NCBI GenBank assembly: GCA_026874595.1
Contig: CM049306.1
Coordinates: 83,354,142-83,418,141 of the forward strand
From: Sipunculus nudus
Taxonomy: Eukaryota > Annelida > Sipuncula > Golfingiida > Sipunculidae
Reading direction: 5' to 3'
DNA length: 64,000 nt
Part shown: in pieces, positions 1 through 64,000 of the stretch
Layout of the letters: the number at the start of each line of letters is the position of its first letter
How positions within the stretch are numbered: position 1 is the first letter of the stretch
Translations under genes and position numbers: made by a program
The notes under the pieces: generated by a model
Database searches by the model: none
Told to the model about the DNA's origin: nothing
The model's input: the letters and a program-made list of their open reading frames with translations, nothing else

Positions 1-860
1 ATCATAGTTTAACGAAGTCTGTTCTCTATTGATATTGACGTGAAGCGTCATCCTAAAGCGTTGACAGGTCTTGATTGTATATATATATTGTGTATTCTTG
101 TATGAAATCCCATCGGCTATCAGCTGATTTATTCGTGTCACGCATCGTGTGTGGGTCGCCATGGTGACGCTAACAGTCAAACTAGGTCACATATATCCTT
201 ATATGGGACACTTGAGAAATAAGCCAATCAGAGAACCGGATTGCCGTACACAGTGAACAGGCAATTGTGACGTCAGACTTCAAGAAGAGACGCTGAATGT
301 TGATTCAGTTGGGTCCTGAAGCTTGAGGTGGCAGCACGCACGCACGGGAGTAGGAACATTGAAACGCCAGGAACGGCATAGAAGCAAGCTTCTACATGAA
401 GCAAGGACCCAGCTCATGAGAACTCAGCCGTGCTGCCGAAAGAGCTTCGTATTGGCGATATAGAGAGAGCGCGCTCGTCACCTGCCGGCCTAGTTCAGCT
501 TGACCTAAATACATAACCGCCGTAAGCCGTGAAACCATTACTACACGAGCAAGGTCAAGGACTCTAAGCTCTTCGTAAACAAAGAGCGCTATTGCATGCA
601 TGTGAATGTAAACCTACCCGGGTCGCTGACAAGCAAGATCAGTTGAAGATCGCTAAACTCAGAAAGACTAGATCTATATGGTACTAACCATACGCTAGAT
701 TCTACACAAAACTGTAACCAGAGATCTCTGAAGGAACTGGACTTTATGGTTTTTTTATACAAACCATGGACTCAGTAAAAATATCCTGTAATTTTAATGT
801 GAAGAACTGTCGTATTGACACATCAACGCACACACTCACATTGGTGTCTCTGTAAGTATT
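1..860 (+). promoter_or_regulatory. CpG-richer promoter-like block ending in a splice-donor-like site
   Basis: This block is less AT-rich than the rest of the prominin intronic side. Within 80 bases it carries a perfect CArG box CCTTATATGG (197-206), a CCAAT box (224-228) and a perfect CRE TGACGTCA (268-275). A donor-like GTAAGT follows at 852-857, preceded by TTGGTGTCTC. No convincing open frame lies between. It could be a promoter plus non-coding first exon of a plus-strand transcript, or an LTR, since TGGTGTC at 842-848 resembles the start of a primer-binding site. No gag/pol follows, so I leave the choice open. Confidence 0.3.
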
Positions 861-2589
861 GTCTTGAATTATATTTGTGAATTTAACCTGATGTCTCATA
901 GTTTCTATTGATCTGGGTGTATGATTGTCTGGTATTTTTATACACGTCCTTAAAAGAACCTGGAAATGTCACCTGTAATGACCGGGATCTAATTTCTTGA
1001 TTAATGAAATCAAGGGGCGAGCGTTAACCCATCCTATTGTTTTATAGGATATATCCGTTGTAAAGTTTTCACGTTAAGTTAGGGGTGACATCCATACAAT
1101 TGTTATGATTAAGTGTAAATATAATTTAATATAATCAGTTCACAATATTACTGCATGGTGAGATCCGAAAAATGGAACCCTTGCATAATAAAGAAAAAAT
1201 TTAAATCATGAATTTTAAAGGTAAAGGTTTGGGTGCCAGGTAATTCCTACCCATGATATCCAGGTCCAGGTACTCATAATTATGTACAGGTACAACAATC
1301 TGGCCTCTAACCTGTTTTTATTATATCAAAGCACTATCCATGTCAGCTTTGAATATTAACCAAAATGCATGCAAATAATAAAGCAAAGGGAGTGGCAGCT
1401 ATGTTAACATTCCACCAGTAAAGCCTCACTCATATTTACTGACAAACCAAAGGATAGTTTTTTACAGCTGTATTGACCCATTGCTTTCATTTTTATGTCA
1501 TATCTTGAGCAAACACATGTTTCTGCTTGCACAAACACTTATTCATACTAAGAAAATGTTACCATTATTGGAATGTGCGTAATATCTGTTTGATGTACAT
1601 TACTGTTACCTGCCTTTTATAATATTCCAGCTTATTTAAACAAGGTGCATAATGACCTGCATTCATAAACCATCACTGTGAAGAGTCTGGCATTTAAATT
1701 TTTTTATACTGCACAGAAATCTGAATAAAGAATACTCAAGTAATCAATAGATTAAAGGGGACCTGTAGTGAACAAGTCTGGTAACACTAAGAAAAGCCTC
1801 CAAGGTAAAAAAAGGACACTTTCAGTATAATTGATCCCCGATAAGGTCATTTAAATGAGATCCTTAAAATTATTAAATCTATTTCATGGATAATTTATTT
1901 CAGGTTTGAATGGCATTGATCTCCAGTTGGCTCCAAAATATTTCTAATTGGTGTTTTTTTTTAAATGTTGCAGGGATATATTTGGAAATTACACACAACA
2001 CAAAACATACTGCGTAAATGTAAAGCATACCCATAAAAGGTCTCATTTGAAGGGCTAAATGATGAACTATTAAACTTTTTTAAATGTAAATTTAACAAAG
2101 TTTGAGAAAAGAAAATGAAAAACATGACAGCTCCCAGAAGTCTCATGAAACTTAACAATACATAAAAGGTTAGTCATATTACCAAATTTCAACAAAATCT
2201 TACCCAAGTCTTTTTCTTGACAGGCAAAATAAGGCTGTTTGATATTCTATGCATTTTAAGTCTAAAGAATAAGATAGTCTCTAATTATAGAAAGATTCAT
2301 CACAAAACAACCAGTGTATAAGAGTGGTATATACAAAGGTTCCATATACTGCGAAAAAGGTCAAACACTCAATTTGACTGCCGTCAATATAAAATGAGTG
2401 TTCTTTACCTACCAGACTGATAATAAGAACAATGTTATTTCAATTTTAAAATACTTTCAAGCACATATATTTAGACATAAAATGTCACTTTTTTGGCAAA
2501 GTTCTATGATTTAGGCAAAAATAACCAAGTGGAAACACAGTGGTGAACTGATGAATCATCTATGTTATATATATATATATATGGCACAA
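861..2589. other. Non-coding stretch, presumed prominin intron
   Basis: AT-rich sequence with no supported exon on either strand. I looked on the minus strand for the next prominin exon after 3354 and found none. A short (TA)n run lies at 2568-2581, next to the foldback element. Confidence 0.4.
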
Positions 2590-3105
2590 ATCATTGTCAA
2601 GGTGCTGAATACGCTTCTAACACAGTGGTTGTACACTGCAGTTATCCCAGATGTCTTCTCATGTAACCCCTGCTTTGTATAGCAAGGTTCTCTGGGTTCA
2701 ACCACCTCGGTGGGCACAAAGCAAATAATTGTACTCAGACCAATGAGAGAATGGTATCGCATTGTGCATCCAGCTCCATATTTTAAACTTGTGACACCTG
2801 CTCTTGCTGGTCTGATAACACTCAGGGGAACCCAGTTCGTTGGTCTAATTCTTGGCCCTGTGCTAGAACCAGTGTTATCAGAGTAAGCAGAGAGGGTGTC
2901 ACATGTTCAAAATTTGGGGCTGGATGCACAATACGATACCACGCTCTCATTGGTCTGATCACACTTCTCTGCTCTGTGCCCACCCTGGTTATCAAACCCA
3001 GAGAAGTTTGCAATACAGAGCAGCGGTTACGTACATTAAAAGAAACCTATGACAAATGCAGTGTAACTGCTGTGTAAGGAGTATGGGTGCTGAATCATCA
3101 GGAAC
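2590..3105. repeat. Foldback (long inverted repeat) element of about 510 bp
   Basis: The two halves are reverse complements of each other with moderate divergence. The left half reads ACCAATGAGAGAATGGTATC near 2740. The right half, read on the minus strand, gives ACCAATGAGAGCGTGGTATC near 2960. Matching continues outward through TTCTCTGGGTT, GGTGGGCACA and GTAACC-CTGCT to the flanks, and inward to CTGATAACACT. The centre is near 2848. No coding capacity. It is a MITE-like palindrome inside the prominin gene; a (TA)n tract touches its left side. Confidence 0.75.
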
Positions 3106-3353
3106 AACTACAACTGTATACTACAAGTCATTTTACAAATTTTCCAGAAAACCAAGAGGAATTCCATATTGTTCAGGAAATTCATGAAGGGTCTGTCACA
3201 GAGCCATCTATCAGACATTACACCAATGTATCCAGTGGGTAAACACAGCCCATGGAAAACCCATTTTAAAAGACCAGGCTGATATCATTACATGTCCCAA
3301 CCCAAGAAGAGGTAATATGCTAGTGTTAATAAAATAATAACAATGCTACTTAC

Positions 3354-3420
3354 TGTCCAAGTCACGAAATATCACCTGGCTTGTGAAATTAAAACCCTGA
3401 GGTCCAAGATAATCAATTTC
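3354..3420 (-). CDS. Prominin, coding exon 5 (first large extracellular loop)
   Basis: Read on the minus strand, an acceptor TTTTCAG is followed by 67 coding bases and a GTAAGT donor. The 22 codons begin EIDYLGPQGFNFTSQ and end IFRDLD, with one base left over (phase 1). They follow exon 4 in frame, after ...MNNTVQ. The position matches the start of the first large extracellular loop of prominins. An N-glycosylation sequon (NFT) fits that side of the membrane. I identify this exon by splice signals and continuity with exon 4 rather than by strong residue conservation. Later exons lie left of position 1 or were not recognised. Confidence 0.7.
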
Positions 3421-4364
3421 CTGAAAATTAAACATATCAACATTATTACACTGAACCACTCATGTTCATAAATCACTCAAATGTAATTTTGTTCATTCAG
3501 TAATAATAGTTTTGGGTAACGTTTTGCTAACTGGAAAGTTCACAAACTGAATAAACTCATGTATCTTTCTTGGTATTTATTCTCAATGTCTTTCTTACTA
3601 CAAGTTGCTACATGACTATGATAAACTTAGACTACTTTCATCAAATCTGAGTATCTCAATGTTATGATATCACACAGAAAAGTAATCTTAGTTAATTGTT
3701 TGAATATAATTTGCAGTGACACTGTGCTGTTAGAACAGGTGCAGTTTACTGCATGCACAGTTTATTTTTAGTAACAAGGACTCCAGCCATTTATGTTATC
3801 TTGATACCTTATACACAACCTCTTCAATATTACTGGTACCTATCTTCTAGTATTATTTCAGTCATTGTTCTTTAAATTGTACACCTGTTTAGCTGTTTCC
3901 TCACTGAGAAGCAATAAACAAACTGACTGGCCTTTCAGGGATCTTTTTAAGAACAGGATGACTTGGTCAGCATTTTACGATCTTGCTATTTTTTAACATC
4001 TTCACCTTTTACACACCCACACACACAAATTATTATTATTTTGCAGACTGCAAGATAAATTTGCATATCTGGAAACCGAGGCCTCAGTACTAAACATGTC
4101 AAACATCAAAGTCCCACTCCACCTGATACAGGAACAAAGCATGAATACACTCTGCTTGGTGTTCTAGTTATCGTGGCATTCTAGTTATCATGAATTATTC
4201 ATTAATTTACTGAACAGTGCATTCATGTGTTCACTGTTAGGCTACCTTTGTCATATCAACAGTTCTATGGAAGTGAAGCAATCTTTTCAAACTTGTACTG
4301 CATGTTTCAGTTATTTTTGGTCCTTTAACATTTTTTCTGTTTTTATTTTGTTGAGTGTCCTACT

Positions 4365-4558
4365 CTACATTGTTCAATATTACTCATTTTGTGTGGTATA
4401 ATCAATATTATTCACTCGTTGAGGTATAATCAATATATTTTTCACTTTGAGTGGTATCATCAATTTTATTCATTTTGTGTAGTATTATCAATTTTATTCC
4501 CTTTGTGTGGTATAACCAACATTATTCACTTTGTGTGATATAATAACTGACTTTATAA
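4365..4558. repeat. Degenerate tandem repeat, unit about 32 bp, five to six copies
   Basis: Successive units contain variants of CACTTTGTGTGGTATAATCA followed by ATATTATT. It lies in the prominin intron immediately before exon 4. The rest of the intron from 3421 to 4364 is AT-rich with nothing recognised. Confidence 0.7.
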
Positions 4559-4568
4559 GTTACCTTAC

Positions 4569-4689
4569 CTGGACAGTGTTGTTCATGTACAGCACCAGGT
4601 CGTCCATTTGTCCAGTGGCTGTGGTTTTGATTGCTCTCACAGCAGTCATGATGTGTTCACTGGTAACATAGGTACACACCATTCCTGTC
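4569..4689 (-). CDS. Prominin, coding exon 4 (end of TM2, start of extracellular loop)
   Basis: On the minus strand TGTTACAG precedes 121 coding bases, and CAG|GTAAGG closes the exon. The first base completes the alanine codon begun in exon 3 (GC|G). The 40 codons that follow read TGMVCTYVTSEHIMTAVRAI and end with a hydrophilic stretch DDLVLYMNNTVQ. The first residues complete the second membrane segment. The remainder is extracellular and holds an NNT glycosylation sequon. Vertebrate prominins have a similar hydrophobic-to-hydrophilic transition at the same distance after the cysteine-rich loop. Phase 2 entry and phase 0 exit agree with both neighbouring exons. Confidence 0.85.
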
Positions 4690-6186
4690 CTGTAACATTA
4701 ACAGAAGAGTTGTAGGAACAGTGAACAAGAAAATAAACTGTTGTGATAATTGATACATCATTGGACATATAAAGCACATCTAATTTTTTTAAGGATTTTA
4801 CTATTGTCTGTTTTAATATTTTTTCAATTTTAGCTTATTCTTTACAACTTTCATCACATTATATCAATAACAAAGAGTACAGGGGACAATTTTTCTCTGA
4901 TTAAAGGAAAAGTTAATTTTTCATTGAACCTCCTTTTCTGCTTGTTTGATTTTCATAAATTTAAAGTAACAGACAGATCTAGATTCAGACAGAAAGGCCC
5001 CCCATCTAGGGTGCCTACTCTGCAGGCTTAATGTTAAGGCTTTGCACCACAGCAGCATGTCTATCACTCACAAACAAGTGCACCTTTTGGGGGGTTTCTC
5101 AGTGTTATGATCCAGCAACAGGGTGTATTACACACCCAGGACATGCAGGTACAGTACGTAGACACTGACCGGGATGACACCAGGATAAACATTACATGAC
5201 AGGAAGCTAGTGCAACCACCCAGTCATATAGTCCCAAGCTGTATGAGATTGAACTCTACAGATGTACATGCTTAGATTAAGAATTCACCAAACAATAAAA
5301 AATTGACACTCAGGCATGATGGAAAGACATGAATGAAATTATAACTTCTGTTATTAAGTATTGTTAACAGAAACTTCACAGGTTCACACTCTGACGGACA
5401 TTTTTACTCTTCATCAGCTAAACATTTGGGAGGACTTGCAATATCTATACATACACATGTAATAAAAACAATAATAACAACAGTAAAATACTAAAAGCCA
5501 CTATAATAAAGACTAGGCCAGAGGTTCTGCTTTTACAAGCCATTGACCTTAATCATAATATTAATTATTGTGTCCCCCACCTCAACTCCTAAGTGGTGAA
5601 CCTGATAGATTTTTAATTATATGAACATCTGTGTTTGATTGATCTGTGTACATCTGACATCTGACCTGTACTCAAGGACCTACCATTCACTGACTGCAAG
5701 TCACAGCTGGCTGACACAGAAAGGCTTCTTACTGATATTCTGTACCACACAATCAGGAAATAATTGATAATCCATTCAGGTGTATATACTTTAACATTGT
5801 CAGCAGTGACAACTGCCAACCTCAGTGTTATTGCTATATACAGCATATCACTGACATCAGTTCATACTGAGACAAACAAATTTAAACATAGGAAATATCT
5901 GGGAAAACACCAAAATACATTCACTGTGCATTCTTCATTATATAAATGTTAAAAGGAACCAGCTCTGAGCAATGGTCACATGGATGTTACTCTTTATGAC
6001 AGAGCCATATTGTGTTTCCCCAACTCAAAGAAATCCTTCACAACTCAGTTTGTAATTTTTTGTATACATCACACAGGGATTCATTGTTGTCTGATACCAC
6101 CTAGTCTGGTACACTGTAGAAGTCATTGTACTACAACATAACATATATTTTGCTGACTCTCAAAGATTACATGGCAAATCCAAAAT
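4690..6186. other. Prominin intron, nothing recognised
   Basis: AT-rich non-coding sequence between exons 4 and 3. Short frames of 60 to 77 codons here look like chance and match no family I know. Confidence 0.5.
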
Positions 6187-6600
6187 TTACTTAAATGCCT
6201 GACCCAGGGTTGAAATATGTACTTCAGAACATGAAGTATTTAACTGTGTGTGTGTGCTGCATATCTGATTATTACTACAAACTTCCAGGTAGTCTGAAGT
6301 GAGCCATTGAAATGGTGGTATGCAAAAAAGAGCAATTTTGTATTGTAAGTGGTCCTTGACAGGAAGCCAATGGAGCTGTTTGAGCAGTGGCCTGACATGG
6401 TCAGTATTATGCTTCTTAATAACGAGGCACATAGCATTATTCTGAACCATCTGCAGCTGGGAGACTTGCTTTGCAGGTACTGGTAACTCAGCAAGAACTG
6501 AATTACAGAAATCCAGGTGAGATGTTACTGTGGTGCAAATGAGCCTATAGCACATGTTAGTATAGAGGAAATGCCAGATGGACACAATACGGTGGAGCTC
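6187..6600 (-). mobile_element. LINE reverse-transcriptase C-terminal fragment (CR1-like group)
   Basis: A minus-strand frame of about 130 codons reads YRLICTTVTSHLDFCNSVLA, then LHWLPVKDHLQYKI, then DYLEVCSNN. This is the familiar tail after the catalytic core of CR1/jockey-type non-LTR retrotransposon polymerases. There, LDYCNSLL, a VQN-AAR-type segment and LHWLPV-R-YKI follow one another before the C-terminal end. The catalytic YADD region and the endonuclease are absent, so this is a dead, truncated copy. It lies in the intron between prominin exons 3 and 4, in the same orientation as the gene. Confidence 0.85.
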
Positions 6601-6809
6601 AAGAAGGGCCTCACGACATATACTACTGATATAATGTCAAAAATCTGATAGAAGACATTAGTTAATATTTAGTTAAAATAATGGTTATTCAGTGCTTTTT
6701 AAAATTATGTCAGTGTTATAACTGGAAAAGATTTAAGTGCTGTGATAAACTTGACCTTTGATAGGTGCATAAATCTTGACCTAATTAATGTCTGGTTTAA
6801 TGAACTTAC

Positions 6810-7015
6810 GCCATGAAAGCTGTCAGTATAAAGCTGGTCAGACCAAAGGCAATTCTCTTACAGCTGGTGTTCTTTGTCACCTTCTGGGTCATCTTGCCTC
6901 CACAGTTTCCACAGCAACGGCAGCAACAAAAGCAGCAGCCAATGATAGGCATGAAGATAACGAACAGGATGCCGATGGCAAAGCATACAGCGAAACCCAT
7001 GGCATACTGAACCAC
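6810..7015 (-). CDS. Prominin, coding exon 3 (TM1, cysteine-rich loop, TM2)
   Basis: This is the diagnostic exon. After an acceptor (ATTAAAG) it encodes 68 codons and ends GC|GTAAGT. The first part, VVQYAMGFAVCFAIGILFVI, is membrane segment 1 (about residues 132-154 of the protein). A cytoplasmic cysteine cluster CCFCCCRCCGNCGGK follows (155-169), then a basic loop and the start of membrane segment 2 (from about 183). Vertebrate prominin-1 has the same order: a VVYYEAG-type entry, a GLLFIILMPLVG-type helix and CRCCNKCGG. Prominins are five-pass membrane glycoproteins of plasma-membrane protrusions, cilia and microvilli. I cannot tell which vertebrate paralogue is closer, so no gene symbol is given. 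Confidence 0.95.
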
Positions 7016-7212
7016 CTTTAATATATATAAACATTATCTTAAATCCATAACACCCTGGACAATCTGATATATACACAAAATCTCAAACCAATGCCAGTCT
7101 ACACAATCTGTAATATATACACATAATCTAAAACCCATGCCAGGCTACACATCTGTAATATATACACATAATCTTATACACATTTCATATTGCCAGGGGA
7201 TAATCTGTACTG

Positions 7213-7215
<3 letters not shown>

Positions 7216-7300
<85 letters not shown>
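7216..7300. repeat. (TA)n microsatellite, about 85 bp
   Basis: Uninterrupted TA dinucleotides in the short intron between prominin exons 2 and 3. Open frames over it (YIYIYI) are artefacts of the repeat. The rest of this intron (7016-7675) is AT-rich with several ATATATACACATAAT-like repeats and no exon. Confidence 0.98.
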
Positions 7301-7302
<2 letters not shown>

Positions 7303-7675
7303 AGGAATACTGCACAACCTATATATAGAAAAAAATTGTATTACTACCAAATATACACAGCAGACAAATATACGGTAAAGACATGCATTCTGCAAACCAG
7401 GAAATACTGCACAACTTGTAATATAAATATGTGCTTCCCAGATATTATATGGTTTAAAACTAGAAATGACTTTGATAGTAATTATTATAAAAATACTAAA
7501 AAGAATAATAATAATTAATAATGGAAAAATTCCTATTTACTTATTTACTGGGTCATGTTGAAGAGATGCTGATAGAGTTTAGAGTAATAAACATTTTGTG
7601 TTCAAGTAACTGTTTGTCTTACTTAAATTACATAATTTGCATCTCTCAGTTTACATAATAAATTTTAAATCCTAC

Positions 7676-7731
7676 CTTCATGTAATCAGTAGCAATGTTA
7701 AACTTGTTTGCCAACACATCCTGGAGTAGGT
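7676..7731 (-). CDS. Prominin, coding exon 2 (short exon before TM1)
   Basis: A 56-bp microexon too short to show as an open frame. On the minus strand TCCTTTCAG is followed by AC, which joins the last G of exon 1 to give GAC (Asp). The exon then encodes LLQDVLANKFNIATDYMK and ends at AAG|GTAGGA. Human prominin-1 has a comparable amphipathic segment (FLQKAYESKIDYDK) between its VVQP motif and TM1. Spacing and residues agree, and the phases match on both sides (phase 1 in, phase 0 out). Confidence 0.9.
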
Positions 7732-8379
7732 CTGAAAGGATTAACAAAATTACACTTTAAACTGATTACAGACCTAAACAGTTGTTTCAATGAAAATATA
7801 TAGATACAATGCATAACCCACAGACAAACTTGCTGCAAAGGTACAAGTAAACATTTTATGTTCCATTCCATAAGATGCATGGATCTGAAAATGTAACATA
7901 TATTGTGTATAGTGACATTTTTTCTAATTATTAATTCTTAAATGTATTGGAGAAAGGCCACCTAAGAATCATTTTTGTGCAATATTACAGAAGTTGAAAC
8001 AACAGTATTGCAGAAGAAGACTATTGCAGCCCTCAGTTTAAAAAAGGCCTACTAATGGCCACAAGACCAACTTCAGCTTTCTACAACTCTACCAAAAACC
8101 AATGAACCCAATCTATAATTATACAATTGACAGAACCCTACCCTAGGATAATACTTCTGAAAAAATAAACCATTCAGCTTGACAGTTTCATCATAACACA
8201 TTTTTAGGCTGAAAGAGGCTAAAATTATAAGAATTTTGCCTGTAAAAAACAGGTCGCTGTACATGACCCCACAAAAAACCTCAAATTTCAAATATGAGTC
8301 ATGTGACCAACATTTGCAGAACATTTAGTGGTGCTAGCTCCTGTAGTTTCTGCAATTCTTATGTTGGTATGCTATTTGG
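7732..8379. other. Start of 17.6-kb prominin intron 1, nothing recognised
   Basis: Non-coding, AT-rich. The chance frames here are not supported by any family match or splice signals. Confidence 0.5.
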
Positions 8380-9185
8380 CCAAATTCCTGTAATTTTGCC
8401 AAAATTCATGGAACCCAAACCATTTGAACAAACTTGGGAGAACTTATCTCTGGAATAATTTCTAAGAAATATTGAACAATTTGGCCAAATTATTTAGGGA
8501 GAGAAGATTTTCAAAGGTTTTCAAGCTTTTTTCCTATATAATGTAAGTTTATGAAGTGGCGCCACAAAAAGCTCAATCCAACCAAATTTGACATGTGACT
8601 GATTATTGCATAACATTTGGGGATGCTAGCTTCCGCTATTAAATCAAAATTATAGGTAAACATAGTTTTGACCAATGATCTCTGTGAAAAAAGGTTGATG
8701 CAGGTTGCGCCACCAATACCTCAATTACATTTATGACTTGCAACCAACATTTCCATTAAATTTGGTGTTGACAGCTCAGGCCATTTCAGAGATTATTTTA
8801 GTATGCTTTTTTAGCCAAATGACTTGGTTCAGCTTCATGCAACTCAGCCAAAATTCACCAAAGTGGAACCATAAAAAAAATTGAGAGAGATTATTTCTGG
8901 GATTATTTCAGTGAAATATTGAATAATTTGGCTGTATGGTTTTGGAGAAGAAGATTTTTAAGGGTTTTTTAGCTTCTTCCCTATTAAATGCAGACAAATG
9001 CAGATGGCGCCAAAATTAGCTCAATCCGATAAAGTTTGACAATTGACTGAATCTTCAATAAAATTTGGCACTGCTACCTCAGAAGATTTTTGAGATAGCA
9101 TGGGTTAATTTAAGGATTACAGTGGATGGCAGACGGATGACAGACAATGCTGTGCCATCACATAAGCTCACAGGTTTGCTAAAAC
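8380..9185 (-). mobile_element. Interspersed repeat family D, copy 1
   Basis: Read on the minus strand this begins AACCTGTGAGCTTATGTGATG (near 9180), then a short run of GTCTGTCATCCGTCTGCCATC type, then AT-rich text with repeated GCGCCA and CCTATAAAATGC-like segments. Plus-strand copies with the same head occur at 55166, 56962 and 62509. It is non-coding and non-autonomous; boundaries are approximate. Confidence 0.65.
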
Positions 9186-10980
9186 GTGTAAAAAAATTAG
9201 AAAACAAGGGACCCATGGGTCACGGCGCTCAGCTGATCGTGATTGGACTATAAATGTTTCTCCACTGTGATACTATATCGAGTTGATAAAGCTTATGAAT
9301 ATCATGTACATGTTGGGCTATTATAAAGGAATGTAATGTAATATGTGAGTAAATGATAAATGAAATTACCTGACTGATGGATTAATAGAGTCAAATAAAG
9401 TGGTTTATTTTTTATTTATTTAGGAGGGGTTGAAAATTGTGATATATTTGAGCAAATATGAATGCAATGACAGCAGTAATAAGCGGTAGTAGAATGATGA
9501 TAAGGCTATTTGTTGAAGGATCTAAAGTGTATGGTAGTCTGCAAGCGTTCAATTTGACAGATATGATGTTATGATTAACTATGCTGATGAAGTGATTTAT
9601 GAATATGTGACTGTATGACACAATATCTCTTTAGTCTTGACAAGGTACATTATTGTGATGCCCACTATGTCTACATATTACACAATATTGACATAATTTC
9701 TGGCATGTACATAGGTAACTATGGACGAATAGCTATACAAAATATTAAAGTATGAATATATCTGATTCATCTTGTTCTTGCTTACCGAGGCTAACTTTGG
9801 GATGGGGTTCAGAGAAGGGAAAAGTGAGGGCAGCACGAAGGTGGATGTAGAAATATTCTATTGTAATGTTTTTCATTTATATAAGAATATGAAAAGCTAA
9901 GAGGAAAGGGGCCCTCCTACTTGGTTATAGTAAAGTTCTAAATATATGATTGCAAACTAATACTCTGACAAGACTGTCATGAAGAAAAACAGTAAAAGTT
10001 TTGAGATACTGTGTTGCATACGAAAATTTACAGATGGACAGGCAAGTAGACAGAATGGACTAATACCTTTATTTCACTTTCAAGAGAATAATGCATTTAA
10101 GTTTATATATAATACTATTTTTTTAAGCAGATCCACTTTTTCCATTAAGAAGTTTTTATCTGAATCATTTTTTTATTTACAGGTTTATAAATTTTTAATT
10201 AAAAAACCTGAAAATATAAGTTAAAATATTAGAATTGTTGCAAAAGTTGCAATCATTATATATACAGAGTAAAAAACATTGGGTCATATTATGCATACAC
10301 ATATATTTTATTATTTTTGAATCATAAATGTTTAAACTGATTTTAAAAGAAAATAATGCCACAACATGGCATCTACAAGAATATTCCTTGAATCACTATT
10401 AAAAAGTTTTGCACATTGGAGTTTTCAGGACATGCTTTATTTTTTATTCACCAAAATAAAATAAAAGTAAATTTGATAAAATAAAACATCTTTTCAAATA
10501 AAGTATACACACTGTTGGTTGAATGAGGGACAAACAATATCATTGTGCTAATTACTATCCCAGTTTTAATTAATTACTGGAATTAATAGTCAATTTTACC
10601 CCTGGTGAAGTTTTTACTCTTCTGAAGTAAGGAATTACTTATCTCATGAACATCCACACTTTCACAGCAATACACCACTTTGTGGACACAAATAAATGTA
10701 CACTTTAATCATTGTAACCCTGGTGGTTCAATACAAAATTTAAAATGTAGCATGTCCAAGAATAAAATAAAATACAGAAAAATTATAACATTCATCTAGT
10801 TTATGCACCAGCTGGGGGGATGAGTGCAGGGCAGAGGGGAAGCCTGCTAGTAGTGGCCAAGCTGGGCCAAGGTAAGCTGCCTGGGGTGGGTTACATAATG
10901 CAAGTGAAGGCTGTGCTACTAGGTGGGATAGATGTAAACAACACTTGACATGGTGTATGAAAACATGAATAAAAGCTATT
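9186..10980. other. Prominin intron 1, AT-rich, nothing recognised
   Basis: No exon or coding relic supported on either strand. A guanine-rich patch near 10810-10900 (GGGGGGATGAGTGCAGGG and neighbours) is the only compositional change. Confidence 0.4.
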
Positions 10981-10994
10981 CATTCCACTCAATT

Positions 10995-12383
10995 TCTTTT
11001 GAAAGTTCAGATTTTAAAAGATTAAATCCTTATGCATATATGCTGGGAAAATTAAATCAACATTGCCAAAGTTGGACAAAATTTAAGTTATTGATTTTTT
11101 ATTTATGCTAATAACTTGATAATTTGCAAAATTCAGATCTAATTTTGGGTAAACAATTGAATCTTGATTAAATAAAGTTATATTCCTGAAAAAAAGTCTC
11201 TAGGTTCAGCAATTCTCATGTTAGGTGAGTAAATATATTTCCTGATTTTTTTTAAAAATTGCATTATGTTTTGGCCCATAACTTCAAAATAATACCCAAT
11301 ACTGACCTAATTTTTGGTATGTTCATAGAAAATGTATAAAAGAATGTGAATACTAAATACGATCAAAAACAGATCAGTGGTTTTGATATTAGGCAGCCTT
11401 GAAGTGTAACAATGGCTTTTTTTTATGGAAAACGGAGTTTTTTTTCCTTAATATCTCGAAGTAACAAAGTCCTAATGACCCAATTTTCGGTATGGTAGGA
11501 GATTTTGGGGACATCTAAAATTATGTCAACAGCCTGGGGAGCATAGAGATGTGCACTGAATGACCTACAGTCATCAAAGTGGACTGCTTGACAATGTAAG
11601 GGAATACAACAAGAGCCTCCAAAAAAAATTCAATAACTAGCCTAATTTTGCAGCTTTTATTTTCAAATTTTAGATTTTAACAGATTAAATCCTTATGTAT
11701 ATATGGTGTGAAAATTAAATCCACAGTACTTACAGGAAAAAAACGTGCCATGGCCAAAGTTGGCCAAAATTTAAGGTACCAATTTTATATTTTTGCCAAT
11801 ATTTAAAAAAATTTAACAGATTTTGATCTAATTTTTGGTATACAATTAAATTTTGATTAATTAAAGTTGTATTAATAATTACTGGAAAAAGTCCCTACCT
11901 TTAACACTTTTGGTCTTAAGTGACCAAATATCTTCCTGATTTTTTTACAAAGTCCATTATGTTTGGGCCCATAACTTTTTTAAATTATATAATACTGACT
12001 TAATATCTGGCATGTACATAGGAACTATATAGAGGAATATTTATGGTAAATATGAAGAAAACCAGATGTGTGGTTTTGATATTAGGCAGTCCTGAAGTGT
12101 GAAAATAGATTTCTAATAAAAAATTGAGGTTTTTCCTTAATATCTCAAAGTCCTATTGACCCAATTTTTGGCATGGTAGGAGATTATGGGGACATCTAAC
12201 TGTATGCCGAAATTCAGATTCGTAGGTCCAACGGTGTCGAAACGTGCCAGTCTTACGGACGGACATCCAGACGGACAGACAGACAGACGGACGGACGGAC
12301 AGACGGACGGACAGACAGACGGACGGACGACGGACAATGGACCATGACTATAGCTCAGATGACTTATAGTCAGCTGAGCTAAA
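10995..12383 (-). mobile_element. Non-autonomous repeat with AGCTCAGCTGAC hairpin head and 660-680 bp internal dimer
   Basis: The right end holds a stem-loop: AGCTCAGATGACTTATAGTC meets AGCTGAGCT (12353-12379). A GACGGACGGACAGAC run lies inside it (12256-12337). The body consists of two diverged tandem halves, each with GATTAAATCCTTATG, GGTTTTGATATTAGGCAG and GACCCAATTTT-GGTAGGAGAT. The halves start near 11015 and 11675. No open frame. The same head occurs at 13088-13126, 52473 and 52733. Confidence 0.75.
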
Positions 12384-12439
12384 AATACAGGTGGCGCCAT
12401 CAGTCTTCAGGAATCAATGAATGAAACACTTTTTGTAAA

Positions 12440-13127
12440 TTATGCATGGAAAGAATCATGGCAATCAATGCATTAGTTATTGAGATAATGGAGCTTTTGT
12501 ATCCAATTTTTAATTATTCTGGGGGTATTTACGAGCCCCATTGCTTGGAGGATACAAGTCACATTGACATAATTTCTAGTTTCCAATCAGATTCTTTATG
12601 GACCTCCATGGGTTTTCAGTTAGAAATCTCTAGGTCCAGTGGTTACGATTTGTGCTCTGTACACAGATGGACAGACAGACAACAGAGAAAGAGTCTGATT
12701 GAATGAAGATGTTTTTCGCTTTGTGAAACACCTACAGCTAGGTTGCTGTGGTCAAGACCCCAGCCCTGTTCGCTCCTTAATCAAAGTTCTCAGAGCCAAC
12801 AGACACGATGCCACCTAGCCAAGCAGAAAGCCGTGAGAGACCACCACCGTTTTACCCACACCATTGACTTTACAGGAAAGCCACAGCACCCACAGCCACA
12901 AAGGCAGAAAAGCCTACATTCCCTTCACTGATCCCAGCAGCGAAGACCCAGCCATGCCATTCGAGAGCCGAACCCGATCTGCGAAAGATAGAGCTTCAAG
13001 ACAAAAGCCATTTTATACTTGCAGTTTCAGCCATTTAGACTGTATTAGCAATTTTTTCTACATAAGCCAACAGAGAAAGAGTGAACACTATAGCTCAGAA
13101 GAATTTCAGTCAGCTGAGCTAAAAAGT
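12440..13127 (-). mobile_element. Second copy of the AGCTCAGCTGAC-headed repeat, split by a 373-bp insert
   Basis: The hairpin head (CTATAGCTCAG...GTCAGCTGAGCT) is at 13090-13126 and the GGACAGACAGAC tail run at 12668-12680. The two are separated only because foreign sequence (12695-13067) sits between two copies of CAACAGAGAAAGAGT. Removing the insert and one copy restores the usual contiguous end of this repeat family. Confidence 0.7.
12695..13067. mobile_element. Unidentified 373-bp insert with a 15-bp target-site duplication
   Basis: A perfect 15-bp direct repeat, CAACAGAGAAAGAGT, lies at 12680-12694 and again at 13068-13082. The insert is clearly less AT-rich than its surroundings. It contains a roughly 190-bp stretch rich in CCACAGCACCCACAG-like text. 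A target duplication of this length is typical of LINE-driven retroposition. I see no poly-A tail and recognise no parent gene or SINE head. The 62- and 92-codon frames over it match nothing I know. Confidence 0.7.
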
Positions 13128-14019
13128 CATACCACACAATAACAGGATTTATCCTGATATTTTACCAAACCCACCAAAAAAATATGAAAGGTAAACGGTA
13201 AAATAGGATGGTGAACCCACTGCTGGGCTAAAATCAGGTGGGCTTAAAAAGGTCTGATGCATAAAAAGTATCAGCAGTTGTAAATCAAATCATGTGTGGG
13301 TTCATTAACCTGTTTCCTTTGAATCTGCTGTTTATGGGCTCAACACAGTTGACGGGCTTGTTATTGATTTGTGAAGGCCAGGTACAACTGATGCCAGTGT
13401 GTTTTCATGCCTCTGTGTTGCCATGGCTACAGTCATAACACAATCCTATTACCAGAATACAAGATAAGACCAGAACTTATTAAGTGTTAGTAGCAGAAAA
13501 ATCTATCATCTTCAAGGACCCATTAATAACTGATAGGATTATTTGATATTAACTTTAATGATTTTTATGAATGCCTTATAAATACCAAAATATATATTCT
13601 CAAGAAATCTGTATGGTTTCCATGGTGACAGCATATGGTTTTGCTGCAATGCTGCCATGAAGTCTACTTTTATTTATATAACAAAAGAAATATAACAAGA
13701 TCCTAAAGGGCAAATCAATGAACTATTTATAAGCTGAGGATTAACATATGCTTTCCATTTAACAAATCCTTCAGCTCTTGATGTTGTGACATTTTCCAAA
13801 GAACATCCAGAATAGCAAAAAAAAAAAACGACAAACACTCCCCCTGCTAAAAAGCTGCCAGGTACACCTTGACACTGTTACAGGTTTTGGCAGGTTAATA
13901 AACCCTCTGATTGTTTGAACACTCCTAGACACAAGTAACATGGCAAAAGGGCTGACAACCTACATAGTTTCTGAGTGAACTAGTTACTGTTTTTTGACGC
14001 ACCTGTGCCACACTGATCC

Positions 14020-14690
14020 TCAAATACACACTTGTGCTACTGTGTACCTCTCATACACACCTGTTTCACTGTGTACCTCTTATACACACCTGTTGCATTG
14101 TGGTACTGTGTATCTCTCAGACACACCTGTTGCATTGTGGTAATGTGTACCTCTCAGACACACCTGTGGAACTGTGTCCCACCCATACGTACCTGTGGCA
14201 CTGTGTACCACTAATACACACCTTTGGCACTGTGTTTCTCTCATACACACCTGTGGTACTGTGTATCTCTCATACACAACAGTGAAACTGTGCTTCTCTC
14301 ATACACATCTGTGGCACTAAGTTTCTCTCATTCACACATGTGGCACTATGTTTCTCTCATACACACCTGTGGCACTGTGTTCCTCTCATACACACCTGTG
14401 GCACTGTGTTCCTCTCATACATACCTGTGGCACTATGTTTCTCTCATACACACCTTTGGCACTGTGTTCCTCTCATACACACCTGTGTACTGTGTTCCTT
14501 TTATACACACCTGTAGCAGTATGTTTCTCTCACACACCTGTGGGACTGTGTTCATTTCATACACACCAGTTGCAGTATGTTTCTCTCATACACACCTGTG
14601 GCACAAGGTTTCTCTCATACACACCTGTGGCACTAAATACGTCTGATACAAACCTGTGGTGCTGTGAACCCCTTATACACACCAATATAA
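14020..14690. repeat. 29-bp minisatellite, about 23 units
   Basis: Tandem units with consensus CTGTGGCACTGTGTTCCTC followed by TCATACACAC, with point variants and a few short units. They cause long overlapping artefact frames (LSYTPVALCSSHTHL type) on the plus strand. Flanks 13128-14019 and 14691-16040 are AT-rich intron with nothing recognised. Confidence 0.95.
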
Positions 14691-16041
14691 GCATACCTCT
14701 CACAAGTTCATGTACTTCTTATTAAGGCAAGAAACTCATTATTCTTTCATGGACAATGGTAAGACATGGAAGAGCACATTTTAATATTTTATAAACTCTG
14801 TCAGTGTTAATAGTCTTACAGTGTGCTCAGTGTGCACCATATCAATCTCCCAAGCAGGTGTATCTCAGGGTTAATGACTGTTAATGTCTCTCTAGGGCAT
14901 GGAAGGTAAATCCAGGTGATCTAGGAACTATCAGGTGGTCCCTGCCAGGTGAATCTGAAAGCCTTGACACCTTAGGAATGTCAGTTAAGGATCAGATATA
15001 TACCTGACAACCTGTTACTCTCACATATATGCACACAGAGAGTTTTAGTTAGAACAAAACAGAACTACTTAGCAACCCCTCCCAACCCCTACCCCACAAC
15101 CACCACCATTTGTACAATTTTTGTAATCTAAACCAACGGGCTTTTTGTTTGATATTTAAAATCTTGGATGTCTGACTATAAAGTGAGAACCAATTTCTTA
15201 TATTTTTATCAATTAATGTTACACAAAGAAGACTGACTTTTTGCTTATTCAAATCAGAGAAGTGAGCTGCTTCTTAAGTTAGTATGTCAATTTTTTTCAA
15301 AGCAGACTTCCAGTGTGATCACTTACATGGTTCCGAGCTCTTTTTGTGCATGGGAAATAATAATATTTATTGCTGTGACATTTAATTGATTATATTTCCA
15401 TGACTGGTTGTCTTTCTTTATGTTTCATTAGTTGAGTATTCATGTTATTCATCATAAATGATTCATAATGCATGCACATGTGAAAGTCTGTCACAACACA
15501 CAGAATAAGGACACCTGAACATGAAGCAGAGACAACTGGAGCAACATCACATAATACGCATGATCACAATTCTCAATCCGATAAGTTAATAATAAAATCA
15601 AGTCTTTACAGAATTAATGACAATAATTAATTTGACTTTTGGTGTTTTAGGCCTTGATATTATCAATATAAAAGTCAGTCATTGATGTCAGAATGATAAC
15701 AGATCCTTTAAAATTAAAAATTTGCTGGACCCCACAGAATTCCACCTGACCCCGCATTGTTGTTTGTTCCAAGTTGTTATCTATTACTCTAAAGAAGAAA
15801 ACAAAACAATTGGCCCAGAGTAGTGGGAGTGTGCTACCAGTCTATGCAAATGAATTTTCATCATCATAGGTTATTAGTGTTAATTCCATATATGGAAATA
15901 TTCTATTTACTGTTCAAGCAATCTAACAGGAGGCATATTCTCCGTTAGGCATCACATGGGTAACGTTACAACTGTCAACAGACCTCTGGTGAGAGACAGT
16001 TGCTTGTCCTGAAGCTTTTGTAAGAGTAACATGAATAGTAA

Positions 16042-17737
16042 AAACTAGATGTGTCGGTACGACACGAATGCCCCCGCCTGGGGCAAATTAGAAACATTTG
16101 TTAAATTTTGTAAAATTTTTTTAAGTTCAGGAGGTGTTGTATGGTCAAAAGTAGGTCAAGAAGGGCAAAATGCAAACTCGATCTGTAACGGGTCATTATC
16201 AAGGAACACACCAAAAATCAGGCCAGGATGCAGGCACTGTGAAAAAAAGTCCATACATGTGCATTTTTCATAAAAAATTCTCTTTCATGAAATTTTCTAT
16301 GTTCAGGATCTGTCATATGGTAAAAAATAGGTTAACTGGGATGAAACGCGAACTTGACCTTTAAGTGGTCATTATGCGCCTACAGACCAAACATTGGGCC
16401 AGTATCTGTAAGCATTGTATTGCGAAACTAGAATATTAGCAAAAGCTGGTAATCAGTTATAAATTTAAATTGGAGAGGTATGTACCATGTTTTATAACAA
16501 TCCACCAAATGCTTCCTGAGAAATATCCCCCTAAGTTTTTTTTCTATACTAAGCTCTGTAACCTTGAAAAGTAGGTCAAGACCACCCATCTTTGAACCTG
16601 ACCAAGATTTTGTAAATATGATGCAAAAGCACTGAAGTAATGAAGTTCTTTAGTTGAATACCTTTGGAGATATCCTGCCAAAATTGAAAAATCCGATAAA
16701 ATTTCATTAAAAAATCAGAAATTGCAGGTGATGCCACCAAAATTGTGCAGAACGTACAGACCATCAGTCCCAATGATCATAGTAAGTTTTGTGAAAATCC
16801 ACACAATGGTTCCTGAGATATAAGCTTCTGAGTGTTTTTCTTTAATCAGCTCTTAAATGTAGAAAAATGGGTCAAGGTCACCCATCTTCGAACTTGACTG
16901 AGATTTTATCGATATTTATCTTCACTGATGAAATAAAATTCCAAAGGTGAATCCTTTTAGAGATATCCCGCTCACAAGGTAAAAAGTTAACAGATGCGGA
17001 ACGGACAGACAGACGGACGGACATCGACAGACAGATGGACAGATAGACGGACAGCTTGTGTGACGACAATAGCCCATCAGCCTATGAGCTGAGGGCTAAA
17101 AACGGCTGTACATGTACATTTGTCATAAAAATTAATTTTCATGAAATTTTCTATTTTTAGGAGCCGTAAAACAATCAAAAGTAGGTCAACCGGGACGAAA
17201 CGCAAACTCAATCTGTAACTGGTCATTATCTGCATACACACCAAAAATCAGGCCAATATCTGCAAGCATTGTGAAAAAAGTCCGTACAGGTGTATTTGTC
17301 ATGAAAATTTCTATTTTTCATGAAATTTTCTAAGTTAAGGAGCCATAAAACTGTCAAAAGTAGGTCAACCTGGACAAAACACAAACTTGATCTGTAACTG
17401 GTCATTATCTGCCCACACACCAAAAATCAGGCCAATATCTGCCGGCATTGCGAAAAAAAGTCTGTACATGTGTATTTGTCATGAAAATTTCTATTTTTCA
17501 TGAAATTTTCTAAGTTTAGGAGCCGTAAAACAGTCAAAAGTAGGTCAACCGGGATGAAACGCGAACTCGATCTGTAACTGGTCATTATCTGCCCACACAC
17601 CAAAAACCAGGCCAATATCTGCAGGCATTGCGAAAAAAAGTCCGTACAACTGTTTTATTTCGGAAGGACGGAAGGACGGAATGACGGACATGGGTAAAAC
17701 TATATGCCCCGGCCACTTTGTGGCGGGGGCATAAAAA
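16042..17737 (+). mobile_element. Family A non-autonomous element with terminal hairpins and 180-bp array
   Basis: The head is CTAGATGTGTCGGTACGACA, whose GTGTCG-GTA-CGACAC forms a hairpin (16051-16065), followed by CCCCCGCC. The tail is a stronger hairpin, TATGCCCCGGCCAC with GTGGCGGGGGCATA (17703-17733). Between them are about 180-bp tandem units, each with TCATGAAATTTTCTA, GTAGGTCAACC-GG and GGTCATTATCTGC. The last motif falls at 17223, 17403 and 17583, exactly 180 bp apart, with a degenerate first unit near 16250. It lies in prominin intron 1, is interrupted by a family B copy, and has no coding capacity. Confidence 0.85.
16427..17099 (+). mobile_element. Family B non-autonomous element, copy 1, nested in family A
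   Basis: Starts ACTAGAATATTAGCAAAAGC and ends GACGACAATAGCCCATCAGC followed by GAGCTGAGGGCTAA, with a GGACAGACAGACGGACGGAC run before the end. It splits one 180-bp unit of the surrounding family A element between GCATTGTATTGCGAAA and CGGCTGTACATG, so it arrived later than A. It shares its body with the copies at 22899-23636 and 59060-59655. Confidence 0.8.
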
Positions 17738-18923
17738 CGCCGGAAAAGAGGTCCAGTGTCTGGATAACATTAACCGGACCCAAGAAAAAACTACCTGCCA
17801 TTTCCAGGGGTCAGGTGTAAATTTTGCACCCTGTATACTAGTACTGACATCATATATAGAAGATTAAAAAAATCATCAATATTTAATTAAATGGATGTAA
17901 TGATCAGGTTTGTAACTTTTAAAATCAAGTTGGAGGGAACTTTAATTCATCTGATGTCAAACTGTCATCTCTCCTGGCACATTTAATAAGCAAAACATGA
18001 ACAAAAATCTACCACCAGGATCTCTCCCCTTACATTTTATGGGGAAAGGCTTGGTGATTCACCAGGATGTATTTATGGCTCACTGGTTACATGTCCATTT
18101 GTAAAAAAAATAATAGTATTGCATGGTGTTGCTGAATAGACAGGTAACAAAGGTCTCCCACAACCTTTGTTAGCTATTACCATAGTGTCACCACCTGTGG
18201 CCTAGCTGTATTCACTTATCTGATACCTCTGTTACGTGACTGGAATCCACAAGACCAATTATCTTTAGGGTTTTGTACATTGTACTGGTTTTCTAATATT
18301 GTCCATTTAACTAGCAAGCATACATATATATTGATATATGAAAGTAAAAATTTGTAGTAGGGATCAAGTCACAGAAAATATAACAATACAGTGAGAGTTT
18401 ACTGAAGAAATCACCAAAGCTTGTATACATGTCATGAATGTGGGTTTACTCCATGTAAATATTAATCATTTTTAACCTTGAAATTGATTTATAAAGATTA
18501 AGTGGTTTCAAACTATGTTTGCTGGATCCTGTCCCGGGAGATTCCATAGTTTTAGAAAAACTCAGGGACTTACATTGTTTGTAGTATGTATTAAGGTCAA
18601 AGGCCACAGCTGCAAACAATCTAAGTCAATGAGTTGAGAGTTTTACTAACATGGAGTGGATTAATTATTATGTTGTCACAATTCCTTCATGTCAGCATAC
18701 AAAGATGCAAACAAGAATTGAAATCAATAGTTTTGCACTGAGGGGACCTAAGCAGGAATTTCCACAAAAATATGTTACCCAAAATATGGTTATATAAATA
18801 ATCTGATCAACCCCTGTAAGGCTCCCTCCCTACAGGGGGAGGCTTATTAGTTCTGCCTGCAATGAACAAGTATTTTATACCCCAATTGCACTTGGATGAG
18901 AACAATAACAAAATTTACCTTTG

Positions 18924-18944
18924 CCCCCCCCCCCCCCCCCCCCC
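18924..18944. repeat. Poly-C tract
   Basis: A run of about 21 cytosines in prominin intron 1. Flanking 17738-19359 is otherwise unremarkable intron with nothing recognised. Confidence 0.9.
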
Positions 18945-19359
18945 GATGAACAATAGCTTAGCCACATACATGTACAGAATATGCTATAATGGAGTGCTGT
19001 TCTAGCTGTAACTGACATGGCACATTGTTTGTTACTTGTTACAAGGAATCTTTTATCTGTTTGACTTCAATTATGTATCCTGTCATGACTTCATGTCTAC
19101 GGAACAGGTAGCAATCAAATGCTTAAGCAAACATACAGGTAAATACTTTGCACACCTCCTACAATATTTGGCTATATAAATCTAGGTATCCTCATAGTAA
19201 AGTGGGTTCCTCTCTCTGAAACATGGGCTGGGACTCTCACATGTTAGGGGACCCCTTACTTAAACATTTTATTTGATTGTACTCCATTTCATGATCTTGT
19301 TTCAGTTATTAATGTCAAATATGATTTTAATATGAAGCAATATTACTATATAAGATATT

Positions 19360-19732
19360 TTGTTGAGAAAAAGTCTCTTGTGACCTGTGACCTCATTGAA
19401 TATGCATGAGTTTTGCTGGGAATCAAAATTAGTTGAGATATTGCATTGGTTTATACTTCAGTTGAGTTTCATCTTTATCCATTATATTTCTGGTAAGTTA
19501 TTGTGGAAAACCACAAAGAAGCCCGGTGACCTCTGACCTCATTAAATATATGGGTATATTTTCCCTGGAATCAAACTTTGTGATATAGATTATTGGTATT
19601 TAGAGTGAGTCACATGAAGTTCCATAAAAGCCCTTGTGAGTTATTGAGATGACATTGATAGTTAACTGATGGACATAAGGATGGATTGAGTGTATACCCT
19701 AATACAACCCGTCTGAGACAGGCGTATAAAAA
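19360..19732 (+). mobile_element. Short interspersed repeat with two 115-bp subunits
   Basis: Two subunits each contain GTGACCTSTGACCTCATT-A followed by a GGGAATCAAA-like segment (about 19378 and 19525). The element ends with GGATGGATTGAGTGTATACC and GTCTGAGACAGGCGTATAAA. No coding capacity. The following 19733-22898 is AT-rich intron with nothing recognised except a poly-G tract (22659-22678). Confidence 0.55.
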
Positions 19733-22700
19733 GTGACACTTAAAGTTAAAAAAAATGTGGAGTCCTTATATAAATATTTGCTTACCAAAAGTGAAGTGAT
19801 ACATGTGCAGCACTGCTGGTTTTGGAAATTTGGAGGCCCAAGCCTTACAAATGGCCCCTTCTGATGATGAGAAAAACTAGAACTCCTTTTGTTTTGAATG
19901 TGGAATATTTTTTAAATTATAGCACTGATAAAGGAGACTTTTAATATATTTTCTGCCTTTGATAGTACATAAAATGTATGGTATTGATAATTAAGTTCAC
20001 ACAGAATACCTGTATGGTTATGATCCAGCCTCTACACAGTTATTACAGTAACTGCATCTTTTTAGCTCTCTGGATATCATGATTTTAACATTGGCCAGTT
20101 CCCTAGAGGCCACATAATGCCTGGTGTACAGTATGTTGTTACTAATCAACTGATTAACATCATTTTGGATTAGTGTTTACACATAATATTTGGACAAATC
20201 TATATTGCTACAAATGAAATAAAGTATTACCCGTGTTCAATAATTTTTTATTTTTTTGTTAGCAGAGTACATGAACTACTTGATAATTAAAATCACATCT
20301 TTTTCATCTCTTTTTATGGACACAGAAGTTGAACAAATTTGCTTTAACTTAGACCCATTGAATCATCAGGGTTACTGCAAGTGTGATACATGTATCTTAA
20401 TTACCTGATGAAATGAGAAAATTTAAGGAATATTTTTCTAAAAATTCAGACTATCGATGGCAATTTCTCAAAGGACATTTTCTGGTATTTCTTGATATTA
20501 CAAGTGCTTAAACTTTACATCTACGATTATATAATTTGTTAAGGATTTTTTATTAATTACAATTTATCATTTCAAATATAAAATTGATTCTAATATAAAT
20601 ATGTTTTAATGAATTTTTAAAGAGTAATACTCCAACTGTATGATCCCTGCTGCATTTGTTAGAATTTTACATATGGGTATGTTCAAAATACTATGAACTA
20701 ACATGTTTGTACAAATTTCTTAACATTTTGTAACAGTATGCATGGAAATGTAGTTGTCATACTCATTTATTCTTCATAGGTAACTAAAATGTGTATGGTA
20801 CAGAGCAAATTGATTAAATACTTAAGAGAGCATATGAATAAACTGCTATACAAAACTTGTGTTCTCTGTGTTCTATAAAAGATAAATGAATTCTATTCAG
20901 GACATTCCCCTGCCTTTACAGTGTTTCAATGGGTTTCAAAGAAACTTTATCAATAGGCATTTAAATGAACATTGCACAGAGCCTGTAATGAGCAGAAATA
21001 CTGGTCTTAAACTAAAGCAAACCCATTTACTTGTTAGGTGCAAGTATCCACGTGAGCAAGCTTTGACATTAACATTCATCCTGTCACCCAGGGCAAGTAA
21101 ACATTGCTACTCAGTAGAAAGTCCGAGGAAAGATAAGCATGTGTGTGAATTAATACTCTACTAGCTGAAAAACAAGGTATACCAGGCTGTTTACCAGGGC
21201 TGGGGTGATGAATTAACTCATATGAGGAATGCTGGCTCAGTTGTTTTATTTTTCAATTTTAAAAAAATATAGATTTTCAGTGGGATATGTTCATAATAAG
21301 ATATGTAAAAAATTTGTTTGGCATTTATTTTGTAGTACTGTGGTTACAGCAAGAAATTCATATACAGGTACATTTTACCTTGAAGACCTGGTGAGTGATA
21401 ATCTTCACATTTGAGAACCGAAATGGGACCCAGGGCAATCAGGCTTTTGATAATCTTTGACTGGTTATTATTGTTGGACATATAAAGAATAGGTTGATGT
21501 AAGGGAGACATGAACAATTAATTTAATGATAGTTTTAAGGAAGGAAATTATTCCTGAAGCAAGATACAGAAATATGCATAATTTGTTAGTAGTAGAAGTG
21601 ACCTAAGTGGTGTCAGAACTGTTTTTTATTTGTCTAAGACCAATTTTGAGTCCTGGAAACCCCGCCCCCACCCCACACCCACCCCTTTTCCAGAATTAGG
21701 GACTTTGGACTGGGATTTGTCATTTACTCCCCTGGGCTGAAGCCCTCCTTTTTATAAAGCAAGAGTTATGTGTTTTTCACATTTACTGACCATGCACATG
21801 GGTCAGAGCCTGGGTCAAATGCCAGGCCAAACATGCTTAAATCCCTGACTGATAGCTTGGGTTATTCATCTGCACAATATAGTCCTGAAGCCTGTGCTGC
21901 ATTGGACCGCACAGGCAATCTGGTCTTTGCCAAAGGCTGTTCGGTTGTTTTCAAAAATTATCATTTGAACTTTAGATATGTAGAAATAGAACTCCTGTTT
22001 CAAATCTTCCTGTCTTTGTTAGGGTGTGGCTAGACTATATTCATAACTGTAGGCCTATATCTATGCATGAAAGGAAGCTAAAATCTTATAAACAAATCTA
22101 CTACTGGAGAATGAAAAAACACAAAACTTCCTTAATTATGTACCTTTCATGCATTATTGAACTTCTTCCTACATTATGAAAAGTTCTACCTAAAGAACAT
22201 GGATACTCTTGCAGCATGTGGATTAAGTTTAATATACATGTATGTTATATATATTTGGCAAACAATACATGGAAACATCATCACATCAGCTGTAAAAAGA
22301 GTTCTGATTTTCTTGGAAATCATTATTTTTAAAACCTCCCCATCCTATGGGGCTGATGAGTTTATTCTATACCTAAAAATTTTTTCAGAAAAACAAAAAT
22401 TGCAGGTGGGTCTAAGTACCGCTGAGTGCAAAATATTGATTTCTAATTTTTGAAAAAATTTTTTTCTTCTTTGGTCATTTTTGTTTGGTGCTACATCTCC
22501 AAAATGGATGATTTCCAAAAGCTATAATTTGGGCATAAAGTTGATCCTAGATTCAAAAATTGCAACTGGTATTTATTTTTTACCTTCACCTTAATATCCA
22601 AGGTTGTACACTCCATAGCATATTCCCCATTATTGCTCAGTTGTGGATGTGTTTCGTGGGGGGGGGGGGGGGGGGGGAGTTCCAGTGTTCACTTGGTGAT

Positions 22701-22898
22701 TACATACATCTAGTTTTGGTATACCTATTTCTAATATATTAAAAATTTTCATAAATTCAGGATAATGGGAAACAATGAATTTTAATTGAAACTGAAATAA
22801 CTAATTTTTTCAGAGGGGTTGAGAGCCAATAAGTTATGTCAGACTGGGTGTACACATGTTGAGTTAATTGTTCAAAACAAGTAAACACATATACATAT

Positions 22899-23636
22899 AA
22901 CTAGAATATCAGCAGAAGCTGACAAAAGCCCTCAGCCAAAACAACAGTGTTTAGAGGTGGTAACAGTAACAAGTACTAAATATCTGTTCTCACATGGATG
23001 TATATCTGTACATGTCTCAGTTATAAATTTAAAATGCAGAGGTATGTACCATGATTCATAACAATCCACCAAATGCTTCTTGAAAAATAAGCTTCTAAGT
23101 TTTATTCTATTATAAGCTCTGTGACCTTGAAAAGTAGGTAAAGGTCACCCATCTTCGAACATGAACGAGATTTTTGTCCATATACATCTTCATCAAAGAA
23201 ATAAAATTCCTATTGTGAATCCTTTTAGAGATATCCCGCTTACGAGGCCAAAGTTGAAAAATCCAAGAAAAATTCAATAAAAAATCAGAAATTGCAGGTG
23301 GCGCCCCCAAACTTGTGCAGCAGTTACAGACCATCAGTCCCTATGATCATAGTAAGTTTTGTGAAAATCCACCAAATGGTTCCTGAGTAATAAGCATCTA
23401 AGTGTTTTTCTATAATCAGCTCTAAAATGTAGAAAAAGAGGTCAAGGTCACCCATCTTCAAACTTGACCGAGATTTTGTCGATATACATCTTTACTGAGG
23501 GAAATAAAATTCTGACGGTGAATCCTTTTCAAGATATCCCGCTCACAAGGTAAAAGTTAACGGAGGCCGGACGGACAGACGGACGGACAGCTTGGGTGAC
23601 GACAATAGCCTATCAGCCTAAGGGCTGAGGGCTAAT
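22899..23636 (+). mobile_element. Family B non-autonomous element, copy 2 (most complete)
   Basis: Begins ACTAGAATATCAGCAGAAGC followed by TGACAAAAGCCCTCAGCC. It ends with GGACGGACAGACGGACGGAC, GACGACAATAGCCTATCAGC and GGGCTGAGGGCTAA. The head AGCCCTCAGCC is the reverse complement of the tail GGCTGAGGGCT, so the element has short subterminal inverted repeats. A poly-C tract (23651-23670) follows it. Confidence 0.85.
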
Positions 23637-23924
23637 AAAAGGTCAATTTTAGCCCCCCCCCCCCCCCCCCGATCAAAAATTTTTATTTTTATTTTATCTT
23701 TCAAGAACATAAATAATACAATTTATGTAGTGCTTTTACCTGTTTGGCAAAAAAATTATTTTCATGCTTTTCCCTGATCATATGACATTTTTATCAAAAT
23801 ATACCAAAAAAAAGGTAAAAAATAAAATACCGCCCGCCTGCACTAATTTCTGAAAAAAAAGTGCCTGAGAACCAAACCTTTTTTTTTTGCCTTATACCTG
23901 GAAATTTCTTTTTTTTGGTTTAAG

Positions 23925-24160
23925 TGTTCTAATGTATAATAAACTATGAATGAAATAATAAGTTTGAAAACTAGAGTGTATAATAAACTATAAATGAATT
24001 AAGTAGTTTAGAAACCATAATGTTCTTATGTATAATAAAGTACAATTCAATGAACAAAGATGTTTAGAAACTGCAGTGTTCTTGTGTATTATAAAGTACA
24101 ATTCAGTGAATAAAGATGTTTAGAACCTGCAGTGTTCTTGTGTATAATAAAGTATGATTA
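23925..24160. repeat. Tandem repeat, unit about 57-65 bp, four diverged copies
   Basis: Units share TGTTCTTGTGTATAATAAAG, TGAATAAAGATGTTTAGAA and CTGCAG. The last two units are nearly identical. Intronic. Confidence 0.75.
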
Positions 24161-24257
24161 ATGATTATGAAAGTGTTCATTTTCTTTTCATTGATAGAAG
24201 ACACACCTGAAAGGTTTAGATAAAGGTATGCTTATTAGGTGATCATGAATCAATCAC

Positions 24258-24415
24258 AGTTTCTACTGGTAGGAACTGAGATTGGAGTCTCTACCAGTAG
24301 AATTGGAGTTTCTACTGGTAGAGATTCTGATCGTGGTTTCTTCCAGCAGAGACTTTGATCGTAGTTTCTACCAGTAGAAACTCTGATTCTACCAGATCGC
24401 AGTCTCTACCCTGAC
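24258..24415. repeat. Array of the palindromic 12-mer TCTACYRGTAGA
   Basis: The self-complementary core TCTACTGGTAGA or TCTACCAGTAGA recurs four to five times at irregular spacing of roughly 25-45 bp, separated by GAACTGAGATTGGAG and GATCGTAGTTTC-like spacers. Because the core is its own reverse complement, neighbouring copies can form alternative hairpins. Confidence 0.7.
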
Positions 24416-25364
24416 ATATACAAGTGACAGATATACATCTAAATGTTTCATTCAAACATATTCATACAATTTTATTTGATAAAAAAAATACAAATATAAG
24501 CACAAACACATGTAAGCACAAACTGTTTATCAACTTATTTATATGTAAAATTCCTGAATATTGTTCTAATTGATAGGTTGATGCCTAGCTGTCTCATACA
24601 CCTTGAATTCTAGAAACTCTATTATTTATATTTATAAAGATCACTATCATTAGTTTTAATTTTCTAACTTTATACACAAACTTACTTTATACCAGTACAT
24701 ACAGATGACTGATCTTTATTTCCCCTGTACACTATAAGGAGCAATCATATACAACACATTGTAATAAAAAGAATTCTAGAAGTATAGTACATAAAACAAT
24801 GAATAAATATATTGGTTTTACAAAAAAAACCTAACATGTCAACCATTACCATAAACCAGTGTTTAACCCCAAATTAAAAACCAAATAAACAATCTTTGTC
24901 CCGTATATTGTATAAAACAATCATGATATACTCATTCTTTTAGAAAGTCATATTGTGTATAATCACAAATAAAACATTTGTTAACCATTTTACTGTGTTT
25001 AATTTATTCATAATCTCAGGTTTCAGAAATTAGACCATTATGGGAAGTTTGTCCTAGTAGAGTACATTTCTATATGATTAGAGTTTGTCCTACATGTACG
25101 GCCTACATTATTATGCAAGCGGTGTAAGAATGAAATATTAGCAGATACCATAATATTTTAATATTCATGTACATTTAACATAACTGGTCCCTTAATTTAA
25201 AGTAAAACAACTAAAAATTGTTGTTTTAATAATATTACGTTAGTACCTATAAACTTCGCCATAAATTTCCCCTAATTAGTAATAAAATTAGCTAACCAGA
25301 TAGGCTGTACTTTGCAAAGCTAGCTGTTTCAAAAGTGACAACATCTTTACTTTAAAATGCTCAC
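24416..25364. other. End of prominin intron 1, nothing recognised
   Basis: AT-rich intron between the palindromic array and exon 1. Confidence 0.5.
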
Positions 25365-25692
25365 CTGTTGGAAAGGGGTTGGGTTGAACCACATTGACAA
25401 AACCCCTCGCAGCGTTGAAGAGCGGGCCCAGCCCTCCATCCTGGTACGAATCCTTATCTGACGAGTACGGCTGTCCCTCTGGAAGATCTCCCCATGTTAT
25501 ATCACTGTTTTCATCGGCTGTGTGTCCTTTATCCGAAATATTCTTGGGCTCGAACACTGGATCTGCGCAATGCACACTGAATGGCAAACTTACGAATATG
25601 AACACTGCTAAACACACAGAAAATGCGTAACTGACTCCACGTGGAGAACTCCGTCGAAATATATTGAATCTATGAAAATTGTTGAACGCCAT
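25365..25692 (-). CDS. Prominin, coding exon 1 (start codon, signal peptide, extracellular N-terminus)
   Basis: The ATG lies at 25692-25690, and the exon ends CCAACAG|GTGAGC at 25365 (phase 1). It encodes 109 residues. After a basic start (MAFNNFHRFNIFRRSSPRG) comes a hydrophobic core YAFSVCLAVFIFVSLPF (about 22-38), with likely signal cleavage near CA (42-43). An acidic extracellular segment with one NIS glycosylation sequon follows. It ends GLGPLFNAARGFVNVVQPNP, matching the prominin hallmark VVQP just upstream of TM1 (human FLYVVQPRDFP). Together the five exons give about 259 residues of a family usually 800-900 long. The unusually long n-region before the hydrophobic core may mean the true start is downstream, but no internal Met precedes the core. 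Confidence 0.9.
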
Positions 25693-26150
25693 ACTGGCTG
25701 CGTCCGTCTAAAACGAATTCTTTTTGCCTTTTGCCTATTTACTGCCCGTGCAAACAGACTGGATTGATCGTGACGTTATTGGCACCATAAAATTCACTCG
25801 TTATCAACCCGGGCTGTTACCTGGAGTCGCACAGCTGTATGTGAGTTTAACGCTGCGAGTTGACCGATTTAGAAAGCCCCCGCCAAGTGCTACACATGGT
25901 ATTAAACTACGATCTTCCAAGTTGTCGTCTGCTGAGAGATAATTTTACCGCCCAAATTTAGGTCCACGTGGTGTGAGAAACGACTGTGTCTAAATCTGCA
26001 TGTATACACGTTCGTACGTATTAGCCAATATCAACGGTGCGCGCACGCGTATAGCGAGAAGTCCGTGACACGCAAACCGCTTGTATCTCCGACTCGGAGA
26101 AAGGCTAATTAGTCAGCAAATGGATAAAGCTACCATCCAGGCAGATTGCA
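25693..26150 (-). promoter_or_regulatory. Probable prominin promoter and 5' untranslated region
   Basis: CpG-richer sequence directly upstream of the prominin start codon, in contrast to the AT-rich surroundings. It contains an E-box palindrome CACGTG at 25965-25970 and several CGTACG/ACGCGT-type CpG words near 26030-26060. The transcription start cannot be read from sequence alone. Confidence 0.4.
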
Positions 26151-27043
26151 AGCGTTGTCATGACGACAAACAGTTGAGCTGATAACTAAGAACTAGTTTG
26201 TTTTGGATGTTTTGCTCAACAGCTAGCTAAAACAGGCAGCCAGGGTGGCTTTTCAATTCTTTAATTACCGTGCAAAAGTTATGCCTGATAAATAATTATC
26301 AGTGTATATGAAAAATGACAACATGCGTGCGCATGTAAGTTTCATAGGGACTGTGCATGGATAAGAATATTTAAGAATGTGGGAAGATTCAGAGTCGATT
26401 CGGAAGAATATTAATTCTCAATCATTCTTCTCCGGAAAACTGATTATTGCTTGTTATCTCTTGATAGTTCTCATTTACCTGGGGCGAGAATTCTTAGGAT
26501 TATTTTGTCCTATAGATATGGCATAATCACGAATTCTCATTTCTCCCCTAACTAAATTGTAAGTCGTATCCTTAATTGTGCAGGTGAGGCAGTTTAATTT
26601 ACAAACGGTACAATGATAACAAATTTAACAGCACATGCATGCATTAGGCCTATAACTCTGTTTGTGGCATCATGTGTAGGGTCTATATATATATATATAT
26701 ATAAAACCCTCGTGAGCCTTTAAAACGGAATCGTGCCTGTTTTATTCTTATTTTTATTATTTAGTTTTTCTGGAAAACCTGGTCTCCCTTTTATTAAAAT
26801 GATGGTTAAAAAATTATAGAGACAAGAAATCAGATGATATAATACTTATCCCGACTAACATTTTAGATTTCTTATTTTACTAATTTTCACAGGTATATAT
26901 GAGCAGTGCATAAGTATGTTATATATATTTATATATCTTAATTATTAAAAGTCTTTATAAGATTTTCGAGCCCATATTCATTTTAAAAACGTTTTAATAA
27001 CATAAACAGTGTATATGAATTTCTAAAGCATTGTTTAATTATC

Positions 27044-27093
<50 letters not shown>

Positions 27094-28303
27094 GTTAATT
27101 GACCTTTCTACCAACTAGCTTAGGTTACATGCTTTTCCCATTTCTCAACATTGCTGTGCTTACAAACATGTTGTTAATAAACAAGATCATAACCCCATCC
27201 CGAGGGTGTTATAAGAACATTTCACAAGCAAAACTACCCCAAGATCATTAATATATACACAAAGAAAACCAGAAATCACATAAATTCTTTTTCAAAAGAT
27301 AGGAGACTGGACACCTTTCATTATATTATAAGCGGACAAAATCTTAGACCAGGACCAAAAGCTTTGAACATCGAATGAATGGAACTTCTTTCACTTTTCA
27401 CAGATATTATTAACTATACCTGCATGATGTTATTGATTAACCAGTAACATAAAATACATGTTAACTGCTGAATTCCAGTCTTTAATCTTTTAACTTTTGA
27501 AGCTACAGATATTATAGCGAAGTATAAATAACTGATCATCTGTATATAGTTAGGTGTTTTGTCCAAGGTTTTATTTTCACGAAATTTACATCGCGAACAA
27601 TCAGACGAGAAGCGGGGGCGCGGATAAAGGATTTTTTCCCGGGGAGGCATAGGATCAATCTATATTACATACCTTACATCTTGTATACCTTACATGTACT
27701 TGTATTTAAAGTATATCTAGACACCCCCAGGGTCTTTCAGTGGAAAAAAAGTTGTTTTGTATAGTTTGTTCAGTTCGACTGGTTCTAATGATCTAATGAT
27801 CTGATGAACTGATTCTAATAGTTGAATTTGACACTCTTTAATTTCTTTGAACCCTTGCATTTAGTTCTTCAGTGTGCATGCATGGGGCCTGGTCATGTTG
27901 TATAAAGTAACTTTTATCTTAATGACTGTAGTTATACAAGTTAATAGCTCTCAACGGTGATCTAGTTACCAATACGTTAACGAGAGTCTTATGGCTTTGT
28001 TAATCCTATAACGTGTATACTTAAATTGGAGTGTTCGCGAGAAAAAGTAAAAGGTTCTGTATACATGAAGCTATTAATTTATTTTATCGGAAGATTTTAG
28101 AGAATGAACGCACACATATATCAACTTTTTTAACATGTACACTGAACAAGCGCAAAGTATAAGCGAACAATTGGTGGTGATTTCTATATGTATGCATTTA
28201 ACCCTTATGGTGACGGTCTCGTGGTAAAAGTAGTATGTCTTTAAATGTTTGGTGTAATTTTTTTTATTAAAATACACTAAAATGTTTTAACTTGTCAGCT
28301 TAT

Positions 28304-28346
<43 letters not shown>

Positions 28347-28850
28347 CCTCATAAATCTATGGCGGTAATTAGCTTAAATAACAATATCATGTTCAAAGGT
28401 GCTGAACTAAATATAGACTATATTCAGTTCAGTGGTTTAAAGGTACTCCTATATAAATTAAACAGTATATAATTATATGTTCTAGTCACAGACTGAGAAA
28501 TCACTTTGTGCCAGACATATCAAGGCAATGAACTCAATAATATTCTCCAGGATGAGTTTGCAAATACAGCATATGGATGGTTTATATTCGCGAGGTTAAA
28601 TCTTCGTGATTTTAAGTTTTCCATCATTTCGCCAGGGTTTTAATTTTCCTATCTTACAAAAAACATCTCCACAGAGTTTATGCATTATTGAATACCGTAT
28701 GGGTGCAAAATCTTAATAATAATATAAATATTTGGTTAACGCTTACATAACATAACGATAATTAACGTTTCGTAACGTAACGAACATCAGAAACAGCAAT
28801 ATGAAATCCTGGCAAAATATAAGGAAACCATAGTATTCTGTTATTTTTCC

Positions 28851-28935
<85 letters not shown>

Positions 28936-29160
28936 GTGAAGGTCTCGCTCTTCCACAGCACGGGAAGTTGATACTAGTCTCTTGGAGTCTCATAGGGAAT
29001 TAGTTGGATTTCGTTTATTTTTAAAGTATATCACTTGATCTTAGAAATCGATCAACCTATATCGTTATCGCGACAAGTGTCATCATATGATACATCCATA
29101 GTCAGGTTATGGTGCGATTAAAAGATCATTTTGAGATGTAGCCTATTTTATCAGACCTGA
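26151..29160. other. Intergenic, with three long (TA)n tracts
   Basis: No coding relic recognised. (TA)n tracts occur at 27046-27091, 28306-28341 and 28855-28932; a shorter one is near 26684-26703. Confidence 0.6.
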
Positions 29161-29283
29161 TGTGAATGCCTGTAATTTTCATTTGCCTTGCGATCGGCAG
29201 GTGGCGCCTACTGCAAGTAAACAAATTTTGGGCCTGCCTAAAGTGCAGTTTTGCCCATCTAAACAAGTGCTTAAAAAGAGTGC
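29134..29283 (+). pseudogene. Possible coding relic cut by the hAT insertion
   Basis: An open segment of about 50 codons (29135-29283) contains NACNFHLPCDRQVAPTASKQ followed by GLPKVQFCPSKQVLKKSA. It runs straight into the hAT element. Across the element, at 34145, the same frame continues with no early stop for a few dozen bases. It is not recognised. It could be upstream coding sequence of the Ulp1-like relic at 34290, which would make the hAT an insertion into that gene. This rests only on the open frame and adjacency. Confidence 0.25.
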
Positions 29284-30052
29284 CAGTGGCGGATCCAAGG
29301 GGGGGGGGGGGGGGCACAGGGGGCGATCGCCCCCCCTAGAATTTTTTCGGGATCATGAAAACTGCATATGATTTCTGGTTAAGGTACTTTTTTTTACCTT
29401 TTACATATTAACATCTTGTCAGTGAAATATCACGTCAAGATATCCAGCAATGCATGAAACATAAAAAAAAAACAAAAGTACCAGAAATATTAACTTGTCA
29501 GTGAGTAAATGCTAAGGAATAGTCTTATATCTCCGATACTATATCCACTGTAGCTCGTCCTTGTACTGGCTGCACTGGATAAAGCCCAGTACACCAGTGT
29601 CAGAACCTTGCATACCAGCAAGTCACTATAGGTATTAAAAGTTGACAAATGATGTTAACCTTTAAGACCTCTCTGACAAACAGAAGTGTGTTGTATATTT
29701 ATACATATTTAATACAGCCTTAAAGTTTGTGATAGCCACCTAAGACAGGTAAGCCAACACCCTGCTGGAAGGCAAGTGGTGCCATGGCTGTTAATGAGCT
29801 GTGAACTGCATAGCAGCTCAAGTAGAGAATTAAGCTGATTTCAGCAAGTGAAACAGCAGTGATGTTTAGTATGTCCATCATGAGTTGACATTAGTGTGAG
29901 TTGACCTGATGCCCTGGCTATCCCATCCAATTGCGAGGGAAGCCTGAAGTACATTTACCAAACTTGTCCAGCCATTAGTCAGTGCTTTGTGTCTTAGAGC
30001 ACATGTTATGTACAACATCTCTCTGGACCAGAAACAGCATGCTTATATCAAA

Positions 30053-30116
30053 ATGAAAAGGCAATCTTCTCTGAAACAGTTCCTTACGCCGAAGCGCAGT
30101 AGGGCCTTTGCTGAAG
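30053..30116 (+). CDS. hAT transposase, first coding exon
   Basis: An ATG opens 21 codons, MKRQSSLKQFLTPKRSRAFA plus E, and ends GAAG|GTAAGA with one leftover base. A short basic N-terminus ending in a phase-1 donor is typical of this transposase group. The next exon starts with AC after a CTTACAG acceptor, so the join gives GAC (Asp) in frame. The intron is 30117-31427 (1311 bp) and holds nothing else that I recognise. Confidence 0.75.
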
Positions 30117-31427
30117 GTAAGAATTTGAAATAATACATTATTCCTACAAATGCATTTACATGTTTTGATAATTCAAAGCTCTAGAATACCTAAATATAAA
30201 CCTAAACATTTCAAAACCTGATTAGCAATCAGGTAAAGTCTATGGTTACTTGCCAGAGGGTGTCTCATCAGAGAGTTTTAAAGCTTTCCAATTTCATCCC
30301 AGAGCAAAACATGAAAGTGTCAAATTTAAACAGGTCTGTCATTCTTTTTTTTTTCCTACAAGAGTCAAACCTGTATAATGTTGAGAGCCTTAGACTGCCC
30401 AGTTTATAGAAGTGAACACTGAAAGGAGGTAAAGTGTACGTAGAAACCTTACCTTTTATTTTTGTTAGGCCTATATTATTGCTCTTGTTTTCATTGTAAT
30501 TGTAAAGTATTAACTAATTGCATGAACCATCTGCTCTTTAAAATATTAATTAATTTGTGAAGTGTTGAGTAATTGGAAAGTTTTAATAAAAAATATACAT
30601 GTTTTATTACATATATCTATGGATGTTAATAGCATGAATCCTGATTGTTTGCCAACTGCAGTGAAGCTGCATGAATATGTTTTATAATATAGCTGCTGTC
30701 AATTGGGAGACACTTTGGTCTAAAATTAAAAAAAAAAATTCAAATCCATTGAAATAATTTTTTTTATTTGTAGGAAGCACAATTAACATGGTATATTATC
30801 ACGTGGTATTTAGCATCATGTTAGTTGTGTTCTGCTGGGTCTGTATTCATTAATATTCATTTATATTATCAGATAACCAGTCTTATTTCACATAAAGCAA
30901 AATAATAAATGCCGAATAATAAAACAAAAACAGCGAAGAACAAAACTGGAACACTAATGACACTTAAAATCCTCCTGGTTCCACTATGATATTCTGTGAA
31001 CAGGGAGGCAGTCATCCGTTTTTTATTCGGCCCTACAGGTTACTGATACATCCATTTTCATGGAAGCTTCTTGGCATACAGCCTTGTAATTCCCAAGTAA
31101 CTTGAACTGTTCACCTATCATGCCTGCAAGTTATGCAATTTTTAATACATACCCATGACTGTTCGCTGTAGCTTACAACATTTTTTTGTTATTATACTTA
31201 TTAATAGTAAGGTAGCCGATTTTTACCTACAAATATCATGAATACTTATGTCTTAAATGAGAGTATGCTATTATTGAGGTACCTGGTAAAATACCCACAT
31301 GATCTGGGCTAAAACCCCTACTTTACTAGATATAGAGGCGCCCATATCAGCTAAATTTAATAACCTATTGAAAAATATGTCATCGTCCAAAACTAGCCAC
31401 TATAAAAAGGTTTGACTGTACTTACAG

Positions 31428-33861
31428 ACAGCCCTTCCTGCAGTGGTAATACATCACAGGCATGTGATGATAAACACCAAGTAACAACCTCTCAGACTCG
31501 GACTGTTTCATCAGAAAACGTCCAAGTAAAGAATACTGAATATGTCATTAAAGAATTACCAACGATATGGAGACAGCCTGAAACAGCATCAACTTCTTTT
31601 GCCAATCTCTGCCCTCCTTACGACTTTGGTGAGGTCTACAACATTACGGATAAGCTCAACCCGGAAGAAAAATACAGGATTTTACAAAAGATTTACAAAC
31701 CTGACAGTGAATACCAATTTCCAAAACATAAAGAAGGAGCCTGTAACAGAAGCTTCAAATACGAATGGCTATTAAAATACAACTGGCTAGTATACAGCAA
31801 AGCTCAGGATGGGGCATTCTGTGTACCTTGTGCAATGTTCGCAAGGGGGCACCGACAAAAGGGAGCTCTGGTGAAAGGTCCTATGAAAAAATTCAAAAAT
31901 GCCACTACTGATCTAGATGCGCATGGAAAAAGCCAGTACCATCAAAATGCGGTATTAGATATGATCAGCTTTACGTCCATTACAGAACAAAAAGAAGATG
32001 ATGTATCAATACAGTTGAATAATGTAAGGGCCAAACGCATTACGGAAAACAGGAATAAGTTACGCGGTATTCTAGAAACAGTGATTCTATGTGGGAGACA
32101 AAATATTGCATTTCGCGGTCACCGTGAAGATAGGCATGATAAAAGTGAAGACACATATGACATTGATATGGATGAAAGAGAAGAAAATGGAGGTAATCCG
32201 GGAAACTTTCAAGTGTTGCTCGACTTCCGTGTTTCATCTGGTGATAAAGTCCTGGAAAAGCACTTTCGCACATGCCCTAGAAACGCATCATATCGTTCCA
32301 AGACAGTTCAGAATCAGCTTATTGAACTGTGTGGAGATTATCTCAGAAAGAACATTATTGAGGAAATCAAGAGAGTGAAGTATTTCAGTGTTCTTGCCGA
32401 TGAGTGTACTGATGTGTCAAACAAGGAACAGCTTTCCTTAGTGCTGCGTTTTGTAGACAGCAAGAACAATATTCGTGAAGAATTTGTTGACTTTATACAT
32501 TGCAAGGATGGAGTCACTGGTGAGGCACTGGCGAGGACAATTCTCCGCCAACTGAGATCATTTGGACTGGATGTCAACTATATGCGGGGACAAGGGTATG
32601 ATGGAGCTGGGAATATGACTGGAAAAATTCGAGGCACTGCAGCCAGAATACAAAGTGAGATTCCCTCTGCATTGTATGTGCATTGCAATGCACACATATT
32701 GAATTTGTGCATCGTCAAATCCTGTGAGTTGCAACCTATTAGAAATATGATGGGAATCATGGTGGAAATCAGCATATTCTTCAGATATTCACCTAAGCGG
32801 CAGGAGAAATTAGAGGAGAAAATCAGAGAAATCTACCCAGGTGAAAAGAAAAATAAATTAATCAACATGTGTAAGACCAGATGGGTGGAGAGACACCAGG
32901 CCTTTGAGACATTCAAAGATCTTTATGTTGCTGTTGTGGATGTCTTTCAAGATATCTTAGAAAATCCTTCGCTTTGGAACCAAGAAAGTTTAACAAGCGC
33001 AAAATCACTGCTCTTGGCAGTTACAAACTTTGATTTCCTTATGGCGTTTGTTGTTTCCAAGAATGTTCTGGGCTTTGCAAAGGGACTGTCCTTAAGCCTA
33101 CAAGCCAGGAATCATAATATCTGCAAGGCGATGCAAGAGGTTTCAGTAGTTAAGAGTGCTCTTCAATCAACAAGAGAACACGTAGAGCCAAAAAACCAGG
33201 AATGGTATGAAATAGCTGAAAGCATGGGCAAGAGTGTGAATGCCGATGAGCCAAAGCTACCAAGGAAATGTGGACGTCAAAAAAACAAGAACAATACGCC
33301 AGCTAAAACCATTAAGGAACATTACAGAGTGACTCTTGCAGTTCCTTTCCTGGATCATATGCTCACACAGCTGGAAGATAAATTTGCGGAAAGCCAACAA
33401 AAAGCAACAAATGGGTTATTTCTTATTCCAAGTGGGCTTCAAGAAAATATTGACTGGAAAGGGATACTGCAAATCTATCAAGCTGATGTGCCCTTCCCAG
33501 ACAATTTTGACAATGAACTTGGAGGAAGAAATGGCAGTCATGGCAGGGTCGTGCCCCTTCAACACTTGAAGAAAGTATGGACCATGCAGACAAGGTTTTG
33601 TACCCAAACATTCACACCCTACTGCAAATCATTGCCACACTCCCAGTGACCACAAGTGAGTGTGAACGTTCCTTTTCCAGTATGAGGAGGCTAAAAACTT
33701 ATTTAAGAAGCACAATGGGACAAACAAGGCTGAGCGGGTTGGCGATGATGCACATTCATTATGAGAAAGACATTGACAAAGAGGCCATCATCAGTGAATT
33801 TGCAAGGAAGCATCCTCGCAGGATGGATTTAGTTGATATTCTTGACTCCGATGAGAAATAG
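31428..33861 (+). pseudogene. hAT transposase, main exon, broken by one frameshift
   Basis: After the acceptor CTTACAG|AC comes a long frame. Order: a TTF/BED-type zinc finger (GAFCVPCAMF ... LDAHGKSQYHQNA), the first catalytic Asp in FSVLADECTDVS, the second in RGQGYDGAGNM, a CxxH step in YVHCNAHILNLC, a CKTRWVERH motif, then the C-terminal dimerisation region. The group is that of ZMYM6/52-kDa-repressor-like animal transposases. A 1-bp loss at about 33521-33526 (in CTTGGAGGAAG) shifts the frame. Beyond it, the other frame continues in register with KKWQSWQGR, LYPNIHTLLQI and TSECERSFSSMRRLKTYLRS to a stop at 33859-33861. The expected catalytic Glu (ERSFS) is therefore out of frame with the two Asp residues. 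This is the only defect I found. Confidence 0.9.
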
Positions 33862-34289
33862 TTGCAGGACTTAAACTGTCAACATACATGGTTATATTAT
33901 AAAACTGAGCATTCCTTTCTCTCAACTTATCAGAAACAAAAATGTCTGGTTTAAGTGCCCAAAAAACATGCTTCAATTTTGATTTCTGAATCCTCAAATT
34001 TAAAAAAATTTCTGCACCGTGTGAGGGGGACACCCCCTCCCACACCCTCCCCCCTCGGGCGCTACGCGCCCTCGAACTCCAGATAAGCAAGAATCTCACC
34101 CGTCGCCCCCCCTAACATTTTGTTCTGGATCCGCCACTGAGTGCGGCCAGATTTTGTGGATCACCACGTCTGGCCACATTATTTTATTTTTGCGGGATGT
34201 TTTGTTAATTTGATTAGTGGAACTTTATATAATTTATAACATCAACAATATATTGGGGACCATAAGTCAGCTCTGACCATAAAAGGTAA

Positions 34290-35059
34290 TCAGCTTTCTA
34301 AGAGGCGCCGTCTTTCAGTGAACAGATGGTTGCCTCAGCTAGACCTGTCAATTACTGACAAAAGAAAGATAGAACATTTTCAAAAATAAGATGATAAACA
34401 TATGCATGCTGTGCATAAGATTCTAACCGAGAAGTTCAGAGAAATTAATGGTTTTCAAAGCACCCTCTGCTCCAGTGTACAAGTTGAACCAAATTCAGGG
34501 AAGTGGGATAATAAAACTCATGACAATATGGAAACTAAACGTTCCATATTTTAACGAATACACTACAAAGGAAATGATCATTGGGTTAATGCGTTCCAGA
34601 AACGTAAGGATGGTTCCATTTATTTATTGGATATCTTTTGTCCAAAGGGGAAAATTTCAACATGGATTTGACAAAACACATATAGAAATAGTAATACAAT
34701 TCTCGAAAAGGCATAGACTGTGGCATGTTTGCAACAACTAATGCTGTTGAATTTTGTTTTAATAAATTCGAGGGCATAGGAACAGGAAAAACAATGTGCA
34801 TTTTTTATCAAGAACTTCTTCGTGACCATTTAATTCAGTGTCTGCAAGATGGGAATATGTCCCATTTTCCCAATTAAAGGCCAACTGCATTTGCATCCCA
34901 TGCACCATTCAGACATATCAATGAATTGCTACTGTAAGCAGCCGGACTGTACAGCTGACATGGTTCTATGTGACAATTGTGACAAATGGTTCTACTTTTC
35001 ATGTTCCACTTGTTCAGTATCGGGGAGAAAAAAAGTGGATTTGTCACCTATGTAAATAG
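34290..35059 (+). pseudogene. Relic of a Ulp1-like (C48) cysteine protease with a C-terminal PHD finger
   Basis: Pieces in three frames line up in family order. DDKHMHAVHKILTEKF then GFQSTL (about 34390-34460) matches the Ulp1 entry segment. GNDHWVNAF (34570s) holds the catalytic His, and YLLDIF (34621-34638) the Asp. GIDCGMFATTNAVEF (34710-34754) holds the Cys. RDHLIQCLQDGNMSHFP ends the protease. A PHD finger follows: CYCKQPDCTADMVLCDNCDK (34927 on), WFYFSC and WICHLC with a stop at 35057. The usual His of WFHFSC is Tyr here. At least two in-frame stops and about four frame changes make it dead. Such proteases accompany several DNA-transposon superfamilies; I cannot assign this one. Confidence 0.75.
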
Positions 35060-36208
35060 GGAACAAATTTTATCAAAATGTATTTCACATTCAAGTTCTG
35101 CAAATATTTTATATAAGTTTTCTTGGTTGTCCATTGTGTACACAATTTTCCTTGGGATAATGGTGTTTACAAGTCAAATTTTATATTCAAAGCCATATTC
35201 AAATATTCTTGGTTGGCTAGATTTTTAGTGGGATAAGTGCAGGTTTAACAGAATGGTTTGTCACAATATATTTCTCTTTTGTGCTTATTTTTTTATAAGG
35301 TTAATGGTTTTCTTTATAAATATTTATTGTATTTCATATTTCTGTATTTATTGTGTTTTGTTGTTAAAATAAATTCTTTGCAGCCAAAAAGTGCTTTTTT
35401 TTCACTTCCTCTGAATAAAAACACCCAAGAAATATTATGAGTGATAATTGTATTCTTTATTTTAATTTTAAAATTAGGCCAGCTTGTATAATGATTAAAA
35501 TTAAAGTATTGATAATTTCCTTGGTCTTCTCCCGCATGGTGCCTTCTGTTTCGTTTATATATAAATATTACTAATGGGACTGGAGCTACGTTTTTTACAG
35601 CTTAAAAATGCGCTGAATAGGCGATCCCACACTATTTTGAGTTTTGAATAATGTAAAAGAAATTGTGTAAAATGAAGAATACCTTCCGCAAAATGTTTGT
35701 ATGTTTGTAACAGTAAGAATGGACTATATGCAGTATACTGTTTTTATAGTAAGAATTACCATACCTCGTGCTCACTGATACCAGTTTACATATGAACGAC
35801 AGACATCATAAAATTTCGGGAGCATAGGGATTTGTGTTCTCATTATAATTCTACGCAAAGCGTTCCCTCTATAAGGATTATAAATTTTCCACAGCCACTT
35901 TTTAATTTATTTTTTCATTTTTTTTAAAGAAATTAAAGGTTATAATAAAAAATGTCAATCACCATTCAATTTTATAATAAGACCCATCAGTTTTCCAATC
36001 ACGGCAGATCATTACGACCGGAAGTCCACCCAATTCCATCTAATTTACAGGCATCACGTATCAGCAGAAGATAAAATTGGCAGGATTTTTTGGTGCATGC
36101 AGGATTCGCTCCATCAAAATGCATCTGTATTTTTAGGCTAACTGTGGATGTATCGATGACATGAAGTTTTTGATGCATGTGAATAAACTAATCATGTCAC
36201 ATGGCCAT
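35060..36208. other. Non-coding stretch between two transposon relics
   Basis: AT-rich, no recognisable coding piece. It could be the 3' part of the protease relic's element or the outer end of the next one. Confidence 0.35.
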
Positions 36209-36814
36209 GTGGTTCCGTCACTAAATATTGACCGTTTTTTTTCCTTTCCTTTTTAATAAAGGGATGCTTTAAATTATAGTCATGATATCTTATATATTTC
36301 GGTCACAAAGGTCATAGAATATATCACTTTTATACTGAATATAGACCACAGTTTTTTTTTTAATATTGGCGTGTCGGAATAACACATTAAGTGTGAAGGA
36401 ATCACTTTTTTAAATGTAGAAGTCTATTTTCTTTTCGTAGGCCCAAGTAATCATTTCTGTATTAGTAGAGACAAACAAAAATAATATTATGTAGGGCCTA
36501 CTGATAAGGGATTATTGAAAATGCTTATTGATTCCAGAGTCTAAATTTTATTTTCCTCCCATAGCTTGAGCATTATGGCGTGACGCAATCACAATTCAAC
36601 TCTCTTCCCTTGTTTTCAGGATACCGAAACAAATACTTTTTTGACGGAATCACTCTGTGAAGGAAATATGAAAAAGAATCCAGAGCGGAAACGATATCAT
36701 ATACTTACCTTATTGCACTTTTGAAAAAGCCCTTCGTTTCGGTATTGTAAACTTTTAATTTTCTCCCATAACATTATGCGTTATAACCTGACTGAATCAC
36801 TCTTGGTTTTCAGA

Positions 36815-38806
36815 ATGCCATAGTCTGCTGTTTAGCGCCAACGTCAGCGTAGACAAAGATTACGACAATATGAGAATGAATACTCAAAATACAGAGAAGC
36901 TGCCATGAAAAGGAAGCGGAATCGAAATAAGATGATGGATGATGATGAATTGAAGGACCTGAGAAAGAGGACCAAGCTAGCTAGACGAGAGTGGCGGACA
37001 AAAAGTCGTGAAGTCAAGCATCGCAAACTGAATGATGACATTCATGTCCCAGTGGATGAAGTTTTCGAATTCCCGGGATCTTTGAGAAATTGCAGGCGTA
37101 AAGTTGAACAAGCTTTACCGAAAAGCTTGTTGTTCGGAGGCTGACTTGTGATGTACTGAACTTGAAGAGTAAACATCTCGACATTCGACAAAATCCAAGA
37201 ACATGGGTTAATGATGAAACTCTCTAAAGGTTAAAGAGTTCTATAAACTGGATTCTATTTCTCGCGTCAGACCGTTGAAAGCAGATGTAACCACGCGATC
37301 AGGTATCCAGATGGTACGAAGGAAAAGATGCAGAGGATACACATGACTATAACAAGAAGCGAAGTGTTTGAGGCATTTAAAGTGGAAAATCCAAATACTA
37401 TGATTGGGAAATAAAAGTTTTCAGAGATTCGCCCTCGTAATGTACTCCTGTCTTCAAAGATGCCGCACAATGTTTGTGGTCGCATGTACCACATAATATT
37501 TTCCTGATGTTCTAGAGCCAACAGCGCTTTAACCCTGATGTACCTCTTTGTTGAATGGAAATTTCTTAGTCCTTTGTGTCTCCGATGTTAAATCAGAAGA
37601 ATGCATGTCCAGCAACTGCACAGAATGCAAGGACCAAAAACTCTTCCAGCAGAACATCGTTAGTAAGCTAGACCTGACTGGCAGAATCAAATGGTGCCAG
37701 TGGGAGGAAGACGAATCTGGCTTTCTGGAGAAGAAGCCCTCGCTGGGAACGGTAGAAGACGCAACGGACAACTTGAGCGCACACTTTTAAAGTTCCCTTT
37801 TCATGTCTTTATCAAAAGGAAACATGTTAGCAGCAAAAGAGGCTTACAGCACAACATGCGTGCTGCAGATGGACTTTTATGAGAACTTCACTGTTTCTGC
37901 ACAGGATGAAATCCAGTCCGCTCATTGTATAGCAGAGACATTGTATACGGTTACCACCTGGCATAACACCCATTATCCTGGCCTATATATAGGAAAAGAC
38001 CTGCCTGTGGTTAACATTGTGATAATCTGGACCGACGGACCAAGCATTCAATAAAAGATTATGTATATATTTGCTCTAATCCATAAGCTCCAAGAAGATT
38101 TCGAGCTCGGAATAATATGGAACTGTTTTGCCACCAGCCACGGGAAAGGGCCCAATTATGTAATTGGTGGACAAGCCAAACGAATTGTACATCAGATAAT
38201 AATGACAAGGAAAAGAGCAAAGGATCAGTGGAGCAGACTCATTCAATGGCATCATTCATCCCCGCCCTCAAAATCAGTACAGTTTCGCCTAGATGAAGCC
38301 CCAGATAAAGTTGCATCTGGTGTTGCTACCGACAAGAATGGTGAACCTATGATAGAATTTGTTTCAGATGAATTCTCTGTTGTGCAAGCTCCAAAGGCCA
38401 CAAAACCCATTGATGCACCCCCCCCCCCCCCGCCCCTCTCATCCAGGGACTAGATCACGATCTACCACAACGTTCTCACCGGAAAAAGCAACAGTAAAGA
38501 AAACGAAATCGGCTGCCAGCGACAAAGTGACAGCCAGGAGTGAGTAGTATCCATGTGCCAAGTGTGATTGGGCCTTAAGAGACGAAAATTATCCTAAAAA
38601 AATCGTGATGACTGGTTGAAGTGCAGTGTTTGCAAAAATGGTTCCATGAAATATATGCAGAAGACATTGGTATAATAGATGACACAGATAATTTTACTTG
38701 CATGAATTTCTTATTGACCATGAACTCTGTCAACAAAAGAAGTGTTCTTTTCCTGTTATCAACTAAAGGGCCGGTGGTCATGCGGGGAATATCTTTATTA
38801 CTTATA
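36815..38806 (+). pseudogene. Relic of a transposase-like gene of the outer element
   Basis: After a TTTTCAG acceptor, an ATG at 36815 opens a basic region RQRQRRQRLRQYENEYSKYR with many Arg/Lys. Further on come a Cys cluster ECMSSNCTECKDQK (37578 on), WCQWEEDESGF, GTVEDATDNLSAH, FPFHVFIKRKHVSSK, MDFYENFTVSAQDEIQSAHC (37869 on), IIWTDGPSIQ, YIFALIHKLQEDFEL and WNCFATSHGKGP. It closes with a Cys/His tail (YPCAKCDWAL ... WLKCSVCK ... WFHE). I recognise this order from multicopy uncharacterised animal proteins. The D (DFxEN), D (TDGP) and SHGKG blocks look like an RNase-H-type catalytic core (inference). Stops (including a TAG two codons after the ATG and TAA after PSIQ) and several frameshifts kill it. 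Confidence 0.7.
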
Positions 38807-38807
38807 A

Positions 38808-39300
38808 TAGTCAAGCAGATCCATGCAGAAAAGCATAAGAATTGTGGGTTTTGTGGAAAAAACATGAAATTTTGCACACATAATTTTCAATAGTTTTCTA
38901 TACTGAAAAATATTGGATATGGAGCCAATCGCGAAAATTCAAAATGGCCGCCATTTTCCAAGATGGCGGACATGAGTCATGAAAAATCCCTAATAAATAA
39001 TTAAAAAATCAGATTCGATGATATCTGCCTGAAAATTTGCACTAATGTGGAGATTTAAATAAAGAAGAATACAAGATGTGTAAACAATTAACAAATTCAA
39101 AATGGCCGCCATTTTCCAAGATGGCGGACGAATTATGAATAATCTCGAAAATAATCCGAACAATTTTGGATTTGTTAAAAAAAAATGCATGAAGACTTGC
39201 ACTTATGTGGAGATTGTAATAAACAAAACAGAAGCTGCACCTGCAATTGAAAAAGTGGTCGCCATTTTCCAAGATGGCGGACATTGCGCAAAACTATAAT
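38808..39300 (+). repeat. Left terminal inverted repeat with three 155-bp tandem subunits
   Basis: The terminal part (to about 39145) is inverted-repeated at 45050-45367. The subunit contains the hairpin CCGCCATTTTCCAAGATGGC plus GG at 38948-38969, 39106-39127 and (one base changed) 39259-39280. Each hairpin is preceded by GAGATT-AATAAA or GCGAAAATTCAAAATGG-like text. The third subunit extends inward beyond the inverted-repeat part. Confidence 0.85.
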
Positions 39301-39724
39301 TCGATATGCGCGGTTGTACGTATCATCGCTGCAACGGCAAATATCGCATACATGTCTTTTACTTACTTATTGAAAGAATTGTATCAAAATAATGTACATG
39401 TATCTAATAGACAATCTACCTGTCAATCGTAAAGAGCACGAAATACTCCTAACTATAAATAATTATTTTAATTCCATTTTGATATTATTTTCATGAAGGA
39501 AATAGTGTAATTTGAAGTACATCAGAAATTGGGTGTAAAATGTTAGCGTTGACTTGGTACGTACGTATGCGTGTTTATGTTATGAATGAAAGTTTATGAC
39601 AAGGTATGTTTGAATTCAGTTCTAAAATACCCCACATTTAATTCTATGTTTGCATGTATTTGTAGGCACAGTCAAAGTACAGAGAATACATGTCTGACGA
39701 GTAACATTCCCAGAAGTATTCACT

Positions 39725-42700
39725 ATGTCTGAGGCACAATCCAATGTTGAAGCTGCATCGGCAGATTCTTCCACCTGCCAGTTGGAATAGGACAAGTGCG
39801 TTATATGTCAACAAAATACATCAGAGGTACTTCAGTGTCCAATGGACTCAAAACGTACAGACATCGATGCAGGACTTGGATACAGCACACTGTCGAACAA
39901 TGTCAGACGTTTTCATGAACTTAGTTGTTTACCAGTAAAACCGAAATTTGACGTTTCAAAAATTGAACTAAGCACACTAGTTGAGACCTTCAAAGAAAAA
40001 CAGGCGAAACTGCACAAGACATGTAACACCCTCTTCAATAAAACAAAGCTACTTCGAGCTGAGAAAAGAAAATCTACTGAAACCGAAAGTGAAGCCAGCA
40101 GCATTACCAAGAAATGTACCCGGAAGGCGTGTAGTACTGTTGCTGCCGGTCCAGAGGATGCCTGCTTTTTCTGTGATGACACATCCGGGGACCTGCACAA
40201 AGTGGCAACGTTTCGCCTCGATCAACGTGTCAGAAAGTGTGCGTCTATGTTGGAAGATAGCCGATTACTTGGCAAACTTAGTGCCGGTGATATGATCGCA
40301 CAGGATGCGGTATACCACATCAGCTGTCTGTGCACATTATATAAGAAAGCTGACAGAATGCAGTCCAGTAAAGACGAGAGCAGCAAAGAGAGAAGACTTC
40401 ATGGTATAGTTCTAGCAGAACTGCTGTCATACATAGAAGATACGAAGCTTGACAATACAACGGAGACCAACGTATTCAAGTTAGCGGACCTCGGTAAGAT
40501 GTACACATCCCGCTTTGAACAACTGGGTGGTGCTATGAAAACTCGACTCCATACCACTGAGCTCAAGAATAGAATCCTGGCACATTTTGAGGATATGGAA
40601 GCCCACAGACAAGGTCGTGATGTCTATCTTGCTTTCAAGGATGACGTTGGCTTTGCACTAAAGATGGCCTTTGAAAAAGATTATGATGACGAAGCCATCA
40701 CCCTCAGCCAGGCAGCAAAAATTGTTTGTAAAGATATGCTCGACGCCGACAAAACAGTATTCAGTGGTACATTTGACAGTCAGTGTCAAGAAACAGCTGT
40801 GCCACAATCCCTTGTAACCCTGATTGCAATGATCTTAGGTGGGCCAAATATTGTGACACAATCTGAAAACGTGGTCGAGACACAGGCAGTCCTTACCATA
40901 GCACAGTTGCTACAGTACAACTGCACCATTCGTCGGCGTGAAGGATCTACTGCCTCTTACAATAGCCGGAATCGTGAGCCTCCAGTAGCAGTATACGTTG
41001 GACTGTTGCTGCATGCAGAAACCAGGAAACGGGGACTTATTGACAAGATGCATACTCTAGGAATCTCGGTCTCCTACGATCGTGTATTGGCTCTGTCCAC
41101 TGACATGGGAAACGCTGTCTGCGATAGATTTGAGGAAGAGCAAGTCGTTTGTCCCGCTATACTTAGAACAGATCTCTTCACAACCGCGGCCGTCGACAAT
41201 ATTGACCATAATCCGAGTTCAAACACATCTCAGGGATCCCTACATGGTACAGGTATATCCATATTCCAACACACTGATCTTGGTTCCAAGGGCAAGGAGC
41301 GCACACAGGTGATCCTGAATCCCGACGGTACGCGTCGTAAGTCAATCGCGCCACTCCCTGAAAGTTATACATGTGTCCCACCAGCGTCACTTCGAGAGAA
41401 GGAGCCCACAGTACCAGACGTCAACACCCCACTGATAGGAGCATGTACAACAATACCTGGAGCCATCCAAGAACAAGAAAGGTTTGTGTTGTGCTACTGA
41501 CGCAGAGTATGATGAAATACATATTCATATACATGGATGTATGTAGTAGCCTAGACCTAGCGAGTAGATTAAACTACCATAGTTCGTACTTCGTACTATG
41601 TAGGTGTGTGTATGCAATAGCAGTGGAATTAGGGAAGTTCATAAAAGTAATAGAATGCTCATAACCCTGCTTCGCTATTGGTGTTAGCATAGATGGTAGC
41701 GCACAAATTGTAATACATGTAGTGGCGGTGGATTACTATTACATAGCTTGTCCTAACGTTTCTTTTTAGGTGGCTCAATCATGTAAAACAAATCCATGAA
41801 GATGACAAGGAGCCAGACATGTGCATGTCATGGGCAGCATTCCACGCAAGCAATGTGACAGAAGAAGTATCGTCAACCGACATTAATGCATTGTTGCAAC
41901 TGTTTCGGGATCAAGCTCACTCACCTGCAATGATTAAACACTCAATGAATATCGTTAAACAAAACGTAAATTTGCTCAATCCTGGCCAGATTCCTGTTGT
42001 AGTTTTTAATCAACCACTGTATGCCTTAGCAAAGCTTGTACAGTGGAACTGGCCAGACACACACGGTGAGAGTCATTTTGTAGTGATGCTTGGTGGTTTA
42101 CATACAGAAATGGCAGCATTTAGCACACTTGGTGATTGGATGGAGGGCAGTGGATGGACCGCTGCTCTCACGGAGGCAAATATTGCAAATCCAGGCACAG
42201 CCGACTCTTTCTTGAAGGCGACACACGTATCACGAACCAGACATGCGCACCAGGTGACCGCTTGTTGTCTGCATATCCTTATGCAAAAGGCTTACGTTCA
42301 ACATAAAGAGGGCCTTTTCGACAATGAAGACCTACCCACTTTCGATGCCTGGAAAGCCACGATGATATCGGAGCATCCTCAGTTCCAGTACTGGTCGTTA
42401 ACTCTGGATTTTGAGTTGGCTATTCTCAACTTCGTGCAGTCTATCCGACAGGGAAACTTTCAGCTGTACATTGACGCTTTGGTGAAGCTGATGCCATAGT
42501 TCTGTGCCTTGGACCACGTGAACTATGCACGCTGGGTCCCAGTTCATATTCGGGATATGCTGGCCCTCCAAGAAACACATCCTGATGTGGCTGCACACTT
42601 CAAACAAGGCCATTTTGCTGTCCCTGAAGACTTTCTCTGCAATTTCCATAGATCACGCTCACGAACAAAATAACAAACTTGTGAAGGGTGATGGAGGCGC

Positions 42701-44612
42701 AATTGGCTTAACGGAAAATTCGTCGGCACTTCGTCGCTGGATGGTTTCTGGCCCGGAAATTTCTCGTGTCATACACGAATTTGAAGCATCTCAGGAACTG
42801 ATCAAAGTGAACCAAAGTAAAGGTCCTAATATCCTACATCATGACCGGACAAAAGGGGTACAGAAAACCTTCAAGAAGCAAGTCTCTGATTTGTGCACTA
42901 CTATTTAGAAGATAGGAAATCCATTCCTCGAACAGAGCAAAGACTTGCTTGTTCTAGATAGTAGAGATATCCTTGATGAGCAGGTGGCAGCAACTGTCAA
43001 AAACATCGAAAGTATTGGGCAAGATCAATACCAGCAGTTCGTTCAAGCCAGGCTAGGCACATCAGAAGCAAGAACAAGAACACTCTTCGACCCAATTCGC
43101 AAAAACAAGTTACCATTGTTCAGTCGACCACCAGTGAAACAGTTGTCCAAAGAAAAACAACAGATATGTTCTCTGAAGCAGAATTGTTCATTGTTCTCAC
43201 AGCTGTATGTTTCCTGCCAGGTGCGCGGTGGAGACCTTGATGAAATTTTTCAACACGAAAATCAGTCTAGTCCGCCATCGTTGTCACAATTTGGAGAAAT
43301 CAGGTCAGGAACGAAGTCAACCTTGGTATCATGCATTGAGAAGGGGTTAGCAAACACAGACGTGAGACCAGAAGTTGATGCTATACTCCTCGACGGTGCA
43401 GCTCTAGTCAACATGCTAAAGCCTGGTGTTTGCAAGACTTTCCTGCGCTATGCGCAAGATGTATTCTTGAAATACATCAGGTCATAACTGCAAGAAGTCA
43501 AAAGAATCGACCTCGTTTGGGATGAGTATCTGCCAAATAGCCTGAAATCGACAACAAGAAGCAGACGTGGAAAGGGTATTAGGAGACGTGTAACTCCGGA
43601 AAGTAAGCTGCCTGGCAACTGGGAAGCATTTCTCAGACTTGACGAGAACAAGAAAGAACTATTTAAGTTCTTGGCAGAGCAAGCCATGACGGTTATTTCT
43701 GCTGGAAAAGAAGTTGTATCAAGTCATGGTGGCAACACTCTCAGCACTTCACAACGTAGCCTCAGTGAGATGTCTCCATGCACGCAGGAAGAGGCCGATA
43801 CGCGTCTTCTGCTTCATGCCGCAGATTGTGCCAGGCAGGGTTGTACCCGACTGATGATTCGCACAGTCGACACAGATGTCCTCGTGATAGCAGCAGCTGT
43901 TTTCCATCATTTAAATCTACAAGGTGTAGCTGAATTGTGGGTAGCATTCGGCACTGGGAAATCATTTCGCTATATTGCTGTGCATGCTATTGTTGCGTCG
44001 TTGGGCCAAGAGAAAGCCAGCGCTCTGCCCGTCTTCCATGCATTTACTGGCTCGGATCAAACTTCCTTCTTTGCTGGTAGAGGAAAGGCCACGGCATGGG
44101 AAACGTGGAATATCTACAACGACGTCACTAAAGCTTTCATTGCTCTCAACACAGCCCCAGACATTCAGGCTGTAATAGAGAACATGCCTGTTTTGCAGTG
44201 ATTTGTTGCTCTAATGTATGACCGAACCAGCACCTGCATGAGCGTTAATGAAGCACGAAAGGCATTGTTCACCAAAAAGGGAAGAGCCATGGATGCTATC
44301 CCGCCCACTGCTGCAGCACTACTGCAACATACCAAACGTGTAGCATATCAGGCTGGATATATCTGTGGACAGGCCTTGTCTTCAACAGTGGAACTGCCTT
44401 GTCCGAGTGAGTGGGGTTGGAAAAAATCCCCCAATCAATCCTGGGAATCTGAATGGACAACACTTCCTGAAGCATCAAAGTCTTGTCTTCAGCTCACAAA
44501 ATGCGGATGCAAAGTGCAGAATGGTTTTAGAGGAAGATGTAAATGTGTCAAAGCAAACCTGAGATGCACAGCGTTCTGTGCTTGCGGTGGCGATTGTGAG
44601 CGCTCAGCATAA
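39725..44612 (+). pseudogene. Transposase-nuclease gene of the Academ-like element (two exons, multiply broken)
   Basis: Start ATG 39725. Intron 41482-41769 (AAAG|GTTTGT ... TCTTTTTAG) joins AG|G TGG as Arg-Trp. Order: KCVICQ and QCP; CFFCDDTSGDLH; DDE-like blocks FTTAAVDNIDHNPSS, GGLHTEMAAFSTLGDWMEGS and IDHAHEQNNKLVKGDGGAIG; then an XPG/FEN1-like nuclease (AILLDGAALVNMLKP, RIDLVWDEYLPNSLKSTTR, EEADTRLLLHAADCARQG, RTVDTDVLVIA, HAFTGSDQTSFFAGRGKAT); then a tail with eight Cys (KCGCKVQNGFRGRCKCVKAN ... FCACGGDC). In-frame stops: TAG 39788, TAG 42497 (in MP-FCALDHV, where Trp fits), TAG 42906, TAA 43485, TGA 44199. There is one frameshift at about 42610-42640. Length is about 1,530 codons. Presumably a cut-and-paste transposase with an accessory nuclease; inactive here. 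Confidence 0.85.
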
Positions 44613-45049
44613 CTTTATAGTGGCTCCTAATCTAGTGTATGTACATCTGCGCTACACAATGTATGTATGTAGCAAAAGCAAAAGAACACTGACATTTTGA
44701 CATCCTTCTTGTTTCTAATCGCATAACTCTCTTCTGGTTATTTTTATCATTGGCAACAAAACAAAAGAGTTCTAAAGTAATAAAAAATAAAAATAAATAA
44801 AATATATCACAATCCACTTATCATTTTATGCATTCCATTTTCAAAAGAAACTTAACACTTACCTGTCTCACCTTGCAAATATCCAGTCGTCTTCGGCTGT
44901 ACATTCCACTGCATGTAGCCAGCGTTGTCCTCGGATGTACAATACACTATCTTGCATGTCTTAAATGTAACTAAAATCACCTCTATATAGCTTTTGTTTT
45001 CACAGCGATGTGATGTTGGGATTTTACTCAATTGGTAGGGCCTATAGCT

Positions 45050-45367
45050 ATAATTGCCATAATTCGTGTCCGCCATCTTGGAAAATTTTGTATTTTTTTC
45101 AATTGTTTACACATCTTGTTTTTTTCTTCATTAAAATTTCCACATTAGTGCAAAAATTCAGGCATATATCATCAAATCTGATTTTTTAATTATTTATTAG
45201 GGATTTTTAATGACTCATGTCTGCCATCTTGGAAAAAGGCGGCCATTTTGAATTTTTCGCGATTGGCTCCATATCTAATAATTTTCAGTACAGAAAACTC
45301 TACAAGTGTGCCAAACTTCATGCTTTTTCCACAAAACCCACAATTGTTACACGGATCTGCTTGACTA
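45050..45367 (-). repeat. Right terminal inverted repeat with two 155-bp subunits
   Basis: The reverse complement matches the left repeat from TAGTCAAGCAGATCC through GGATATGGAGCCAATCGCGA and AATCCCTAATAAATAATT to GGACACGAATTATG. The hairpin motif appears at 45221-45242 (CTGCCATCTTGG...GGCGG) and in half form at 45070-45081. That is one subunit fewer than on the left. Confidence 0.85.
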
Positions 45368-45395
45368 TAACAGGTACACGCCACATTTCGTTGGT

Positions 45396-45905
45396 TAAAG
45401 GGGCCCAACCACCTATAACGCATGTTGAATTAACATGAAAAATACTAGCTTCTTTCCTTTCAAATAAATCTGTACCTGCAAAAATATACTGCCTTGAACT
45501 TTTTGCTTACACATGTAAACGAGTGTTAAAAACAGTGGACCAGGCGCGATCACAGGTGTCAACATAAACACAGCGCGTGAGGCCGTGTGCACCGCGGAGA
45601 AACAACATGTCAGGAGATGCCTGACTGACCTTGCCAAAAAATGTAATACATGTTCAAGCTGGCTAAAACACCGTGTGTTGCTGCTCACAATCGGATCTCC
45701 GGTCACGCGGTCATGTTATGGTAAACCGACACACGTGGACTGAGTTTACAAACACGCAGAGCCAAAACAAGGTGTTACAAAGCCGTATGCGAGGCACTGA
45801 GACTGTGTGCTGGATGGTTTTGCTGGGAAACTTTCATATAAAGCAAAACCTATCTGAGAGTGCGAAAAAACAGACATGATATTGCTCCTGATTATGTTCC
45901 TTTAA
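45396..45905. mobile_element. Probable MITE with TTAAAGGRRC ends
   Basis: The left end TTAAAGGGGCCCAACCACC and the right end ATGTTCCTTTAA (45890s) are imperfect inverted copies. The interior is CpG-richer than the flanks (GCGCGTGAGGCCGTGTGCAC) and has no supported gene. A related TTAAAGGGGACC start occurs alone at 1754. The assignment is tentative. Confidence 0.4.
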
Positions 45906-46402
45906 AACCCAATTTATCACTTTTTCAGTTGAACACATCCCTTTATTGAATAACTAGGCATTCTCCACCCTTGGATATTTCAAATTAGAATGCATGGTAA
46001 TTGCCAAATTTTGCAAAAGTGATTCCGGCACACTATTTTTATGATTCTGTCACATTCTCTTTTAAGGATTATTGATAAAGTATGACAGGGAAAACTTTGC
46101 ACACATTAATTTGGTAAAAGATAGAGATTACATTGCTATTTTGGAAACACTTTGGGTCATGGGGATGAAAGATTAGGGGAGCAATATTTTAAGATGACCC
46201 TGTGATGAAACCATGGATATGATTTTGGTGATTCCGTCACACAACTTTAAAAGCACACTGTTATGTATTTAGCTTTCTGCTCACCCTTATATTAGTTAAG
46301 ACGTCCATGTTTATTCTTAATAAAAGTTCTTGCTTTATTCCAAGTATTTAGGGAGTCTACACTTTATATGTGCTTATCCCCTGAAAATGGTGATTCCGTC
46401 AC

Positions 46403-46659
46403 ACCGGAATGAATGTTCTGTATTTCTTTCCGCTGCCAAAGACCTCTTTTATTAATAAAAAGAGTTCCATATGAATGATAACATGCTAAACTAAGTATCG
46501 CAGATAATCCAGCTGCTTTTACGCTGGCCCCACCGTCGCCAAGTCGCCACCGCGTTGGTTTGCGGAGAAATCCTCTGAAACATCTGAACGGATCTTTCAG
46601 CAACCCGGCATCATTATATATACTATATATACTAGGGTCCCATGGGTTCTGGTGCTTAA
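46403..46659. other. Short CpG-rich patch outside the outer transposon cluster
   Basis: The segment around 46510-46600 is CpG-rich (ACCGTCGCCAAGTCGCCACC) and gives a long minus-strand frame that runs on into the neighbouring family C repeat. No family was recognised in that frame. Confidence 0.3.
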
Positions 46660-47283
46660 CACCTGAGGTGCTGACTATAATCTTCTCGTCGTCATAGATC
46701 TTACCTAAGTTGTCTCGTATCAAGACTGATGGCGCCAACTGCAATTTGTTTTCACCTGGCGCCCAGGTATCTCTGCTTTGTGTGCAAACCACACATATCT
46801 CAGGAATGGTTCGACGTATCGGCCTGACATATTTCAAGTCCATCCATCTTAGACAACTTTCTATAGTCACATTTTCGCATATAATACATCCTTAAACTTA
46901 TCTCAGGCGTGGTTGGACTAATCGGCCTGAAATTTTGCATATCAACAGATCTTGGATAGTTTTTTTCTCGTATCCATAACTGGTCACAAACATTTTCGTC
47001 TAAACATCCATTCCATGTTTATCTCAGCAAAGGCCTAGAACGTATCAGCCTAAAACTGTGGATGTCCAAAGATCTTTAATAGCTTTATCTCGTACAAAGA
47101 CAGGTGGCGCAAACTACAATCATTGTTTTGTGGTGTCAGTCCTTGCATCTTTGGATAATTTAGTATCACCAATGTCAGGAATCTCTAGGGCTATTACGTC
47201 AGGAAATATATCATGCCTCAGTTACTCCACGCCGATGTGATTCGGCAGATAGACGCAGTCGCCAGTTGACTGCCCGTATTGTA
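46660..47283 (+). mobile_element. Family C repeat, copy 1
   Basis: About 150-bp units of the type TCTCAGG-TGGTT-GACTAATC followed by GGCCTGAAATTTTGCATATC, a GAT-TTGGATAG segment and GGTGGCGC-AACTAC. It ends TTCGGCAGATAGACGCAGTC and GCCAGTTGACTGCCCGTATT, whose CAGTCGCCAGTTGACTG forms a small hairpin. The copy at 57270-58330 has the same units and tail. Confidence 0.75.
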
Positions 47284-50200
47284 TCTTTTCATATTTTTAT
47301 ATCACTATTTAAAAATGAATGTGAAAGTGAAACTTCAAATTTGCAACACTTTTTTTTATTTTCATTAATTCACATAAAATCTTGGCTTAATATAATTTAT
47401 TTAGTTTATCATAAAATATAATACCAGGATATTATTTTATCATTATAGGGGGATTTTAATATAACTGTGATCAGTATGGGGAATTCCGAGACTTTCAGGG
47501 GTATTCCGATATTCAGGTAGATCCCATGCATATAATTTGACATTGCCCTTTGGTCTGATTCCATAAACAATATTGGTGCAAAAAAAAACCAACATAAAGA
47601 ACCTATCTGCCACATAGTGGCAAAATATTTAAGCCTTTCAGCCACTGCAGGTTTAACTTGCCCAGGGTTATAGTTAGACAAATTTGAGTGCCGGCTAAAT
47701 AGCGAATCAAGCGGAGGAGGCCATGGGAGGGGGTGGGGGGGGGGGGGGGGGGGGTCCAAGTGCCCCTAGTGGGGTCGAGGGGCATAGTCCTGATGGGGGG
47801 GCAGCTGATGGGACAGCTCCTGGGTTTTATATTTTTAAATGTGATTGGAAGGCTCTCAGAAACTGACATTTTCATATAAATTAATGTCTGGGCTTAAATT
47901 ACTCGCGAAAAGGGGGCAGTGGTGGCGGAATAGACTACATGTAGGGTTCACGCCGAGATTTTTCTCAGCGTAGCTACTGTTGAATAAAAACGTGTAAAGG
48001 GGGGTCATGGGGCGGAGCCCCCCCCCCCCCCCCCCGGGAGCTGAAAGCCATTAAGGATTCCAGTAGACAACAGATTGCTATAAGTAGCCGATCTAATCGG
48101 GCAAATAAAGCCATATTTATACAATACAATTACTAATGTAATCGGTCAAATATTATGGCCACGATCCGGGCCATTTTTCTTAGGCGACCTTTTTGGGCTT
48201 CATACTTATATGTCCCTTGCGATGGATTCACCCATTTGTAAAAAAAAAAAAAAATGTAAGAACATTTAATACTGCGCTGGAAACTTTCAAATTCGAACTT
48301 CGAGAAGCCATGGTAACCAGTCACGGTAGCAAGTGGGTATCACAGAAGTGGTATTAACAGAATAACATAACATTTAGCGAATGCTTTGTTATTGTGAGAA
48401 CAAGCTTTCGAGCTGTCAGAACAGGCCGAGGACGTACGTCTGCCCATTTTTATGAGTCATTCTCGCGGATAAAAAGTATAAGCTGCAAATCGTGCAAGAC
48501 CCGATTAACCTTTGATGTTCATAATACTTACACTTGTCGAACGATAATAATATGAAAAAGTTGTTTAAGCGGTGCATAGGTGGCCGTCAGCTGACATCAT
48601 ATTTGAACATTGACTCAGATTTCTGAATATCTCTATTTAAATGAATTGATAGGAAATAATGAAAAAAAAAAAAAAACTTGCGTGGATGTTTTCCAATAAA
48701 TTGTGCCCTTTTATCTTTGGTTTTCGATTGTTAATACATTAACTTTAAGATTAAATCGCTATCATACGTTCACGACCCAATTACCTCCGCATCAGCTTAT
48801 GATTTCTCTCGGCTCAACCGCCGATGAAGCACTGAAACATACAGGCGTATGCAAACTACACGTATGCAAATGAGTACGTGGTCGACGAGGTCATAGGAAC
48901 GAACCAATAACAAAGTTTTATTGTGACCTGATTGATTATGCTGTCTAGCGTCGACAGAAAAGAGCAACCCGTTAAACTGGAACTTTCTGGACCTTAACTC
49001 CGCAATTAGCCAATCGCAGAGGGGATTCCGGGGTATTCCCAATATCATCACGCATAAATTATGATAATTTATAATACTGTAAGTCTAGTTCAGCGAACGG
49101 CCTTGAGCATGGGTTGCGCGAGGGAGTTGCAGGCCCGAATCGGATTATAAACCAAGTGCGGACAGCAAAACTCATTAGGCTTTCGTAAAGCGAATTACAG
49201 TACGGATGCAAAACGGGCTACTTCGAGACTCAAGTAAACCGGTTTAGTATATTCCGGTTTAGGTGCGAACCAAATGCGGATACGGCCAAAGTAAACCTAA
49301 CTGATGCAGATTAGTGGCCCAGTGCGGACAGAGTAAACGGATTTACGATCCGGGTTATTTGCTAGTGCGGATACGGAAGAGGTCTCTACAGACCTGCAAG
49401 AACAAAAATAGTATGAATCGTAGACAAACATTACCTAGCCATACAAATTATTTCGGCCTTCTGTCCTTGAATTGTTCACTGAAAATTTTATTTTAATATA
49501 ATTAACGCGGATGAATATTATATGGTGCAAATTATGTGAATTAAAGAAATGCATAGACCTAGGCCACACTAAAAAAAATATTAATATATTTATCGTAATG
49601 TTCAAATTATAAATACACTCATGTTAAATTTGACTTAACTACACTGCACGTGGAGGGTCGTCCTTGACAGAATTTTATTTTATAAGCAATTGGCTTACCC
49701 GCTTACGGATAACCGTGACCATAAACTTCTACTTATACGTTCAGTATAGGCCTAATAGTGCATCAGTAGAGTCAATTTTTCTTCGGGGGGGGGGGGGGGG
49801 GGGGGTTGACTCGCAGGCGTTAGGGGAGGGGGTTATTCAAAATTGGGACCTTTTATATAAACACACACACACAAACACACCCACGCACACACACACACAT
49901 ATATAGACACACATATTTACGTGCACCTTTTATTGTATTGTATGATATATTTCAAAATTATTACAATAAAGTGAACGGTTTTAAAAAGTTAGTATGTATA
50001 GAGTATATAATTAATGTGATTCTAAACCATTTTTAAGATAGGCCTAAGCCTATATAACATTCTATAGTATACCAAAGTCTATAAGTCTAATTAATAGTAT
50101 ATTTCATTTCAATATATAGATATTATTCTCTGAATATCGGGGGGGGGGATTAAATTGACCATCCCCCCTCCCCTTTTCTAAAATGTGGGGGTATATACAG

Positions 50201-50400
50201 GCCTACCCAATCCTACCCCCCCCCCCCCCACCCCACCCCAAGGCCATTTCTATATTGACGCCCCTGCACAGCATTATATAATATACAAAGAATTAAGATG
50301 TCCATGATTCTGTGTGATTAAATCTACTCAGCCAATTAACGCAGTACTCCTGATAGAGCTAACTACCCAAACAATTGCCTATATTTGTGTGTTCAATGAG
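47284..50400. other. Intergenic region upstream of exportin-7, homopolymer-rich
   Basis: No gene recognised. It contains poly-G at 47735-47754 and 49783-49805, poly-C at 48019-48037 and an (AC)n run at 49861-49898. A reiterated TGCGGACAG / TGCGGATACGG motif lies at 49155-49380. Proline-rich minus-strand frames near 47700 are artefacts of the poly-G tract. Confidence 0.55.
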
Positions 50401-50589
50401 CTGTATTAAATAGATCGCATCTGTCAACTTCTGAGACCGGCGACACAGGCACGGGAACACAACGAATTAAGTTTTGCACACGGCTCGCTTTGCATAAACA
50501 CTCTCCATGCATCTGCTCATCTCTTGCAAAGCGTGACCTCAAATGCCTTTAAGTCTGGAGAGTAGGACATGGCATGAGGCAAAACAAAG
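50401..50589 (+). promoter_or_regulatory. Probable exportin-7 promoter and 5' leader
   Basis: CpG-richer sequence before the start codon, e.g. GAGACCGGCGACACAGGCAC (50432 on). Two upstream ATGs lie at 50569 (ATGGCATGA, a two-codon frame) and 50574 (out of frame, overlapping the real start). The start itself, AAAGATGGCGGA, resembles the TISU element of very short leaders; if so, the upstream ATGs would not be transcribed. Confidence 0.35.
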
Positions 50590-50604
50590 ATGGCGGACGA
50601 ACAG
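50590..50604 (+). CDS. XPO7: Exportin-7, coding exon 1 (MADEQ)
   Basis: ATGGCGGACGAACAG is followed at once by a strong donor GTGAGT, giving MADEQ in phase 0. Human exportin-7 also starts MAD with a very short distance to the conserved LCKQLYET segment encoded by the next exon. The joined protein reads MADEQ then [18 protein letters not shown]. The exon is only 15 coding bases, so it is recognised from the donor, the initiator context and the fit with exon 2. Intron 1 is about 11 kb and full of repeats. Confidence 0.85.
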
Positions 50605-52472
50605 GTGAGTTCGTTGAACCCGATGATGCCGAATGACAAATCAAGTTAACTCGATTCAGCAATGAGATGACAGTTGTGCACGAATGTAGATAAACCGAAA
50701 CCTTTTATGCCCATCGCAGTTAGTTATGTATACATTCAACACGGGGCTATTTTTCTGGATGTTTGCTTACCGGTTCAATTCACGCGGGCTTTCTTCAGAA
50801 AGCCGTACAACTGTTTCTTTTTCCGGTCAGTCGGGAATCCCTTCTCGCGACAAAATTGTGTATAATGTCATCTTGCTTGCTGAAAGCACTCTCCGTTGAA
50901 TATTTTCTCAACAACTTGTCAAAACAGTAGACGGATATCTTTATATTCTTTCAAGTCTAAATTACAATCTTAAACAAATTTGAGTGCAAATGTTGCCCTT
51001 TCTTGACATTAATTTGACAGATTCCGCGGTCACCAGCCAGGTGTTGACAGCACTGGTTCTATTTACTAGCGCAGACCTGCTAAATACTGTAAAGAACAGT
51101 CCAAAGGCGAGGGGGTGTATCGGACTCTCACGTACGCCCTTTTTCCAGTTGCTGTTTTGACATGAGATAACACCATGGCCAAGAAGCGAACGCACAGCTT
51201 AATCTAGAAGTGAAAATGCATAGTTTAGTATAAAAATAAATGGCACATACAGAATATTATGGGTTGTGAAAATAATAATTTTCATCTTTGGTTGGTGATC
51301 TGATTGGTAGGAATGATTTTTCTCTGCTAATGCTGATCATGACAGGATGGGGAGGGTATATATATACATTTGCTGATCAGCGTTTTCTGTTTCTGTCTGG
51401 CCTAAATGAAACTGATTTGTGTGCTGGCATATGAGCTCAACAAGCATTGCCTCATTAAAGTAGGAGCCCAATATATGTATACAAAGTTTATTTTTGTTAT
51501 ACAGTGTGATGATCAGTGAAATATATACCGGTACCTTCCCTGAAATACCAGTTGGCCCATTTGATCATAATGCTTCTCAGAAGGTTCACAATCACATCAC
51601 TTGTCCTTACAGATTGCAAAGAGCTAGGCCTTCATGTGAAAAGAGGAATAATATCAATACTTTAAGATTAAATGACCTGTCAGCCAAGGAATTTGGTTTT
51701 CACATTGTGCCTGTCAAAAACTAAAATTTGTCTTTTCTTGTTTGTTCCACTAGGTAATATAATACTTTTATTAAGCTATTTAGTTTGCAGCTCTTACAAG
51801 ATGTTTTTTGACCAAAAAGAGAAAATATTTTGCAAAATTTTCCTTCAGAATAAGAAAATACTTTGTGGTTTTACTGAATATAAATGTATAATGTCCAGTT
51901 CATACAGCTTCCAGTCTGTGATCCTTGTATTTTTTGTGGAGGGTCATTTTTGTAATTTGAATCATCTAATGCTCAAGTGGATGAGCAGATTTGGGAGAAG
52001 GAACTGAGATCAGGTTGTGTGTCAATTACCAGCACTGCCCGCCATCCAAACCAAGAGCATAAACATTGTAGCTAGGTCAATGGCCAGCAGTATATCACTT
52101 TGATTACAACCTTAGGTGCATTTGTGTAATAATTGATTAATCCATTGTGCTTAATAATGGTGTGGCTGTCAAACTCATGATGGGTCAGTGCAATGCCCAT
52201 GAAAGCATCCATTCATTGAAGTTATGAAGTACAAGGGAATAAATAATGAAACATAAACAGAAGATTACCCTGGACTTACTTTCCAGTTTAGTTTCACCTG
52301 TTAAAATTCCTGTTGTAAATTTTAAGCTATAGTGTCATGCTACAGCTAAGCATCATGACCTAAGGTTCACTTTTCCTAAAGACATGGGCAGCATTCATTT
52401 ATTCCTTTTTAATAATATATTCTGAGATTCTGCTGTAACTGATAATTCCATATTAAAGGTGATATACATTTT
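50605..52472. other. Start of exportin-7 intron 1, nothing recognised
   Basis: Non-coding. The longest frames (up to 111 codons) have no family match and no flanking splice pattern. Confidence 0.5.
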
Positions 52473-53845
52473 AGCTCAGCTGACTGAAGGTCAACTGAGG
52501 TATAGGAATGACGCTTTGTCCGTAGTCTGTCGCTGCGTCTAGGTGTCCGTTAGCACAGCACAAATTGTAACCCCTGAACCTGGAAACTTCTCAGTGAATA
52601 TCCAGGGAGGCCAATATAAATCTCCCTTGAAACCCTAAATAAGGTCAGTGCGACCTATATTCTTGTGGCAATGGGGCTTGTTATTACCCCCACCCCAGAA
52701 TAATTGAAAATTTGGTGGTGCCATCTGCCTTTTTAGCTCAGCTGACTTTCAGTCATGCTGGGCTATAGTGATGGGTCTTTGTCCGGCGTCCTTCCGGCCG
52801 GCCGGCCGGCCGTCCGCTAGCAGGGCACAAATCGTAATCGTAGAGGCTAGGGCCATGAACCCTATGCAGTCTTAGAGGTTATAAAAAGATCTCCTTGCAA
52901 ACCTGAAATTAGGTCACTGCGACCTATATTCTCGAAGTTATGGGGTGTGTTTGCACCCCCCAGAAATAACTCTTTGAGACAAATTTTCATCCCAAACCTT
53001 CCATCTTTCACATACAGCTCACCTACCAACAGGGGAAGAACCATAATTTTTTTTAGGTCAAAAGGTCAAAGGTCAAGGTCACAGGAGCCTCTTCTTTGAA
53101 AAGCCTGTGGATGCATTTTAAGCCAACCCTTTCATCCCAATTCTTTGATCTTTCACATATAGCCCACCTACTAAGTTGGAGAAGAATCCTATAGATTTTG
53201 AGGTCACAAGGTCAAAGGTCAGGGTCACAGGATCCACTTCTTTGAAAAGGTAGTGGACACATTTCAAGCTAGACTTTTCATTCCAAACCTTCCAGCACTG
53301 ATATCGCTTCTCTGCCAACAGGGGAAAAGACCTGTTGATTTTGAGGTCAAAGGTCAAGTTCACAGCACCCACTTCTTGCGTGGAGTCATTTTCAGGCAAA
53401 CTTTTCAATCTGTACCTTCCATCTGTCATATATGGCTTACCTACCAATAAGGGAAGAAGCCTATTGATGTTGAGGTCAAAAAGTCAAAGGTCAAGGTCAC
53501 AATATTTAATTGTTCTAAATGCTTGTGAGCATATTTCAAGTGTAACTGTTCAACCCAAACCTTCAGTCTTTCACATATGCCACATCTATGCATCACTCAG
53601 TTTGACTCAAACTTCATATTTATGGGTCTTTTTGCTTGAATAAATAACTTATTGATTCTGGGGTCAGCTGGTCAGCAGGTTGAAGGTTGCAGGTCAAAGT
53701 TATTCACCCATTGGTTGCCAAGTAATTACACCAGATTTAAGTGGTCAGTAGTTACCCATCATTTAGAAAGAATCCAGTTGATATATGGGCAAAAGGCCAA
53801 GGTCATAGGTCAGGGATGTTCACAATTACTTATTTTATGATCATC
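52473..53845 (+). mobile_element. AGCTCAGCTGAC-headed repeats with a 140-bp array rich in AGGTCA
   Basis: Two heads, TTTTAGCTCAGCTGACTGAA (52470s) and TTTTAGCTCAGCTGACTTTC (52731), lie close together; the second is followed by GGCCGGCCGGCCGGCCGTCC. From about 52980 to 53600 there are four to five tandem units of 130-146 bp. Each has a TTTCATCCCAAACCTTCCAT-like segment, a GGGGAAGAA segment and a block of AGGTCA half-sites. Non-coding. Confidence 0.7.
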
Positions 53846-55150
53846 TCTATTTTTCTTGTATATATAACCATCCCACTCCAGCTGGTACATCTCCCTGTGT
53901 GGCTGTAATTGTGAGTGACACTGGTGACATATGACTCCCTTTTGTAACAGCCTATTAAGTGACAAGGCTCAGTGACAAGTACCTAGTTACTTCATAACAA
54001 AAACACTGTTGTCAGAATGCTTCAGCAAGGCATTAAGACTATGAGAGTATAGTATTAAGGTTTAGCTACTGATTTATAAGATGATGGGAACATTTTGCAG
54101 TTTATTTTATGGAATCCTAGCAATAAACTTAGTTTCCTAGATATCTGAATATTTTAATATATATCACCACATATAAAAGCAAGTGTTTGTTCTCATAATA
54201 TGTGGATGTGTACCTTGATTTAGGATGGCTTTTTGTTTTATTTCAAGACTCTTAGTCATGCTTTCTGCATTTCTTTTCTTTCAGGTTTGGCAGTTTACCT
54301 ACCCTGCTGACCCCATTGAAAAGCAGAGTGATAATAAAAATATTGGACTTACACTTTTTACAATTGCATATCTATAAATCTGATATGAGTGCCTGGACAT
54401 GCCTTTTGAATTATTTTGGGCATTTATTACTGGATAATTTGCCCCAAGTTTGGTCTCTTATTGGAGAATGTGGGATATCAAATGTCATACTTGTCAGAAA
54501 TCCATTATGTCTGCCAGTTAGCCACCTTAGAAACTCTTTCTTCAGGGCAGTTTCAGTAATTTTTCTTTAATGTTTGGTCCGATTTAGAGAATGTTTGTTG
54601 TCTGATTTCAGACTTGTCAGAAGTCAATTTGGCCACCAGGCAACCATCTTTTAATTCCTTTTGATCATATTATCTCAAGAACAGTTAAAGTGAATGCAGT
54701 TGGATGTATATTTATGTAAATTTGTAAAGGATTGGGTCAAATATTTCTGAATAAATATTACCATCATTTATAAAAGTGCAGTACAGTTGGCTTGTTTTGA
54801 ATAAAAATTCATACAGAAGCACATGTTTCTCAATAATTCTTGCATGTATTTCCTTGATTTTTGCTATATATTTTGATCTTATATTTGCCCTTTGTGGTGT
54901 TCCTTTTGAGACTGACAGGTTTCAAGCAAGCTGTTGGAATAGTTCCTGATAGCTTAACAATCATGCATTTTCCTCAGACCATCAATTCACTGTGTTTTAA
55001 CCAGACATAGGTGATATATATTTCTGTTGTCATAGAAAATTTTCAACAAATTAGCAAATTGGTTCTTCAAAATTTGACTGGAAGTTGTGAATCTCAGTCC
55101 ATGATGTCACAGGTCATGCTTGGCAGCTGAGCGTCATGACCCATGGGTCA
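53846..55150. other. Exportin-7 intron 1, diffuse repeat tail
   Basis: Non-coding. Near 55118-55150 a GCTGAGCGTCATGACCCATG plus GGTCAC tail appears, related to the fragments at 52345 and 61105. This tail seems to mark the 3' end of the repeat family headed at 52473. Confidence 0.4.
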
Positions 55151-55288
55151 CTTGTTCTGTTTTTGTACTGAACCCGTGAGCTTATGTGATGGTGCGGCGT
55201 CGTGCGTCATCTGTATGTTAACAATAGCTATCTCAAAAATGGCAGGAGCTAGCATCACAAAATTTGTTTAAAAAAATTAGTTATCTTA

Positions 55289-56323
55289 GGGTTGGCAAGT
55301 TTCTGCCATTGCGATTTCTGCCATGGTTTTCTGCCCGGCAATTGCCAGGCGGCAAAAATACTTTTCTGCCCTTATTTCTGCCCTTAGGGCAGAAATACCC
55401 TGAAACTGCGGTAAACATATTTTAAAAAAAGAGCAACTACATAAAGAAGGAGGATAAAGATAACTATTTGTGACATTAAACAGTATCAAATAAATGACAT
55501 GTTTGTAATTGACTATTGTATCTAGTGAGATTAGTACATCACTAATTAGCTACAGCCATGCACATCATCACTCCCCTTGCCCCAGTCCTGTATTGAGCTG
55601 TTGTAATAACAAACAGGGGAAAGCAATACAATAGCCATGTGATGGGCATTTTAGGCAATTTAGCAATGGGAAGTTTAGGCAGGTTAACCATGATAAGTGG
55701 ACACTGAGCAGGTAATTCACCTTATATAATGATACTTGAGGATTACTGATAATCATTCACTTGAACACTTCTACTGGACACATTGTCATTAGGCTGTGTA
55801 AGTAATCATGTTCAAAGGTGGAAGAAAGAAAAACCCTATATGGGTACATTTCCTTGAGGTTGAGGTTAATGGTAAAACCCTAGCTGAATGCAGCAACTGT
55901 GGAAACAGACAATTACCTAAACCATACAGACTCAGAGAACATTATAAAAAAATGTGTTGCCTCTGAACAGCCACCTCCATCAAAAAGGAAAAGAGAGGAC
56001 TCTTTCCCAATGGATAATGAAAAGTGTATTGTAACAACTCCATCAGCTGATGCCAAACTACAGCCAGAGGTGACTGACAGCTACATACGCACCAGTTCAT
56101 CAACAAAGACGTTACTTGATAAAGAGATAGCCAAACTGTTCTTTGCATGCAATATTCCATTTGCTGTTGCTGATAAATCTTATATAGATAACCCCTTGCC
56201 ATATGTAGCAATTTCTGTCTTATCTATCTGCCATTTCTGCTGGGCAGAAACTATTTCTGCCCGCCTATTTCTGCCCTGGGCAGGGCAGAAATACCAATCT
56301 GCCCGGCAGAAAACCGACCCAAC
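55289..56323 (+). mobile_element. hAT-like 1.03-kb element with TTTCTGCC termini and a BED-finger gene fragment
   Basis: The target duplication is TTATCTTA (55281-55288) and TTATCTAA (56324-56331), 7 of 8 matching. The left end is GGGTTGGCAAGTTTCTGCC; the right end, inverted, is GTTGGGTCGGTTTTCTGCC. Both ends contain reiterated TTTCTGCC blocks and GGGCAGAAAT. Inside is the N-terminal piece of a transposase with a BED-type finger. An internal deletion derivative is the likeliest origin. Confidence 0.75.
55808..56211 (+). pseudogene. N-terminal fragment of a BED-finger transposase
   Basis: An ATG at 55808 opens a frame containing KKNPIWVHFLEVEVNGKTLA, CSNCGN and LREHYKK. This is the W-F...C-x2-C...H-x4-C layout of a BED zinc finger. 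A 1-bp shift in the A-run at about 55949-55956 separates the last finger Cys (KKCVASEQPPPSKRKRED). Beyond it a second frame runs on through TKTLLDKEIAKLFFACNIPF. The catalytic domain is missing; the sequence gives way to the terminal TTTCTGCC repeats. Confidence 0.65.
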
Positions 56324-56560
56324 TTATCTAACAAATTCTATTGGATTTTGCTTTTTTTCTTGGCTAGCTGCATTTTCTTAGATTTTATAGGGAAAAAGCT
56401 AAAAAAACATTTAAAAATGTTCTTCTCCAAAACTATGCTGCCAAATTGTTGGTTCATCTGTCCCAATAATCCTCCCTGGCAAAATGAACATATCCAAAAT
56501 ATCCTGACTGATACATCCTAGTATTAAGATGTCCTAGTCCAAAACGTGCAGGTTCAAAAG

Positions 56561-57269
56561 GTCCATTTTGCTGAAATCATAATGAAAAAGGTAGATATGC
56601 AGGACATAAGAGGATCAATATTAAATTTTAAGAATAAACCTCCATTCATACCCCAAACTTTGCACAGGTTCGCATTAGGACTGTAGGCCTTGTTTAATGA
56701 TATTTGCTATTTTTGAGACTGTCAAATGATTGCAATCATGCCAGTTTCCCAGCTGTGGTTTCACCTGATGTCCTGAAACCAGGTATGTTTTATGAACATG
56801 ACTAGATCCTTTAGTTGCAGAGGACTGGTGGTGCCAGCTTTTTTCTCCTATCAGATCACAGCAATGTCAGTATTTAGATGTGATGTTATCGAGTGATGCA
56901 TTTATTGATAATAATTAGTTTCTTCAGTTCATGAAGACTGGTGGCACCACATAGTTTTAGCTTACCTGTGAGTGTATGCGATGGTATGGCATTGTCCATC
57001 ATCTGTTGTCCATCATACCATCAACAATGATATAAAAAGGAAAGGTTACAGCATATATCATGAAATTTGATTTGGGGCAGATAAGATTTATATAATCACT
57101 TTTGTGTTTTGTGCACCCATGCCTGTGATTTCATCTATGGTCCCAAAACTTGGTCTGTTCATTGATCGGAATTGCATACTCAATAGTAATCACCCTGTTC
57201 GTCCTTCTGTTTACCTGGCTGGTCATCCCTCCATACACTGATTATTGTATCTGCCAAAACAGAGTTTTG
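56561..57269. other. Exportin-7 intron 1, with a partial family D copy
   Basis: A family D head variant, ACCTGTGAGTGTATGCGATG, begins near 56965. The rest is non-coding. Confidence 0.4.
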
Positions 57270-58330
57270 CGGATTCTATGTTTTCAGCCCACCGCCGCTG
57301 CCGCATAGGTGTCCAGAGAACTCCTCCGTAACCGCTGGGCGGAATTTCACGAAACCTGGGAATATGTTCGGGTCACATGTGAACTGCTGCGCCCTCATTT
57401 TTGGTTGACCTCTGACCTTTCTTCTCTGCCCAGCATCCATTTGTGTGTCTGTTTCCACACATAAACCCACATCTGGGGAACCGTTTGACCGATCATCTGT
57501 TCATTTGCCTTGGGATAAATTCACTCATATTTTGGCAATGGTTTAAATTATACACTTAAAATTTTTCATGTGTATACATCCTGGACAGCTTTCTTGATTT
57601 TATGACAGGTTGTGCCACCTACATTCATGTTAACGCTGCAGACATCAAAGCTCATATCTCGGGAACCCTTAGACTGATTGGGGCAAAATTTTGCATGTGT
57701 ATAGATCTGACATAGCTCTTTATCATACGCAATTCTGGTGGCGCCACCTGCAGCCATTTTTGCACAGGGTCCGTCTTTTTGTCTGCCGTGGGTTATAGTC
57801 ACTCAATTTCGACAGTGGTTTGACATATCTGCCGAAAATTTTGCATGTTTTTACATCTTGGATAGCTTTCTTGATTTTGTGGCAGGTGGCGCCACCTACA
57901 TTAATGTTTATGCTGCAGACATTCAGGCTTATATCTCAGGACTGGTTTGACATATCCCCCTGAAATTTTGCATATGTATAGGTCTGACATAGCTCTTAAT
58001 CATACACAAAATTGGTGGCGCCACCTGCCACCATTTTTAAAGTGTCCTTCTGTTTTTCTGCTGTGGTATAAAATCACTCATATACAAGAAGTGGTTTGTC
58101 TTATCTGCCTAAAATTTTGCATATGTATACAACTTGGGCAGCATTCTGGATTTTGTTCTAGGTGGCACAACCTGCATGCACATTTCAGCTGCAGACATCC
58201 ATGCTAATATGCAACACACCTCACTCAATTTCCCCTTGCCACTCAATCCATGCCTCACTTCACCCGTCATACTCTGATTTCGGCAGATACACGTAGTTGC
58301 TTGTCGACTACCCGTATTCTAGTTTGTTTC
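57270..58330 (+). mobile_element. Family C repeat, copy 2 (longest)
   Basis: Five or six tandem units of about 150 bp hold GGTGGCGCCACCTGC (palindromic core GGTGGCGCCACC) and CTGAAATTTTGCATATGTAT. It ends TTTCGGCAGATACACGTAGT and CTACCCGTATT. Same tail as the copy at 46660-47283. Lies in exportin-7 intron 1. Confidence 0.8.
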
Positions 58331-59059
58331 CTGATAATAACCTCAGGTTGGATTAACATATGGATTTCAAACTTGACTTATGTATGGGCCAGCACTAAAG
58401 CAAGAAATTTACCAATTTTGGGGTCATTAGGCCATCCTTAAAAATTTCTGTGTTTGGGCTTACATTGGTCCAAAAAAAGTCATCAGGTAGGGAGGAAAAA
58501 AATATTTTTTTAAAGGAGGATCTGGAGTTTCCTACACCTTTTTTTACCGGATATTAGCATATGCGAGGTTTATGTCAAATAACATATTCGTACTCCATTC
58601 ATTCCTTGCCTCGATACCATTGAAACATGCACAACAAGGTATCTCTGAACAGATTTTGTGTTTTATTACAGGCTTAAAATCCTGTACTTGGGTTTAAAAT
58701 GTTTTAGTACATGCTTTGAACATGTACATGTCAAACATTCACGTATTTGAAAAATTATCAAGTACTTTTCCAATAATGGTCAAGCATGTTATCATGGAAG
58801 CATTATAACTGATGTATATCCCACTGCACAGGTTCTCATTAGGCCTGTAAGCCTATTTCTGGATCTCACATGAATTTGCAGACAATTTTATTTTGTGTTG
58901 TATGCGAGGGCCAGAATTGTAGGAATGAGTGCAGTTTGAGATTTCCTTTGCAAGTGAAGAGGTATAATTAAGAAGAACGGTAATAAATGAACTCTTTAGT
59001 AATAGTCAATGCCTAATAAGGTAGTAGAATATATAAAATGTTAATATAAATATATGTAA
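58331..59059. other. Exportin-7 intron 1, nothing recognised
   Basis: Non-coding, AT-rich. CACAGGTTCTCATTAGGCCTG (58829) recurs as CACAGGTTTATATTAGGCCTG (63579) and CACAGGTTCGCATTAGGACTG (56664), so it belongs to an undefined repeat. Confidence 0.4.
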
Positions 59060-59655
59060 AACTGTACTTTTTGAAAGATGAAACCATATATTGGATGTCG
59101 GTACCCTGATTAGGAATTTTATTTCTTCGGTGTTGATGTATATACAAACAAAATCTGTTCGAAGATGGGTGACCTTGACTTATTTCTCGACGTTTTAGAG
59201 CGAATTATAGAAAATAACCGGCGTGTGTTAAAATTTACCATGTGAGGAGGATATCTCCAAAAGTATTCAACACAGAAATTTCATTTCTTTGGTGCTGATA
59301 CATATCAACAAAATCTCGGTCAAGTTCCAAGATGGATGACCCAAGGTCACAGAGCTTATAATAGAAAAAAAACTTAGGAGCTTATTTCTAAGGAACCACT
59401 GGATGGATTGTTTTGGAATATGGAATGGTCATTGGCCTTGATAATCTCGAAAGTGCTGCATGACTCACAAAGACTGGGGCCAGACTTACAAAGTTCATAC
59501 CTCTCTAGTTCCAATTCACAACTTGAACAAAAGACATATGTACAGATATACATCCATGTGAGAACAAATATTACATGAATACTTGTTACTGTCACCACCC
59601 ATAAATACTGCTCTTTTGGCTGAGGGCTTTTGTCAGCTTTTGCTGATATTCTAGT
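59060..59655 (-). mobile_element. Family B non-autonomous element, copy 3, truncated
   Basis: Read on the minus strand from 59655 it begins ACTAGAATATCAGCAAAAGC then TGACAAAAGCCCTCAGCC, as in copy 2. The body includes GGTCACCCATCTTCGAAC-like segments and AGATATCC. The characteristic GGACGGACAGAC end is missing. Confidence 0.7.
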
Positions 59656-60780
59656 ATTTTTCTGTAATTAATGACTGAGCGAGCAATGTTGATCTCTATC
59701 TCGTCTACGTCTAAACAAGAAATGCCGTACGGTCAGGAAATATCTGTTTATTATAAAAGCTATTAATAAAATGAAATAAATTTACAAAGGCAGTTAAAAA
59801 GAAACACATCCAAAAAAATACAGTCGCTTATATGTTATGCCTGTTCTGATCAGCTGTGGCCGGTAGAAACGATGCGTCAGACACCTCGCAAAACCCTGTC
59901 ATGATCGCCACAGAACTGACGAAATCACGCAATTCTTGTAATACCAAACATCTGATTTGTGGAGATCATGCGTTACACATCGTCAGTTGCAGATTTCATT
60001 AAATAGGCCCACTTCATTTGCTTGATATAGGCCTACTCACGGTGCCACCATGAGTGTTGCTGAAAAATTATAACCAGCGTAAGCGACACAATGTCAGTGA
60101 ACATTTTCCCACCAAAACAGTGATGAATGAAGTCATATGGGGTGAACTTTTACTACGGACCTCTTATCGGCTCTCTGGCTATGATGCGTGACCGCTCCGC
60201 CAATCACAAGAACGTTTGCGTGGGCCAGGCACGTGTTTATGCAAATCAACGTGTCACATGGTTTAAATGCCAACATTGGTCAGTTGACAGTATGAATGTC
60301 GAGAGAAGTTTCATTTAATCAGTTAATGCGACAGCGGTAAGCTTCCGCTTTATTTGAAATCAAATAAGAACCATTTCTAATTGCTCAATATTTTTTTTCA
60401 GCCTGTTTCACCAGAACAACGAAATTTGATGGCGGTTTCCCGGCAGTTTTTCTACTCTCGCCCACGTGTGTAGCGATCGTTCCACGTGTATATATATAGG
60501 CACAACCTGACTAATTGTTAGGGCTCAAATTAAACGATCCGCGATGTTGGGTAATACCTTTCATTATGGAAATTAAGTGCATCTAAAAATGTAATAGAAG
60601 GACTATTTTTCTAGCACATGAAGGCAGATTTTTACGGGCCCAGGTGCTTGTGGCAGATCATATAAAAATATTAATTTGCAGATATGTAAAAAAAAAATTC
60701 CAGCCGCAGCCAAAAATCACGACCGGCCGGGTTAGCCCCAACACAGAACTTTTTAAGGATGGCCTTAGGTAAAAGTCACA
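59656..60780. other. Exportin-7 intron 1, CpG-richer patch without a recognised gene
   Basis: The segment around 59830-60480 is less AT-rich than its surroundings (ACCGGCCGGGTTAGC near 60720, GCCCACGTGTGTAGCGATCG near 60460). No exon or family recognised. It could be an internal regulatory island or an old insertion. Confidence 0.3.
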
Positions 60781-61140
60781 TGACCCATTTATTTAAAAAA
60801 AAGATTATGGCTGCATTTTAAGCCAAGCTTTTCATCCCAAACCTTCCATCTTGCACATATTGCTCAAACATTTTATCCAAAACATTCCATCTTTTACACT
60901 TTGCTTACCTGCCTAATGTGGAGGGAATCTGTAGATTCTGAAGTTTCCTAGTCCGCGGTCAACATCACTTTTTTCAAAGATTGCTAAGATAATCTAAAAT
61001 CTGTAGGATAGTAACTTCTCAAATTTTTGGTCACAAGATCATTGGTTAGGTCACCGGAACCACATTTTGAAAAAGATAATAAATATCCTTAATGTTAAAT
61101 TCAGTTGAGCGTCGAGACCCATAGGCCCCTAGTTTGTTTC
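60780..61140 (+). mobile_element. Fragment of the AGGTCA-array repeat
   Basis: TTTCATCCCAAACCTTCCAT recurs here, and the fragment ends near GTTGAGCGTCGAGACCCATA, the tail seen at 55118. Confidence 0.5.
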
Positions 61141-61617
61141 AAGTTCCCAGTGAGTCTGCTTGCTTGCTTTTTCATTTCCTCAAATGTATCTACATTAAGG
61201 ACCTACTGCACATCTCTTTATTTTGAAATAAATTTGTATATTTAAATTTAAATGAACCTTTCCTTTCTGTAAGGCCAACCTCTTATAAGAATAGTACCAA
61301 AAAAGTTTGATTTGCATAATTGCATTGACTCATGGGTTTGTTGTATACCCCTGTATTCATTAAATAAACTAGCATATTACAAATTCTTGAATTTTGACAA
61401 GTACAGCCACAGGATACACACACTTGCGTAGCAACTGATAGATGGCACTGCAATAGACCCCTTGCAAAAATTGGAATGTGAGAAATGACCCCTTGGGACA
61501 CACTTCACATGGTTCCGGAAATGGGCTTTTCCGAGGTATGGCCACAGAAAAGTTGACCTACAAAAAAAGATTAAGTGCCACCACCATCAATAATAATATA
61601 GATTTGTTTGTTTTTAG

Positions 61618-61764
61618 GAGCTTGTCCAGCTGGAGGTGTTATGCAAACAGTTATACGAGACAGCTGATCCTGCTCTGCGTGCTGAGGCAGAGAAAACTCT
61701 GGTCCAGTTTGCTAACTCACCAGACTGCCTCAGCAAATGTCAGCTGTTACTTGAGAGGGGAGAT
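61618..61764 (+). CDS. XPO7: Exportin-7, coding exon 2 (importin-beta N-terminal domain)
   Basis: TTGTTTTTAG precedes and GAT|GTAAGT closes a 147-bp exon in phase 0. It encodes [40 protein letters not shown] and CQLLLERGD. Human exportin-7 has [19 protein letters not shown] and [16 protein letters not shown] at the same place, a near-identical match. This is the first HEAT-repeat region (importin-beta N-terminal domain), which contacts Ran-GTP. Exportin-7 is a nuclear transport receptor of the karyopherin-beta family moving cargo through the nuclear pore. Confidence 0.97.
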
Positions 61765-62192
61765 GTAAGTATTCCATCAGCTTTTAACAAAATGCCTGCA
61801 ATGTTTGTGATGTTAAGTGTGAATATACATAATTTAGATCAAATGGAAAATCTTTGCATAGATGAACAGGAACTTGATCACCCATATCCTACTTTTCTTA
61901 AGGAAGTAATTTTCATGAATTCCTCTGATCAAGCCTGTAATACAAATTTAATTTTCTTGATTTTAGACATCAAGTCTGCATCTTTTTGTAATATATTGTT
62001 ATTTATGTAAAATATCTAGTCTTGTTGGTAAGCACAAGTTTCCTGTATTACTAAAATAGCATTGTTGAGTTATGAATCCTTTTTCTTAAATTATTAATAC
62101 AAATACATTTAAACTCAAATTATCAATGATATTTGAGAGCATATGTATATATTTTACCGCAAAATGTTTTTCTTTACTTCTCTAATTAACAG
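61765..62192. other. Exportin-7 intron 2
   Basis: 428-bp AT-rich intron with strong ends (GTAAGT ... TTAACAG). Nothing else recognised. Confidence 0.85.
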
Positions 62193-62286
62193 TCACCATA
62201 TGCTCAGCTGCTAGCAGCTACGACATTGACAAAGTTAGTGTCCAGAGCCAACTTGACATTACCACTGGAACAAAGATTACAGATGA
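62193..62286 (+). CDS. XPO7: Exportin-7, coding exon 3
   Basis: After CTAATTAACAG the 94-bp exon encodes SPYAQLLAATTLTKLVSRAN then LTLPLEQRLQM, plus one base (phase 1), closing ATGA|GTAAGT. Human exportin-7 reads [20 protein letters not shown] and PLPLEQRIDI here, so register and spacing are right. The expected next residues begin with Arg, which the leftover A can start. The following exon lies beyond the right edge; nothing resembling it is present up to 64000. The exons in the window give 85 residues of a protein normally close to 1,090. Confidence 0.96.
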
Positions 62287-62506
62287 GTAAGTGGTATCTT
62301 AAGTCTGTGGGACATTATAATGGTGACATTCCATCACTTTAATGTTTTTCAGATGCCCTCATTTGCTTAAAGAATTCTGCATTTCTGTAAATGTTTTGTT
62401 TAATATGTTTTAACTTGTAACAAGTGTCAACAGTGTCCTCAGAATAGACAGTGAGTGAGAGTTTGATTGTTGAATGTCAGCTGCTGATAGTAAAGCATTT
62501 GATTGA

Positions 62507-62860
62507 ACCTGTGAGCTTATGTGAATGGTGTGGCATCATCCATCATCTGTATGCTTTAGACCCATTCTTTCTCATAATCAGCAGGAACTAGCATCAACAA
62601 ATTTTTATGCAAAAAATAAGTCATCTAAACTTTTTTCTGCTATTTGCATTGACTTAGATTTTATAGGGAGAAAGCTTTAAAAAAAAACTTCTTCTCAAAA
62701 ACTGTCCAGCCAAATTGTTCAATTTTTCAAGAAATCTCTCTCAAGTTTGTTCATATGGTTCCAGTTTGATGATTTCCAGGAAGCTGAACTTGGTCATTTG
62801 GCCAAAAAAGCATACTAAAATAACAATCCTGGGAAAGGGTTGGAGCTATCATCACCTGAT
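62507..62860 (+). mobile_element. Family D repeat, uninterrupted copy
   Basis: The head is GAACCTGTGAGCTTATGTGA, then GGAACTAGCATCAAC, the unsplit site AAGTCATCTAAAC (62618-62630) and GATTTTATAGGGAGAAAGCT. This is the natural empty site for the hAT-like element at 55289. Confidence 0.75.
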
Positions 62861-62959
62861 TTTGCTTTAAATAGGCACACAATATTATTCTAAACATTTT
62901 TGAGAAAAAAATCTTATGAATATGTCAGCATGAAAAAGCATAGTAGCTTAAGTCTCTCA

Positions 62960-63425
62960 ATATGTGTGGGCTTTCTTGTACACAAGACTGGTGTCGACAA
63001 TGATTTTGCAGAGTGTATGTTCCTGCTTATTTCTCCGGGGGAATTGATATATCAGCCTGAAATTGTGCATATCTTAACATCTCAGATAGCTTTGTCTACA
63101 CAAGACTGGTGGCGCCACCTACAATAATTTTTGCAGAGTGTATGTCCCTACTTGTTTCTCAGGAGTGATTGGACATGTCAGCCTGAAATTGTGCATGTCC
63201 ATGCATCTTATATAATTTCATTGTATTAAAGACTTGTGGCACCACCTGCACTTATTTTTGGGTTTTCATGCATCTGTTCACATAGCTCTAGAGTGATTTT
63301 AAGTATCTGAATAGAATTTTGCATGTCCATACATCTTTTATGGCTTTCTCATTCACAAGACTGGTGGCTCCTCCTACAATAATTTTTATGTTGTGTTCAT
63401 CCATGCCAGTATTTTAGGAGTGATG
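62960..63425 (+). mobile_element. Family C repeat, copy 3
   Basis: Three to four units with CAGCCTGAAATTGTGCAT, ACAAGACTGGTGGCGCCACC and TACAATAATTTTTG. The hairpin tail is absent. It lies in exportin-7 intron 3. Confidence 0.7.
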
Positions 63426-64000
63426 TTTGTGTTATTAGTGCTTGTACTTGGGTTCAAAATATTTAGTACTTGCCTTGTATATGTACAGTCACACATGTTT
63501 TTGAAAATTAATCAAGTACTCTTCCAGTTGTAAAGCATATTATCTTCAAGCATTATATCTGATGTATATCCCATTGCACAGGTTTATATTAGGCCTGTAG
63601 GCCTTGTTTATTCATTAAATATAATGATTGAAATGACAGTACTCTTATATTCCATTCAAAGAAATGAATTATACAATAAATTTGTCAAGTCAAAAAGAAT
63701 GTTAAACTCTGTAGCTTTGCAATCTGCAATTTTCATAATTTATGATATGTGCATTGTGCAAATATCTTTATTGGACAGTCCCCCGCCCCCTCCCCCCCCC
63801 CCCCCCCCGACATGCTTAACCAAAAGTTTGAAAAATCATAAGCTGGTGTATTGTATTAAATTTTACATACTAATGTCAGTAGTGTGAAAATATTCTTACA
63901 CTTGATTCATTTGTAAAAGAATATAAAAAATTAACCTGTTGTAAGATAACAGTTCATTCTGTTGGTCCAGTGGTTTTGTGGCTGCTGATCTTTATTTCTG
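63426..64000. other. Exportin-7 intron 3 up to the window edge
   Basis: Non-coding. A CCCCCGCCCCCTCCCCC tract with a long poly-C lies at 63780-63808. No exon recognised. Confidence 0.5.

What the first reader, a model, noticed from the sequence alone, without database searches (positions are those of the whole stretch)
43383..44612. Academ-like transposon gene carries a full FEN1/XPG-type nuclease layout and an eight-cysteine tail
All the acidic positions expected of a FEN1/XPG nuclease appear in order after the transposase part: LLDGAALV (Asp 43392), LVWDEYLP (Asp 43521), EEADTR (43791-43799), VDTDVL (Asp 43869 and 43875) and FTGSDQ (Asp 44055, followed by a Gly-rich GRGK turn like the helix-turn-helix of FEN1). 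A KCGC...CACGGDC tail with exactly eight Cys follows. Seen: the motifs and their order. Known: Academ elements are reported with XPG-like and Cys8 domains. Inferred: one fused polypeptide in which the nuclease trims or processes DNA during transposition.
Basis: partly seen in the sequence, partly recalled or inferred. Interest (0 to 1): 0.85.

Follow-up and report, generated by a model that had tools for sequence, protein, structure and literature searches.

The report
Jumping gene with fused flap-type nuclease
A dead copy of a young animal DNA transposon whose single large protein carries, behind its transposase part, a nuclease domain predicted to fold like the DNA-repair enzymes EXO1 and FEN1; elements of this kind (Academ) are already known to carry a nuclease, so the find is a well-supported new member rather than a new kind.

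Summary
Window 38808-45367 is a 6.56-kb terminal-inverted-repeat transposon; 5 of 6 copies with both ends readable show a clean 3-bp target duplication. The window copy is dead: five in-frame stops, a frameshift, and Asn at a presumed catalytic Asp of the transposase. A close copy, L011, reads as one 1,535-aa protein over two inferred exons, so transposase-like and nuclease parts are fused. The nuclease gives no XPG/PIN family hit by HMMER, but its AlphaFold model (pLDDT 79.5) matches EXO1 (Z 15.8 over 260 residues), FEN1, XPG, GEN1 and T5 FEN; all 50 listed rows are 5'-nucleases. Correction: the tail is a CXC-like cluster with nine Cys in this family's close copies; eight here follows a Cys-to-Phe change. 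The element fits AcademX (nuclease, 3-4 bp duplications; PMC10045372). Proposed mechanism, inferred only: the nuclease removes 5' flaps or makes the second-strand cut during transposition. The DDE fold was not confirmed (pLDDT 47.5), and no Academ reference sequence was available.

The parts
38808..45367 (+). Whole Academ-like DNA transposon copy (6,560 bp), dead
   Evidence: Alignment with close copies ends sharply here; 0.75-3.36% pairwise DNA divergence among seven copies
38805..38807 (.). Left target-site duplication TAA
45368..45370 (.). Right target-site duplication TAA
38808..39095 (+). Left terminal inverted repeat, starting TAGTCAAGCAGATCC
   Evidence: Inverted repeats I1, I2, I3, I8, 82-91% complementary
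45095..45367 (-). Right terminal inverted repeat
39725..41481 (+). Exon 1 (inferred): N-terminal Cys/His clusters and first part of a presumed DDE transposase; stop at 39788-39790 in this copy
   Evidence: ORF 39791-41500; comparison with copy L011
41195..41197 (+). Presumed first catalytic Asp of the transposase (VDNIDH)
   Evidence: DNID also in L011, L018 and L019
41482..41769 (+). Inferred 288-bp GT-AG intron
   Evidence: Same length in L011, where removing it gives one 1,535-aa frame; no transcript seen
41770..44612 (+). Exon 2 (inferred): rest of transposase, nuclease, CXC-like tail; broken here by stops at 42497-42499, 42906-42908, 43485-43487 and 44199-44201 and a frameshift between 42499 and 42663
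   Evidence: one 957-aa open frame in L011
42008..42010 (+). Presumed second catalytic position of the transposase: Asn here, Asp in all 8 rows of A3
   Evidence: D342 invariant in A3, which does not include the window
42663..42665 (+). Presumed catalytic Glu (DHAHEQNN)
   Evidence: E599 invariant in 8 of 8 rows of A3
43311..44408 (+). FEN1/EXO1-type 5'-nuclease domain (model residues 137-502)
43392..43394 (+). Acidic residue 1 (model D164; EXO1 D30 by order)
   Evidence: 27 of 27 rows Asp; EXO1 numbers counted on the PDB sequence
43521..43523 (+). Acidic residue 2 (model D207; EXO1 D78), followed by near-invariant K215, R219, R222
43791..43799 (+). Acidic residues 3 and 4 (model E297, D299; EXO1 E150, D152)
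43869..43877 (+). Acidic residues 5 and 6 (model D323, D325; EXO1 D171, D173)
44055..44057 (+). Acidic residue 7 (model D385), followed by invariant G394-K395
   Evidence: 38 of 38 rows
44502..44597 (+). Cys-rich tail, CXC (tesmin/TSO1)-like; Phe at 44526-44528 where L011 has Cys
   Evidence: PF03638 on six typed tails: E 2.8e-4, 8.5e-4, 0.022 (the window's own tail) and 0.12 for four, none for two; all under the cut-off of 23.5 bits; Cys counts

Best explanation
This is a recently mobile but now dead copy of an Academ-type (AcademX-like) terminal-inverted-repeat DNA transposon. Its protein, open throughout in copy L011, is one polypeptide: N-terminal Cys/His clusters, a presumed DDE transposase, a FEN1/EXO1-type 5'-nuclease domain and a CXC-like zinc cluster. 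Shown: the element ends, the 3-bp duplications, the open fused frame in L011, the nuclease fold by prediction, and the conservation of its seven metal-ligand positions. Inferred: the transposase joins the 3' ends of the element to target DNA, and the tethered 5'-nuclease recognises the branched junction and cuts the 5' strand (removing the flap of old flanking DNA, or making the second-strand cut that frees the element), while the CXC-like tail holds DNA. Probabilities: transposon and nuclease-domain identity about 0.95; AcademX as the right name about 0.85; active nuclease in the mobile element about 0.85; flap or second-strand cutting as its role about 0.4.
For: Termini and 3-bp duplications in 5 of 6 copies; 14 matches to the 18-bp terminus genome-wide, 13 of them at the seven copies and none for the reversed pattern; fused 1,535-aa frame; AlphaFold nuclease model pLDDT 79.5, pTM 0.74; the 50 listed PDB entries by VIA-align are all 5'-nuclease superfamily (EXO1 Z 15.8, FEN1 14.5, XPG 12.9, GEN1 12.6, XRN1 12.2, T5 FEN 11.8, a second look at Foldseek's own candidates); Foldseek's best ten are Rat1, Xrn1, Rad2, plastid exonuclease 1, T5 D15 and FEN1; seven acidic positions rank 1-7 of 36; between lineages third codon positions differ about twice as often as first and second (249 against 128 and 108 over 362 codons, L011 and L010), as expected under purifying selection; profile-profile match to bacterial/T5 5'-nucleases pairing EAD with EAD and the GRGK turn with the helix-turn-helix turn; published AcademX: nuclease and 3-4 bp duplications.
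Against: No XPG, PIN or FEN family by HMMER for the window pieces or any of 38 related rows, and nothing in the PDB by sequence profile; the one PIN-like hint is NYN at E 0.0079 in 1 of 38 rows. Profile comparison with a thin host XPG-family profile failed (score 17.4, below the best of 200 shuffles, 28.4). The bacterial comparison has probability only 16%. Foldseek E-values are modest (1.3e-4 at best), TM-scores 0.18-0.53, rmsd often large. Some distant rows left out of the alignment have lost ligands (L042, L048). The DDE fold was not confirmed (pLDDT 47.5). L012 lacks a clean duplication. No biochemical evidence for any role of the nuclease.
Confidence: 0.75

Rival explanations
1. The nuclease fold is real but catalytically idle: it serves as a structural module that binds branched DNA or the transposon ends.
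For: Many copies are decayed, two distant rows have lost ligands, and no activity data exist.
Against: The seven metal-ligand positions and the K/R residues after the second Asp are among the most conserved positions in rows mostly 24-35% identical to L011; an idle domain would be expected to lose ligands while keeping the fold.
Confidence: 0.12
2. The nuclease acts beside or after transposition (for example on replication forks, Holliday junctions or DNA ends, favouring repair and copy gain), like GEN1 or EXO1, rather than on the transposition intermediate.
For: EXO1 and GEN1 are among the closest folds.
Against: Fusion to the transposase-like part in the five long frames seen and the published link of nuclease with short duplications (AcademX 3-4 bp, AcademH 9-10 bp) point to the transposition reaction itself.
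Confidence: 0.3
3. The similarity is chance: acidic motifs in an unrelated fold.
For: No HMMER family hit.
Against: Fold matches from residue 2 of EXO1 onwards over about 260 residues, in all 50 listed rows; the positions rank 1-7 of 36 in conservation.
Confidence: 0.03

Closest known systems
AcademX lineage of the Academ DNA transposon superfamily
   Same: Terminal inverted repeats, 3-bp duplications, transposase-like protein plus nuclease (AcademX features from PMC10045372, discussion section read). Academ is reported as expanded in bivalves, with 100 curated consensus elements (PMC10294476, passages read).
   Different: No published Academ sequence could be compared. In this family's close copies the tail has nine Cys.
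EXO1 / FEN1 / XPG / GEN1 5'-nuclease family
   Same: Predicted fold, order of seven metal ligands with E-x-D and D-x-D spacings as in EXO1 E150/D152 and D171/D173, basic residues after the second Asp, Gly-Lys turn after the last Asp.
   Different: 8-17% identity in the structural alignments, not seen by the Pfam XPG models, fused behind a transposase-like part, about 18 more residues between the second and third acidic sites than EXO1.
AcademH lineage (helicase-bearing)
   Same: Same superfamily by publication.
   Different: Encodes a helicase and makes 9-10 bp duplications; no helicase family was found in the L011 parts scanned.
Tn7 TnsA (recalled, no call)
   Same: A second nuclease cuts the 5' strand while the transposase handles the 3' strand: analogy for the proposed role only.
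   Different: Unrelated fold, separate protein (recalled).

Membership tests
AcademX DNA transposons | Terminal inverted repeats | tested here: met
AcademX DNA transposons | 3-4 bp target-site duplications | tested here: met
   3 bp in 5 of 6 copies with both ends (TAA, GAG, TTT, CAT, TAT); L012 not clean
AcademX DNA transposons | Encodes a nuclease (not a helicase) | tested here: met
   Nuclease fold by prediction; no helicase family in the L011 parts scanned
AcademX DNA transposons | Academ-type DDE transposase | tested here: inconclusive
   Conserved D, D, E candidates, but the model is poor and no Academ reference sequence was available
   Of 16 rows with a Cys-rich end, nine Cys in 8, eight in 7, seven in 1
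FEN1/EXO1/XPG 5'-nucleases | 5'-nuclease (PIN-like) fold | tested here: met
   EXO1 Z 15.8, 260 residues, rmsd 3.5, on a predicted model
FEN1/EXO1/XPG 5'-nucleases | Seven conserved acidic metal ligands in order | tested here: met
   exceptions
FEN1/EXO1/XPG 5'-nucleases | Match to Pfam XPG_N / XPG_I at the curated cut-off | tested here: not met
   0 of 38 rows even at E <= 1; no place listed by the whole-genome XPG_I and XPG_N searches is a listed hit
FEN1/EXO1/XPG 5'-nucleases | Structure-specific 5' cleavage activity | not testable with these tools
   needs protein
CXC (tesmin/TSO1-like) domain PF03638 | Score over the curated cut-off | tested here: not met
   Best 21.5 bits against 23.5; 4 of 6 tails give E 2.8e-4 to 0.12, 2 of 6 none

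The most novel reading that the evidence does not exclude
The fused EXO1/FEN1-type nuclease makes the 5'-strand cut of the transposition reaction, so that one polypeptide unites 3'-strand chemistry (DDE) and 5'-flap cutting, a eukaryotic single-chain counterpart of the two-enzyme TnsA/TnsB arrangement, and this sets the short 3-4 bp duplications of AcademX against the 9-10 bp of helicase-bearing AcademH.
Probability: 0.3. Interest if true: 0.7.

Novelty: new member of a known kind. Interest (0 to 1): 0.42.

Why it matters
It gives fold-level and conservation-level support that the nuclease of an Academ-type transposon is a true EXO1/FEN1-type enzyme, although the Pfam models of that family do not see it. 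It names the residues to change in a test, and it shows that the arrangement is one protein. That makes the question of what a flap-type nuclease does in transposition directly testable.

Tried and rejected
Rejected: that the window copy makes a working protein (five stops, one frameshift, Asn at a presumed catalytic Asp). Rejected: 'exactly eight Cys' as a trait of this family. Rejected: separate transposase and nuclease genes (long fused frames). Led nowhere: Pfam and NCBIfam on the nuclease and exon parts; PDB sequence searches; comparison with a four-sequence host XPG-family profile led by an Asteroid-like gene (17.4, best of 200 shuffles 28.4, reversed 17.1). Viral contigs and phages gave no relative of the nuclease, a search there with a host FEN1 piece for comparison sequences, also gave none. 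Prokaryote contigs gave one locus, L061. The DDE part was folded from only 8 rows and came out at pLDDT 47.5, so I did not search with that model. Alignment A2 misplaced exon 1 fragments and was replaced by A3. YN00 failed for 7 of 9 pairs; for those only codon-position counts are used, and the two that worked gave dN/dS of about 0.55 and 0.66. Within the young family differences do not favour third positions, as for neutral decay after insertion. In one search, 5 of 21 bacterial loci were dropped because the motif filter found no frame; the reversed control scored 23.4. For A1, loci L008-L051 (44) were considered and 37 kept by score, length and open frame; the 7 left out are told. One search listed 151 matches (a capped list), of which only part was fetched, mostly those with open frames. 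Literature: seven searches found no held paper that describes the Academ nuclease in detail; one search found no paper holding Academ, XPG and transposon as whole words. Kojima 2020, cited there as the AcademH/AcademX paper, is not held, so its content is known only through PMC10045372. Passages only were seen of PMC10294476, PMC10799480, PMC9587614 and PMC9783078. The FEN1/EXO1 roles of the acidic and basic residues, Tn7 TnsA, the Asteroid name and 'Cys8' are recalled.

Full report
WHAT WAS CHECKED. Each listed Asp/Glu codon is in the frame of the ORFs 42909-43487 and 43488-44201, which share one frame but are split by a TAA at 43485-43487; a TGA at 44199-44201 splits off the Cys tail. So the motif set is real but does not form one open frame in this copy.

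THE ELEMENT. Inverted repeats join about 38,800-39,095 with 45,095-45,376. Searching the host genome (1.43 Gb, unnamed) with the 237-aa nuclease piece lists 151 matches, a capped list, seven of them 93-100% identical including the window itself. Alignment with the close copies ends sharply at 38808 and 45367-45368 in those that keep their ends. Of the six copies with both ends readable (window, L011, L012, L013, L015, L016), five have an exact 3-bp duplication: TAA, GAG, TTT, CAT, TAT; L012 does not. The 18-bp terminus occurs 14 times in the genome with at most one mismatch, 13 times at these seven copies and once alone; the reversed pattern was not found. Pairwise DNA divergence of the seven is 0.75-3.36%, so the family moved recently.

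ONE PROTEIN. In L011 an open frame of 600 codons is followed, after an inferred 288-bp GT-AG intron, by an open frame of 957; joined they read as one 1,535-aa protein. Frames that run from the transposase-like part into or through the nuclease also occur in L014 (840, ends inside the domain), L017 (892), L018 (974) and L019 (1,229). The window copy has stops at 39788, 42497, 42906, 43485 and 44199, a frameshift between 42499 and 42663, and Asn (42008-42010) where L011 has the presumed second catalytic Asp. It is dead.

THE NUCLEASE. By sequence alone nothing convincing is found: no Pfam family of this kind for the window pieces; no XPG, PIN or FEN family at E <= 1 for any of 38 related rows, with a single NYN hint at 0.0079; nothing relevant in the PDB. 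An AlphaFold model of the L011 part (569 residues, 38-row alignment) is good (pLDDT 79.5, pTM 0.74). Foldseek against the PDB gives Rat1, Xrn1, Rad2, plastid exonuclease 1, T5 D15 and FEN1 as the first ten (E 1.3e-4 to 9.2e-4; TM-scores of the listed rows 0.18-0.53). VIA-align, a second look at Foldseek's candidates, gives EXO1 at Z 15.8 (260 residues, rmsd 3.5), FEN1 14.5, XPG 12.9, GEN1 12.6, XRN1 12.2 and T5 FEN 11.8; all 50 listed rows are this superfamily, and the match begins at residue 2 of EXO1.

THE ACIDIC SITES. Residue numbers counted on the human EXO1 PDB sequence are D30, D78, E150, D152, D171, D173; D225 is named in a PDB title. The element has D164, D207, E297, D299, D323, D325, D385 in the same order, with the same E-x-D and D-x-D spacings. 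Among 36 acidic residues of L011 between 137 and 502 these seven rank first to seventh in conservation. K215, R219 and R222, after the second Asp, are near-invariant (35/37, 36/37, 36/37), like the basic residues after D78 of EXO1 (an R92A structure is in the PDB list). G394 and K395, the turn after the last Asp, are invariant (38/38). Seven of 44 loci were left out of the alignment; added back, two keep all seven residues, one keeps the six it covers, one has Gln at 164, one has lost D325, one has lost D207 and D385, and one (L016) is seen only in fragments. Profile comparison with 16 bacterial polymerase 5'-nuclease domains and T5 D15 aligned EAD with EAD and the GRGK turn with the helix-turn-helix turn; its raw score of 34.3 exceeds the best of 150 shuffles (26.9) and the reversed control (23.4), but its probability is only 16%. 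A comparison with a thin host profile failed.

SELECTION. Between lineages about half identical in protein, third codon positions of the nuclease differ about twice as often as first or second (249 against 128 and 108 over 362 codons, L011 and L010). Within the young family differences do not favour third positions. This is the usual pattern of transposons: selection while they move, decay once inserted.

THE TAIL. L011 ends in CxCx5Cx3CxCx6Cx3CxCx3C, nine Cys; the window has Phe in place of the third. Of the 16 rows of A1 with a Cys-rich end, the cluster has nine Cys in 8, eight in 7 and seven in 1; four of these (L040, L044, L045, L046) lack the leading CxC. Pfam's CXC (tesmin/TSO1) model gives E 2.8e-4 and 8.5e-4 on two of six tails, weaker on two, none on two, always under its cut-off. 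I read it as a CXC-like zinc cluster that probably binds DNA (inference).

KNOWN OR NEW. A paper on IS481EU states that AcademX makes 3 or 4 bp and AcademH 9 or 10 bp duplications and links this to the nuclease and helicase they encode (PMC10045372, discussion section read). A bivalve survey reports Academ as expanded in bivalves (PMC10294476, passages read). The element fits AcademX in the features that I could test (terminal repeats, duplication length, nuclease). The transposase could not be compared with an Academ reference, and its fold prediction failed. I file it as a new member of a known kind.

MECHANISM. Most likely the transposase acts on the 3' strands and the tethered nuclease cuts the 5' strands of the branched intermediate. 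This is inference from the fold, the fusion and the published link with duplication length.

Noticed in passing
L061 1125-1962: A 3.4-kb contig filed under a Bathymodiolus gill symbiont encodes a relative of this nuclease (28% identity, query residues 293-568); probably mussel host DNA in the symbiont assembly (inference).
   Followed up: no
window 38935-39282 and 45068-45256: A 37-bp subterminal repeat (AAATTCAAAATGGCCGCCATTTTCCAAGATGGCGGAC) occurs three times inside the left end (81-100% alike) and, inverted, in whole or part about twice inside the right end; possible binding sites for the transposase or the CXC-like tail.
   Followed up: no
window 36836-38453: Short open frames left of the element that look like broken coding remnants, not identified.
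   Followed up: no
L060 (G000:C11:47165500-47169800): A 769-aa open frame with XPG_N and XPG_I matches that resembles the Asteroid family of XPG-like nucleases (name recalled); probably a host gene, used as a comparison.
   Followed up: partly
G000:C13:66943449-66943466: A lone copy of the element's 18-bp terminus; no second terminus and no nuclease hit was listed near it.
   Followed up: no
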